Shown here: positions 1 to 64,000 of the stretch, piece after piece
How the letters are laid out: every line of letters begins with the position of its first letter
Numbering within the stretch: position 1 is the first letter of the stretch
Origin: Psococerastis gibbosa
Taxonomy: Eukaryota; Arthropoda; Insecta; Psocodea; Psocidae
Direction: 5' to 3'
Length of the DNA: 64,000 bases
Assembly: GCA_963971405.1 (NCBI GenBank)
Contig: OZ020486.1
Span: 3,968,001 to 4,032,000 of the forward strand
The notes under the pieces: model-generated
What the model was told of the DNA's origin: nothing
The model's database searches: none
Seen by the model: only the letters and a program-made list of their open reading frames with translations
Made by a program: the position numbers and the translations under genes

Positions 1-767
1 TGTGCTCACTACCAAGTTATCTGCATCTTTGAACCTGCTCTGGTCCCCTGGATTCAACTTGGTAAGGCGGCCGGCTAATTTTACTCAAAGTATCTGCATT
101 AATTGCATTTTATCTCCTTGGGGAGGACGAGGAAGATGTGTGCTCCTGAAGCTGAAATGTTGAGGGAAGGCCCTGATACGATTGATGGCCTTTTACGGTT
201 GCAGCGGCCAAGTTTCTGAACTTAATGGCAGCTGCATTATTGGGCGCTTCTGTCAGCTAGCTGGTTTCGTCTATAACTGCGGAAGTCATCTTCAGCCGGC
301 AGAATCCAAAGATTGTAAATCGGCGGAGTCTCAGCATTAACCTGGCGAAACCTCAGGACCGACAGTTTCCTTTCGATACGACAGCGGCTCATTAGCCTCA
401 GTTCTAATGACTGCGACCGTGAAGGCTTTATTGAAATATTGAAACTGCTTAGTCTCTCGGTCTTTTCGCCTCAATCCTAATTTGGTCACCCTTCTTTACA
501 CGCAGCCCCACTAATGGATGAATGATTTATAAGAAAGCGCTAAAGTAGGCTTCTTCTACACATTCATCGCCTGGGCAATAAGTATAAGTAAATTCCAACT
601 TTCATAGCGAGTACCACCCAGGCTCAGTCTTCTTACCGATAATAAGCAAATACTATCCCAAATAACACGGGTCCACGATAGTTTGCGAGTAAAGAACTAT
701 AGCTTGAGACGCCTGTGTATCTGCTGAGCAAATTTATTCCACGTCAATAATTTATTAAGGAAACAAC
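1..767. other. No gene recognised
   Basis: No long reading frame or recognisable domain is visible on either strand. The first ~65 bases share the phrase GGATTCAACTTGGTA with 41658-41672, so the window probably opens inside a dispersed repeat. The rest is mixed-composition DNA I cannot assign. Confidence 0.4.
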
Positions 768-1655
768 TGAAAGAACCGCTCAGAGTTTACTCGAACAAGC
801 TTTCCAATTTATCAATTAGTTGATAGAGATAATGAGTTAATTCATAGTAAACAGTTCAATAATAATGGCACGACACGCAATGTATTGGAATTTTATATGA
901 TTTCTTGAAAAAATAATTAAAAGAAAACTATCAAGCGACCCGCCGCATTTTCTGTACATTAATAATGACTACAATATATGTCAATTTAAAAGAAATCGTC
1001 CCCAAAATTTTTTAGTTACCCCCAAAATAAACAAAAAATGGTCCCGAGTTATGATTATTGTGAACCTACATGCCAAATTTAATCAAAATTGGCCGAGTAG
1101 TTTGCCCGGAAATCGATGAAGAGACAGAGCGACAGACGGGCATTTCGTAAAAACCATTTTTTTGTTGTTCCTGGGACCTCAAAACGTGTAAATCCGTTGA
1201 AATATTGGAATCGAAAATTTTGATCAGGCACCCATCCCACCGACCGGCCAGGGCTATTTACAAAAACAGTGACGTGGTAGCAGACATTCAAGACTTAGGC
1301 GGGGTTTCCACCGACCTCGCATTGCAGAATTGACGGAAATGTTTGTTTTCCTCTATGCCATAGTTAAAATTGATCAATGATCATACAGTAAAATCACAAA
1401 CAAACTAAAATTAAAAAATGGCGTCATGGGATATGTTAAGTACAAACATTTTAATAGATTTCTATAAAAAGAAAAATTCTAATTTCCGTCAATGTCATTT
1501 GCATTCTGCAATGCTAGGTCGGTGGAAACACCACCTATGTCTTGAATGTCTGCTACCACGTCACCGTTTTTGGAAATAGCCCTAGCCGGACGGTGGAATG
1601 GGCGCCTCATGACAAAGCTTTCCTTATACTATGTATTAAAAATTGCAAAGCAATA
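768..1655 (+). repeat. Dispersed repeat family X, copy 1 (split by a MITE)
   Basis: This segment matches 1930-2785 in blocks and in the same order: the GAGTTTACTCGAACA block, then TTTAAAAGAAATCGT, then CATGCCAAATTT, the TTTGCCCGGAAATCGA block, a run of CAGACAGA-like bases, GGGACCTCAAAACGTGTAAA, and a terminal CAAAGCTTTCCTTATACTA. The copy is interrupted at 1227-1606 by a MITE. Several internal indels separate the two copies. The family (LINE tail, Penelope-like or other) cannot be told from sequence alone, and no protein is encoded. Confidence 0.75.
1227..1606. mobile_element. PIF/Harbinger-like MITE, copy A (nested)
   Basis: Long terminal inverted repeats start GGCACCCATCCCACC at the left and end GGTGGAATGGGCGCC at the right. 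Each contains a GACGTGGTAGCAGACATTCA-type block. The internal AT-rich core has AAAAATGGCGTCATG, shared with the copies at 25916-26306 and 44166-44587. The flanks carry the 3-bp direct repeat TCA (1224-1226 and 1607-1609). A 3-bp target duplication fits PIF/Harbinger, although the preferred target of that group is TTA. There is no transposase, so the element is non-autonomous. It sits inside repeat family X. Confidence 0.75.
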
Positions 1656-1929
1656 AGTGTGTTTTCCTAGTGAGATACTGCGTGTTGTTGTGCTGCAACT
1701 GTGTCATGCGGGCTTATCTTTTAATGTTCACCTTAACCAACACAGACTGCAGATGGAAGTCGTTCACCGTGGCGACTAAAGTAAACAGTGGCAGGTGAAC
1801 CACCTGGTACGTCTTTGCTCATGACTCACGTCATGGAAGTGTGTGGTTCGAATACACCTGTGGTAGAACTTTTTCCGTTCTAGCACAAATACTTTCAAGA
1901 CATTCCCATTGACAATACATCAACAAAGA
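1656..1929. other. Spacer between two repeat copies
   Basis: No reading frame, RNA gene or further repeat structure was recognised in this short stretch. Confidence 0.4.
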
Positions 1930-2785
1930 CAAATCAAAAGAACCGGTCCGAGTTTACTCGAACATGCTTTCCAATTTATCAATTAGTAGTTAGAGAAAAT
2001 TAGTAATTTCGTGATATATAATTTTCCTATGGCTAAATTTTCGATATCTGTGGGGGGGGGGGGGGTTGTCTACCTGACGTCACTGGAGGTGAGGTAAATT
2101 CTAGAAAGGTCAGACCAACACATTACCACACAGTAATAATGGCAGGGCAAGCAATGCATTTGACCCTGAATTTTCTATCATTTTTTCAAAAAAAACAAAA
2201 TTTCCACAAAACCAGAAAGTTTTTTTGCGAAAGCAACCTAACCGGCTTCGTTACTCAATTTAACACCTAAAACATGCCTGAAGGTAGAAATCACCGATCG
2301 AAAGGTTTAGCAGATAAATTATTTTTCATGAAAATTGAGCTATTTTTATTTTTTTACCCCCAGAAGCCAACTATCAAGGGGCAAGCGACCCCATGCATTT
2401 TGTTAACATTAATAACGACAACAATATATGAGAATTTAAAAGAAATCGTTGGAGCCGTTTTTGAGAAATAATTTTTTTAGACGTTTTTTTTGGAGTTTTT
2501 TGAGAATAAAACCCCCCAAATTGAGTTAGCCCAAAATAAAATTAAAATGGTCTCGAGGTATGATTTTTGTGAACCTACATGCCAAATTTCATCATAATCG
2601 ACCAAGTAGTTTGCCCGGAAATCGACGCACAGACAGACAGAACGACAGACAGACATTTCGTAAAAACCACTTTTTTGGTTCCCGGGACCTCAAAACGTGT
2701 AAATCCGTTGAAATCTCGGAATCGAAAATTTCGACCATCACAAAGCTTTCCTTATACTACGTATAAATTGGAAAGCAATAATTGC
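1930..2785 (+). repeat. Dispersed repeat family X, copy 2
   Basis: This is the uninterrupted second copy of the repeat at 768-1655. It has a G homopolymer near 2051-2064 and ends in CAAAGCTTTCCTTATACTACG. The last ~140 bases also recur at 21285-21432, so the 3' end is the conserved part of the family. Short open frames here are not conserved between copies and are not called as genes. Confidence 0.7.
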
Positions 2786-3171
2786 AGATCCTTGGAGAGA
2801 CCAAGAAGGAGGTGACCTCCTCAAGTTTAACTGGTGAAGATAGGCGGAGTCATGAGGAGTAATACGGACTACTGGGCTGTGGTCGATCAGAAAGTGAAAC
2901 GTTTCGCCTACAGCTACAGTCGAAATCTTCAGTTGACCTATGACCCAGACGTCCCTGAACATGGTCCAACATATTCCAGTTGGTAGGGAGCTGAGCTACA
3001 AAACCGCAGGTCTGGGCTCGAGACTGCCCTAAGATGAAATTTTTTCCCGCCGAGCCTGGCTCCGCTCAACCCCAATGGGTACACCATACCTTAAAGGGTA
3101 AACTCGTATTCGATGTTGGCTAAATCACGATTGTTGCATTGTGTGAGTAGTAAAAATGACTGTCTGCTCTA
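2786..3171. other. No gene; scrap of another dispersed repeat
   Basis: Around 3010-3090 a short GCCTGG / CAACCC-ATGG-T block loosely resembles 11430-11475, a decayed dispersed repeat. Nothing else was recognised. Confidence 0.35.
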
Positions 3172-3275
3172 CATGTCCTCCGGAGAATGGCCAAAAAAGG
3201 TAGCTTGTGGGACTCGAACCAACAACCTTTCGCGAGAAAGTCCCGAGTCTGTACCACTACTCTACATGTCCTGTC
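3172..3275 (-). mobile_element. tRNA-derived SINE1, copy 1 (head only)
   Basis: In minus orientation this is the tRNA-like head of the SINE that recurs about nine times in the window. It contains the box B complement GGACTCGAACC and the AACAACCTTTCG block. The copy lacks the middle and the A/T-rich tail. Confidence 0.7.
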
Positions 3276-3633
3276 CAGTGCGCATTCAGATCGACCATTC
3301 ACCCGAATTCTTCTGTTTGATCATCTGACTTGTACTTACTGTATATTCAATGACGCAATACACTATGTGACAGCTTGAAAGTCAGCGGATCGCGTCATCT
3401 TTTATTGAAAATTCTAACCTTTAATGTGACTACCTCTTCTTAACCACTTCACCACCGCGCCTTCGCCCTTGGCACCAAATTAACGGTAATAAACTAAGTT
3501 TTCTTCAAGAATTTTATGCGGCACACAATCTTTTAATATTGCCAAATAGCCCTCGAAATGGGCAGGCAGTTAAAAATATGTAAATGTTGACTTTGAGCTT
3601 TAATGACGTTATTATGCATTGTGTGGGCGATAA
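3276..3633. other. No gene recognised
   Basis: This is unique-looking DNA running into the first, most diverged satellite monomer. No coding or RNA features were seen. Confidence 0.35.
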
Positions 3634-5735
3634 AAATGGTCCATTTGAATGTATTTCTTATGAATACTTATGTTTTTCACTGACTGCAATCTTATGACGA
3701 GTCTGTTGGAAAATATGTAAGATTATTCATCTGCGAGCCTACCATGCCATTTAAAAATAGCTATATAACTTATGAATATGGTCCATTTGAATGTATTTCT
3801 TATGAGTACTTATGTTTTCTACTGATTCTACAATCTTATGATGAGTCTGCTGGAAAATAATGGAAAGTTATTCATCTGCAGGCTTTCCATGCCATTTAAA
3901 AATAACTATATTACTGATGAATATGGTCTCTTTGAATGTATTTCTTATGAGTACTTATGTTTCTTACTGACTGTACAATCTTATAATGAATCTGTTTGAA
4001 AATAATGGAAGGTTATTCATCTGCGGGCATACCATGCGATTTAAAAATAACTATATAACTGATGAATATGGTCTCTTTGAATGTATTTCTTATGAGTACT
4101 TATGTTTTCTACTGATTCTACAATCTTGTGACGAGTCTGCTGGGAAATATTGAAGATTATTCATCTGCGGGCATACCATGCGATTTAAAAATAACTATAT
4201 AACTGATGAATATGGTCTCTTTGAATGTATTTCTTATGAGTACTTATGTTTTTTACTGACTATACAATCTTATGATGAATCTGTTGGAAAATAATGGAAG
4301 GTTATTCATCTGCAGGCTTTCCATGCCATTTAAAAATAGCCATATAACTCATGAATATGGTCCATTTGAATGTATTTCTTATGAGTACTTATGTATTTTA
4401 CTGACTATACAATCTTATGATGAATCTGTTGGAAAATAATGGAAGGTTATTCATCTGCAGGCCTACCATGCCATTTAAAAATAGCCATATAACTCATGAA
4501 TATGGTCCATTTGAATGTATTTCTTATGAGTACTTATGTTTTCTACTGATTCTACAATCTTGTGACGAGTCTGCTGGGAAATATTGAAGATTATTCATCT
4601 GCGGGCATACCATGCGATTTAAAAATAACTATATAACTGATGAATATGGTCTCTTTGAATGTATTTCTTATGAGTACTTATGTTTTCTACTGATTCTACA
4701 ATCTTGTGACGAGTCTGCTGGGAAATATTGAAGATTATTCATCTGCGGGCATACCATGCGATTTAAAAATAACTATATAACTGATGAATATGGTCTCTTT
4801 GAATGTATTTCTTATGAGTACTTATGTTTTTTACTGACTATACAATCTTATGATGAATCTGTTGGAAAATAATGGAAGGTTATTCATCTGCAGGCTTTCC
4901 ATGCCATTTAAAAATAGCCATATAACTCATGAATATGGTCCATTTGAATGTATTTCTTATGAGTACTTATGTATTTTACTGACTATACAATCTTATGATG
5001 AATCTGTTGGAAAATAATGGAAGGTTATTCATCTGCAGGCCTACCATGCCATTTAAAAATAGCCATATAACTCATGAATATGGTCCATTTGAATGTATTT
5101 CTTATGAGTACTTATGTTTTCTACTGATTCTACAATCTTGTGACGAGTCTGCTGGGAAATATTGAAGATTATTCATCTGCGGGCATACCATGCGATTTAA
5201 AAATAACTATATAACTGATGAATATGGTCTCTTTGAATGTATTTCTTATGAGTACTTATGTTTTCTACTGATTCTACAATCTTGTGACGAGTCTGCTGGG
5301 AAATATTGAAGATTATTCATCTGCGGGCATACCATGCGATTTAAAAATAACTATATAACTGATGAATATGGTCTCTTTGAATGTATTTCTTATGAGTACT
5401 TATGTTTTTTACTGACTATACAATCTTATGATGAATCTGTTGGAAAATAATGGAAGGTTATTCATCTGCAGGCTTTCCATGCCATTTAAAAATAGCCATA
5501 TAACTCATGAATATGGTCCATTTGAATGTATTTCTTATGAGTACTTATGTTTTTTACTGACTATACAATCTTATGATGAATCTGTTGGAAAATAATGGAA
5601 GGTTATTCATCTGCAGGCCTACCATGCCATTTAAAAATAGCCATATAACTCATGAATATGGTCCATTTGAATGTATTTCTTATGAATACTTATATTTTTT
5701 TTACTGAGTATACAATCTTATGACAAGTCTGTGGC
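3634..5735. repeat. Tandem satellite, ~144-145 bp monomer, 15 units, with 4-mer higher-order repeat
   Basis: The anchor GTATTTCTTATGA occurs at about 3651, 3793, 3938, 4083, 4227, 4372, 4517, 4661, 4805, 4950, 5095, 5239, 5383, 5528 and 5673, a spacing of 142-145 bp. Monomers fall into variants: A (GATTCTACAATCTTGTGACG, GGGCATACCATGCG), B (GACTATACAATCTTATGATG, CAGGCTTTCCATGCC) and C (CAGGCCTACCATGCC). From 4517 the order is A-A-B-C, A-A-B-C, a near-identical 578-bp higher-order unit repeated twice; A-B-C precedes it at 4083-4516. The end monomers are most diverged, as expected for unequal exchange. Confidence 0.93.
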
Positions 5736-5739
5736 CACA

Positions 5740-6335
5740 ATCATCGCCATTCTTCGCTAGAAGAGGCATATAAAGGAGGAGATGTGGTGGCAGGACTGTC
5801 GGGGTGCAGGGCGTCTCAGAAGCAACCTCGAACGATTCAGGCTGTCATCACAGATGTCACTTACGGCATTGCGGAGAAGAGCATGGAACTTCGCCTCACC
5901 TCCTATTCAGATGTCCAGCACTATTGCGACAACGACTAGTCAATTTTGGCATGACATTGGTTGAGGACGAAACAAAGCGTCAATCAATCGCCTTCCAGTG
6001 TAATTGGAATGCCTTTATCTCTTATCAGGGTGTTCGATGGGCCCAATCTTCTTCTTTAAATGTCTCTTCGATCATCATGGCAATTTGAACCTTGGAGGCT
6101 GCTGCTCTGAACAAGGAAGCCAAGCCACTGCCTGAGGTTTTTCATGCAGGCTGTTCTTCTGCCGGGCGCCCCAGTCCATCTACGTATCTTCCCTTGTTAC
6201 ATGCAGAAGGCGATACTTTTCGTTCCTCGTCAAATGGCCTAAGTATGTTAGTTTCTTAACCATCAGCAGCAACTCGGCTTCTGCATCAATTCGCCTCCTG
6301 ACCTCAGCATGAAGCAGCCATTAATGGGCCTGTAT
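5740..6335 (-). mobile_element. LINE (RTE-like) 3' fragment, decayed
   Basis: Read on the minus strand, 6190-6330 gives broken RT carboxy-terminal text such as RRIDAEAELLLMVKKL followed by YLGHL and RNEKYRLL. The block 6070-6175 (ATCATCATGGCAATTTGAAC, TGCTGCTCTGAA, TTCTTCTGCCGGGC) recurs at 8200-8440, 11611-11760 and 47870-48030. These are therefore repeated 3' ends of one non-LTR family, truncated and full of indels. Confidence 0.65.
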
Positions 6336-6596
6336 CTGTGGTTTATCGGGACATCTGCACACCTGCCTGTCTCTTTAATTAATAAAGTGGGCCTTAATCA
6401 AGTTCAAATTGCAACAACCTCCCTACTAACCTACAATACAATTCAACCTTGAATCAATCAAACCTTGGAGTCTTATCACAGGAGTAAAACATCCATAATA
6501 TATTCTACATCACCAAGCTCCGTTACCATACATAGATCGAACCTATTTACACCACTACATATGGCTGAAACCACTTCCAAACCAGACACTTCGACA

Positions 6597-6812
6597 ATGA
6601 AGCTTCTTCTACTGCTGTCTGCAGCTGCACTGGTGGTCGTACTAACATCTGCCACCCCACAGCCACTGTTCTTCCGAGAGCTGAAGGAGCCCGTTGTTGC
6701 GTTGACTAACATCTGGAACCAGTCTTTCAACGCGTCCAGTCGTTTCTTCACAGCGTTCAGGCAATTTCTGGAGCAAGCCCTCACTGAGGAGTCACAAGAG
6801 GGTGAACGATAA
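6597..6812 (+). CDS. Small secreted peptide, 71 aa, family not recognised
   Basis: Starting from the ATG at 6597 the product begins MKLLLLLSAAALVVVLTSATP: two charged or polar residues, a 16-residue hydrophobic core and a small-residue cleavage region (TSA or SAT). This is a textbook signal peptide, with cleavage expected near residues 19-21. The mature part is about 50 residues with no cysteine, two N-glycosylation sequons (NQS, NAS), an amphipathic middle (SRFFTAFRQFLEQAL) and an acidic tail ESQEGER. An in-frame ATG lies upstream at 6465, but it would bury the signal peptide behind 44 residues, so the later start is preferred. There is no intron and no clear AATAAA within 150 bp. It could be a secreted or salivary-type peptide, a neuropeptide precursor or a chance frame; no homologue is recalled. 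Confidence 0.5.
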   Translation: MKLLLLLSAAALVVVLTSATPQPLFFRELKEPVVALTNIWNQSFNASSRFFTAFRQFLEQALTEESQEGER

Positions 6813-7667
6813 ACCCTAAATGAACATTTATACGAAGTCAATAGTTTGTAGTAAAATGTTAATAATAATTTTTTATATATGAAAAACCGTATTCTTATTT
6901 GTCTCATTCTTTTCAATTATTGCTGATATGAACAATTTTTTTAAAATGAATCTTTTGCATAGATGTGTTTCTAAAAAAATATGCCGTGTCAGGATAACCC
7001 ATTGAAGATAAAACGCGGCTACCGGACATGTTGCTGACAACTGCATCTCCAATAGAGTCGCAGTGAAAGCAAGAAAGATTATCTTCCGGTCCTGAGACCG
7101 ACATCACCCTGGATTAGTTTTCGCGCGTTCCGCCGTGGCGTTTTTATTTTATTTACAAATCCAAGATGCCAGAATTTATAAGGTTTGCAATAAGTTCTAG
7201 TTAGCATACGCCATATAGTATAAACAAAATAAACAAAAAATAACAAAAACTTAGAGTTTTAGAAAAACTTGTTATAACAACCCGAATTAGTAGAACCCAA
7301 ATAATCGTTAAGAAATTAACTTTGTCTAAGAAACCCACTTGTGTTAGTATAAAACCCTTCAATATCTCTAATATATTTTTTCACTAAGTCCGTCTGTCCA
7401 AGAATACCCCTGGCTATCATTATACATTGGTGGTCATACTTAACTAAGGCGGTTCCCACCATAGCTTGCAATATCTCGGTATATTTGAGGTGTCCTCGCC
7501 ACCAAACTACTAGTATATCTACGGGAAGAAACAACCATGAGCTCGCTTGACCCTAACAGTCGGGTGGCAGTTTGATCGGATAATCAGCTACCACCCGGGC
7601 GGACTGAGTTCGAGTCCCGGTAGGGGCAAATTTAATTTCCCTGAAAACTCCCGATCTTCCACCATAG
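6813..7667. other. AT-rich stretch with a tRNA-like box B scrap
   Basis: 6813-7540 is AT-rich with no supported gene. At 7553-7630 an internal promoter-like segment ends GAGTTCGAGTCCCGG, matching a Pol III box B, after a GGATAATCAGC-like arm. It does not fold as a full tRNA by eye and is probably the head of an old SINE. Confidence 0.35.
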
Positions 7668-7881
7668 ACAAGGTTAAGTACGGACTCTGACTTTCACCTG
7701 AAAGGTTGTTGGTTCGAGTCCTACACTTCCTACATTTTCTGGCCATGCTTCGGAAGGCATGTAAAGCAGGCAGTCCCGGGCCTTCCTAGTTAAGTGTAAG
7801 AGAGGGCTTTATAGTCCTAACTCCGCTAGGTTGGCTTAGTAATAGAACAAAAAAAGTCAATAATCATTTATTTATTTAAGT
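7668..7881 (+). mobile_element. tRNA-derived SINE1, copy 2 (near full length)
   Basis: The head has CGGACTCTGACTTTCACC then box B GGTTCGAGTCC. The body runs TTTCTGGCCATGCTTCGGA, AGCAGGCAGTCCCGGGCC, TAAGAGAGGGCTTTATAG and CTAGGTTGGCTTAGTAATAG. The tail is ATTTATTTATTT. The same modules recur at eight other places in both orientations. Confidence 0.85.
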
Positions 7882-8199
7882 AGAGGTTTGCTTTCAATTA
7901 ATAATACTGGTGTGTAACCTTTCGTTTCGGTCCAATTTAAGTCTCTGCTGCCTGATAGCCCATCCGACCAGAACAACATGATTAAAAAAACCTGTGCTTT
8001 TGGCAAAAACTTATTATTTTATTACTGTTACCATTCCCAAACTGGACAAACTACATAGACTGCTTAATGGACCGTCGAACAAAAACATTGCGTTTAACTA
8101 CCGGTTCGCGCTTTATTTGGGCAAAATGAGTTGACCTAGCCTACATTACTACTTCAATATGGCGACTTGAGGTACGGAGATGTCACGCCACCTGTTGAG
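7882..8199. other. No gene recognised
   Basis: No coding frame, RNA or clear repeat was seen in this stretch. Confidence 0.35.
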
Positions 8200-8440
8200 T
8201 AATCAGCTGCTACTTCGGAGTCAGCTCTTCTTTCTTACCTTCTTCTTTGTTTGCGTCCTCTAGCGAAGATTGGCGGTCATCATAACTATTTTGACCTTGA
8301 AGACTGCTGCTCTGAAAAGGGTAGCCGTGCTCTTGCCAAATCACTGCCGCAGGGTTTTCAACCAGGATCTTCTTCTGGCGGGAGCCCTTAGTCTCACCTA
8401 TTCTTATAGCGCTTTGCAATATATAATGGACCTTTATCGG
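8200..8440 (-). mobile_element. LINE (RTE-like) 3' fragment, decayed
   Basis: This shares TTTTGACCTTGAAGACTGCT, CTGCTCTGAAAAGGGTAG, CGTGCTCTTGCCAAA and TTCTTCTGGCGGGAGCC with 11640-11745 and 47925-48020. It has the same orientation as the copies at 5740-6335 and 11611-11985. No intact protein remains. Confidence 0.6.
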
Positions 8441-9800
8441 CACTACAGGTCAGAGGGAGCTTTGGCATCAACCTCTCTCGAGACATCCCAGTCCTTGGCC
8501 TTCCTCTGGCAAGCCTCCCCTGACACCGGTTCCGTGGTCTGTCTTCTGCCCACCATACTGGCTCTATAATCTTCATCATAGGTGAGCTGTTGCCTCTCGC
8601 AACACTTCTCTCCAGTTATTCCGGTTCTTGGTCTTTTGGTCTTCCTCTCCCAAGCCGCTACTAACATCTTGCGCAATGTTACCACCTCGACTCTCCATTG
8701 GTTCCGTGGCCTGCCTTGCCTCCTTCTTCCCCCATGCTAGCTCTATATATCTTCTTGCTCTGCGCTACAGCTTGGGGTGAGCTTTTGCCTCTCGCACAAC
8801 CTCTCTGCAGTTTTTCCGGTTCTTGGTCTTCCTCTGCCAAGCCGCTACTAACATCTTGCGCGATGTTACCACCTCGACTCTCCATCGGTTCCGTGGCCTG
8901 CCTTGCTGCCTTCTTCCCCCATACTAGCTCTATATTCTTCTTGCTCTGCGCTATATCCTTGGGGTGAGCTGTTGCCTCTCGACTCACCGCTCTCCAGTTA
9001 TTCCGGTTCTTGGTCTTCCTCTGCCAAGCCGCTACTAACATCTTGCGCGATGTTACCACCTCGTCTCTCCATCGGTTCCGTGGCCTGCCTTGCCGCGTTC
9101 TACCCCCTACACTAGCTCTATAATATTCTTGCTCTGAACTACAGCTTGGGGTGAGCTGTTGCCTCTCGACTCACCGCTCTCCAGTTATTCCGGTTCTTGG
9201 TCTTCCTCTCCCAAGCCGCTATACTAACATCTTGCGCGGTGTTAGCACCTCGACTTTCCATCGGTTCCGTGGCCTGCCTTGGCTCCTTCTTCCCCCGTAC
9301 TAGCTCTATATTCTTCTTGCTCTGCGCTACAGCTTGGGGTGAGCTGTTGCCTCTCGACTCACCGCTCTCCTGTTATTCCGGTTCTTGGTCTTCCTCTCCC
9401 AAGCCGCTACTAACATCTTGCGCGATGTTACCACCTCGACTTTCCATCGGTTCCGTGGCCTGCCTGCCTTGCCGCGTTCGACCCCCTACACTAGCTCTAT
9501 AATATTCTTGCTCTGCACTACAGCTTGGGGTGAGCTGTTGCCTCTCGACTCACCGCTCTCCTGTTATTCCGGTTCTTGGTCTTCCTCTCCCAAGCCGCTA
9601 CTAACATCTTGCGCGATGTTACCACCTCGACTTTCCATCGGTTCCGTGGCCTGCCTTGCCGCGTTCGACCCCCTACACTAGCTCTATAATATTCTTGCTG
9701 GGCGGTACAGCTTGGGGTGAGCTTTTACCTCTCGCACCACCTCTCGCCTGATATCCCGGTTCATGTCTTTCTCTGGCAAGTTGCCACTGACATCTTCCAC
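8440..9800. repeat. Minisatellite, ~188-bp unit, about 7 copies
   Basis: GGTTCCGTGG recurs at about 8527, 8699, 8887, 9073, 9262, 9448 and 9640 (steps 172-192 bp). Each unit also has AGCTTGGGGTGAGC, TTATTCCGGTTCTTGGTC, CAAGCCGCTACTAAC and ATCTTGCGCGATGTTACCAC. The first and last units are most diverged. The minus strand stays open over whole units (for example GQATEPMESRGGN), which suggests the unit was captured from the carboxy-terminal coding region of a LINE before amplification. I do not call a gene. Confidence 0.9.
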
Positions 9801-9847
9801 TGGTTGCTGGCCCCTTTATAACAAGCGAGTGCAGCAGTGGGTCAAAT

Positions 9848-9990
9848 AAAGGGTAAGCTGTGTTTCTTCTTCAAGTTACAGCTGGTTGGCTAGAATCTGT
9901 GGCATCGATGCCTCCACTCCCCTCTATATTGGCACGCCCTCTTCAGCTCCAGGTTTACATTGGGCAAAGTATTCCCATCTTATAAGCCTT
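9848..9990 (-). mobile_element. RTE-like LINE 3' terminal fragment
   Basis: TTCTTCTTCAAGTTACAGC and ACGCCCTCTTCAGCTCCA match 58234-58335 at the 3' end of the RTE-like element on the minus strand. This is a short diverged end of the same family. Confidence 0.6.
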
Positions 9991-10226
9991 GTGAAGCTTT
10001 TCTTAAAAATAGACTACGTTCTATATAAATAAGCAAACGGCAAGCTTCTCTTATGTTTATCTTATGCTTGACCCGCACCCGCATGCTATAAAAGAACCCC
10101 GAGACGTTGATAAAAATTTCAGCTTTATCTGTAAGTCACACGAACTTTTATTTCCAATCAACCCTTTTCTTGCAATGGCCCTTTCCTTTCCACACCATTG
10201 AGGCATTGCGAACCTCATTACCTCAA

Positions 10227-10340
10227 CAACAGTCGAAACACATTGAAATAAATAACAACCATCATGCAGTTAATAGCAATGACAATGAACTTGATAGACC
10301 TGGTTGTTCGATTCCTGGTATAGTAACGGTGCACTTCAGT
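10227..10340 (+). repeat. Direct duplicate segment D, copy 1
   Basis: About 114 bases match 10844-10969 closely. One frame reads QQQSKHIEINNNHHAVN followed by SNDNELDRPGCSIPG. Between copies, changes include synonymous ones (CAT/CAC, GGT/GGC) and an in-frame 12-base insertion, which hints at past coding. No gene model is supported. Confidence 0.7.
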
Positions 10341-10442
10341 TGTGAATGTTGTTCAGGTATATATGTATATCAATATAAACATGTCAGCTTATTCGTTTTT
10401 TGTTTGTTTCTTAATAAAAAGATTAATCGCATACGAACAAAT

Positions 10443-10625
10443 TAATTAATGTTTGATTCACCTCTTCAGTCGCCTCTGTAGGTTAGTACCCGTGTTGACA
10501 CGTCTCCGATCGCATGGCGTGTAGAGACTCGCACAAGTACAAGTACCACTTTGTCATGGAAGTCGATGGAGGGTTTTTAATCGGGTTAAATTGTTTACGA
10601 CAGAGAGATTAAAAATGATTAATTA
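10443..10625 (-). mobile_element. tRNA-derived SINE2, copy (minus orientation)
   Basis: Read on the minus strand it carries the GTACTTGTGCGAGTCTCTAC block, a GATCGGAGACGTGTC block, GAGGCGACTGAAGAGGT and AATCAAACATTAATT. The same order is found at 39131-39290 and 56772-56925, and more diverged at 23930-24090. Confidence 0.7.
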
Positions 10626-10843
10626 CCTATTCTTCTGTAGGTCACATAGGAATTGTATTAAGAGGAGCTGGTATGCAATCCAAATTGTTAATTACATATC
10701 TTCCTTATACGTTCCTTTGAGTCCATAAATAAATATCTATGTATTTGTGTTGAATTATACAATCAAGTATTGCCGCATTGAGTGTGTCATATATTCTCGC
10801 AAGCTGAACACTAATTTTACCTAACATCATTGCCGTACTATAG
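10626..10843. other. Spacer between D repeats
   Basis: AT-rich; nothing recognised. Confidence 0.35.
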
Positions 10844-10969
10844 CAGCAGTCACAACACATTGCAATAAATAACAACCATCACGCAGTTAATAGCAATGAC
10901 AATGAACTTGATAGACCTGGCTGTTCGATTCCTGGAGAATCAGCCGGTATAATAACGGTGCTCTTCAGT
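10844..10969 (+). repeat. Direct duplicate segment D, copy 2
   Basis: This is the second copy of the segment at 10227-10340, with the 12-base in-frame insertion GAGAATCAGCCG and a stop codon (TAG, 10841-10843) just upstream of the conserved frame. The two copies lie about 620 bp apart in the same orientation. Confidence 0.7.
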
Positions 10970-11284
10970 CCAGCATGTTTTCCAGCATTGTTCTCTCTAT
11001 ACCACTTCTATCCAGGCTCCAAGAGTACAGTTTTCCAGCATTTCACGCACTTGTCTACGCTTCATCATTGATTTTTTTTGTTACCATTGTCATTTGTTTC
11101 CGCATGACGTTTGGTTTCGCGCTTTGCCGCCATTATTGCAGAGTTTCCGGTTATGGTTTGATTTGGGGGCCCCGTAGTATGTGTAAATTGCTGGTTGTAG
11201 GCCACTAAAAGGCGTGAAATATTTGTTGTTGTGGATTTGGGAAATGTTGAGATGAGCTGAATTGGACCTATGTAACGGTGTTGG
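10970..11284. other. No gene recognised
   Basis: Open frames here are short, without codon or domain support. Confidence 0.3.
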
Positions 11285-11610
11285 AGCATTGCATTTTTAT
11301 TTTATTTTATTCCCGAGAAAACTACAATGGAAAGGTACAGCCAGGGATTGTCCAGTTCCTAGAGAACTAGCCTATAGAAACGAAGATCTAAATTCGACAT
11401 TATACAGCGGGCTCTGGAAGTAAAAACATTCCGCCTGGCCTGGGTCCACACAACCCTTATGGTTGCATCACCATCATTGGTAGGAGAAAATTGCGGCTGT
11501 TGGGCATGTTGCTGGCCACAGTATCCCCAACAGTTTAGTGGTCATGAAGAGGATCCTCTGGCAGTCCCCAGGTTTATACGCAGCCATTCTGCCGACAATT
11601 GGAGATCTTC
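11285..11610. repeat. Dispersed repeat scraps
   Basis: 11288-11330 (TTTATTTTATTCCCGAGAAA, ACTACAATGG) resembles 15826-15865. 11480-11580 (CAACAG, GGATCCTCTGGCAGTCC, CAGGTTTATACG) resembles 55040-55165. These are probably LINE tails. Confidence 0.45.
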
Positions 11611-11985
11611 TTGTCGCTATGCCTCTTCTAAGGAAGATTGACGATCATCATGGCAATTTGGACCTTGGAGACTGCTTCTCTGAAAAGGGTAGTCGTGCTC
11701 CTGCCAAACTATGATGTTCTTCTTCTGCCGGGAGCCTTCAGCCCCTTCTTATCTTATCATCTTATCTCTGGATTATAACATGCTGGAAGCGATAGTATTT
11801 TTTCGTTCCTCACATCGCCGAAGTATGCTGGTGTCCATTTCTTACCCGTCAGCAGCAACTCGGCTTCTGTATCTATTTGCCTCAGGACCTCGGCATTAGG
11901 GGCACGATCTCTCCAGGATATGCGCAGTATTCGGCTGTATTCAAATGCACTGATAGCTTCCATCGCGTCCATCCCTCATATACCA
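11611..11985 (-). mobile_element. LINE reverse-transcriptase carboxy-terminal fragment
   Basis: The minus strand at 11757-11972 reads FEYSRILRISWRDRAPN, then AEVLRQIDTEAELLLTGK and AYFGDVRNEKI. This corresponds to the FEMW-YRRILRI-W...NEEVL carboxy-terminal signature of RTE/L2-type reverse transcriptases, also seen intact in the element at 58.2-61.1 kb. The block 11640-11745 is the shared 3' end. Truncated and not functional. Confidence 0.75.
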
Positions 11986-12560
11986 TATAGAACTATTCGG
12001 AACACATCCATGGCCTAGGATAGGACCTCTGTCGAGACACAATGAAGCAATTGCAGAATGCAGATTCTAGTCGAGCAGATTTTCTCTGCTAAGCACCACT
12101 TCCCAGCAGATCTGCTGCCGTTGTATCTGCCTTCGTTCAGTCGGGTATAAGGTAAACTCTGAATTTGGCACTGTGTTGAGTGGTTTGTTGGCAAATGGTG
12201 GGCATATGGTCTGTAACGTCGGCACGTGCCTTCTCGCTAATCGGGGTCACGGACCCACACCGCTGTATCCCAGTGTACAGTACATAGTATCCTTGCCATA
12301 ATTATTCAAACGTTATTGTGCTTCTTTCCACTTAGAGCCGATGCGATCATCTGTCCGCATACATCTATGGGGTAATAATTAGGTTCTATGAAAATGACAG
12401 TATACTTCGCGTTGAGCAGTGAAGCCATTAAAAGTTACTTTTGTGGTAACCAGAGGCGCGGGGGTCTCCGGCATTATCGCTTCAGGGGCGGCGTGCGAGA
12501 AAGGAGTGGAGAGTTTAGTTTGCATATGATACGATAGTTAAATAAATAATGACTTTTGGC
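11986..12560. other. No gene recognised
   Basis: No coding frame, tRNA or inverted repeat stood out in this ~575-base stretch. Confidence 0.3.
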
Positions 12561-12706
12561 TCAATGACTAAACCATAACCACTAGGAAGACCCGGGGCCA
12601 CCTGCTTTACATGCTCACCGAAGCATGGCCAGAAAATCTTGCAAGTGTGGGACTCGAACGAACAACCTTTCGCGTTAAATTCGTAGTCCGCACCACTTCT
12701 CTACAA
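12561..12706 (-). mobile_element. tRNA-derived SINE1, copy 3
   Basis: Minus orientation; it contains CCTGCTTTACATGCTC, GAAGCATGGCCAGAAAAT, GTGGGACTCGAACGAACAAC and TCTCTACA. The tail-side module is truncated. Confidence 0.75.
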
Positions 12707-12871
12707 AGATAGGGGGAGGGGGGTTAGTTGATGGACAATATTATTGATAAGCGCCAACGGCCTTACCATGTTGACTCCATTAGAGCAGAGCATGTTTCAA
12801 ACTGCGGCAACTTGGTAGTATGCACAGCGTTGGCAGGGGAACCTGGTGGGACATAACGCGCTTAGGCAGTA

Positions 12872-14164
12872 CGAGGGCGGATTGAAAAGTCCGTAGAAAA
12901 TCCGAGGGATGGCGCCACTCGTCAAGGCCAAATATCACCTCATTTAGCGAACTGTCTGATCGGAACTCAGTCAAAGTTTGAGCGTTATTCGATCATAATT
13001 GACATCACAGTGATTTTTTAAGTTCGGGGAGTTGCAGGTAATTGTGAGCAATGGATGAAAAAGAATTTCGAGTCGTTATTAAGCATTATTTTTTAAAGAA
13101 GAAGAATGTGCAAGAAACGAAAAAAAGCCTTGATAAACATTATGGGGAGTCTGCTCCGTCAATTAAAACTGTTTATAAGTGGTTCTCAAATTTTCGTACT
13201 GGGCATATGGGCACAGAAGACGCCGAACGCTCTGGGCGGCCTTCTGACGTCACTACGGCAGAAACTGTAAAAAAAATCAGTGATTTAGTGCTAGGAGAGC
13301 GTCGAATGAAACTGCGAGAGGTAGCTGACATTGTGGGGATCTCGAGCGAAAGGGTTCACAATATATTACATAATCACCTTAAAATGAGAAAATTGTCAGC
13401 AAGATGGGTGCCGCGACTGCTGACAGCTGAACAAAAACACCGTCGCGCCGAGCTTTGTGCAGAGAATTTAAAGCTGTTTCAACGAGCCCCCAAAGAATTT
13501 CTTCGTCGTTTTATAACGGTAGATGAAACTTGGGTTCATTTTTACACCCCAGAAACGAAGCAGCAGTCTAAGCAGTGGGTAGCCAGTGGAGAACGTGCCC
13601 CGAAGAAGGCAAAGACCGTCCAGTCAGCAGGCAAGGTCATGGCCACCATTTTTTGGGACGCAAGAGGTGTCATTTTCGTAGATTATTTAGAAAAAGGAAA
13701 AACGATTACCGGCACCTACTACGCATCCCTTCTTGACCGCCTTAAAGCAGAAATTCAAACTGTGCGCCCCCATTTAGCAAAAAAGAAAATTCTTTTTCAT
13801 CATGACAATGCGCCGGCTCATACCGCAGTGTTGGTGACCTCTAAAATTCAGGAATTAAAGTTCGAACTATTGCGCCACCCTCCTTATTCCCCTGACCTGG
13901 CACCGTCCGATTATTTTCTGTTTCCCAATATGAAGAAATGGCTTGGAGGGAAAAGATTTGGCTCAAATGAGGAAGTAATGCGCGAAACAACCGAATATTT
14001 TGCAGGGCTCACGGAAGATTATTTTCTGGGTGGAATAAAAAAACTTGAGGGAAGATGGACCACCTGCATTGAGCGACAAGGGGACTATGTTGAAAAGTAG
14101 TAGTAAGCATTGTTAATACATTGTACCAGTTTAGAGTTTCTACGGACTTTTCAATCCACCCTCG
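12872..14164 (+). mobile_element. Complete mariner transposon (irritans type)
   Basis: The element is 1293 bp. Its 28-bp terminal inverted repeats (12872-12899 and 14137-14164) begin CGAGGGYGGATTGAAAAG and differ at one position. The target TA is duplicated at 12870-12871 and 14165-14166. It encloses a single uninterrupted transposase. The near-identical ends and intact frame indicate a recent insertion, and it has landed inside repeat R1. Confidence 0.95.
13051..14100 (+). CDS. Mariner transposase, 349 aa, intact
   Basis: This DDD transposase would catalyse cut-and-paste movement of its own element in the nucleus. The amino-terminal half (residues ~1-115) has the two helix-turn-helix units that bind the terminal repeats, with a HIM-like start (EFRVVIKHYFLKKKN) and the linker GRPSDVTT. 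WVPRLL follows at 119-124. The catalytic triad is complete: D158 in TVDETW, D252 in HHDNAPAH and D287 in SPDLAPSDYFLF, spaced D-34 residues-D as in mariner. The end GIKKLEGRW...CIERQGDYVEK is family-typical. Length is normal (about 345-350) with no stop or frameshift. DYLEKGKTI and the overall text point to the irritans subfamily. Promoter activity cannot be judged; activity is inferred only from intactness. Confidence 0.97.
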   Translation: MDEKEFRVVIKHYFLKKKNVQETKKSLDKHYGESAPSIKTVYKWFSNFRTGHMGTEDAERSGRPSDVTTAETVKKISDLVLGERRMKLREVADIVGISSERVHNILHNHLKMRKLSARWVPRLLTAEQKHRRAELCAENLKLFQRAPKEFLRRFITVDETWVHFYTPETKQQSKQWVASGERAPKKAKTVQSAGKVMATIFWDARGVIFVDYLEKGKTITGTYYASLLDRLKAEIQTVRPHLAKKKILFHHDNAPAHTAVLVTSKIQELKFELLRHPPYSPDLAPSDYFLFPNMKKWLGGKRFGSNEEVMRETTEYFAGLTEDYFLGGIKKLEGRWTTCIERQGDYVEK

Positions 14165-14375
14165 TATAAGTCGAGTCTTCGTCATCTCCGATTTAATCGT
14201 GTGACTTTACTATGTTCCCCAAGTGGTTCGGAGTCCACCCTGTTAGTCAGCTCCCCTTTCCCCGAGGTGAAAGAGTCTGCCCTTAGGGTGCCTCAAGTTA
14301 ACGAACAGACTCACTCCCCCCGCCAGGCTGACAGGGTTGCTTAAAGCAGAAATGCTGAAAGCAGGCGTTAGAAAC

Positions 14376-14793
14376 AACAACAACAACAACATATTATTGA
14401 TAAGCACATATTTGTTGGTATTTCTCTATTTTGTGATGCCTATTCCCCTTCAAAGTCCCCTGCGTAACCTGATGCAGTATTAAGATCAGCACCAGCCATA
14501 TGCACACGCTGTAAACAATGTAAACAACTGTACCTATATCGTACTGCATTGGTTTTTTTCTTTTTTTGTTACCGACAATTTCATGTAGTATGTACAGTAT
14601 GTAGTTTTATAGTATTATTCTAACATTCTTAACTAAAATTCTTAAATAAATTAATAGGGGGCCCCGGCACGGGCTAATCCCTTGGGGTCCCCCACCAATT
14701 GTTGTAATATGCTGTTTACCTGTTGAAATGCTGTACAATTATTATACGTATAATACTACATATATTAAAACTTTTATTTCCTTTTTCTTGCAG
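14376..14793. other. Upstream flank or intron of MOB2-like gene
   Basis: AT-rich sequence ends in a good polypyrimidine tract and acceptor (TTTTTCTTGCAG, 14782-14793). A frame from an ATG at 14723 runs through the acceptor into the first recognised exon. It would encode a hydrophobic stretch unlike MOB2 amino termini, so I treat it as intron. Confidence 0.5.
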
Positions 14794-17700
14794 AAAGGCT
14801 AGACGAAAAGACAAAGAAGCGTCATCAAGTGGAGGGGAGGACCCAAAACTTTACCTAGAAGAGGCTGTTTTAGAAAGAAAACTTCAAGATATTGACCTTA
14901 AGGCGCTTGTACAGCTACCTGCAGGACTGGACTACAATGAGTGGCTTGCATCCCATAGTAAGTACCTGCTGAGGCTACTAAAATTAGATATCAATCTCTT
15001 CTTCTGCTTTTAAGTGCCTCTTCAATCGAAGATCATGACAATTGTGCAACCCCAGGACAAAAGAGTGCCCTGCCCAGAAAAGGCTGTGTTTTTAGCTTAT
15101 CCTGGCTCAAACTCGGTCCCCTATCTGTTCAGCTACCACTACGCGCTTCCATCATCACCACGAGGAGGTACAGATTAGGTATTTTTGCGTCTTGGCCTCT
15201 GAGACCATAATATATAGCATTACTCAGAAGTTCAGTTACTTTGAAGGCAAGTCTCAAGTTTATCGGGGTTAGAACTCATAAGCCATTCTTCCAACAAGTG
15301 TCGTAGTATATTTCTGACACCGCACAGAGCGTCCAAGTCAATATTCTTTTCCGTGCACTGCCTGTCCAGCATATGGATGGTCCTAGATGCAATGCACTTT
15401 TGGAATATTTACTGGTACGCTCTTGGTACCAAGTGTCCTGCCGCCTGACGAATATTTTAATGCCTGTGCGTATTTGTTTGTTTCAGCGATCGCGTTTTTT
15501 GAGCACGTGAACCTAGTGTACGGAACTGTCTCGGAGTTTTGTACGATGTCAGGGTGCCCGGACATGTCCGGGCCTGGACTCAGAACGTACCTGTGGTTTG
15601 ATGACAAGGGCAAGAAGGCCAGAGTCCCCGCCCCCCAGTATATAGACTATGTTATGACCTTCATACAGAAAACTGTTAGTGATGAATCTATTTTTCCTAC
15701 TAAATATGGTAAGTTACTTAACCATAATGTAATTATAATAATTCTTTATTATTCCCAATGGGCATGTTTCTGACCAAAGCATCCCAAATATAGCAGTGGT
15801 AATGAGAGAGTATACTCTACTTCGGTTTTTTTTTTTATTCCCAAGAAAAATACAATACAGAAATACCCAATTAGAGCTCCCATGCTTGCGTGAGGTACCT
15901 TATAAAAGTTAGGACGAAAATACAATTTTGGTGAACTTACATAGAAATTAATGAATATTAAATAAATACCGATACGTAGTTAGTTACATTTTGATTGGTC
16001 TTTGACCGGTTATAAAATTTTGGGCAGGGTTTGTGGCATGGGCTACACGCCAGTCTCGGCTTTGTATTACAGCCTCGGTACACGCACGATTTTTGTCTAT
16101 GCAGGAAATGCGTAGTTTGAAAACCACAGAGTCAACTTCAGAAAGATTGTTGAGTCTGGTGTGAAGCCTAAGCACGAGTTTTCCCGCGCCCAGAACTTCA
16201 ACGTCAAAAATCTTGTTGTTGACTCTGTGGTTTTTCAACTACACATTTGCAACAATGACAAAAATTGTCCATGACTCGCTTGTGTCAAGTCATCCGTGTG
16301 TACCGGGCCTTAATGAACGTCCGCTGTATCGGGTATTGGGGCTTGTCTTCATAGCGCATTACCACTTCCGTAATTCTTTCAGTTACTATTAGGGATTCTA
16401 AGATCCGCAGATATGCAACGCGCTATGAAACGGTGCGGCTGTCAATGCAATTCCACAATATATAATAATATAATAATAACGGTTATTCAGTGCCATGCCA
16501 TGCCACAAAGGCTACTTCAGATGACTTCACTCGCTGAGCTCAGCGTGAGAAATTTTCTGAAGGAGACTCAGACGCATTTGCTCCAATGATGGATTTCCGC
16601 GCGTTTCACCGGCGTCTGAATTGTCTTTGTGCAGTGGGCCTTCGGGTTATCAATAGAATATACAAATAATGAATGGTTGCATAATCATATTTCAGCAGGG
16701 ACTAATAATTAATTAATTCAAATTATTGGAATTGTTATAGGATAGTACCAAACTATAAGTTGAAATCATTGAATTTATAAACCAAATAAATCAGTCTAGA
16801 ATTTCATCCAATCAATCTAGTACTAAGCACTGACAACATTAACGTGAACTCTCTTTAGATAAGATAACCATTAGAAGCAGAGATCAAGATGATGATGTCG
16901 AAGACTGAAATACTGAGATGGCAATAGATATCGGCCTACCTCAATTACAAGGGTCTTTGTCTCGATGCAGTTAAACAGATTTATGTTATGCAAAAATGAA
17001 CCAAGCAGACATATGCTAAGAATTAGCGCTTGGCTCCTTTCTAAATAATACAGTTCAATTATCTACAGCACAAAGGCTGCTTTAATGAACCAATGAACCT
17101 CCCCCCCCCCTTGCTGCCTTGCCACCACCACCACCCCCCCCCCCCCCCCCCCCGTCCCCCTGGAATGCTTATGATGTTCTTACTGCCGCAGTGGCCATCC
17201 CATCTATATTCAAATCGCGATTACTGATTATAAACCTATGTGGACAATTTATTAAGCGAATATATGTATATGATATTCGATTCACAGGCTATTTGTTCCG
17301 GTTATACTAGTTATAGTCTGTTAAAAATTAATGATCCTTGGACCCCTGGATTCGAAATCAAATGAAAATGAAAATCAATTATTTCTATATTCAACAGTAA
17401 AATAAATAAATAAGGATTTTGTGTTCTATTACTAAGCCAACCTAGTGGACTTACAGTAGCTACAAAGCCCTCTCTTACACTCAACTAGGAAGGCCCGGCA
17501 CCGCCTGCTTTACATGCCCTCCGAAGCATGGCCAGAAAATGTAGGAAGTGCAGGACTCGAACCAACAACCTTTCGGGTGAAAGTCAGAGTCCGTACCATT
17601 ACTCTACATGTCTTTGACATTGTGAATGCGTGATAAACTTACGTTTAATCTGTGCCCTATAGTAAATTTACTTCAATTAGGATACGCACTATTAAACACA

Positions 17701-20700
17701 GCTGTTATACCTTCTTAACCTATCCTATAGGTACATTATCTTAGTTCCTCCAACTTATAATATGTGTGCTGATGCAAAGGTTTTCGGGTACTTGAGGGCC
17801 TTCGAGACGATTATGAGAAAAATTCTATGTTAATCGGTCCGAATCAATCGTCAGAAAGTTCCCACGACTGTTGTTCTACGTCCTGGCGTATCTGTACCAC
17901 TGTCACTTCTGGTAGGTAGCTTATCCTTGTGTAAATTGTTCTGATTTCAGATAATTACATCCCAAGTTACTTCGAATCAATCGTCAGGAAGATCCTACGA
18001 CTGTTGTTCCACTTTCTGGCGCACCTATTACACTGTCAATTCTGGCAGGTGGCTCTTCTGAACATGTAAACATAACTTCTTCTGGTTTCAGCTAATGACT
18101 TCCCAAGTTCCTTCGAATCAATCGTCAGGAAGATCCTACGACTGTTGTTCCACGTCCTGGCGCACCTGTATCATTGTCACTTCCGGGAGGTAGTTCTTCT
18201 GAATCTGCACGCGCAGCTCAACTGCGTGTTCGCACACCTCACCTTCTTCAACCAGACCTTCCAGCTTATCGAGCCTAAGGAGACGGAAATTCTCCATGAC
18301 CTGGTGGTCGCGCTGAAGATTCACCCTGATAGTGTAAGTTTCCCACTTTTTGAGGAGGTTTAAGGGAAAATTGAAAGAAGATATTGTTGTAGAGTTCTAC
18401 AGTATATAGGAGAGATGGAACATAATCCATAATCGTACTAAAGAAACACGAGTAGGTACTTAAAATGCAACCTTCAATTTTCAGTGTACCCTAAGTCTGT
18501 CACACATATATTATGTGTAATGATGGGTGTTACAAACAGCTTTCAATTGATACCCAACACGGCCCCTGCTTACATTTGAAAATCCCGAGATATCGCCTAA
18601 GTCCTCCAAAAAAGGTACTTTGCGTACCTATGCAGGACCCTAAAAAGGTTTGACCCCTATTTTGCAATAGGTTTTTTTTTACCGCACCTCAATATTCCCC
18701 ATAAAATAAGGGGGTGGTGTGACTGCTCGAAATCACCCTGTATATAGAATTCAAGTTGTTCATTGCTATATGGAACATCCCAGAACCTGTTTTTTTATTT
18801 TTTTAGGGAAAGTCTTCCCAAGTTGTCCGAAGTTATCTTTATCGGTCTCTCTACAGCCCTTGGTTGGTTCTGGTAACCCCAAACTAATTACAGTAGCGAA
18901 TTCGATTTTCGTGGAGGAATTCAGACCGTAAATTGTGTTAGCTGTATTGTTTATTCGTGCAAGCCTAAACTTCTATATAAGAGTGATATAACATAGCAAA
19001 AATATTATTTGATTTTCAGGTGCTAACTGCCTTTTCAATGGCAATGACTGGTTGGAGAAAACGCGACAGGTCGCACCTGAGCTTCAAAAAAATATTTTTT
19101 GGCGGGAAGCGAATGTCCATCCCCTCTAAATACAACTCTAAGTCTAAGCAGCCCTATCGACAACTATACCCCCACGCGTCCACCCACACATAGAGCACGA
19201 CCTTGTTGGCGCCTATCTTCGTTATTAGATAGATATAGGTCAATGTTAGCCGTCAGCTGTGATTGGATGGCAGTGAATGCCTGGAGAGAAGGGTGGGAAA
19301 TGCTATAGCCCCCCACCCCCGTCGGGGAGGTCCAAGATGGCCGCCATCACAATCAAGATGCCCCTTTTAGCTGTAGTAATAGATCAGATATCCGATTCAT
19401 CATATTTGAGAATGTGTACCCAGCTGAAAAGACATGTTCAGTATATTTTCGGTGATGGGGCTTCTTCTTCTTCAACATCTTCCTCCGGCACCTGCTGATA
19501 ACTATTTGCTTTCCGTGTCTTAAACCATTGCAGCTTCCTTCTCGCTAACATCACCACCAATCGTTAGATTGCACTCTGGACTCTCTTCATCACTTCATGC
19601 CTAATCATATCCTCTCTTGTCTTCACGTCTTTCCTTTCTTCATCCATTGGTCATTCTGTATAATTCTTTTACACTTGTGCTACGCTTGCTGAGCTGTTGA
19701 ATATTGTTTTGATTACAGGATAAGGAGGAAGTAGACGGGGGAGGTGTTAAGTCGGAGCAGCCTTCGAGCATAAAACCAACAGTGGCCTCTGAGGAGCCCT
19801 CTGCAATTGACAATACGACATTACACGAGCACTCTACCGAATTAGTAATAGCTACCGAACCAAAGCTCCTAGTATCCCAATTAGATTCCAGCAACCAATT
19901 ACAGAGGTTTGTATTCATCATTCATCATGAAACGGCCCTAGGCCTGTCAAGCACAACATCATGTAAGAGCAATAGAACAAAAAGTCTTTATTTATTTATT
20001 TATTATCCTTAATAGCTCAGCTAATCATACCTCATGTCAGTACATGTAGAGTTGTAGTAGTACGGAATCTGACTTTCACCCGAAAGGTTGTTGGTTCGAG
20101 TCCCACACTGGCTACATTTTCTTTCTAGTTGAGGGTAAGAGAGGGCTTTATAGCCCTAACTCCACCAGGTTGGCTTAGAAAAAAATGGAAAAGGTCCTTA
20201 TTTATTTATTTAAACCCCAATTGCGTGAGAGTGAGTCTTCATAAAAATCCCGCTTATGCCTCTGAGCGGTTTAATAAAGTTGAGCTGAACCAGCAAGGTC
20301 TTTTGTATAAGATGTTGAGAAATCGATCAGTAATATTGGTCAAACTGTCAAAGTTAATTTGTTTGAATGTGGGTATAAAGCGATTAATCAGAGATGTTTG
20401 CCAACCTTGAGACTTTCTCTCTCCTTTGACCTTTGACTTGGGACAAATTGTTTTTCTTTTATGTTACACTTTTACGAGACAATCGGGGGAGATAAACCTT
20501 ACTTGCGTAAAAAATCAAATATCACGACAGCGAACGTTTTGTAACTTGATTTCTAAATAAAATAAAAGGCCTTAAATAAATGTATTAACCATAATATTCG
20601 TAGCATTCTTTCATTATCACTAATACAGTTTCGAATTCCCTCCTGAAACAGTATTTTGGATGGATTCTATCTTTTGGCATATCCAGGCAATGGTCAGACG

Positions 20701-22031
20701 TAGTCAGAGAGGCTGAGTCTCTCTAAATTGCCCTTCCACTCCTAATAATGCCATTTCGGCTGAAGTTTCCACTGCTGCATGGAGGGGTGGGAAGTCCAGT
20801 ACTATCTCCGTTGCTGCAGTGGGACAGGATTTCATAGCCCCTGTAAAGCATATCATGTTAGAGAATACGGGCTTCTGAATTTAGCCATAATTTGGATTAT
20901 TCAGAGAAAAATTCTCATGTGGTTTGTTTTTGTCGTGTCCATGAAGCCATGACCAATGGTATGGTTAGAGCAGGAAAACACAGGCTGTGCACCATGCCGT
21001 TACTCTAGCCGGTCTTTATCCTAGAAACCAACAGGATTACAGGAACATCGAGATGTGTCATTTTGACAACACAAGAATGCATGGCAAAGGGGTATATCCC
21101 TAGGTACATTTTCGATCGAGTTAAATAAATAAATAAATAAGCGTTTATTTGCAAACAAAGTCCAATAATATGCAAATTAAAAGTTACAAACTTATGCCTT
21201 AATTGAAGCGCCTAGAGGCAAGTAACAATCATAAAGATTCAAGATAATTGAGGCTAAAGCTTGTGACTCAATTGAAAAAATTTCCACAAATTGACGAACG
21301 AACAAACATTTCTTAAAAATCACTTAACGTTCCTTGGACCTCAAAACGTATAACATCGTTAAAATCTCAAAATTGATACTTTCGACCATCACCAAGCCTT
21401 CCTTATACTAACGTATAAAGAGGAAAGTAATAAAAACAGTCAGAGTTAAGAGTGATGTGGGTGGCCAATATTTACGATCAGCTTCGTTGTCATGATATAG
21501 TAGTATCGTCACCCTAAAGTCAGAACGGCGTAACCAACATTTTTTGGGGACATTGAGTTATGATCAGATTTGGTGACCTTGCAAGTTCTCCCATTCCATG
21601 TGCCGAAATAAAATCATGCGTGAAAAATATGGCGGAAACTTTCGATTAAGAGGGTGTATCTGACTGTTTGTTATGAGCAAAAGCGGCTTTAAACACAATT
21701 ACATACAGGACCTATGTCGACATTTTGTTTTTGATGGTACGCCCTTCTGACTTTAGAGTGACGATATTCAGGACATGTAGAGTAGTGGCACAGACTCCGA
21801 CTTTCACCCGAAAGGTTGTTGGTTCGAGTCCCACACTTGCTACATTTTCTGGCCTTGCTTCGGAGGGCATGTGAAGCAGGCTGTCGCGGGCTTTCCTAGT
21901 TGAGTGTAAGAGAGGGCTTTATAGCCCTAACTCCGCTAGGTTGGCTGAGTAATAGAACAAAAAGTCAATATTTATTTATTTATATTTTAACAAGTGGATT
22001 CTTTTGTTGCAGGAAGATGGAGCACGTATGA
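14794..22031 (+). CDS. Mob2: MOB kinase activator-like 2 (3' five exons; amino terminus missing)
   Basis: MOB2 binds the amino-terminal regulatory region of NDR/LATS-type AGC kinases (Tricornered in flies) in the cytoplasm and cortex, tuning cell shape and neurite growth. Coding exons: 14794-14957, 15487-15708, 18092-18333, 19719-19906, 22013-22031. Phases agree throughout (AC|G, G|CT, phase 0, AG|G) and every junction has GT-AG. They encode 277 residues from KARRKDKEASSS to QLQRKMEHV and stop TGA. The Mob fold includes GLDYNEWLASH, FEHVNLVYGTVSEFC, GPGLRTYLWFDDKGKKARV and APQYIDYVMTF. Zinc ligands are present: C and C in EFCTMSGC, H and H in VLAHLYHCHF. The MOB2-specific FPSSFESIVRKIL is present. 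Exon 4 is a low-complexity acidic/Ser-Thr tail. The first exon (likely a few residues ending ..GK) was not located and may lie upstream of the window. Introns hold SINEs, MITEs and two decayed exon copies. Confidence 0.93.
15045..15190. mobile_element. RTE-like 5' region fragment in MOB2 intron
   Basis: CAGGACAAAAGAGTGCCC, ACTCGGTCCCC and ACCACGAGGAGGTACAGA resemble 61395-61530, just upstream of the RTE-like element. It is therefore probably the 5' untranslated part of the same or a related family. Confidence 0.5.
16072..16311. mobile_element. MITE with ~65-bp inverted repeats in MOB2 intron
   Basis: The left arm runs CCTCGGTACACGCACG, ATTTTTGTCTATGCA and AAAACCACAGAGTCAAC. The right arm is its inverted, diverged partner ending GTTGACTCTGTGGTTTTTCA, CATTTGC and GTGTGTACCGGGCC. 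The outer arms are more diverged than the inner ones. No transposase and no clear target duplication were seen, so the superfamily is unassigned. Confidence 0.6.
17101..17159. repeat. Poly-C tract
   Basis: Ten Cs at 17101-17110, then a short mixed CCACCACCA segment and a long C run interrupted near its end. This is simple sequence within a MOB2 intron, and the exact length is liable to assembly error. Confidence 0.85.
17398..17615 (-). mobile_element. tRNA-derived SINE1, copy 4 (full length, antisense in MOB2 intron)
   Basis: AAATAAATAAATAAGGA tail, CTATTACTAAGCCAACCTAG, AAAGCCCTCTCTTACACTCA, GGAAGGCCCGGCACCGCC, GGACTCGAACCAACAACC and a terminal CATTACTCTACATG: all modules are present in minus orientation. 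Confidence 0.88.
17841..17915 (+). pseudogene. Decayed copy 1 of the MOB2 zinc-ligand exon
   Basis: In the MOB2 frame this reads ESIVRKFPRLLFYVLAYLYH then CHFW and a stop TAG (17913-17915). It matches the first part of the working exon at 18115-18190. The zinc-ligand His of VLAH is replaced by Tyr and a stop truncates it. No acceptor AG is conserved at the expected upstream place, so it is probably not spliced. Confidence 0.85.
17951..18069 (+). pseudogene. Decayed copy 2 of the MOB2 zinc-ligand exon, acceptor retained
   Basis: A good acceptor (TGATTTCAG ending 17950) is followed, in the phase set by the upstream exon, by DNYIPSYFESIVRKILRLLF, HFLAHLLHCQFWQVALLNM and a stop TAA (18067-18069). 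The copy lies 141 bp upstream of the functional exon, which starts at 18092. The second zinc-ligand His (HCHF) is Gln here. If spliced in, it would end the protein inside the Mob fold. Confidence 0.87.
18334..19718. other. MOB2 intron 18334-19718
   Basis: No further exon or strong repeat is recognised. A CG-richer, Pro-rich-looking stretch at 19100-19340 is open in short frames but carries no domain. Confidence 0.4.
20040..20212 (+). mobile_element. tRNA-derived SINE1, copy 5 (internal deletion)
   Basis: Head TACATGTAGAG, CTGACTTTCACCCGAAAGG and box B GGTTCGAGTCC are followed directly by the GTAAGAGAGGGCTTTATAG module. The CATGCTTCGGAGGGCATG middle is missing. The tail is TTATTTATTTATTT. It lies in the last MOB2 intron in the sense direction. 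Confidence 0.82.
20213..21284. other. MOB2 last intron, unassigned part
   Basis: About 1 kb with no gene or clear repeat. A short AAATAAATAAATAAATAA run at 21123-21140 is the only simple sequence of note. Confidence 0.35.
21285..21432 (+). repeat. Dispersed repeat family X, 3' end only
   Basis: The order ACATTTCTTAAAAATCACTT, CCTTGGACCTCAAAACGTAT and CTTTCGACCATCACCAAGCC, then CTTCCTTATACTAACGTATA, matches the ends of the copies at 768-1655 and 1930-2785. Confidence 0.75.
21774..21985 (+). mobile_element. tRNA-derived SINE1, copy 6 (full length)
   Basis: The cleanest copy: TGTAGAGTAGTGG (box A-like), GACTTTCACCCGAAAGG, box B GGTTCGAGTCC, TTTCTGGCC, CTTCGGAGGGCATG, TTGAGTGTAAGAGAGGGC and CTAGGTTGGC, then an A/T tail. 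It lies 28 bp upstream of the last MOB2 exon, so its tail forms part of the intron end. Confidence 0.9.
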
Positions 22032-22508
22032 AACGCGGATTGAACGGCTCGATGTGTAATACGGGATATGTGATATGTCACTTAGATTTTAGTTTTGTTA
22101 GATCCCAAACAGTATTTCCTCCCTATGTACCACAAGTATGTTGATATGTGAACAACCCCGCTATTCACGAACGCTTCGATCCAATGAGACAGTCCAAAAT
22201 TGGAATAGTGCGTATATCGAACGGCCGGAATCCCCGTCAGTGAGAATGGATCCGCCGTCCAGACGAATATACTTTCCACTCAAAATTCATTTTTTGCTTG
22301 TCTCTTTGGATTGGAATGTCCGTGTATGGGGCCCTGAAATAAGTTTACCAAATATTGCGCCTATATCATTACAGTTACTATTTATTGTGTGCGTTTTATA
22401 AACTTTATTGGCTTGTATTGTATTAGGGAAAACCTTTGATGGCGTTAGGTTAATAATGTGTTTGCATCATCTTTTTTTTTTCTTTTTTAGTAGTCTATTG
22501 AAAATAAA
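22032..22508 (+). other. Probable MOB2 3' untranslated region with AATAAA
   Basis: Downstream of the TGA at 22029-22031 there is no competing gene. The first clear AATAAA is at 22503-22508, after a T-rich stretch. The true cleavage site is unknown. Confidence 0.45.
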
Positions 22509-23929
22509 AATCATAATTTAATCATTTTATTCTCAGTTTTACTAGCTATTTTTTCTAAATTAATGTTGCATTATGTTAACCTTAAATTTATAGCGAAATA
22601 TTTTTTTTTTTATAATTTGCCTAGTGATTGTGGTATCTAAACACTTGACGTGACGACGGTCTATTAGCCCGCTTTTCTAAATTCCGTATCTTCTTATTGT
22701 TGATAATATCGTTTGTGTCTCACCTTATCTATCGTAGTTTAATTGTAGAGCACACCCGGAAAGTTCATTAAAAAAATAATTAGCGAAAATAAAAAAATGT
22801 GTAAAATGGAAAATCTAATTTGATGAAATTTGAGGTTGGGCTAGGAGGGTTTATAAGCTTATAAGTTTACAATATTTTAACACATGTTAAATTAAACCAT
22901 ATTAAGGTCTTAGCAAAGTCTAGGACGACCATGTATGAGGTATATTAAAACAGTAAAACTGTCAAAATTTAAAATCCGCCAGCCTCACTCTAAATTTTTT
23001 TGTTGCATTACTTGCTTATACCGCAGATCTAATCATCTTGTATTAATGGCTACTTGTAAGATCACCAGGCATAGCACGAACGTATAAATATAACTTATCT
23101 AGGGAATTATTTTAAGTATCTTAACCATTTAAATACGGTAATACTAGTAAAACTAACCCCTTTCCGACGACATTCACTGTTTTGCCATGTTGGTACCTCT
23201 GGAAGAAAAAACGTTTCGCCTAGCAAATGCAAATATCAACAGTTTATTTTAATTTTTAATATGTTCTACTTTGCTTTAAATCAAATATATGCAATGGGGT
23301 TTATTCATGATAATTTACACTTATTCCCGGATAAATTATCCTTTTCCGTTGGTGCTATTGCTATTGTAAAAGGCTGCATAGTAACTCACTGAATGATGTT
23401 GTAATGGTCCACGTACACGATCGATGCGCTCCTACGATTTAATCCGAATTATAGCTTGTAGTGTGGAGCGCTCGTCATATGTCAGTAGGGAATCCGGTTT
23501 TTGGATAGCCTCGCTGGATTGCTCCCGTGATTAGCTTTGCTAACGGGGTCCGTACTATTTTAATGCCTATGGCATGAAGAAAAGGATTTGTATAACTGAA
23601 GCCAGTCCTTCAGGTGTGTGAATATTTCTTTGTTGCTTATTTATTCAATAATTTGGAATATCTGATATGTAATATCTAATAATTTAATAATTACACAGGC
23701 CTTCACGGCCGGCCTCAGATAACGAAACAATAGAATCCGGGCGGATGGGCCATGGTCAATATGAACGATTCATCAAAAGCTGCGGTCGACGTCTAATATT
23801 GTTTTCATATATCAATAATTAGATGTGCTTAGGAATTATTTAACTTATACAGGCAGGGAAATCAGAGAAATAAAGATGTAAAAGAACTGATTCAAACCTG
23901 AGTCTCCCCTCATTGCCGCCCATGTTTCC
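22509..23929. other. Gene-poor AT-rich DNA with a Penelope-like end scrap
   Basis: No gene was seen. At 23700-23765 CACGGCC, TAGAATCCGGGC and GGCCATGGTCA resemble the arm of the small inverted-repeat element at 55453-55630. Confidence 0.4.
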
Positions 23930-24090
23930 TCATACAGTATGATTAAGGATGTTGAAGCTTTCGTTGGCATGGCTTGTTGCTTATTCGTACTTGTGCGATT
24001 CCCTGTACACCATGCGATCGGAGACCCGTCGTAAAACAACACAAGTATTACCTACAGTACAAAGGTGACTGACGACCTTATTCGAATACA
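23930..24090 (+). mobile_element. tRNA-derived SINE2, diverged copy
   Basis: CGTACTTGTGCGATTCCC, ACACCATGCGATCGGAGAC, GTCGTAAAACAACACAAGTA and GTGACTGACGACC are in the same order as in 56772-56925. Confidence 0.6.
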
Positions 24091-24176
24091 TTAGTATGAC
24101 ATTAATCTTTTTAAAAATGAAGAAAAAAAAAATTAATATCTGTCTTTCTCTAAGAAGGCATGGAGCATAGAATATT

Positions 24177-24320
24177 AGCACCCCGAAATCCGATACTTAA
24201 TATTATTACCTATTTAATTTACTAAGTAAGTTATTAAAAAATTATCTATTCAAGTTGTAGGAAACTATGCATCATATTATAGCGTATTTTTAATTGTGTG
24301 TGACTTTGTTATAATGTAGT
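24177..24320. repeat. Dispersed repeat P, copy 1
   Basis: TTTACTAAGTAAGTTATTAA, CAAGTTGTAG, GCATCATATTATA and GCGTATTTTTAATT match 49025-49125 in order. No coding content. Confidence 0.65.
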
Positions 24321-25915
24321 TCTTCCACGAACTTTACTGGGGAAATTTAAGTCCCCAGTAACTTATATAATAATTTTATAATTTCATTGCATATTAAATT
24401 TTTTTCAATATATTACACCTAGAGTTACAGGACTAGGACAAAAGTCAAAGTGAGTGAACTTGAGTAGACTAAAAATCTCTAATAACTTACTTAGCAAATT
24501 TAATAAAAATATTTTTTTGTGTGCCATTTTTCTACGTTCCACATCTTCTTAAGAGCAGCTACTGAGCCTCCGAGATACAATTTTCGAAATCTAAGCAGTG
24601 CCACTGAAGATGTTACGGAAACGCTTGGAAGTTGTTTAGATTGCCCGGATTCACCTGTTTCATTATGTTAACGTACTCTATCTTATAAATAATATTTTTG
24701 GGAAAATCACGCGCGCAATATTTGGCAGACATAGGGCTGTGTTAAATATACACCCCTAATTATGTACTTGTTATCATTATAAATAATTGCTCTCATTTTT
24801 TGATTGTATTGTTGATTGTATTTATTATGAAGCAACCCCACCGATGATGTGGAGGTCCCTTTTTCTTTCCCCATTTAGAATCTGTGTTATGGTCTATTTG
24901 ACCATAGGCCTATAGGAGGCTTAATTAATAATCTACAATATAAACTTACCCTAATCTCATCGTCGCTCTCGCTCTTCTAAATCTTCTCCTTCGGAATCGT
25001 CCTCTAATTCGCTTTTACAAGTCTTCTATCACATCAGGGAGCCCACCCATCAGTAGTCTAGAAGACATGTAACTAGCTCTCTGATTGGCTAATAATGACG
25101 CACAATTATGACAGCAGTCCATAGGTATACTGGTACCCCCGTGTATTACCTTTAGACCTAGCTGTTTATCGTGAATCGTTATTATGCGATTGCGGACAAT
25201 TATTGTCAGCAGAACAAGCTGCTATTGGAGTGCTCATTAATCCGCAGTGATTTTTAGAGCGACAATAATATGTCTAAATAAATTTAGTGTTTCGCCCTTG
25301 CTTATATTGAGCCTGGTGTTTCTTTTTTTTAAGAAGCAATCGTAAGGGGAGAAACAACTTTCACAAGGAAATATTGATCTCTGAGGGCTATAAACGAAGT
25401 ATCATTGCTTGGAAGAAAAACTGTTGTACATTGTGGTGTACATCAGTCCAATATGGCCATCGCCAACGCCGAATTTAAATGAATCATGACGCCTAACTGA
25501 ACATTTAATTACTTAAGCATAAAAAGTGCCAGTACCCCCAGCAACTGGGCGGCAAAATCTAATCACTAGTCACATCAAACTCTTGGAAAATATACGTGGG
25601 AAGTCGGGTTACCATACTTGGTTAAATCGAGCTAACATCTATTACGATGTCAATGGTAAGCCTGTCTGAGCTTGCCTATTGGCACTTCTAGTCGGCGTGG
25701 GTTGACATAGAGGGAACCAGTTCGCCAGTGGCATTTGAAAACCAGTAATGTCCGAAAACCGATGGTGTCGTAGGCAGGGCAACGTTTAATGGGCCACACT
25801 GCAAGTATAAGTCTACACCCACCAATAATAATAATCCGTATGAAATACAGCACGGCACCGCCATCCAGCAAAGCATAGTGATGCCGTGCAGTATTCTGTA
25901 CCGGGACGTTTCAAA
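24321..25915. other. No gene recognised
   Basis: No coding exon or RNA was identified. At 24608-24640 a CCACTGAAGATG...GGAAACG string resembles the hammerhead-like core at 55538-55570, in decayed form. The rest is AT-rich unique-looking DNA. Confidence 0.4.
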
Positions 25916-26306
25916 GGCGCCTATTCCACCGACCTGCTAGTGCTAAATACAAATACGGTGACGTGGTAATAGACATTCAAGACTTAGGCGGGGTTTCCAT
26001 CGACCTCGCATTGCAGAATGCAAATGACATTGACGGAAATGTTTGTTTTCCTCTATGCCATAGTTAAAATTGATCAATGATCATACAGTAAAATCACAAA
26101 CAAACTAAAATTAAAAAATGGCGTCATGGGATATGTTAAGTACAAACATTTTAATAGATTTCTATAAATAGAAAAATTCTAATTTCCGTCAATGTCATTT
26201 GCATTCAGCAACGCGAGGTCGGTGGAAACCCCGCCTAAGTCTTGAATGTCTGCTACCACGTCACCGTATTTGTATTTAGCACTAGCAGGTCGGTGGAATA
26301 TGCGCC
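25916..26306. mobile_element. PIF/Harbinger-like MITE, copy B
   Basis: Terminal arms are GGCGCCTATTCCACCGACC and its inverse. Long near-perfect inner arms (GACGTGGTA, ACATTCAAGACTTAGGCGGG, TTGACGGAAAT) flank the same core as copy A, nearly identical over 26030-26200. Flanking triplets are AAA (left) and TTA (right), so the target duplication is no longer intact. The match to copy A makes this the best reference copy. Confidence 0.85.
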
Positions 26307-27932
26307 TTAGGACGATGGCAACCGCTAAAATCCTCAAAATATTCACTTAGAAATACCCTTTTTCCAATGTAAATTAAGAACAGCAACTTTATCTTATGTT
26401 TTTGTCGCTCTAACATCTCGATCTACTATATAATTGTATAAATTCGGTTCTAGTTTTGGGCTGTTTCGAGTATACAATGCAACATTTTAGTTGTATAAAA
26501 AGTATTTTAATGCAGTTGTAAATTAAGTTACAAATAATACATTGAATTGAAATAATGGGTCACAAAAGACAATACTAAATACGATGGTTCTAATGGTAAA
26601 ACAATATTGTAAAGTAGAACTATTGCTGCTACCAATGAAACAAAGAATAAGTACCTATTGTACCTAGTCTAAATACACATAACAAAAAATTATTCGATAA
26701 AATATAGGACTCTATATTAGTATAATAGCCACTAGGCCTTGACAGGTATTCCGCCATTTTGAATTCATCGTCAAGCTTAGTGTATATAGGCCTAGTGTAT
26801 AGCTTAAACAATGAGTGTTTACATTTTATTTTTTATAAATTCATCAATTTTAAATTGTTTTACCGTAAACAAAATAGCTAACCGTTATGGAAGTGCTTAA
26901 TTAATTAAAAATACTGCATATACCTACCGGTACTACATAAAAATACTAAATGTACAAATAAAAAATTCTACCTAGGCTACATAAAAAGTATCTTATTAGT
27001 AAATAGCCAATATTTTGATATTTTTACTATACTTTTAAAATAGTTATAAAATACTTAAAATGACGACATATAGGAATCAAAATGCAGGATGACAATACAC
27101 CCTGGTACATATAGTGCCGTAATAAAACATGTAGGCAGGGTAAAAGATAAAATTTGATATGCCTACATACTGTATGTAAATAATTGCATTAATACCAGAA
27201 GAAATATTAAAATTCTTGGAGTCCTCGACATTTAAGGTTACTGCAGTAGCCTATTATACATTCAAGACTATATATCTATTTACTACTTACAGTATATCCT
27301 GGCATCAGGATGTCAAATTACCAATGTCCATGTGCATGAATTTAACTCATAAAAATAGAAATTCAGGCGGAGACTTTCCAATATTTTGTAAATAGATGCC
27401 CCGGTATTTAAAAAAAAAAATATCGTTTCAAGACCGCAAAGATATGAAAATGGTCTTATGAAAAATTCGTAAATAATTTTGGGATGCCACTTTTTTAACT
27501 TTTTAAGATTTACACACTGTGGCAATATAGGCAATTTTCCTTATTTTCAATCTAAAGATGGATTACAATTTACAAGCTTTATACAATAAAACAGCCTATT
27601 CACCGACTAATTTACTACTAGGCCTATTGTAAAAATAAAAACTGTGCATTATGGTGCTTTTAAAGTAACAGGTGAATACCTATCGTATTACAGTTGTGAA
27701 AATGTAAAACTAATAGCCTATATACCCATGAAATCTACAATATCATGCATTGTATTTTTTTTTAGTGCATTTTCAACTATAAACCATTTTCATATATTCA
27801 CAGCTGTGGCAGGAGGAATTAATTAATTTAGCAAAAATAAGTGCCCGGACCCTTTCGTTGAGAAAACGTTTCTAAATCTCTGCCCTCAATATTCCTTGTT
27901 TATACAAAGAATAAACTGTTCCACTGGCTTGT
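26307..27932. repeat. 3' flank of the F-box gene, duplicated at 30880-32090
   Basis: AT-rich DNA without a gene. The block 26550-26620 (GGTCACAAAAGACAA, TAAATACGAT, AAAACAATATTGT) matches 30930-30995, so the tandem duplication that made the two F-box genes extends into this flank. Confidence 0.6.
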
Positions 27933-29894
27933 CTAGAAGTATAATTTCATCTCGGAAAATTTAAATGGCGGTTCATCCCATTCATTGGCTGAAAGTCTTT
28001 TGTAAACTGTGACTTCTTCCTCCCTTCCCCTCTTAATCGCCTTAAACTCATTTTTGTCGTTACGAAGTCTCCCTTCCCAGTCATAAACAATGTATTTCAA
28101 TGATAAACAACTAGCAAATAAAGAATTGAGCGCTATAGGCCTAAAGGTGCACTCATACAGCACAATCACTTCCAACTCACTTAAATTTATGGCCCCAAGA
28201 TGATCAAAAAACAATTTTTTCGGATTTTGGCAATGGATTTCAAGGCTTGTTAATTTTTTTAGACGTGAAATAAGTACCTCAAAATGGCACCAAGTGACAA
28301 CTGAGTCTTCAATTTTTAAGTTTTTTACTTTACTGTTATGGGTTACAATTGACAGAAATACCTCTTTTTTTAAACTAGTGCCAATATCCAAATACTGCAT
28401 ATTGGGTATTTTGGGTAATAAACGTTGAAAGTTACTTATTCCGGTCGCGTACTGCACGTCAATTGTCAAGTTCACCATTTGGTGGTTTTCAGTGTAATTA
28501 AATAGTGAACAAAGACCCATTCTGTCACATTGCGATAGGCTTAAGCACTGTAAATGTGTTAACTTGTTGATAGCAGCGGTGATTGATTCCGTAATAAATA
28601 TATTCAGCTTTAGACACAAGTGCGTCAGCAAAGGCAAATGGGAAAGGAGTAACGAAACCACAGGTTCCGTCATCCGAATACTAAAATACGGACATTTTTT
28701 GGTCACTAACTCGAGTGAAAATTGTGTCAAGTTCTTAAATTTTTCCGTTATTAAAATCAATGTTCCATCCGGAAATGCGCCACTTAATTTTAGTTTAGTT
28801 ATTTGTATACGTGATAAAATCTTGATCAATTTCCGGTTTTCAATGATACGCCATGCATCGTCATACAGAATGAATTCGTCAAGATGTTGCCCGTATTTTT
28901 TTATAAAATCATGTAAGGCCTTTTCTCGTGAATCTATAGAATTATCGCTGACATCAGAATCATGGTCGTCACCAACCTGTTCATCCAAATCATTTTCTTC
29001 TATATCTTCTATTGCTTCTTCTTCGATTTCCTCATTATATTCTTCTTCTTCGGTTTCCTCATCATATTCTTCTTCTTCGATTTCCTCATCATATTCTTCT
29101 TCTTCGATTTCCTCATCATATTCTTCTTCTTCTTCTTCTGCTTCTTCAACATCTTCTACTTCTGATTCTTCTTTTACTTCTTCTGCTTCTTCAACATCTT
29201 CTACTTCTGATTCTTCTTTGTTTACTTCTTCTTCATTTTCTCCTGCTTCCTTTTCGTCATCTTTTACTGCTGCTTCTACTCCTTCTTCCTCTTTAAATTC
29301 GTTTTTTCTTTCTTTTGATTTTGACACCCTATCAGATAAACATGATATATGAAGTCTTTTTAAGGTTACTCCCTCATCAGAAAACATTTTCTCACTGTTA
29401 TGGGTGATTAATTCTCGATTGCAAGTAAAATTCTGTAGATTCGGCAGCTTCACACCAGCATTTGGTGTGTCAATGTATCCCCCATGACCATTGAGGGTGA
29501 GTGATTCCAAATTTGGACAGTACGCAGATATATCGTTTAAAATAAAAACACTCGGATTCCCCATAAACTGAATATCTATGGATTTGACAAAATCACCGTA
29601 TATTTCCCAAAATGCGTAATGTGCGGCTATAGTAGCTTCAGCTCCACCTCGTGCTGAGTAAACAAGTGGCAACATAGCATGGATATGAGTGTAAAATCGC
29701 ATGTTTGGCGAGATATATTTGTTGAGTTCCCAGTACTTTTTAACGATTAATACGTCGTTTTGCACGAGGCTCAGGTCAGTGTTGATTTTGCACCAACGCT
29801 TGTTCAGCAGGCGCGTACTCTTTCTGTCTTGTAAACATAAATACCTTAAAATGCACAGTAATATCTCATCTGGTAGTGAGTCAAAAATTGCCAT
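27933..29894 (-). CDS. F-box/leucine-rich-repeat protein, 653 aa, with acidic insert
   Basis: Probable substrate-recognition subunit of an SCF (Skp1-cullin-F-box) ubiquitin ligase. Residues 6-40 (SLPDEILLCILRYLCLQDRK then STRLLNKRWCKI) form an F-box that would bind Skp1. Residues ~105-185 and ~325-640 contain irregular leucine-rich repeats (CPNLESLTLNG, LPLLTHLCLKL, LTHLQCLSLSQC, KLTSLEIHC). Residues ~199-325 (28920-29297) are an acidic, probably disordered insert with two SEVEDVEEAEE units and four EEEEYDEE-type 8-residue units, splitting the LRR array. The gene is one exon; the ATG at 29894 starts MAIFDSLPDE, exactly parallel to MANLDALPDE in the paralogue at 33877. The target cannot be inferred. 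Apparently intact. Confidence 0.88.
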   Translation of the reverse strand: MAIFDSLPDEILLCILRYLCLQDRKSTRLLNKRWCKINTDLSLVQNDVLIVKKYWELNKYISPNMRFYTHIHAMLPLVYSARGGAEATIAAHYAFWEIYGDFVKSIDIQFMGNPSVFILNDISAYCPNLESLTLNGHGGYIDTPNAGVKLPNLQNFTCNRELITHNSEKMFSDEGVTLKRLHISCLSDRVSKSKERKNEFKEEEGVEAAVKDDEKEAGENEEEVNKEESEVEDVEEAEEVKEESEVEDVEEAEEEEEEYDEEIEEEEYDEEIEEEEYDEETEEEEYNEEIEEEAIEDIEENDLDEQVGDDHDSDVSDNSIDSREKALHDFIKKYGQHLDEFILYDDAWRIIENRKLIKILSRIQITKLKLSGAFPDGTLILITEKFKNLTQFSLELVTKKCPYFSIRMTEPVVSLLLSHLPLLTHLCLKLNIFITESITAAINKLTHLQCLSLSQCDRMGLCSLFNYTENHQMVNLTIDVQYATGISNFQRLLPKIPNMQYLDIGTSLKKEVFLSIVTHNSKVKNLKIEDSVVTWCHFEVLISRLKKLTSLEIHCQNPKKLFFDHLGAINLSELEVIVLYECTFRPIALNSLFASCLSLKYIVYDWEGRLRNDKNEFKAIKRGREEEVTVYKRLSANEWDEPPFKFSEMKLYF

Positions 29895-30526
29895 TTTGTA
29901 GCTTATAAAATAGTAAAATAAAAACTTTACCTACGACTCCACCAGTTACACAAAACGCACTGTACTGATGATAACAGGTTGGTACACGACGCCTTGCTTG
30001 CTTCAAGCTATAGCTAGTTCTGCATCTAGGCCTAAGACAGGCTAGATTTTCTTTAATCACTGACTTGTCGAAGAAGATGTTGCAAGTAAATTTATCCACT
30101 AGAAATTGAAAAATATATTTTATTGATTTTCACTCGGTATTTTATAAATAATATATTTGACACCGCTATGCATAGGAAGAGTGTCATACCTTACCCTATA
30201 AATTTTCAAGCTATTGTGGACGCGGCCTCAGAGGCTGCTATAATCATCCAATCGCTATATAATTACGCAGTACATTGAAAATATGAAAAGATTTCCTGCA
30301 AACCAATCGACAGGTTGCGCCTTAATTAAGAAGAAAAAAGACGTTCTTACTCACTAAATTCTACTCCCCCCCCCCCCGCAGCAGGACTTTGTGCCTGCAG
30401 GCCCGTAGGGAAGGAAGTGTAGGGGGTAAGGCGTTCAATCCCTCTGTCGAAATTAATTGCAAATTGCAAGGGGTACAAAAATACCATGAATTATAGTAGT
30501 TTAGGCTTGAAACCCCCTAAAAAAGT
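29895..30526. other. 5' flank of F-box gene
   Basis: 29940-29995 shares a short AACAGGTTGGTACACGACG-type block with 33960-33978 upstream of the paralogue. The duplication therefore includes promoter-proximal DNA and perhaps a non-coding first exon. The rest is unassigned, apart from a C run at 30365-30378. Confidence 0.5.
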
Positions 30527-30717
30527 CTATAAATAAATAAGGACTTTTTGTTGTTTCTATTACTAAGCCAACCTGGCGGAGTTAGGGTTATAAAGCCCTC
30601 TCTTACACTCAACTAGGAAGGCCCGGAACCGCCTGCCCTTTACGTGCCCTCCAAAGCATGGCCAGAAAATGTAGCTAGTGTGGGACTCGAACCAACTACC
30701 TTTCGGGTGAAAGTCAC
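30527..30717 (-). mobile_element. tRNA-derived SINE1, copy 7
   Basis: AAATAAATAAGGACTTTTTG tail, TTACTAAGCCAACCTGG, AAAGCCCTCTCTTACACTCA, CATGGCCAGAAAATGTAGC and GGACTCGAACCAACTACC in minus orientation. The extreme 5' head is missing. It lies between the two F-box copies. Confidence 0.88.
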
Positions 30718-30848
30718 GTGCCTGGTGCCTGTATAGCTGCCGTAGGCCGGGACTGGTAGCTTGGGTTGAGTCTTGGTGTAACAAAAATAATATAATACAA
30801 CCTAGGTATATATACAATACGGTACGGATGATTAAAGAAAACGTATAT

Positions 30849-30880
30849 TAATGGAATGGAATGGAATGGAATGGAAATGG
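30849..30880. repeat. (AATGG)n pentanucleotide microsatellite
   Basis: About five AATGG units followed by one imperfect unit at the junction between the two duplicated F-box segments. Confidence 0.85.
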
Positions 30881-32090
30881 AGTATACCTATAAATTAAGA
30901 TCCAGAAAGTACTACATAGAATTAAAATAATAAGTCACAAAAGACAACGTAAAATACGATAATAATTCTAATTCTAAAACAATATTGTTGTTGTAGACTT
31001 AAGTTATACTAGGCCTATTGAAGCTACCCGTGACGCAAAAACAAGGAGGAAACTGCGGTACCTAATAACACTACTATAATGTACCCGTTACCAAAAATAT
31101 AGCCTAGATAGCAAATAATATGTTTAAAAAAAATGAGACACGCTGTATAGGCCTAAACAAATAAGTTGAAGAATGATCTCTTTAATAACATAAGAAACAT
31201 TTAAAATACTTGAAGAATGGTCCATTTGACATTAACTAAAGTAGGTATAGTGCTACATAGTGGAGCAATCAAAGAGATCAGACATCATTAAGAAGACCAG
31301 GCCTGGGTGCCACTCGCTAAAGGAGAAGGTTTCTTCTATTAATTCATATTCTTATTCTGTATAGCTAGTCATACTTCAGCCCAGTCTTCTTGCCGAATCC
31401 AAAGCAATAAGCTACGGCAGTCAATCTGAACTTACTCTAAAATAGCTGCACTATCAATATTTTTCAATGATTTCAAAATATTTTGTAAACGAAGCTGCCC
31501 TGGGTACGGTATTCCTTGTTTCACTGCCCCAAAGACATGATAATGATATTAAAAAATTTCATAAAAAACACAAGCTCTCATAGTAAATTTGGAACAGTCC
31601 CAAATCATTCGGCTGAATTGTCTAGGACGAAGCTTGTACATCTATAGGCTAAGTATTTTAAGAATAAGAGACAAGGAAATAGTTAATTCAGTCAAAAAAT
31701 GCTCAGTAGTGCTCTTTTTGCACAGAACATCAATTATGAGTTTCTACCTTAATTAAAAATAAAACATTTTTTTAAAATTTTAAATTAAAAATAAAGATCA
31801 AAACATTTGTACCATTATTACACTAAAGCAATATTTTCTTCGCCAACTGCATAAGGCTATATGCCTATATATATAGCTATGTACATATACAGTAGGTACC
31901 TAAATATATTACTGTACATTTTCAGCAAGTACTTGCAAAATACAAAAATAGATAGCAGGTTGCTATCTCGACAGCAAGAAGTAAGACAGCCCATTCCCAT
32001 AGGCAGAATAGACTTTAAAAATTGAGCCAATTTTCATTTAAAAATCATCAAAATAGTCATTCATTATTCTGCCTAGCCTTAATGATTTGA
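30881..32090. repeat. 3' flank of F-box pseudogene (duplicated unit)
   Basis: This corresponds to 26400-27932 with many indels; the best block is 30930-30995. No gene is seen. Confidence 0.5.
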
Positions 32091-33877
32091 TTACATTACG
32101 GGTCGGTCTATAAAGTTAAATTTCATCTCAGAAAAAGTATATGGCGGTTCATCCCAATCATTGTTTGCAAATCTTTTATAAACCGTCACTTCTTCCTGCG
32201 TTCCCCTCTTAATCGCTTTAAACTCAGTCTGCCCAATAGCATCTTCATCAGCACGCACTTCTTTCCAAAAATTATAAACAATATATTTCAACGAACGGCA
32301 AGAAGAAAATAAACGATTCAGTGCTATAGGCCTATTTTTAAGGTCATACAACACAATTATTAACAAATTACTTAATTTTATGGCTGCAAGATTATAAAAA
32401 AAAGTTAGTTCAGAAGTTTTGCAATGGATTTCAAGGAATGTTTTTTAGAACTGAAATTATGCTCCCAAAATTACGGTTACGGGTGACTACAGAACCTTTA
32501 ATGTCTAAGTATGTCACCTTTCTGTTATTTTTAACAATAAAGTGGAATACCTCATTGTTTAAGCTTGCACCAATAATACTTAAATGTTGTATATTGGGTA
32601 TTCGTCGTAACAACGGCCGAAGCGATCGTACCGCGCTTAAGTTAAGAATGAGCTTTACCATTTGCTGTTTTTTAGTATAGTTAAATAACCGCTTAAGATT
32701 CCATTCTCTGTCAATCTCGGAAAGGCTTAAGTACTGTAAATGGGACAACTTATTGACAGCTGTGATGATTGCACGCGAAATCCATGTCAGCAGTACGAGA
32801 CGCAAGTGCGTCAGCAAAGGCAAACGAGAAAGAAGTAACGGAACCCCAAACCCCGTTATCGGAACATGACCAAAATACGACCTTGGCTGCGGCAGGGACA
32901 TGAATGAAAATTGCGTCAAGTTTTTCATGTTTTCTGATATTAAAATCAATGAACTATCGGAAAGTGAGCAACTTAAATTTAATTTAGTTATATGTAAACC
33001 TGATAGAATATAGATCAAGGTGTGGTTTTGATGGATACGCCCGTCTTCGTCGTATAGAATGAATTCGTCTAGGTGTTGTCCGTAGTTTCTTACGAAATCA
33101 CATAATGCTTTTTGGCGCAAACTTGTATAAACAATGCCGCCATCATGATTATCAGCAATGCGAGGAATATCATCAAAAACATCATCAACGTCATTATTAT
33201 CACCAACTTGATGTTGTTGTTGTTGTTCTTCTTCTTCTTCTTCTTCTTCTTCTCCTTCTTCTTCTTCTTCTTCTTCTTCTTGAATATCCAACCCATCTTC
33301 GGCATCTCCCCAGTCTTCGGATAAACTTGAGACGTACGTGAAGTCTTTTTAAGGCTAATATCCCATCAAAAATGTTGTTCGCGTAGTTTCGTGTGAGAAT
33401 TGCTCTATTACAAGTAAAATTCTGCAGTTTTGGCAGCTCCAAACTATTTGGTATGTCAATAGACCCTCCATTACCATTGAGGGTGAGGGATTCCAAATTT
33501 GGACAGTGCTCAGATATATCGTTTAAAATGAAAGCACTCGGATACCCAATAAACTGAATATCTATGCATTTGACATACTTTCCATATACTTTCCAAAATG
33601 TGTAATGGCTTGAGATAGTAGGCCTATTGCCTTGTGGAGCGTTAACAAGTGGCAACATGACACGGATATGAGGGTAATATTTCATATTTGGCGAGATGTA
33701 TTTGTCAAGTTCCCAGTAATTTTCAACGAATAACAAATCGTTTTTTACGATGCTCAGTTCTGAGCCGATCTGACACCAACGCCTGCTTTGCAGGCGCATA
33801 CCCTTTCTATCTTGTAAAGGTAAATAGCTTAAAATATACAGTAATACCTCGTCAGGTAGTGCGTCCAAATTCGCCAT
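32091..33877 (-). pseudogene. F-box/LRR paralogue with two frameshifts
   Basis: The ATG at 33877 starts MANLDALPDEVLLYILSYL, an F-box with LRR text parallel to the gene at 27933-29894. The frame breaks near 33340: ALKRLHV is followed by a one-step shift to VSSLSEDWGDAEDGLDIQ and a Glu/Gln tract. It breaks again near 32433, where a 5-base deficit in the A-run relative to the intact copy puts a TGA after VLKNIP. The correct frame resumes as TFLEIHCKTSELTFF and runs to the stop at 32091 (SEMKFNFIDRPVM). The acidic insert here is a GAA-repeat Glu tract instead of YDEE units. Two indels suggest a pseudogene, but both lie at or near simple sequence, so assembly error is possible. Confidence 0.82.
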
Positions 33878-35190
33878 TTTGTAATGGATACAAAATATAC
33901 AATAATAGTCGTTTATCCTACCTATATTCTGATATACCACTCGTCACGGTACCGTACAAACAGGTTGGCACATGACGACCGTTTCTTCATTCTTGCTTAT
34001 GGATAGGAATTTTATTAAAAAATGGCGCCAATATTATTTTATTGAACCACCAAAAATTCAAATTTGAAATAACGAACATTAAGGTATAAATTATAAGTAG
34101 GCTAGGTAATAGCCTATAATAATAATTGGAAATAAATGTAGTTTTGCACTGGGCTACAGTCCTTTCAGGGCTTTTCCACTTCTGGAAGAATAGTATCCAT
34201 AATGGTAATTATGGTTTTAATTAGATTCTTAACTAATTTTGGTTATATTGTGTAGGTACATATTAAATTGTAAGGTAGGTGATGCAGGCTAATTATTTTA
34301 CTTTTTAAGAAAATGCATGCTTGTTTATTGAATGTGGTATAGACTTTTACTTTATGCCATCGCATATGCATAGGCTATGGGCAAAACTGACATTTTTCAG
34401 GCCAGATTAAATAATAAGTTTTGATAGTAGAAATTCAGCAGTCTTCGTTGCTTACATTCCTAATTTATGATAATATTTTGTGTTACATAAGGGGTTCTAG
34501 ATTATACAATAGAAAGTCGGTCCACCTACTTAGTTAAAAAAATTATTCTGCTACAATTTTATTTATTTTTTTTCTCAATCACGCGTCGCTGGTCTACAGA
34601 AATTAAGAAATCCAAACGGCAGCCTTGGCTTGGGGTATAGCCATTAAAAATACATTTCCACGTCATGGCTAACGCGTATGCAGGCAATGGTAGAGGCAGT
34701 GTCAACCCATTATTGTACTGTATAGCTTAGCGGTTGTTATTTCAATTTTATAATGGGCTGTGAATAAGGGTTATTTGGCCTTTCTCATGCGAATGAGCTC
34801 CGTTTAATTTAAAATCAAAGAGGTAAGAAATCAGTCTAACCACTCTAATCTAGATGTACCTAGATGATGGCATACTGCAGATTTAACTATATAAATTATA
34901 TATGGGCTATAGCTACAGTATTTATAGAGTATAAGTAAGTAAATACCCTTATATTTATATTATACATATATATATTATATAAAAATATTAAAAAATTACA
35001 ATTAAACTTTTGCGCCAAAATGTCGTGGCAGAAACAGATGCTGCAACGTGTTTCCAACATGGCTGTGTTTTGATTTGTTTACGTCGCAAACCTATCATTG
35101 GTATCCGGTAGTGTGTAATCTTTTTGGCCCGTTTATCTTAGCAGTGTCTGTCACTGGCACGGTCCAGAGTTCCCAAAAATTTCGCACAAG
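33878..35190. other. Intergenic between F-box pseudogene and TRAM1
   Basis: AT-rich with no gene seen. The minus-strand promoter of the paralogue would lie at the left end. The plus-strand TRAM1 promoter and 5' untranslated region should lie near 35000-35190, where base composition rises (CGTTTACGTCGCAAACC-type text), but no TATA box is obvious. Confidence 0.4.
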
Positions 35191-38100
35191 ATGGGTTTTA
35201 AAGGGAGAAAATCTACAACCAAGAATCCGCCATTTTTAAGCCATGAATTCTTCATTCAAAATCACGCCGATATTTTCTCCTGCATTACTCTAGTGATCGT
35301 CGTAGGAGTTATGGTCCAGGTAAACATATTGGGTCCCGTTACACCTTAAACATGTATTAGCATTAAATCCAATAACTTCCTACAATCTAGCATTGTTATA
35401 TCATTTGATTTTGCTTTCGTTCGTCTTGGTTCATAACTGTGCTTTTTAAAACATCGAAAATAATTTCAGACTTTTGGAAATATTGAACATATTGATGTCA
35501 ATCATTCAATCAGCATGCGTGACCTTTAGTTCTTGTCCTTGCAAGCCTAAATGACCGTATATTTGAGACAAATTTAGGTTTATTGACAATTAAATGTGAA
35601 GGTTGATATTGTTGTGAGACTAATTTAGGTCTCTGTGGACATTGTCCATTGTTAGTTTAATCTAGAGTCTAGAGGGTTTCTTCTGTGGCTAGGATCGGTT
35701 TAAGTATGCTTGTAAGCCTAATCTGAGAATCCGTTGCTAGTTGTGACATAGGATTTTTAGGTAGACATATTGCCCGACAGGCTACGAAACTTTCCTAGCT
35801 TGTCTCAGCACTACAACATGTGTTCATGCAAAGTATCGATTCTGATTCTGCCGTTGAATTTTAACTGAAAAGGCTAAACCACTATAAATCAATACTCAGT
35901 AAATAAATCGAGAAAAATCCGCGGTAAAGGTCTAGTTTAGCTACCCCGCTGTATCAAAAGTCGAATGAAAATGCTTTCAATATGGAAGAAAAACATCCCA
36001 TTTGCAATGGAATTCATATTTTAAGCAAGGGTTGTCTTATTTACATGCCTCTGACAATGCTCCTTCCATAAAAAATTGCATGAGCAATTTGTCCCTATAG
36101 CTGCCCATGCAAAAATTCGAACTAAATTTGGCTGTAACTCAAAACTTATACTTTTCCAACTTTTAAGTCTTTCGGAAATGGGTTTCTTTAAAACTAAATA
36201 AAACCAATTTTTTTGATTTTATGAGGGGTAGCTAAACTGAACCTTTACCTAATCCGCTAGGGTTTAGTAGGATTAGACCTCACTACCTTCTTTTCCAGGC
36301 AATGTATTGTATAATGATAATTAATACTGCCAAGGAATGTCATAGATCACAGGTCACGGGTTCGAATCCCTATGTAGCCGTATTTTTCTTTTTCTTTTTT
36401 GGATGTATTATCCACTGAGAAAGTCTCTTTGCTAACTAAGATCATTTACGTGTCGTAATAATAACTTACTAAACTATAATAATGAGTTATGAACTTGAAT
36501 ATGAACAATGAACTTGACTATGTCATCCTTACATCTATTACAATGTCAATGGTAAAATAGTTTTAGCTTTTCCATGATCGCTTGAAGCCGGTGAAAGTTG
36601 ACAGGTCAAGGGCTTGTACCAGTTTGCCTAAGGCCAAAAATTCTCCCGGGTAAAACAATACCAATACTTACTTTTACGTTCAAAACAATACTAATAACGT
36701 CCGAAAATCCTTGGGGTCGTTGGAAGGGCAAGGTTCAGTGGACCACCCACTTTATAAGTTGACCTACTGCATCATATGAAAAAAACCTTTCCTTCACCTT
36801 CTTTTTTTCCCTAGCTAGGTACTCCACTAACTAGGGAAGTATATTATCACCAAACAAATTTTTTGCAAATAATCCAATAACATGAGGACTCTTAAGCTTC
36901 GATTATCTGGAGTGGCGTCATCGAATAAACAATACTACAACTTTCCTTAAATTTCGGCCTTAATTACTCTCGATTAACAACCTTTTTATAACTTTTTTAC
37001 TAATTAATTTTTTGTTTCTTTAAATAAGAATGATATAATAGTGATAGTACTATTGAAATTGATGAGCCAAAGTACGAAACGTTAAATTGCTGGCATAGTA
37101 ATTAATTTATCCTAAAAGATTCCATGACGGCTAGAATTTACTCTAGCGGTGGGCTCATCTTACACACTGACATTGTTCCCAACGCACTTGGCTATGGGGG
37201 TATGTATTTAGTCTGTGAGACATTGACAGGGGTGTAGTGGACCTTGAACAGAAAGGAGTGAAAGAGAATCGTAATCACACGGCAATAGTGATGAATTTAC
37301 ATATCTTAAAGCCTGAGGTGTGGGGGAAATTTATACAAAACGAGGACACCAACACCTAGAACATGAGGCAATGGAGAGACCTTGTAAGGCCAGCACCGCG
37401 CACAGTCAAGTGTGAGCGACTGGATCCTATACTGCAAGGATTCACCTACCTTAGAAAACTCCCGATCGTTCTGAGAGCGGGGAGAAATGCTACTCACTTC
37501 CCTAAATTGCTTAGGGACCATCTCTTAGAGAAAGCTTTCTACGCTGTCTCTGAGACACTAGCACAATGACGGAACTACCTGATTTGGACGATGTTGCTTT
37601 ATGCTTTCTTGTCGATTACTTGATTTTATAATTTAACAGAAATATATATTTATTATGAATGATGATTATGATGATGATGGTTTTGTTTCAGGTGACAACG
37701 CCGATAGCGTCTTTGTTTTTAACAGTACAGCACAACATTACACTTGCGAACCCTTCCATCCCCGGTGACAATTTTATTTATTTTACAAATGGCTGGAAGG
37801 ACACCTGCACTGTGTTCTTTTATTTTCTCATATCAATTGTCGTACACGCAATTATCCTGGAATACGTGCTCGATGTAAGTATAACTTTTATCATCGTAGC
37901 TAATATGCAGCTTATTAAGCCAAAGAAGGGAATATTTCCAAATTCTTGGAAAATAACATGACGTGAGAGCTAAGTAATTAAATTCACTTTGCACAGTGAC
38001 TAGTTTTAGTAAATTTGACAAAGTCCCACAGCACTCACTCACAGCAGTGGCGGCGCTAAGGGGGTGCCTGGCCCCCCAACCGTTTCTCCGGCCCCTCCAC

Positions 38101-41100
38101 TTTTGAGATATTTTACATGCTGTTAAATTGCAGAATTATTGAACGGTATACCTACTCCCAATGAAAAATGTTTTGTGTTTTAATTGGCCCCCCAGATAGA
38201 AGTCTTGCCCCCCATGTGTATAATAAGATAGTCTAATTGGGAGAAACAGACGACGTATTCCTTAAATATGAAAAACTTTATTAATATTTATGGGTTAACA
38301 ATGGGTAGTTCACAAGACAAATTCTATTGTGCGTTAACGCAGTTTACATAGTTTAGGGAAACAACGGTCATACCAATTTGAATCCACCAGAACCTGTTAA
38401 ATACAGCAGAAAAATTAACAGCGTTGGCAGGGGAACATTGTGGGACATGAAAACGCGCTGAGACTTCCAGTCATTCTAAGTGCGTGTCGAGTCCTGGTCA
38501 CCTCCGATTAAATCGTGTGACTTTATTATGTTCCCCAAGTGGTTCGGAATCCACTTTAAACAGGAGATACGCCCTGTGCCTAGGTGCCTCAAGTTAAGAA
38601 ACTGAATCACTCCCCCCCCCCCCCCCCCCGCCAGGCTGACAGGGTTGCTTACTTTTTTTCCCCCGTCGGCGAGGAGCCATTCAGCCATTAATGTGCGTTA
38701 TAGCAGAACTGCTAAAATATTGCATACTGACTGACTTATAGACTTGATTGATTGATTTTTTACATTATAGAAAGTGAGCCGTAAGATGCACTTGTCGAAA
38801 GTGAAGCACTCACAGTTCAATGAATCTGGCCAGCTACTCATCTTTTATGCATTCTCCATCGCTTGGGGTATTGACATCGTCATCAGGTAATGTTTACACT
38901 TTATTACGATGCAACGATTAAGGCCGTTAATACTTAGCCCAATAGGCGCCGCCCGAACCTGTGTAGGTGGAGACTGGCGGAGGACCCTACATGCGAATGC
39001 GGACAGCAGCAGGACGAAGGCCAGCTCCTGGTAGAAGAAGCTGTGTCCCAGACAGCTCATTTAGATGCCAACGACAAGGCCATCCAGGCCGCAATGTTTT
39101 GTATCAACGAGTCCGTTAAGTAAGTTTAGCGACTTCGGTGGCAAGGTGGTAGCGTGCTTGTGCTTGTGCGAGTGCCTACACACCTTGCTGTCGGAGACGT
39201 GTCGCAACTCGACACAAGTACCTATAAGGTGACTTAGTGAGGCGATTGAAGAGGTTAATCGGATACATTCATTAAATTGTTTTTACGCGATTTAACCTTA
39301 AAAATATGTGCCTGTTCCAAAAACGTTTACGGTACTGAGTTATAGGGGCTTGCATTTTCCCTATATACACGGGAAAAATTATCAGGGTCAAATCTTAAAA
39401 TTTGTTTTTCTCAAAACTAACTTTTGTGGACCCTCACTCCCGTGTAGTCTTCAATAGATAAAACAGCAGGTGCGTGAGGAAATGGCTGGAGATTGAATAT
39501 ACATGTAAAGTGAAATGGAGCGAACACAAAGAGGAGGCAGATCCATTCACTACAGACTTCCACCCCTATGTAGTAGTTTCTTGGCTGAAGTAATAGTGAT
39601 AAAACTAGCCATTAATTATGTAACAGAATAGGCGCCATCTATGGGAACAGGTGACAACAAAATAGTGCAATATTGGGCAGCTTGAACGGCCTTGTCATGA
39701 AATAACTTGAATTCGAGCGTCAACGGTGCAGGCTAGTGATAATCTAGTCATTACTTAAATGATAAAACTACGATATAAAATTATGGTTTAAGGGGTTATG
39801 ATACAGTTGTAATATTTGGTAATTGTTTGCAGGGAAGGATATTTCCTGAACATAGCCGCTCTCTGGGAAGGTTACCCCCACATTGCCATGACCTCGTACT
39901 TCAAGTTCTTCTTCATCGCCCAGCTCTCCTACTGGCTGCACAATTATCCTGAGCTTTACTTCCAAAAGGTATGCATTGTCTAAGAGTGTACATTAGTGTA
40001 TGCATTTAAGTGTCATCTTAAACAGACTGTAAGACAAAAGGAGCCAGTTTCCTATGCTTACTATGAATCGAGGGGAGTGGAGGCACCGATGCCACATGTT
40101 AGTACTATCCAGCCAACCGGCTGTAACTTGAAGAAGGAGACAATGGGTCAGAATCAGAAACCATCGGATGGTCTTAGTTGCGACATTATGAATATAAGGA
40201 TAATGTCGTTTAGTATTACTTACTAATACTTTTCAAGCGGCAAGCCCTAAATATACTTTTGTACTTAAAGGTAAAAAGAGAAGAAATGGCTGAAAGAATT
40301 TACCAAGCCACCGCTAATTTGGTGTTCATTGGGCTTGCGTACGTTACCAATTACACGCGTGTCGGACTTTGTCTCGTCGTCCTGCACTATTTGTCCGAAG
40401 CTGCTGACCATCTTGCCATCATGGTTGACTTCTTTAAGAAGGACGACAATGGATCTCAAGGTATGTTAGCGGGCCTATGATGTATTTTATTTATTTTTAT
40501 TTTTTAAAAACTTTTTTTTTTTTATCCAACGCCCGTCCGTGGCAGTTCTGCCATTCGACGTCGAGCCTCCCAGTATAGACTGATGATGTTCTTCGGTGTT
40601 GCTTGGAGTTGGGCACAGTGGTGAAGGTGGTTAGCGTCCATTCTTCCTGCATGACACAGGGGGCAGTTGTCGTCATCTGCTAGGCCGATTCTGTGGAGAT
40701 GGGCTTGTAGATCGTCGTGCCCCGTCAGAGTGCGGAATAGGGCCACAGATGCGTGCCGCTCTAGGTTACGCGGTATTGCTCTATCTGTCGCTAAGCTCGC
40801 CCATTGCTTTCCTTCGCTTTCGTTCTTCAACCGACTTGAAGTCTGGCGCGAGATAGTGATGTCAATGTGGTTGCGGGCGGCTCTCAAGGATTGGGGCTGA
40901 ATGGGTTGCGGCTCCGCAGCTCCTTGCTTTGCCAGCTCGTCGGCCATGTCATTTCCCTTGACTCCGACATGGCTTGGGATCCACTGGAGCCATACGGTCC
41001 AACCGACGGATATCAGGTCAGTGAGCGACGTGCGGCATTGTATTGTTCTTTGACAGTCGGTCGGAGTATTTTTGCTTAGTGCTTGGATTGCAGATTGGGA

Positions 41101-42925
41101 GTCAATGAAGAATACAGCTCGTGTAAGTGGCGTATTTGAGTTCCGTATTTTAAAAACTTGGAATTATTATTTCATCCCATAATGACAAGCAGTGTTCTTC
41201 CTTCGGGACCTGCGCGTTTTCTTTCCCTTTCCAGCACAAGCACTTTTTTTTTTGGTATAGCACATACATTATTCTTATTCTTTGCACACGTGCTTCTGCG
41301 CATCCTCCTCTTCTTTCCACATTAGCTGTGTGAAGTACGTTACCAATTACACGCGTATCAGACTTCGTTTCATCTTCCTGCTCTATTTGTCCGAAGTTGA
41401 CGAACATCTCGTCATCGTGGTTTTTTACTTCTTCAAGAAGGACGGCAATGGATCTCAAGGCAAGCTAATATGTACTAGTCAACTTCCCAGTAATATTGGA
41501 GTCGGTGCGGTCCCAATTCCCATCTCTCAAAAGTAAATTGTTTTACTCGCACACACAATTAGACTGACTGGTGGTAGTCTCATCGCGTTATCATGTTCCA
41601 CCATGTTCCCCAATGCTGTGCATACCTACAAGTTTGCTGCAGGCTCTGTTCTGGTGGATTCAACTTGGTATGACCGTTCGTTTAAAGAGGCAAAAGTGAG
41701 AGTAGAAGAAGCTGAAAAAATCTTCAACTGGATTATATAGTACGCAGCCGGCACTGACCCCGCTTGGCCACAGTTTTTGAAGGAGTAGGCCTGGACTAAT
41801 CATTGCGTTTTTCACGCCTTCAAAAATTGTGTACAGACGGTGTTAGCTTTGCATACATACTGTATGTTTCAAAATGTAGGGGATCATTTCTTCATTTATT
41901 TCATATGAAGTTTGCCTTTGTAAAAAAAACGTGAAGTCTAAATAGCTCTAAAAAAAGGTTTAGCGTAAAAAAAGTGATTATTTGTTTGTTTTTTTGCAGT
42001 CGGTCATGTGGTGTCCAAGGTGACTTTCGTACTAGTCCGTCTTGCCTCCATCATTCTGTCGGTACTGACATTCTGGTATGGACTCTCTCTGAGTGACAAT
42101 CAGGGTCTCAGCTTCTCTGCCGGAAACTATAACACACAGTTTATCAGGTACGTATTATTAGGCAGGTGACAATATGAGTTACTTATTTTCAAATGGATCT
42201 ATCTCAATTTTTTCCGAATATGAGGGTTTGATTGGATTGGACTCCTTGTTTAAAGGCCTGTCAATAGACATAACACATCAAAAAATGTTCTCCCATGTTA
42301 AATGCTCCTCTAAAGTCAGACATACTTTTTAGAAAATCTATCTCCATCCTTTCCTTATATCAAAAAGTGCTAACTCCACCTCAGCCAATCAGCGCCCGCC
42401 ATTGTGGTCACGTGCCAACAATAACAAACATGGCTCCCACATGTTAATTGCGAGTTAAGGGGGGCGGGAGCCCTCAGTCCTTCTGTCTTCTCTTGGATTG
42501 CCAAAGGCGATAATTTTCGTTCCTCATCACATCATAATGTTTTGTTATTTAATAATGGCCTAATATATTGAAAAATGACATGGCTGAAGTATGTGAGTTT
42601 CCGTTTCTGTATTAGTGGTAGACATAATTTCCTTATGCTATCTCCATCATTAATTTTCTGTATTACTTTGCCCATCAGGATGCTCGCTCTGGGTGCAGTC
42701 GGTGTGCTGCAGGCCTATCTGATGTGGAACTTCATCACGTCGCAGCTGGCGCGCATACGTGAGATGACGTCATCGCAGCCTTCTAAGAAGAAGGTGGAGA
42801 AGAAGGCACCTGCCAAGAAAAAGGACAAGAAGAAGGGTTCCGATGACGAAGTCAGCGATCTGCCTGAGGTGGACCAGAATACCGCTAAGAAGGCAGTCCG
42901 CGCTAAGGCACAGAAGGCTAAATAA
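35191..42925 (+). CDS. TRAM1: Translocating chain-associated membrane protein (TRAM1-like), 382 aa, 7 exons
   Basis: TRAM is a multi-pass ER membrane protein beside the Sec61 channel that helps nascent signal sequences and membrane segments enter the bilayer. Coding exons: 35191-35319, 37692-37874, 38771-38886, 39833-39968, 40271-40460, 42000-42147, 42679-42925. All have GT-AG introns with matching phases; the sum is 1149 nt. The amino terminus [20 protein letters not shown] and QNHADIFSC is the TRAM signature. Exon 2 carries the lumenal loop with sequon HNITL and a membrane span ([20 protein letters not shown]). The TLC/TRAM domain follows ([52 protein letters not shown]). The carboxy terminus is a cytosolic Lys-rich tail ([18 protein letters not shown]). 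Length is close to the vertebrate protein (~374). Complete and apparently functional. Confidence 0.96.
36290..36400. other. tRNA-like box B scrap in TRAM1 intron 1
   Basis: CACGGGTTCGAATCCC followed by TATGTAGCCG and a T-rich tail resembles the 3' half of a tRNA or SINE head. The 5' half is not recognisable. Confidence 0.35.
38043..38225. repeat. Possible hAT-type MITE end in TRAM1 intron 2
   Basis: CAGTGGCGGCGCTAAGGGGG at 38045 resembles the CAGTGGCGGAT-type ends of hAT elements. Similar starts are at 62213-62222 (CAGTGGCGGA). The other end was not found. Confidence 0.3.
38408..38655 (+). repeat. Dispersed repeat R1, uninterrupted copy
   Basis: CAGCGTTGGCAGGGGAAC, GTGCGTGTCGAGTCCTGG, TTAAATCGTGTGACTTTA, TATGTTCCCCAAGTGGTTCG, a C run and CGCCAGGCTGACAGGGTTGC. 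This shows the pre-insertion form of the repeat hit by mariner at 12872. Confidence 0.8.
39131..39290 (+). mobile_element. tRNA-derived SINE2, copy in TRAM1 intron 3
   Basis: GGTGGTAGCGTGCTTG (box A-like), CTACACACC, GGAGACGTGTCGCAACTCGA and TTAATCGGATACATTCATTA match 56772-56925. Confidence 0.75.
40514..41147 (-). mobile_element. 5'-truncated non-LTR retrotransposon (RNase H and C-terminal zinc motif)
   Basis: The minus strand reads, from about 41130, [14 protein letters not shown], then [20 protein letters not shown]. These are RNase HI motifs ([19 protein letters not shown]) of I/Jockey/R1-group LINEs. It continues to a [17 protein letters not shown] zinc-knuckle-like motif and ends before a T run (40512-40523, the poly-A tail in antisense). 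The 12-bp direct repeat TTTTAAAAACTT at 40502-40513 and 41148-41159 is a target duplication. It is truncated at its 5' end within RNase H and lies in TRAM1 intron 5, antisense to the gene. Confidence 0.9.
41336..41459 (+). pseudogene. Decayed duplicate of TRAM1 exon 5
   Basis: TACGTTACCAATTACACGCG onwards matches 40337-40460 of exon 5. It reads [20 protein letters not shown] then [21 protein letters not shown], still open. The first 22 codons and the acceptor are missing. The donor position is CAAG|GCAAGC, a GC-type site, where exon 5 has CAAG|GTATGT. It is probably non-functional, though an AG lies directly before it (41334-41335). Confidence 0.88.
41570..41645 (-). repeat. Dispersed repeat R1 fragment
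   Basis: CGCGTTATCATGTTCC and CAATGCTGTGCATACC are the inverted counterparts of the R1 5' part. Confidence 0.55.
41765..41930. repeat. Dispersed repeat Q2 in TRAM1 intron 5
   Basis: TGGCCACAGTTTTTGAAGGA and an AAAATGTAGGGGATCATTTC-like block recur at 46345-46420 and 52805-52900 in varying orientation. Unknown family. Confidence 0.45.
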
Positions 42926-43030
42926 ATGTCTTTAATACTAAACAATAACCCATTATTTCCTGTTATTGCTAATCGAACACCCCGCCATCTGTTTTCTGTA
43001 TAACATCATCTTGATTGCAAAGTAATGGTA

Positions 43031-43036
43031 AATAAA
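43031..43036 (+). promoter_or_regulatory. Polyadenylation signal of TRAM1
   Basis: AATAAA about 105 bases after the TAA stop, followed by A-rich then AT-rich sequence. Confidence 0.55.
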
Positions 43037-43169
43037 CCAATTTCTTATAGAAATAAAAACAAAACTATGCTGCATAATTCACATTTAAGTTTTAGTCGTT
43101 ACTAATGCAAACGTTAAACAACCCCCAATAGTTCGGTTGCCCCTTGTTAGTTTGGTGTTGGGGGAAGAA

Positions 43170-43310
43170 AAAATGACTCAATTTTCATGAAATATGATTA
43201 AAAAGAATTTGTGGAACCTTTTCAATTTCAGGTATGTTTTAGGTTTTAAAAAAAAGTAACAATACCGAACAGGTTACTTTCCCAAACAGAGTTTTGGTTT
43301 TGAATAAAAA
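43170..43310. repeat. Dispersed repeat Q, copy 1
   Basis: TTTGTGGAACCTTTTCAATTTC, then CAGGTATGTTTTAGG and CCGAACAGGTTACTTTCCCA, match 49745-49870 in order. Confidence 0.6.
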
Positions 43311-43393
43311 TGATTTTTTTTGAAGAGACTGGTTGCCCTGTCATTATTAGGTACCTACTGTGCAGTACCGAAATTAGAGGATATGGAAAAAAC

Positions 43394-43467
43394 TGGGCTT
43401 GGCGGGATTCGAACCCAAGATCTACGCCTAACCGGGGCGTCGTTTTAACCGCTGGACCACAAGCCCC
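43394..43467 (-). other. tRNA-like sequence 1
   Basis: Read on the minus strand it folds as a cloverleaf by eye: acceptor GGGCTTG with CAAGCCC, a D arm GTCCAGCGGTTAAAAC, a 5-bp ACGCC/GGCGT anticodon-type stem with 7-base loop CCGGTTA, a 5-base variable region, and the T arm GGGTTCGAATCCC. Position 33 is C rather than T, so it is unlikely to be a working tRNA. It belongs to an element family with the copies at 43723 and 51177. Confidence 0.6.
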
Positions 43468-43618
43468 GACAAGTCCAGTAATCGCAAATCCTCTACTTAT
43501 GCTCAAATTGACATGATTCGTGTTGCTAGACAGGTTACTAGACAGGTTGCTAGACAGTACAACTACACAATTATCTAACCGAACTTACTTAATTGCATAA
43601 AGGCAATGCTTTATTCAA

Positions 43619-43880
43619 TACATTGTAGTATTATATGGTATATATAACACAGACATTAAATTAACTTTGGTTGATGAGGTAACCTCCTCGTTATTTCCGA
43701 AATTAGAGGATATCGAAAAAACTGGGCTCGGCGGGATTCGAACCCACGATCTACGCCTAACCGGGCGTCGTCTTAACCGCTGGACCACAAGCCCCGACAA
43801 TCGGTAATAACGGGGAGGTTACCTCTTCAACCAAAGTTAATTTAATGTCAGTGTTATATACCATATAATACTGCAATGTA
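43619..43880. mobile_element. MITE with ~80-bp inverted repeats enclosing tRNA-like sequence 2
   Basis: The left arm 43619-43698 (CATTGTAGTATTATATGG, TTAACTTTGGTTGATGAGG, AACCTCC) is the inverse of 43804-43880. The arms flank a minus-strand tRNA-like core at 43723-43795 with the same fold as 43394-43467 but a 6-base loop (CGGTTA). TA bases border both ends. Part of the right arm recurs at 51385-51440 beside another tRNA-like core. Confidence 0.8.
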
Positions 43881-44165
43881 CTGTGAAGTATGCTATTATA
43901 TTGATCTGTCCTTTCTAGACTATGCAATAATCCAATCAAGCTATTCAGGATTTTGTGGTGGGGATAGTCGAGGCAACAGCAATTGAACCTTAGGGGTTCA
44001 GGAATTAAGAAAGTATGAACGGGTTCACTCGTACAAGCACTTACATTTCCTCACAAAATTCTGTTTTGAAAACAAATTTCGTGGCACGTTTTATTTTAAA
44101 TTAATTATTTCCCGAATTTCTGTATCCATGCAACGCCAGTAGGTTTGCGGAAAATGCGTGTGTTA

Positions 44166-44587
44166 GGCGCCCATTCCACATACGTACAACGTCAATGAAA
44201 ATTATGAAATTGAAGGACATTTCAATTTTACTCTATGCCATTGTTAAAATTGATCAATGATCAATTGATAATAGAGTAAAATCACAATCTAAAATTAAAA
44301 AATGGCGTCATGTGATATGACAAGTACAACTATTTTAATTGATTTCTCTAAAAAGAAAGCATTTCTGTATAAAAATTATAATAAGGATTAAATAATAAGG
44401 CGACGAAGAAAACAAATACAATTTCAAGAAGCAAATGCAAACAAATTTCAAAAATTTGGCGCATACGCTTCAATTGAAAATTGTCAATTTTTGAAAAACA
44501 TATGGAATGGCCCCCATCAATGAGAAATTGAAATGTCCTTCAATTTCATAATTTTCATTGACGTTGTACGTATGTGGAATGGGCGCC
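44166..44587. mobile_element. PIF/Harbinger-like MITE, copy C
   Basis: Nearly perfect ~58-bp terminal inverted repeats begin GGCGCCCATTCCACATACG. TTA is duplicated at 44163-44165 and 44588-44590, the diagnostic PIF/Harbinger target. The internal core (AAAAATGGCGTCATG) is shared with copies A and B, while the arms are a different subfamily. No transposase. Confidence 0.9.
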
Positions 44588-44801
44588 TTACCCTGTTTAT
44601 TTCTCAATGAGCAAATAATAAATTTTCGAATAAAAGTAGTTTGAAATTTGGGCAGAAAACGTGGCAATAGCTAAAAGATAGTGCCAGCAGCAATGATGAA
44701 AAATGGCGTTTTATTTACTTGTATAAGTTGTATAGGATGCAATGCAAGGAAAAAGTAAACAGTGTTAATTTAATTGCAATTTTAGATTTTCTTGTTGTGA
44801 A

Positions 44802-47774
44802 ATGAGCGTTAAAAAAATGAAGTTAGATCTTATAAAACTTATAAACGCAGTAAAGATGCGGGAGGAGCTGTATGACAACAGGTATACAGAAACCAATACT
44901 GAAACAGCTTCACAACTCTGGAAGGACATTGGTCTCGAATTAGGATTCGGTAAGGAGTTTTTAATATTACTTATATTCTTACAAATTATTGTATGCAGCA
45001 CTAAGAGCATCAGCAAAGTTTAATTACAGTTATTTTCATATGTGTACTATAGTTCGTACAGAATAATAATGAACAAACAATATGGCATCATGTTTTTGTT
45101 GACTTGTTGAAATAATTTACGTTATGGCACACACAAGGAATAGCAAGTTATTTTATTTACTATATTTACTTTACTTTAGCCAACGCCCAGTCTTGGGCGT
45201 TGGCGGTACCGCCATCTGGTGCCGGGCCTGCCAGTATAGTGATGATATGTCTTTGTTAGGGCTCTGGATTGATTGACTCGTTAGAAGGTAGGCAGCTTAT
45301 TATTATATTTAATAACAACCACTTTGACCGAATAAAAGGTCGGCGAAGCATAGCAAGCTATTTACTTACGTCCTACAGCCCATTTAATGTCGAATTTTTG
45401 CATTGGCGGGGAAATAGGCACACATAGCTTATGACAAATTTTATGGAAGGAACCTGTCAGAGGCATGCAAATAAAACAATTCTTGTTTAAAATATGAATT
45501 ATCTTGCCAATGGGACGTTTGCCCTGCACTTTATATGCATTTTCATCCGACTTCGTGAACCGCGGGGTTAGTAGCTTAACTGGACCTTTACCAAGTGATG
45601 TGATGCACCCCTCTCTATAAGATAAGTAGGTGAATGCGCCGCGCCACGTTGGCTTATCCTATAGGAAAGTTCTCTATTAAAGGTTTTTTGGGAAACTTAT
45701 GAATGTTTACAACAATAATATAATTGTAGTGAGTCGAGAATGGAAAATAAATTATTAGTGCATGATTTATTGGGTTGTATTGCATTGTTCTTGTATGTTG
45801 TAGACTATGGCCCCGAGTTCCACAATAAGCCTTTTCGACAATTTACGTTTAATAGTCTTACGCCTGTCTTACGTCTTACGCCTGTGATTATTATAAATCT
45901 AATAGATAATGCATGTTGCTTTCACTTGTGCCTTCCCAAAAAACTTGTTTTGAATTAGATTTGTTTTCGGACCCGTCTATCACACCTTGGTGGGTCATGG
46001 ACAAAGGTTACAATACAATATATTTATTTCATTTTCATTTTAAACTCAAGGTACAAAACATTGAAGGTTATTTGATTGATTGATTGATTGACTAACACCG
46101 TTTGGGCGACGACGTGACTGGTTTTACATTTGGCCACTAAGAGACAGTCAGAGAAAGCCTTATAATTGTAAAAATGAAATATCTCTTGAAGTATCCATTT
46201 CGTAGAGTTGTCAAAAATTCCAAGACAAATAAGAGAATTTTTTCTGATCATGTTAATACACGATATGTATCTCTTTCAAACACAAATTGGGCACAATGAT
46301 TGAATTTGTATATCTAAAATAGCGGTTGGTGTGGTAGTCCCGAAGGAGTTCAAAAACTGTGGCCAATAGGTGTTATCGAAGGCTACACATGTCTACTAAT
46401 GCAGAAGAACATTTCTGTTAGTTTAATGGATATTTTTGACGGCTCTACAATCGATATCTCCTGTGAACTTTCTCCAAAAAACGCGTAGTGGGGGTAATCC
46501 AATTTGCTCTTAATATTTCCTGCAGCATTTGAGTTTGTAAAAAAAAACTGATAGTGGGCGCCAGTTCACATAGTTCTGAAATATTTCTCATATAATGTAT
46601 TTTTAAAATTGTTTCAGATGATGCTAAAGTTAAGCATGCATGGGCCGTACTCAGATACAAGTATCACATGTTCTTAACAGTGAAAAGTACTAAGAGAAAA
46701 ACTTTTAAGTACAGTCGAGACCTCGAATTTCTAAAGCCCTTCATGAAGGCTGAATCTAATCCGTACCCATTGGCAGACTCGGATAGTCCCAATCACGAAA
46801 GTGGTCTGAAATCCTTTAATATTGCGTTAACGAATGAAGATTTACAATCAAACCTTGTTTTTTCGCCTATGAAAGACCTGACTATATCAAGGACGAGGGG
46901 TTCAGCAAAAAAAGCAAAAGTTAGTTACGGGAGTGGCGGAAAAAAAGTACTGCATGATAGTTATCATTCCTCAGACGACTCGTTTAAACCACCTAAAATC
47001 GACGATTTGTTTGTACAAAACTATTTGAATCAAATTACTGAAAGTAATGCACCAAAGAGGCAGAAAGAAGCGATTGAAAGTCCAATCGAGGGGTGCGATC
47101 AAATCGACCTGCTTTTTTTAGCGTACGCGAAAACATTTAAATCATTTCCGAAGAAGCGGCAGGTGAAGTTTAAAGTAAAATTGGCGCAGCTTGTGATGGA
47201 CGAGGAAATGGACATATTGAATGAGCAGGAGGAAAAAGCGGCAATTAAGCCGAAAGGTAGGGGTGCAAACCAGAAACATGAAGATGGCGCATATGAAAAG
47301 GGAGGAATTGATGGAGTAGTGGAAGAAGAAGAACAAGTACAAATGGAGTATGAAGAAAATGAGCAACAGGAGTGTTTTAATACTACTGCCGAAGATAATG
47401 GAAATCAGCGGATTGTAGTGATGGGGCAAGAAGTTGAGATACATAACGACGAGAACGGGCTCCGTGGAGGAAACGTTCCAGTTATCTACCGCACTGCGAA
47501 GTCGTTTAGACATAAAGACGGAGAAGCCCACGCACAATATTTACACGAAGTTGGTAATGAGGCGGAGAGCGAAGAGGATATGACTAAGAGGAAGGAGGTT
47601 AAAGTTGTATTTAATGCAAAGCCTTTGGGTAAAAAAGATGGAAATGCCACTTGTCAGGTGGACGTTGATGATAAGGGTCAAGTGTTTTATAGGTTGGTAC
47701 CGGGCAGTAGACAGGATATGGCCGAGCTGTGGTCTCCAGATGGTAAGAGCACGTTTGTTATGAATGTTAATTAA
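44802..47774 (+). CDS. MADF-BESS domain protein, 434 aa, two exons
   Basis: MADF-BESS proteins are arthropod-rich nuclear DNA-binding or adaptor factors (the Adf1/Dip3/Stonewall type). Exon 1 is 44802-44949 and exon 2 is 46618-47774; GT-AG, split codon G|AT, total 1305 nt. The MADF domain spans residues 9 to ~92 and is cut by the intron: LIKLINAVKMREELYDNRY and ASQLWKDIGLELGF, then AWAVLRYKYHMFL and FKYSRDLEFLKPFM. The BESS motif is at ~210-247 (DLLFLAYAKTFKSFPKKRQ then VKFKVKLAQLVMDEE). Between them is a Ser/Lys linker with a possible nuclear localisation signal (RGSAKKAKV). The carboxy half is acidic (VVEEEEQVQMEYEENEQQE) and unlike any domain I know. No AATAAA is evident close by. Target genes are unknown. 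Confidence 0.9.
45178..45290 (-). mobile_element. Short LINE 3' fragment in MADF-BESS intron
   Basis: CCAACGCCCAGTCTTGGGCG, GCCTGCCAGTATAGT and GATGATAT match the 3' end of the LINE at 40528-40600 (CCAACGCCCGTCCGTGGCAG, CCTCCCAGTATAGACTGATG). CCAACGCCCAG/TTGGGCGTTGG forms a small hairpin at its end. Confidence 0.7.
46320..46420. repeat. Dispersed repeat Q2, copy in MADF-BESS intron
   Basis: GGAGTTCAAAAACTGTGGCC then AATAGGTGTTATCGA parallels 52815-52855. Confidence 0.5.
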
Positions 47775-47869
47775 AGATGTGGAAAATTTTGCCTGTATCA
47801 GGTATTTGTGTTTTTATACGATCCGATATGAAGCACTATTTACAGGAATTATTCATTTTTTTTTAACTG

Positions 47870-48035
47870 GGGTATCTTCTTCTTTAAATGCCTTAAATCT
47901 ATCGAAGTTTGGCGAGCATCGTGACAATTTGGATCTCGGAGATTGCTGCTCTGAAAAGAGAAGTCGTGCTCTTGCCAAACCACTGCTCAGGATGTTATTC
48001 TTCTGTCGGGAGCTCTCAGTCCGTCTGAGGTATAA
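47870..48035 (-). mobile_element. LINE (RTE-like) 3' fragment
   Basis: GCATCGTGACAATTTGGATC, GATTGCTGCTCTGAAAAG, CGTGCTCTTGCCAAACCACT and TTCTTCTGTCGGGAGCTC match 8265-8390 and 11640-11745. Confidence 0.6.
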
Positions 48036-48500
48036 ACAATACTACTATAGTGTAACGTTAAAAGATTGAAAAGAAATCATTTCAAAACGTGACTGGCTCA
48101 CGACAGCGTTTGAGTTGTTGTATAGTTGCGCTTGAATCGCCGAACTCAACAGCAAGTATCGGAATTGAGTTGGATTTATTTTTGCTCTTTATGGGCGAAG
48201 GCCCAATCAATTGTACCATTGATCCTAGCCTTGCCAACAACCCTTTTAATTCTTCCGACATTATTGGTATTGTTTCCGCTTCCTTGATGTTAACCCACAC
48301 CGGCTACAAGCGACAATTGACCAGCGAAGCCAAGCTTATCATTGACACTTTGGAACAGGCGTCGTCCCGACTTCACCAAGTGTAAGAATAGATTGAATAG
48401 TATGCATCGGCTTTACTTCTAGTGTCCTAGGAACGGTTTGGTGTAACAATATTTCCGCAGCGTAGAAGACAGTTGGCGAGATGAAACTTGAAAAAATGAA
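48036..48500. other. No supported gene
   Basis: A plus-strand frame of about 98 codons (48089-48385) is open and has mixed amino-acid content, but it has no domain, start context or splice support. Its opposite strand is also partly open. Left unassigned. Confidence 0.35.
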
Positions 48501-48720
48501 ATTTTGGGTTGCATTGTAGAATTAAGAATATCATGGAGAGGTCACACAGCAAACGAAGAGATACAACATTATTTTATGGTAAATGAAAGTCTCGTTACCA
48601 TATACCTAGGTACAGTATGTACGAGAAGATTCAAATGGATACATCATCTGATCAAACATGAAGAAAGACAGAAAATTGTCCTTATTTTCCTTTCGGCCCA
48701 CTCTTACAATGTACCCAAAC
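48501..48720 (+). mobile_element. LINE reverse-transcriptase C-terminal fragment, plus strand
   Basis: LRISWRGHTANEEI, then RRFKWIHHLIKHEE, corresponds to the RRILRI-W..HVTNEEVL and RARWIGRLLRH signatures of the RTE-like reverse transcriptase at 58251-59411. Short and decayed. Confidence 0.65.
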
Positions 48721-48984
48721 CTTCTCAACACCATAATAGAAGGCACCAATGCCAGGAAGAACTTCAATGTCCAATGTTCAATGTCCATATCCAATTCTTC
48801 TGCTTTAATGCCTGTGTGTGTAGTGTGAGGAAGACCCTTATTCCAACATTGATGGATGTGACGTGATACTGTTCATAGAAAGAAGCATATGCCTCAACTG
48901 GAACCAAATTTTGCAAAATGGATTACTGACGTCGGCGTAAGTTTATATTAAAAATATATTCATACTGTATAGAGTATATCCCGT

Positions 48985-49145
48985 AGGAAATTGGCAGCCC
49001 GAAATGTAATACTTTTTATTTTTTATTTAATTAACTAAGCAAGTTATTAAAGATTTGGCGCATTTAAGTTGTAGAAGAATACTTCACGCATCATATAATA
49101 AGGTATTTTTAATTTTCGAAATTGTAGTTTTTTCATAGTGTATAT
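48985..49145. repeat. Dispersed repeat P, copy 2
   Basis: GGCAGCCCGAAATGTAATAC, AACTAAGCAAGTTATTAAAG and GCATCATATAATAAGG, followed by TATTTTTAATT, parallel 24177-24320. Confidence 0.65.
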
Positions 49146-49164
49146 TTTACGTGAAATGTTATTG

Positions 49165-49720
49165 TTTAAAAGTGGGGCTTGGGACCACTTCGCGGCCCCG
49201 CCCCCTTGCGCCTGCGGCGGGTGGCAGCTCGCCCCTTCGAGGCCTCGCATTAACGTGGTTCCATTGGGCATTACGCAGCTCGCTTCGGGGCTCGCATGAC
49301 AGTCATGACCTTGACAATGGTCGTAGTGGCCCTATTTAGTTGTTGATCCCAAAGTCCCAAACCAAGCAGTTACCTAACAAAATGAAAATCTGGCGTTGCA
49401 CACAACCCCCATTCATAAGGGGCAACTCAGGTACCGGCACAGCGGCACTCCACAACTCGTGACCTCTCTAGAACAGTCCCCTGCACTTAGCTTATGGACA
49501 TGGAAGTCTCCAACGGAACAACCCAACGATTATCAACTTCAATTTCCAGAATTTTCTAATTTTCCGCGCAATTTTTTAAATTTTTTCTGTCATAAGAACC
49601 TTCTCCTGACAATAACAAACACAACAAAAAAAGATAGTGAAATCGGTCCAGCCGTTCACGTGTGATGGCGTGACCAAGGGAAATAGGGATTCATTTTTAT
49701 ATAGAGATAAATTATTATCA
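49165..49720. repeat. GC-rich block joined to a dispersed LINE-like tail
   Basis: 49180-49300 is unusually GC-rich for the window (GGCCCCGCCCCCTTGCGCC). 49590-49705 ends in AAATCGGTCCAGCCGTTCAC, GTGATGGCGTGACC and TTCATTTTTATATAGA, a tail typical of many insect non-LTR or Penelope-type repeats. No protein is recognised. Confidence 0.5.
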
Positions 49721-49744
49721 TGTTTATGAAAAAACTACAATTTC

Positions 49745-49870
49745 TTTCTGTGGAACCTCTCCCTTGATGCTTTTCAACTTCAGCTATGTCTTAGGTGTTA
49801 AATAGAATAACACAGCCGAACAGGTTGCTTTCCCAAGCAAATTTATGGTTTAAAATAATATATGTTTGGG
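49745..49870. repeat. Dispersed repeat Q, copy 2
   Basis: TCTGTGGAACCTCTCCC, CAGCTATGTCTTAGGTG and GCCGAACAGGTTGCTTTCCC match 43205-43290. Confidence 0.6.
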
Positions 49871-50785
49871 AGAAATTATTGTTAGGTAAATCAAGTCCCA
49901 ATGCATTGCATACCCTGCCATTATAATGGTGTTGTATTATTTTGGTCTGCCATGCAATCCTCCCATCTATCATTGCAGGGCTTTGGGATAGGGACAGCCG
50001 ACATTAAACTCTAGGACAAATCATTTCAGCAAGGGGCCTGGTGGCAGGGCAATACCCGCCATCTTGCTACGTTTATCATGTAAGAAAAATCGAACGTCTA
50101 AATCATCCACCATCTGACCATTCACCAGAACTGTCTTGTTTCACAGGAAGAATGAATAAATAACTATTCCGACTGTCTCCACCTAGGACTGGTAGAGGAT
50201 CGCCCGTGAGATCGCTGCACTGGTTGAAGAGACGTTGTCAGCCGTACAAGTGAAGGTAAGGTACCTCTATTTAGGATTGTGACGATCCTAGGGTGACAAA
50301 AATTTGCCGTCATGTTGTGTGGATGGCTTCCAGTTGCTTGGCTTTATTTAGATGAGTTAATCGTACAGCCGTAAAGGCTCTTTTTGAATAAAAAATTGCG
50401 TTACATATTTTGTATTATATATACAGTATGGATTTTAACACTGAAATAAGTGTAGGTTGATCAAGTCGAAAATCAGTTTTGTCTTTGTATTATTTCTTTT
50501 CTCGTAACAATTTTAATATAAAAACTGAACAAACATTAGTGGCCATATGAATATTGTAACATAATTCAGTGGCGTCACAAATCCACCTGATATTCATGTT
50601 TTGTTATATTATTTATATGAAATTCACGGACAGCTTCAAATGATGACAGAATACGTAAATTAACTATACCTAGGTACTGCGACAGTGCTGCAGCATTACA
50701 GCATATAAATATCACGGAAAAAACATAAATTATCTCACTACCAGTTTCGACTTTTTGTCATTGTCAATACTATTTATTATTAGAT
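49871..50785. other. No gene recognised
   Basis: An exon-like island at 50189-50265 (AG acceptor, GAAG|GTAAGG donor) has stops in two frames and a stop near its end in the third. It is more likely an old LINE end than an exon. Confidence 0.35.
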
Positions 50786-51025
50786 AATGGCGTAGAGGTA
50801 ACGACTCGGACTATCATCCAGAAGGTGACTGGTTCGAGTCCCACCCGAATGCCAAAATTTTCTAGTGGTACAATTATTTATCTTCTGACTACCATGCTTC
50901 GGAGGGCATGTAAAGCCGGCGGTCCCGGCAGTCTTCCCTGACTGTCGATAGGTTGAACAGGAGGCTGTTGATGCAACCTGAAAACTCCTGTACCACGGGT
51001 AGTACCACCCCGACACGAATTTACT
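50786..51025 (+). mobile_element. tRNA-derived SINE3
   Basis: TGGCGTAGAGGTAACG is a good box A and CTGGTTCGAGTCCC a good box B at tRNA spacing. The body shares CATGCTTCGGAGGGCATG and GGCGGTCCCGGCAGTC with SINE1 but differs after that (GTTGAACAGGAGGCTGTTG, CCACGGGTAGTACCACC). It ends in a T-rich tail. Confidence 0.75.
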
Positions 51026-51149
51026 TTTTTATTAGATAATAAGATAAAGTCTCTCATGTGCCTATTCTATTGTGCTATAGGTTATACTATACCAATAGTA
51101 TGTTATGGTTAGCTTATAGAAGTTCATAAAATAGACATTTGACTGTAAA

Positions 51150-51445
51150 CTAGATAATAAGAGAATTTAGAAAAAACGGGACTTGGCGGGATTCGAACAC
51201 ACGATCTACGCCTATCCGGGGCGTCGTCTTAACCGCTGGACAACAAGGCGGACTAGTTTAGTGTCTGCTAAATCCTCTAGTTAGCAGACACTGAACTTGT
51301 AGACCAAGCGGTTAAGACGACGCCCCGGATCGTGGCTTCAATTCCCGCGAGGTCTAGTTTTTCTGTATCTTCTAATTTCGGTCATAAAGAGGAGGTTACC
51401 CCTTCAACCTAAGTTAGTTTAATTTCAGTGTTATATACACAATTG
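51150..51445. mobile_element. Inverted pair of tRNA-like sequences with MITE arm
   Basis: 51177-51250 is a minus-strand tRNA-like core (TTGGCGGGATTCGAAC, GGGGCGTCGTCTTAACCG). 51301-51358 is a shortened plus-strand core (CAAGCGGTTAAGACGACG, CCCCGGATCG). The spacer TAGTGTCTGCTAA/TTAGCAGACACTGAA is itself an inverted repeat. 51385-51440 (GAGGAGGTTACCCCTTCAAC, TCAGTGTTATATAC) matches the right arm of the MITE at 43619-43880. Confidence 0.7.
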
Positions 51446-51622
51446 TAAATTTGTAGCCTAATATGTTTTAAAATAAAAATTCCAACATTTAAAATTGGTA
51501 AATTTCTATTGAAACATTGTTGTCAACTACACCCACAGCACTTGCGGACGCGCAGGAACAGTTCTTGGCAGGAAGAAACAAACGAAGAGCACAGAATTTG
51601 TTAGCTAGGTCCTAGTAGTCGC

Positions 51623-53543
51623 TTACTTCTTGAGGAGAAGAGGGCTGGACAGACCGATGGGGCTGCCAAGACCGAGACCGTAGGGGCTGGCGAGACCAAG
51701 ACCGTAGGGGCTGGCGAGACCAAGACCGAGGGGGCTGGCGACACCAAGACCGAGGGGGCTGGCGAGACCGAGACCTGCGTAGGAGGTGGCAATGGGGGAG
51801 ATGGCAGGAGTAATCACTGAAGGAGCGGCGTAGCTGACGGCCTTAATGGGCACAGGGACGGAGCTGAAAAAAAAAGAAAAAAGAGAACATTAGCTGGAAG
51901 GCCTTACTTACTTAGCGTAGTCCTTTTGTCGTTGGCTCCAAATTCGTCAGGAGCTGAGCCCATATTAGAAGTTATTTTCTGGAGCATACTAGCATATGCC
52001 CCTTGTCGTGTGTAGCGCCGGCCGCAGGTACCTACAAGTCCTGCCCCCACGGCAGGAAGCCCATCTGACTGCTGTTGCTATGCAAAAGGAGGTGCCAGCC
52101 CTCAGCTGGTTCAGTTTATGCACATATTCATATTTATTGGTCTGACTTACCGGAGGATGGGGGTGGGCTCCTCGACAACGATGGGCTGCTTGACGATGGT
52201 GGTCTGAGGAGCGGCAATGGCGACACGGGGAAGAAGGGTGGCGGGCAGGCCGGGGGCGATCAGAGGTGAGGCGATGGAGGGAGCCAAGAGGCCGGGGGCG
52301 ATCAGAGGCGAGGCGAGGGAGGGAGCCAGGAGGCCGGGGGCGGGAGCAGCGGCGGCAACGGCCAAGGTGACGGCGAGAACGACCTGTTGACAAAAAAATA
52401 CACAATCAAGTAGGAGTCCCTATTTTTTCACGGCGCATAAAACATATGAGTAATTAATTTTCATTAAATCATTGCAATAAGGCTAAAGACGGTTTTATTC
52501 CTAAATTCACAAAAATATATACCTGATAATTAGTATCAAATGGCAATTTTTTAACGTCAAATTATCCTTTAAATGGACCCCACTGTTTGTTTTGCTCAAA
52601 ATCAAATTTCTCATGAAATATCGATCGTGGAACCATAGATAATATGTCATTACGTAGAAAGAAAGTTCCTCTACATTTTTATGTAAATTATGGGGCCGTC
52701 AATAACACCGATCAGCTGTAGTTATTGAACTTGATTTCTAATAATAATAATAATAAAAATAAAAATAATTCGTGTATTTCGTGAAAAAATGACGATGGCT
52801 GAGGTTGTCCGGTTGAAGGAGTTTCATAACTGTGGCCAATTGGTGTTAGAGACGTTGCAAATACTATACATAAAAATGTAGAGGATTATTTTTTCTACAT
52901 TATCAGACCTCATTTATGGCTCTAGATGATGTGAACTTCCTGTGAACTAGAATATTAACTATAGCCTTAAGGTTTTTTACATTTTTTACATTTTTTCTGG
53001 CCCATCATGACGAACAGTTGATTTTTTTTTTAAAAGAGTAGATTAGCCCAGAGTAATTCGAAGGTCGAATTTTACATAAAATATTGATCATAGAGAATAA
53101 CTTTGGCTTATCTGTTTTAGAAAGAGGTATATATTATGTATCAAAATGCTCAAAACGATATTTTCATCTATTTGTCCTGAAAATTTTGACAATCTACGAT
53201 TGATATTTTATGAGAGATTTGATTTTGGCACATAAGGGTTTTCCCTTCCCATTGCCTCTTAATACCGTATAACTGTGGTTTGAATATTCCCCGGAAAGAA
53301 TTCTCTGTTGGTGCTACGACTGCAGGTCAAAAACTTTTCTCGAATCTACGATAACAATAATGTTAGTTACCTCTTTTTTTAATCGCATCGCATCGCCTAG
53401 GCTTTGCGAAAAAACTTTTTTTTGTCACGAAATTCGAACCATGTATTTTCGGTCCGCATAAACTTTCTTTGCAAACACGACACTTCCCTTATCAAATATG
53501 GGGCTGAAGATATTAAATAATGAGTACTTACCAGAGTGTACAT
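51623..53543 (-). CDS. Cuticle-type secreted low-complexity protein, 161 aa, three exons
   Basis: Probable structural protein secreted by epidermis. Minus-strand exons: 53532-53543 (12 nt, MYTL only), 52151-52383, 51623-51863; GT-AG with phases 0 and 2, total 486 nt. The signal peptide MYTLVVLAVTLAVAAAAPAP is split by intron 1 right after four codons, the arrangement typical of arthropod cuticular protein genes. The mature protein has two GLLAPS(L/I)ASPLIAP units, a charged centre (TTIVKQPIVVEEPTP), then about six GLGLASP(L/Y) units, ending SSPLLLKK. There is no Rebers-Riddiford chitin-binding consensus, so it fits the hydrophobic Ala/Pro/Leu-rich cuticular classes rather than CPR. Family assignment is from composition, not a named domain. 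Confidence 0.85.
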
Positions 53544-53576
53544 GTTGATTGGTTGTGTATCGAGATATACAATGCT

Positions 53577-53605
53577 TGAGGAGGGGGCAGTGCCCGCTAT
53601 TTATA
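53577..53605 (-). promoter_or_regulatory. TATA promoter of the cuticle-type gene
   Basis: TATAAATAG on the minus strand (53597-53605) with a TCA initiator-like triplet whose A is at 53577, 28 bases downstream. This gives a 5' untranslated region of about 34 bases to the ATG at 53543. Confidence 0.8.
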
Positions 53606-55434
53606 CCCAGCCACATCCAGGTCTAGTCTAGGCTAAATTGATGGTCAGTCTCTCGAGAAGCACTATGGACTGACCAGTTCAACTTAGCATGCGATTAGGG
53701 TATTTTTTGTTGTCACGGGCGTAGGGTAACTCAAAACTTTGGAGCTTCTTTTGTGTCTCTGTGATGACGTCAGGGCTGGCCAAGAATGTTTTTTTTTGCG
53801 GTAACGTTTCGGAGTTTGTCCTCAAAGACAAAGTCTACGGTCACAGATCTACTGCTGATCTGCTGTAGATCTGTCGAGATACATAGGTGCAAATGTAGCA
53901 AATGGCAGATTCTATTGGCGAAGCTGACTATGTGCAAAACAAAAGTTGTTCAATGCTTTGGGGCAGGGTAAATAAATATTTGTAAAAATTCTCCTCTAGA
54001 TTTCAATGTCATCAAGATGGTTGGACCTGTAGTCGCCAGTGACAGTGTTGTATATCCTAGAATAGATTGGATATGTGCTATTTTTTTTTAAATTTCAGAT
54101 AACACCTGCCATGTTTCCTATGACAAGCCATTGAAAAGACGTGGCAGTTGGCCCTTGAAATTCAAAAACTATTATCCAGTCACTGCTATATTGAACTCCA
54201 GTAGTCGCTGTTATAACTGCTTACGGCGCCACAGCTCGGAATGAGCTGCGGTATGTAGCCCCACCTCTCTCTAGACATCCCGGCCCTTCGCTGTCCTCTG
54301 CGGAGCCACCACTGACAAAGCAGGTCTCTTTCCTTCCGTTCCTCCGTCGATGCCGCGGCCAGCTACAGTATATAGTTCAATTTTTTTTTCTTTCCACACC
54401 AAGTAGGAGCTCCTTTTACATGGAAAACAACCTTGATACCAGTTATGTAGAAGTTCACATTCCTTGTTGATTAAGTTCATATTTGGGGGTAGAGAGGCAA
54501 ACTATCAGTTGAAGGGGAAAAACCGGTAAGGTGATCAAAAGTTGATTTTTCAGAAATCTAATTTTAAAGTTGAAAGTAGCCGTTTCTTCCCATGTATACT
54601 GTTTTTTCCCCCACGCCATTTGTGCAGAACTTTACTTCTTTTTCTTCGGTTTTGATAGGTCATCTAGATCTACATTAAAAACTATAATTATCTCAATTTC
54701 GACCAAAAGTGCTCCTTTCCGGTTTTTCCCTGACCTCTTCAGTTAGTATCAGTTAGTATAATATTGGCCTATACCTTTAGTATTAGTTAGTAAAAATTGA
54801 CCTATCCATGCAGTATCAGTTAGTATAAAATTGTCATATCCCTACATTATCAGTTAGTATAAAATTGCCATAGACCCCTTCAATAATTTGTTTGTAAAAA
54901 CTCATAGTTATATACCATATACCTTTTGAAAGCGCTTGGCAATTATACTATCAATCAATTCTTTTTTGTCGCCTGACCTTCCCTTTATACGCTTAGGGGA
55001 AAACTAGGTTGGCTGTGGCTTGTTGGCGACAAGATGTCATCCAGTAGTCCATTATCGGTTGTGTCATGGTGCTTCTTCATAACCTACTTGGTAGTAGCGA
55101 CCATACCAAATAAAGTAGTGGATGAAAGGAGGATCCTCTGCCAGTCCTCAGGTCAGGTTTGAACCTTCATGAGCTATCGTACCACATAGATTTTTCTGTT
55201 TTTTTTTCCATTAAATACTTTTAGTATTTCAATTAAATTCAATAGTAGTTCAATTAAATCAAACAACTGGGCGGGCGTGAAAGCAAGCCCAAGCTCGTAG
55301 GTAGTCGCCCTTAAAATAATTATTTAAAAATCAAACTTTATTTAGGCCTATATATCTTATTTTATTTAGGCTATTTAAAAAAAAATTGCGTTCAAAGAAT
55401 TTAATGAATAATGAGACAATTATAATTACTAAGG
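53606..55434. other. Intergenic, LINE scraps only
   Basis: 54235-54340 (GAATGAGCTGCGG, CTCTCTCTAGACATCCCGGC, CTCTGCGGAGCC) resembles 8455-8520. 55030-55165 resembles 11480-11590. 54740-54870 repeats the phrase ATCAGTTAGTATAA several times. No gene. Confidence 0.4.
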
Positions 55435-55452
55435 TTTTCACGGTTACGTGTC

Positions 55453-55630
55453 GAAGCAGTAGATTCCGGGATGTTAGGCCGTGGTCATTCTGAATTGCTG
55501 ATGAGCCTAATAAAATATTAGAAGTGTACGTAGTTCCACTGAAGATGTCGAACGCAGATGTTGACGAAACGTTTGGAAATACGCTTTCATAACGACCACG
55601 GCCTATTATGCCCGATTCTACTGCTTCGTC
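55453..55630. mobile_element. Small inverted-repeat element with hammerhead-like core
   Basis: Arms of about 40 bp (GAAGCAGTAGATTCCGGG, GGCCGTGGTCATTC; inverse at 55591-55630) flank a ~100-bp centre. The centre contains CTGAAGA (55539-55545) and GACGAAAC (55563-55570), with GTC/GAC able to pair between them. Such CTGANGA...GAAAC cores occur in the terminal repeats of Penelope-like retroelements. Partial relatives lie at 23700-23765 and 24608-24640. Confidence 0.5.
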
Positions 55631-55794
55631 AATGAGACAATTTTTTTAAAAACACACTAAACCAATTTTAAAGACAGTATTGAACGTATAGAGCCGAAAA
55701 AATGACACATCCCTTAAAAGAAATGCTCCTCGACATTTTTTATATGATATATTTTTATATTTATACTCCGTATAGTACTGCAATATATTGGATA

Positions 55795-55990
55795 AAGAAG
55801 GGGAATTGACTGACGGGGTGAACCTTCTGATTTTGCAGTGGATTCCGAACCCGAACATAGTAAAGTTACACGATTAATTCACAGGTCACCAGGACTCGAC
55901 ACGCACTTACAATGATTGGTAGTCTTAGCGCGTTATCATGTTCCCCTGCCAACGCTGTGCACACAACCAAGTTTGCTTACCGTGAGCGAT
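55795..55990 (-). repeat. Dispersed repeat R1, inverted copy
   Basis: GCACTTACAATGATTGG, GCGCGTTATCATGTTCCCCT and GCCAACGCTGTGCACAC are the inverse of the R1 5' part. 55838-55880 corresponds to its middle. Confidence 0.75.
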
Positions 55991-55993
55991 CAG

Positions 55994-56026
<33 letters not shown>

Positions 56027-56050
56027 TATAATATAATATATATGTAATGT
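55994..56050. repeat. (AT)n microsatellite
   Basis: About 14 TA units followed by imperfect AATAT units. Confidence 0.9.
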
Positions 56051-56771
56051 AACAAGATGTGACATCCATGCAATGAGCCATCAATGGTGTGTTATGGTAT
56101 GATCATTATTTTCTGTGAAATTAATTTTAGACGTCTTACAATAATAATTCGTGTATTTTTTTCTAAATTTGTTTTACATAGGTAGAAGAAAGTAGAAGTG
56201 CCCCCCTCATGCCAGCGGCGTGCGAGGGTATAATATATTCGTTTTGACATAACTTAAATAACCTATGGATTCGTACAAATTTTTAAGCTCTTCAATCTTA
56301 TGTCACTATATCTTGGGCAAACAGCGTATAAAATGATGTGTTCACCTAAACAAATATCAACATCATCCGTAATATCATCAAAATGCTAGTTATTACACAA
56401 ATCATCGAAATTTAATTATTAATTTTCATATAATATGAATCGTTATATTTTTCATCCCTTAGGACGTAAGTTATAGAATCTAGGTATCCACCTACTGTGC
56501 TTGAGGGGCACTTAGAGATACAGTTTTATATTGTATATCTATTATTACAGCCAATAAACATAAATGCCGAAAGCTCCTACGGGCTTACTATGTCGTTTAG
56601 TATTAATTTATTGTATGTATGTATGTAAACAAAACCATTTTGAGTATCACTTTCCATTGTAAAATTATCTTGATTACATTTTAATTGCCAGGTTAAGATT
56701 AAAAATAATCGCCATAGTAGTCTCGCTGAAAGGAAGCCATATGTAATGAAGACTTAATTAACTATCGGCTT
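56051..56771. other. No gene recognised
   Basis: AT-rich; only short GTAT/GTATGTAT-type simple sequence near 56615-56627. Confidence 0.35.
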
Positions 56772-56925
56772 AATTCGGTGGTAGCGTGCTTGTACTTGTG
56801 TGAGCCTCTACACACCATCCGATCGTGTCGTAACTCAACACGGGTCCTTTCCTACAGAGGCGACTGACGAGGTCAATCGGATACATTCATTAAATTTTTT
56901 GTATGCAATTAACAAAAGACGTTTG
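56772..56925 (+). mobile_element. tRNA-derived SINE2, best copy
   Basis: CGGTGGTAGCGTGCTTG, ACTTGTGTGAGCCTCTACAC, CGTAACTCAACACGGGTCC, AGAGGCGACTGACGAGGTC and AATCGGATACATTCATTAAA are complete and in order. Confidence 0.75.
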
Positions 56926-57215
56926 ATAATTAAGAGCAACTAAGAAGCAAACTTCCATGAAAATCAATACCGTAATTGATTTTATCATCAATTTTCCATC
57001 TTGAAGATGAGTTGGATCAAGATCGCTAATCAAAACAAAAACCAAAAATTTGAATCCTGCCGTCCCCGTTGTGGTTATTAAAATATTATTATACTAGCCT
57101 ATATTATATTCATACCAACAGCAATAACAAGTTAATACTAATAATACAAAATCAAAATATGATCAAGCTACAAAAATGTGCCAATTAAGATTAGTGCCGT
57201 TTCGCGAGTTTGCTC

Positions 57216-57379
57216 CAGCAGCCTGATCGGGGCGTTTATAATACCGGTATTTATTTAATCCACTGATAAACAAGATAATTTTATAATGGAAAGTGCTATT
57301 CAAAATTTGTTTGTTTACAGTTATAATCCTAGGGTATTTATTTAACCCCGGTATTATAAACGCCCCGATCAGGCTGCTG
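57216..57379. mobile_element. MITE, 164 bp with ~46-bp inverted repeats
   Basis: CAGCAGCCTGATCGGGGCG, TTTATAATACCGG and TATTTATTTAA at the left are mirrored almost perfectly at 57334-57379. The middle is about 70 bases. A target duplication is not obvious. Directly downstream, CGAATATTTTACCCACAG (57403) repeats at 57650. Confidence 0.85.
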
Positions 57380-58039
57380 AACTGGGAAGAATATCGAATA
57401 TTTTACCCACAGTTTGCAGATACTTGTCATTTAAGTGACGATTATCATGTTGTTGTTATTATTGTTGTTATTATTGAAGCGCCTGACTTAGTTAGCCCTT
57501 ACACCATATAATACTCTAGACATGTTGAAATTTCCGAGGGACCAACATAAAATGACGTTAAGCTATGGCAAAAGAAAATGGAGTAGTGCCGTTTTGCAAA
57601 TTAAAAAATTATGTGAAAGTGGACTAACACCGAATTTTATGGGAAACCAACGAATATTTTACCCACAGTTTGCGTTACACTAAAATTATAACAATCCAGA
57701 TTTCAGGACACTTGCATAAGAAGTTACATTTCAAAAACTTCGTGGAAAAGAACAAAGGGGTATATAAATAGCATTTAGCTGGAAGAAGTGGCTGGGAGCC
57801 AGGCCTAAAAAGGATAAAACAACGTTAGCATTCTATTTTCAGAATGAAATGAGGGTATTGACGTCCATATTATTCCTGTGAATAATGGGTATCATTGGAT
57901 CAATCCTGGGATAGTAGCACATACAGATCCTCATTTTCATTGTAAAGATATTTTTTCCATAAAATTCCTAAGTTAAATTTACAGCTGTATTCTGGAAATA
58001 AAATGAATAAATAAATAAATATAAAATCTAGGCATAAGT
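57380..58039. other. No gene recognised
   Basis: It contains the second copy of the TTTTACCCACAGTTTGC phrase near 57657 and an AAATAAATAAATA run near 58006. No coding support. Confidence 0.35.
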
Positions 58040-58116
58040 AAAAAATAAGGACTTTTTGTTCTATTTCTAAGCCAACCTAGAGGAGTTATAGCTATGAAGC
58101 CCTCTCTTACACTCAT
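58040..58116 (-). mobile_element. tRNA-derived SINE1, copy 8 (tail part only)
   Basis: AAATAAGGACTTTTTGTTC, CTAAGCCAACCTAGAGGAG and AAGCCCTCTCTTACACTCA; it is truncated before the head. Confidence 0.8.
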
Positions 58117-58250
58117 AGGCTACATATTATGTATTCACCATAAGCCTAATATCCGTGACATGTTGTGCGACTCTCGGTTTCTTTACTATTACAACTACTA
58201 CTAACTTAAGATCTACTTACAGCTACTAGGCCGCCTTCTTCTTCTTCAAG

Positions 58251-59411
58251 TTACAGCCGGATAATGGCTGGTTGGCAGCAACATATTGCAGTGATGTCTC
58301 CGCGATTTTGACATGCCCTCTTCAGCTCCACATAGGACGTTATCCCCAAATCATGTTTAACTTGTTGGAGATATTCGTCTCGTGGCCGTCCCCGTCGATT
58401 TACGCCTTCCATGGTCCCCTCAATGACGCAGCTGACTATGTTATCATGCCGAAGCAGGCGTCCGATCCAGCGTGCCCTCCTAGCGGATATGGATGCAATA
58501 AGGGTCCTTTTTTCATTTATTTGGGTTAGGACTTCCTCATTAGTTACATGGTCTTGCCAAGGTATTCTCAAAATGCGGCGATAGCACCACATTTCGAATG
58601 CTTCTATTTTATTGACATATTTTTCGCTTATGTACCATGTTTCACATACGTATAGTAGAATGCTCCACACAAGAGACTTAAGCATTCTTGTCCTGAGTCT
58701 GATATTTATATTGTTAGACTGAAAAATTTTCGACTTTTTATTGAAAGCGACTCTTGCCTGGTGCAATCTATACTCAATCCCTTGGATTGACCTGCCGTCA
58801 GAGGTAATTTGGCTACCTAGGTATGTGAAGGCTTTAATATTGCTGAGTGGAGTGCCATTCAGTTGTATGTTTGTGCTCTTTGTCTCGTCAGTGCTTACTA
58901 CCATCACTTTGGTTTTGGATTTATTTATCTTCATGTTGTATGTTAGAAGAACGTTCTCCATGGCGTTTAGAGCCTCTCTAAGCTCTTCCTCACTTTCCGC
59001 CAGCAAAGCAATATCGTCCGCATATCTGACCATATCTATTTTTACGCCAAGTATTTTTATACCTCTTGTGCCTTCCAGCTCTTCTCTCATTTCCTCTATT
59101 GCATACTGAATGTAGAGATTGAACAGTACTGGTGAGAGAGCGCATCCTTGTCTCACGCCCGCTTTTATCACAGCTTGTTCTTCTGAGTTTCCGCATCGGA
59201 TTACGGCCACTTCTTCTTTGTATAGAGCCCAGATTATTCTTCTGTCCTTGTGCTTTATCCCGGCTTTTCTAAGGATCTCAAATAACTTTTTCGAGGACAC
59301 TTTCTCAAAAGCTTTTTCAAGACCTACATACGCAATATATGTGTCTTTTCCCTTTTTCAGTCTTTTTTCAAGTATTAAGCGCAGGGCTAGAATGGCTTCT
59401 CTTGTCCCCAT
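58251..59411 (-). pseudogene. Reverse transcriptase region of the RTE-like element
   Basis: 386 residues, open. RT motifs visible: YIAYVGLEKAFEKV (motif A), AGVRQGCALSPVLFNLYI (motif B), RYADDIALLAE (motif C), KINKSKTKVM (motif D) and AFTYLGSQI (motif E). The carboxy-terminal region has EAFEMWCYRRILRIPWQDHV, NEEVL and RARWIGRLLRH. The catalytic Asp expected in motif A (V-D-LEKAFD) is Gly here and the second Asp is Glu, so the enzyme should be dead even though YADD is kept. It joins 59368-60360 upstream by a one-step frameshift at about 59400. Confidence 0.88.
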
Positions 59412-60360
59412 GCCTCTCTCCAGGTTCGATTCTATTCAGCATGATATTTGTGAGAATTTTTGACGCGTGTGACATAAGGCTTAGAGTGCGGTGTTGTTCG
59501 CATTTTACTGCACCGTCTTTCTTTGGCAGGGTCACTATAAGGCATTTCTTAAAATCTACGGGCACTTGCCCTGACTCGTATACATCATAAATGATTTTGA
59601 AAAGCACTGTTTTCGTACCTTCCCCGGAGTTATTTAAAAGCTCTGCGTGAATGTCGTCTATGCCAGGAGGTTTTCTGTCTTTTAGTCTTTTAACTGCTTT
59701 GTTAAACTCTTCCCTTAAGATGCTGTTTCCTACTTCCCCTTCTTTATCAATAGTGTCGTTTACATCTTCTATTATTTCATGTTCTTCGTAGAGTTCATTT
59801 CCACAGTATAGACTTTCTATGTACTCCTTCCATCTCTTGCTAATCAGGTCATCTTCGAAGAGCATATTTCCATTTGACGCCTGTATGGCCCCACATTTCC
59901 CTTTATTTAATCCAAAAAACTCTTTCACTAGGGCATATCCCTTTTCCGTGGTTCCACATTGGTCTATATCGTTACACTTATCTTGATAATAGTTTTCTTT
60001 AGCAATTCTCGATTGCCTGTTAATTTTGTTGCGAAGTTCTCTGTAGAGTACATCATCTCCATTCTTTTTGGCTGTTTTTCTTTCCTTTATGAGCTGTAAT
60101 ATATCATCGTTTATCCAGTCCCTTCTAGCAGCAACTATTCTTCTACCAAGCACTTCTTCAGCTGTTTGTTTTATTCCTTCTCGTATCTTAGTCCATTTCT
60201 CATTAAGATCATTGTTTTCATCAAGGTACGCTATGTTCTCATCACTCTTCCTTTGGTATTCAGCCCTTACATCTTGGTCTCTGAGTTTTTCTAGGTTCAG
60301 TTTAATTCCTTTTCTTTTCGCCAATTTCTTTAGTTTAAGTATGCTCTTTGCCATGACCAT
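59368..60360 (-). pseudogene. Linker and RT amino-terminal region of the RTE-like element
   Basis: About 310 residues: the end of the endonuclease lies just upstream (the minus-strand frame passes YASPDIDSDHNMVMAK, with the SDH catalytic motif). A basic linker follows (KLKKLAKRKGIKLNLEKL), then the RT fingers (LKDRKPPGIDDIHAELL, DFKKCLIVTLPKKDGA, HRTLSLMSHASKILTNIML). The frame is lost at its carboxy end, after RIEPGER. Confidence 0.85.
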
Positions 60361-61075
60361 ATTATGGTCACTATCTATGTCCGGGCTGGCGTAATCCCTA
60401 CAGTTTTTCAGTTGATTTTAAAATCTGTTTCTAATTAGTATGTAGTCAAGCTGCAGCCTTGTTCTGTTCCCAGGAGACATCCACGTGTATCTCCTTCTCG
60501 GGTGGTGTTCAAAGAGTGTGTTTGCAGCTACAAAATCGTGTCTGACACAGAACTCGGCTAGCTTGTCACCTCTCGGGTTTCTCCTGCCTAGGCCAAAGGC
60601 ACCAATATGGTTTCCATCACTGCCTTCTCCTAAGACAGCATTCCAGTCTCCCATTACTATGTCATTCTCATGTGCTTTAGTATTATTAATTAGTGTCTAA
60701 ATTTTCATAAATGCTATCAATGACTTCATCGGGGTATTGGCTTGTAGGCATATATACCTGGATTATCACAGTATCAACAGGTTTAGTCTCAATTTTGACT
60801 AGTATTGTTCTTCCGTCATATTGCACGTATCCCTTCACACGTTTGCCCCATTCTTTACACAGAGCGATCCCAACCCCCCCTTGGCCTTGTTTTTTTTTCA
60901 ATTGTTCCTGTATGGATTATTCGGTAGTCATTTTTTCAGAAATCTCCACAGTTAGGCCATCGCATTTCTGATATTCCAAGGGCATTGAGTTTCATGTCTT
61001 ACATTTCCTTGATCATGTTATATATTTTAAAATTTTGTAGTAATGTTTTCACATTCTATGTCGCATATCTCGCAG
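60361..61075 (-). pseudogene. AP-endonuclease domain of the RTE-like element, frameshifted
   Basis: Pieces in order on the minus strand: NVKTLLQNFKIYNMIKEM with an in-frame stop; MKLNALGISEMRWPNCGDF (the catalytic Glu region) with a stop; GYVQYDGRTILVKIETKP and VIIQVYMPTSQYPDEVID; a one-base loss at about 60690; INNTKAHENDIVMGDWNAVL and RRRYTWMSPGN-LQLDYILI; another shift before DSDHN. All hallmark motifs are identifiable, but at least four lesions break the frame. Confidence 0.82.
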
Positions 61076-62319
61076 AAGCGTCGTTCTTCTTCTTCTTTTT
61101 CTTCATCGTCGTCATCATCATTTCTCCTTTCTTCTTGGTCGTTGTCTTGTTTGTTCCTTTCTTCTCCTTTGGTCGACGAATAACATCTCGAACAGTCCCC
61201 GCCCGGAGCTCCGAATGGGGAACTTTTTTATCTCCGGAAATACTTGTTACTTGAGACATATTCATAGTTGCTGGTGCTTGGGATGCCACTTGGGCCTTTA
61301 ATGCGGTAGTTTCCCCTTGCTTTCCGCATCCTATGCCGTTGACCATCATCTGTGTCCAGAATCCGGTTCATCCGCCTTTAGGGAGCTTTTCTTCTCCCCT
61401 GGACAAAAGGGTGCCCATACCCTAACTCTAGGAGTTAGGGGGGGGATCTTTGACCGGACCCCACTCGGTACCTGACTGTGTTAGCCGTCTTTATGGACGT
61501 TGCCCGCCCCCCACCACGAGGAGGTACAGACCAGGAATTTTGGGGGGTACTAGGCCTACATATACCTTTTCATTGTTTCAATCTTCAATGCATAGTCCCA
61601 ATCTATATTTGTACAATACGTGTGTTGTTGGAATTTGGATTATTCTGCCCTGAGGTAGAAAAAAAAAAAAAAAAAGAAGCAGTAAACCAATAATAGATTG
61701 TTCCGACGCCATTTTAAACAATGCTCATGATTTCATGAATTAAATTATATGTTTCGAAGGGAGCATGTGCGACCGTGCGTTATAAATCTCAATCCGCGCA
61801 AACTCGTTTCGGAACACTGGCCATTTTGGGTTAAACGGCCACAAGACTACAAGAGTGCCTTCATTGTGTTTGTTTAAATAATTCTGATGCAATTGTCCTG
61901 CGTTGTTGATGCACAGATATGTTTTTCCGTCTTTCTCTTTGTACTGGGGTCTGGGAGTCGTCCTGGATTTACTGTGGTACCAAATTTTGTGAAATGACTT
62001 TATTCAGGGGTGGATCCAAGATTTCGTCCGAATTGCAAACAGTGGGTCCAGGATTCTTTCCAGGGAAAACATTGAAAATATATTGTATTTATAGGTAATA
62101 GGCCTAGATGCAAAATACGTTAACTATGGTTAGTATTTTCAACTAAGCACTTAAAAAGCTTGATTTTATACGGAAAAATATATTTTTAGTGGAAACGTGA
62201 GTTTCTCTACCAGTGGCGGATCCTGAAATGTCTCAGGGGGGGGGGTTAACTTTGATTTTTGGCCTGCACTAATGCTCGTTAATTAGTCTTGCAAACAGGA
62301 ATTAACGCAAATTTATGAA
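61076..62319. other. RTE 5' flank, Lys-rich frame and intergenic DNA
   Basis: 61056-61349 is open on the minus strand, ending in Lys/Thr repeats encoded by a TTCTTC-type simple tract. It may be the 5' extension of the element's reading frame. 61375-61560 has the block shared with 15045-15190. An A run lies at 61659-61674. The remainder holds no gene; 62213 has a hAT-like CAGTGGCGGA end. Confidence 0.4.
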
Positions 62320-62612
62320 TAAATAAAATAAATAAATAAGGACTTTTTGTTGTTTCTATTACTAAGCCAACCTAGCGCAGTTAGGGCTGTAAAGCCCTCC
62401 TTTAAGCTGGCCATTCACGAGGGCTCCAAACGAACTCGCGCCAAGCCAAATGGGACAGGACGTGTCATTTGGCTTGGCGCGAATCCGTTTGGAGCCCTCG
62501 TGAATTCCCAGCTTTACACTCAACTACAAAGGCCCGGGACCGCCTGCTTTTGCATGCCCTCCGAACCATGGCCAGGAAATGTAGCTATTGTGGGACTCGA
62601 ACCAACATGTAT
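62320..62612 (-). mobile_element. tRNA-derived SINE1, copy 9, interrupted by a hairpin MITE
   Basis: AAATAAATAAGGACTTTTTG and TTACTAAGCCAACCTAGCG, then AGCCCTC; after the insert TTACACTCAACTACAAAGGC, TGCCCTCCGAACCATGGCC and GGACTCGAACCAACA. The insert at 62405-62513 splits the normally continuous AGCCCTCTCTTACACTC module. Confidence 0.88.
62405..62513. mobile_element. 109-bp fold-back MITE with TTA duplication
   Basis: Left arm AGCTGGCCATTCACGAGGGC, TCCAAACG, CGCGCCAAGCCAAATG and its inverse at the right form ~48-bp arms with about four mismatches around a ~13-base loop. TTA flanks both sides (62402-62404 and 62514-62516), generating an exact SINE target site. This fits a PIF/Harbinger-type MITE distinct from copies A-C. 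Confidence 0.88.
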
Positions 62613-64000
62613 ATATGCATTTTAATTAAAAAACGCGTTTTTTATAACATTTTGCTACTTATTTACTTACATAATTACATTAAAATTATTCTTACTTTAT
62701 AAGATAATAAATGAGAATCTACCTAAAATCATCTAACACACATCCGTACCCCAAGAGAGGGGGGGGGGGGTGCGAACATGATTCCAACTTGAGTCTCTAA
62801 CTGGCCGGGGGGGGGGGGGGGGGTGCTGACCACTTCACCTAATCCGACTTTCTTTCTCTAATTAAGTTAATTATTACCGGTACTAGCTCTATGGAAAAAC
62901 CTGAGTCTGAGATAATGGAGAGAGTAGGACTTCCCGTTACAAGGTTCAAATTGCCATGATGATCGCCGACCTTCGCTAGAAGAGACATTTAAAGAAGAAA
63001 AAGGGCTTTACGGTTGATATTTCCAGTGAAATTGATTGTGCCTATGTTAGATTCTAGATATAATTATATTCATTTACGTTGGTGCTAGGTCTGTTGTAAC
63101 CAGGAGGATTCTTTAAGAATCTTTCTTGGCATAAAAATGAAGATAGTACTATTAAAACTAGCTTAAACACAGATTCGCTTGGGTGTGGCGCATCGGTAAT
63201 TGTCATGGTTTTTGCATCATCCAGTCCGGTCGCAGTGTAGCCTAACATATTACAATCCGCCATCCAGAAATATTTCAAGGTCGAATCTTCTCTATTTGGT
63301 GGCCTTGGAGAATGAAACGGGCGGATCCGCGATTTTCATCAGGAGAGGGGTGGGGGGCAAAAACTGGGCGCCGGGCCAACGGAAAATTGCTCGCCTACTC
63401 CGCAACTGAGCTATGTGGTCTACGATAGATTCTTCTTTTTCAATCTTAAGGCAAATATTAATTAGAATTAGGTAGGCACTGTGGATCCTCCATTCTCTTC
63501 TATGCTTCTCTTCTTTAATTGTAAAGAGATCTTATAGTCAGTGGTATAGAAAGGTTATAGTGGCTAACAGATTCATAGGAATTTGTAAGACTAAGATTGA
63601 CTAAAAAATGTGGGGCTTTACCCTACCCCTTCCCATAACTTGACAAGACTGGTCAATATCACCCGGGATATTTTAAGCTTCCCTAATTTGGTCCCAAATT
63701 ATCTTATTACTGATATAATGGTTGTAACAACCTCCTCTATTCGTTCTTGCTGACAATTCTGGCATATTTTCACACGCGATACATCGGTAGAAAGGTACTG
63801 GAATTAAGGGTGAAGCATTAAAAAACAGCGCGAAAAGGAATTTTGATCTGTCTTGTCAAGTTAAGGGCTAACTAGCTACCCTATTTCCCTATTTATCAAT
63901 CGGTTTTCACTTGCTCCTTTGCCATTTTTGCAGTACTTTCTTTCCGAAGCCATGAACTTGGCTGTGTAGCTATGGAATGAATCAACACTGGTGAACTTGG
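62613..64000. other. No gene recognised; G runs and LINE scrap
   Basis: G homopolymers lie at about 62760-62771 and 62807-62823. 62945-63000 (AAATTGCCATGATGATCGCC, TTCGCTAGAAGAG) matches the 3' LINE fragments at 5745-5775 and 11640-11660. 63380-63415 has an antisense GCTCAGTTGCGGAGTAGGCG phrase resembling a tRNA D arm, too partial to call. No exon was seen to the window end. Confidence 0.4.

Follow-up and report, generated by a model that had tools for sequence, protein, structure and literature searches.

The gene of Psococerastis gibbosa which we take to be MOB2 carries, at the 3′ end of the intron 15709–18091, a head-to-tail array (17840–18203) in which the 5′ part of the exon that follows is present in three diverged copies, and it is highly probable that this array originated by a partial tandem duplication of the MOB2 exon and subsequently decayed. 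All positions refer to the window, the whole stretch of 64,000 nucleotides that was analysed, and the exons and copies described here lie on its plus strand. An earlier note on this DNA had described three head-to-tail copies in one MOB2 intron, and repeat search, TRF and BLASTN bear out this description. TRF reports a single array at 17840–18203 with a period of 141, 2.7 copies, 80% matches and a score of 450. When the window is compared with itself by BLASTN, 17840–18062 matches 17973–18203 (E = 3e-44) and 17840–17919 matches 18114–18193 (E = 3e-19). In register, the copies start at 17840, 17973 and 18114, so that the spacing of 133 and 141 bp given earlier is right. The exon starts proposed in the earlier note stand in part: 17951 and 18092 directly follow the acceptors of copies 2 and 3, respectively, but no exon starts at 17841. 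As the copy 1 region scores 110 against the exon, whereas the upstream intron reaches at most 29 in 200 single-base shuffles and 23 in its real form (15709–17799), a chance origin of the array is excluded. A possible fourth copy at 18801–18824 scores 23 against the exon, which is within the range obtained by shuffling the upstream intron, a longer sequence (maximum 29, mean 20), and is therefore treated as chance.

MOB2 is a gene of the NDR-kinase pathway. The joined reading of the upstream exon and the exon 18092–18333 matches the Pfam domain Mob1_phocein with E 1.1e-55, and the zinc-ligand positions are kept in the alignment with MOB1A, which places the working exon in the MOB family. Among solved structures, matches were obtained to human MOB1, yeast MOB1, yeast MOB2 and one putative MOB1, the best relatives being human MOB1A (E 2e-37) and yeast MOB2 (E 4e-33); the name MOB2 is our assumption, based on the earlier reading and on an apparent likeness to animal MOB2. 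Three other MOB-like matches are found in the genome, all of them on contig C13 and 40–49% identical. The upstream exon 15487–15708, which belongs to the Mob1_phocein match, contains both zinc-ligand cysteines and is bordered by an acceptor with a score of 8.3 and by the donor ATG/GTAAGT with a score of 10.7. Copy 3 is the intact MOB2 exon (18092–18333); it is open in phase, contains both zinc-ligand histidines and ends at the donor AGT/GTAAGT. According to PMC2684140, human MOB1 binds zinc through Cys79, Cys84, His161 and His166. The outer two histidines of the motif AHLYHCHF of the exon align with His161 and His166 of human MOB1A, and thus the two histidines affected in the upstream copies are zinc ligands, as had been claimed. 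One scan for the exon in viral contigs yielded 18 pattern matches, 0 of which were confirmed. The nested genes within human MOB2 that are described in PMC4394429 have, as described there, no bearing on the array.

Copy 2 (17932–18062) comprises the pyrimidine tract, the acceptor and the first 112 of the 242 nt of the exon, without the donor of the exon. It aligns gap-free over 131 nt with copy 3 (18073–18203), the acceptor included, and is identical at 113 positions (86%; 18 differences). An assembly artefact or a haplotype duplication, for which the tandem placement is the only argument, would hardly have left copies that are diverged by 14% (18/131), and we consider this explanation extremely improbable. 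A dispersed repeat is rejected as well, since the array was matched once in the 409-Mb genome by a search which scored the best candidates only. In copy 2 the codon for His166 is changed to Gln. On its right the shared block ends within the exon (TTCTTCTGAA). In copy 2, 10 bases that are absent from copy 3 come next (18063–18072), and these lead into the pyrimidine tract of copy 3, in which TTCTTCTG is found as well. The in-frame TAA (18067–18069) is located within these 10 unshared bases, and copy 2 is therefore closed by the junction, or by a change in the tail, and not by a mutation of an exon codon. Taken alone, copy 2 matches Mob1_phocein weakly (E 1.2e-4, below the Pfam cut-off).

Copy 1 (17840–17919) is an exon-derived remnant without an acceptor, in which 70 of 80 bases (87.5%) are identical to copy 3. 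The first 22 bases of the exon are missing and the homology begins abruptly at 17840; upstream of this position the reading frame runs into a stop, with eight codons between. The codon for His161 is changed to Tyr and a TAG (17913–17915) follows after HCHFW. Thus, each upstream copy has lost a different ligand histidine while keeping the frame up to its stop, as the translations given earlier implied. That both copies end in stops is likewise true, with the distinction that the TAG of copy 1 lies inside the shared block and the TAA of copy 2 just past its end at 18062. Copy 1 alone also matches Mob1_phocein weakly (E 0.02, below the Pfam cut-off). Where all three copies overlap (80 nt), copies 1 and 3 as well as copies 2 and 3 differ at 10 positions, and copies 1 and 2 at 14. 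The stretch 17920–17931 between copies 1 and 2 represents the tail of the repeat unit, which aligns poorly and can be placed by a gapped alignment of both copies; its 8 gap positions relative to the tail of copy 2 account for the spacing of 133 instead of 141. Judged from the sequences, a tail common to copies 1 and 2 suggests that one junction was formed once and that the array grew afterwards. The region 17841–18333 has a predicted fold of -132.6 kcal/mol, a value without shuffle control from which we draw no conclusion.

Further upstream the MOB2 intron contains an interspersed repeat which extends at most over 17459–17641, with most matches covering 17459–17614. Among the 40 of 1925 first-look candidates that were scored, 39 other places with 92–98% identity are listed. 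As a cause of the 5′ truncation of copy 1 this repeat is rejected because it ends ∼200 bp before the copy. By eye its reverse strand resembles a tRNA-derived SINE; ARAGORN called no tRNA in the MOB2 intron including the repeat. An inverted repeat, perhaps MITE-like, is seen by eye at 16100–16260 of the same intron (AAACCACAGAGTCAAC ... GTTGACTCTGTGGTTT).

The copies are homologous, exon-derived, adjacent and on the same strand of one gene, and the array is hence a tandem exon duplication. A duplication of the full-exon type would comprise the whole exon with both splice sites; copy 2 covers less than half of the exon and copy 1 is devoid of an acceptor, and the array is for this reason classed as partial. 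We suggest that a segment of ∼141 bp, which began shortly before the acceptor and included the first 112 nt of the exon, was duplicated in tandem to give three units. Only the 3′-most unit is continuous with the remainder of the exon and with the donor, and this unit therefore remained the working exon, whereas the other two units, without the rest of the exon, would have been intronic from the start. Copies 1 and 2 would then have drifted without coding constraint, copy 2 keeping its acceptor probably by chance and copy 1 being left with none. Another conceivable history is that the copies once encoded alternative zinc-ligand segments, as mutually exclusive exons, and died later. The reading frame, which is preserved through the shared block until the stops are reached, could be taken in favor of this history, but there is no deficit of amino-acid change (see below). 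In addition, copies of 112 of 242 nt without a donor could not, as they stand, have replaced the exon; owing to the stops and to the missing remainder of the exon with its donor they are no intact interchangeable segments. We therefore reject this history, which appears very improbable.

Local duplication is common in this part of the genome. Seventeen same-strand pairs of self-matches within 3 kb (E ≤ 1e-4) are found in the window when its two long arrays are left out, and 15 pairs remain in addition to the 2 which represent the MOB2 array. In a small background sample of 10 stretches (100 kb in all), arrays with a period of 40 or more occur in 2 of the 10. As separate observations, a tandem array with a period of 187 and 6.4 copies is located at 8581–9796, and its units resemble by eye, on the minus strand, stop-broken pieces of a LINE reverse-transcriptase tail (GRPRNRW...); a satellite-like array with a period of 145 (also 289 and 434) and 14.6 copies is located at 3629–5732. 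A 10-kb sample of the same genome (C2:1000001–1010000) consists entirely of one satellite with a period of 167 and 60 copies.

The changes in both copies were compared with a neutral simulation using kappa 2, uniform placement and the observed numbers of changes (16 and 10), a test of little power. In copy 2, 10 of 38 codons are altered in their amino acid against a neutral mean of 10.6, and in copy 1, 6 of 25 codons against a mean of 6.6. A stop arises within those codons in 33% of the neutral trials for copy 2 and in 30% for copy 1. Amino-acid change in both copies fits the neutral expectation, at the little power of this test. By the method of Nei and Gojobori, copies 2 and 3 show 16 differences, of which 11 are non-synonymous (dS 0.22, dN 0.14); copies 1 and 3, compared over 24 codons with omission of the stop codon, show 9, of which 5 are non-synonymous (dS 0.28, dN 0.10). 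As the working exon tolerates silent changes, dS is expected to exceed dN even if the copies are unconstrained. As the differences number only 16 and 9, a mild constraint on the copies may also contribute.

Copies 2 and 3 are identical over a run of 43 bases (17970–18012), that is from 20 to 62 nt into the exon part. Under random placement of the 18 differences such a run has p = 0.008, in one post hoc test; copy 1 has 4 changes in the 40 bases of the run that it covers. Gene conversion between the adjacent copies could explain the run, as could splicing enhancers common to both or some other constraint, or chance. In its most elaborate form a functional explanation would regard copy 2 as a selected decoy 3′ splice site which originated by duplication of the gene's own exon and tunes the MOB2 level via NMD, with the 43-nt run held identical because the same splicing factors read both copies; we attach quite a low probability to this idea.

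Splicing to copy 2 was evaluated with primate-type matrices, which were not trained on the genome of P. gibbosa. The first base after the acceptor of copy 2 is 17951 (TTGTTCTGATTTCAG followed by A), in the right phase, and the acceptor scores 8.5, compared with 9.4 for the real exon and 8.3 for the preceding native MOB2 acceptor at 15487. The earlier note had called this acceptor good and in the right phase; the phase is right and the score lies just below that of the real acceptor, but as evidence for use the kept acceptor is weak, because chance often keeps an acceptor and because two unrelated intronic AGs score at least as high. In simulated drift at 13.7% divergence the AG of copy 2 survives in 74% of the trials and scores at least as observed in 34%; an acceptor at least as good survives in 46% of the trials at 10% divergence and in 26% at 17%. 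The two intronic AGs are located before 16105 (11.5) and 16194 (8.5), and the copy 2 acceptor is the third among the 116 non-native intronic AGs. Among the 3404 plus-strand AGs of the window, 57 reach its score, itself included. The only donor-like site of copy 2, CAG/GTGGCT after 18048, scores 5.7 with a +5 position that is not G, below the 6.9 of the real exon's donor, and an alternative 3′ splice site is therefore likelier than a cassette poison exon. Of the 144 GTs in 15720–18339, the highest score (8.3) belongs to a donor-like site in copy 1, CTG/GTAGGT after 17911, and exceeds even that of the real exon's donor.

Joining 15708 to 17951 would truncate the protein inside the Mob fold, as the earlier note had claimed, with 264 nt between the stop and the following junction (18333). 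As a 98-nt cassette, copy 2 would shift the frame and lead to a stop 140 nt before the same junction. In either case the premature stop is located well upstream of a junction. NMD is expected for transcripts with a stop that far upstream of a junction, and the product spliced to copy 2 is accordingly predicted to be degraded. A regulated share of the transcripts might thus join 15708 to 17951, read the TAA and lower the MOB2 output through NMD. The near-native score and the phase of the acceptor, the position of the stop (264 nt, or 140 nt with the weak donor after 18048) and the 43-nt identity inside copy 2 are consistent with such an unproductive alternative 3′ splice site. Nevertheless, retention of the acceptor is not unexpected by chance, its score is equalled or exceeded by the AGs before 16105 and 16194, and the donor is weak, so that we regard regulated use of copy 2 as unlikely.

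Between the two readings that the earlier note had left side by side, a poison exon or simply decay, the partial copies without the exon's donor, the missing acceptor of copy 1, the stops, the different ligand losses and the amount of amino-acid change, which fits neutrality, favor decay; the poison reading draws on the retained acceptor and on one post hoc statistic. Some signs hint against pure decay, namely the 43-nt identity, the good donor-like site of copy 1, the excess of dS over dN and the in-phase acceptor of copy 2, which is slightly above the native acceptor (8.5 versus 8.3). We infer that the copies are without function and that the acceptor of copy 2 is at most a putative low-level cryptic 3′ splice site whose products would be removed by NMD.

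Two further regions downstream might also belong to the gene. A possible alternative last exon of MOB2 is located at 19020–19193 behind an acceptor with a score of 9.95 (TTATTTGATTTTCAG followed by G); it offers 57 open codons in phase with the donor at 18333, then a TAG, and would encode a basic peptide. Another candidate MOB2 exon starts at 19719, with an acceptor score of 10.1.

Degenerate exon-derived copies that lie head-to-tail in an intron of their own gene have been described before. According to PMC12343006, Exonize was made to detect unannotated or degenerate exons through matches in introns, and PMC9013439 gives the share of exonic bases with a homologue of at least 80% identity in the extended gene as 0.08% for Drosophila and ∼2% for human. 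Any given case is thus infrequent, yet of a known kind, and no difference of kind was found between the cases as described in these two papers and the MOB2 array, which has three partial units and stops in two of these. The Drosophila gene Gr39a, as portrayed in PMC2204066, resembles the MOB2 array in having tandem exon duplicates, some with nonsense mutations, for which conversion is suspected; however, the Gr39a copies are large alternative exons and nearly all have a donor motif, whereas the MOB2 copies are partial and lack the donor of the exon. Copy 2 shares with the poison exons reported in PMC11357089 and PMC11632617 a stop which is expected to trigger NMD if spliced in. On the contrary, those poison exons are described as conserved and seen in RNA, whereas copy 2 is known from DNA and has no strong donor. 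For a duplicated exon that is recognized and introduces stops, a paper on U2AF1 states that transcripts with both exons are generally down-regulated by NMD (PMC5224494). A literature search which did not include the species name found nothing on a MOB2 poison exon.

The array thus represents one more decayed partial exon duplication, and it is of use mainly as a caution, since gene prediction by homology may annotate either of the two upstream copies as an exon. Were splicing and conservation of copy 2 to be demonstrated, the array would offer a simple example of a regulatory splice site that arose by exon duplication.
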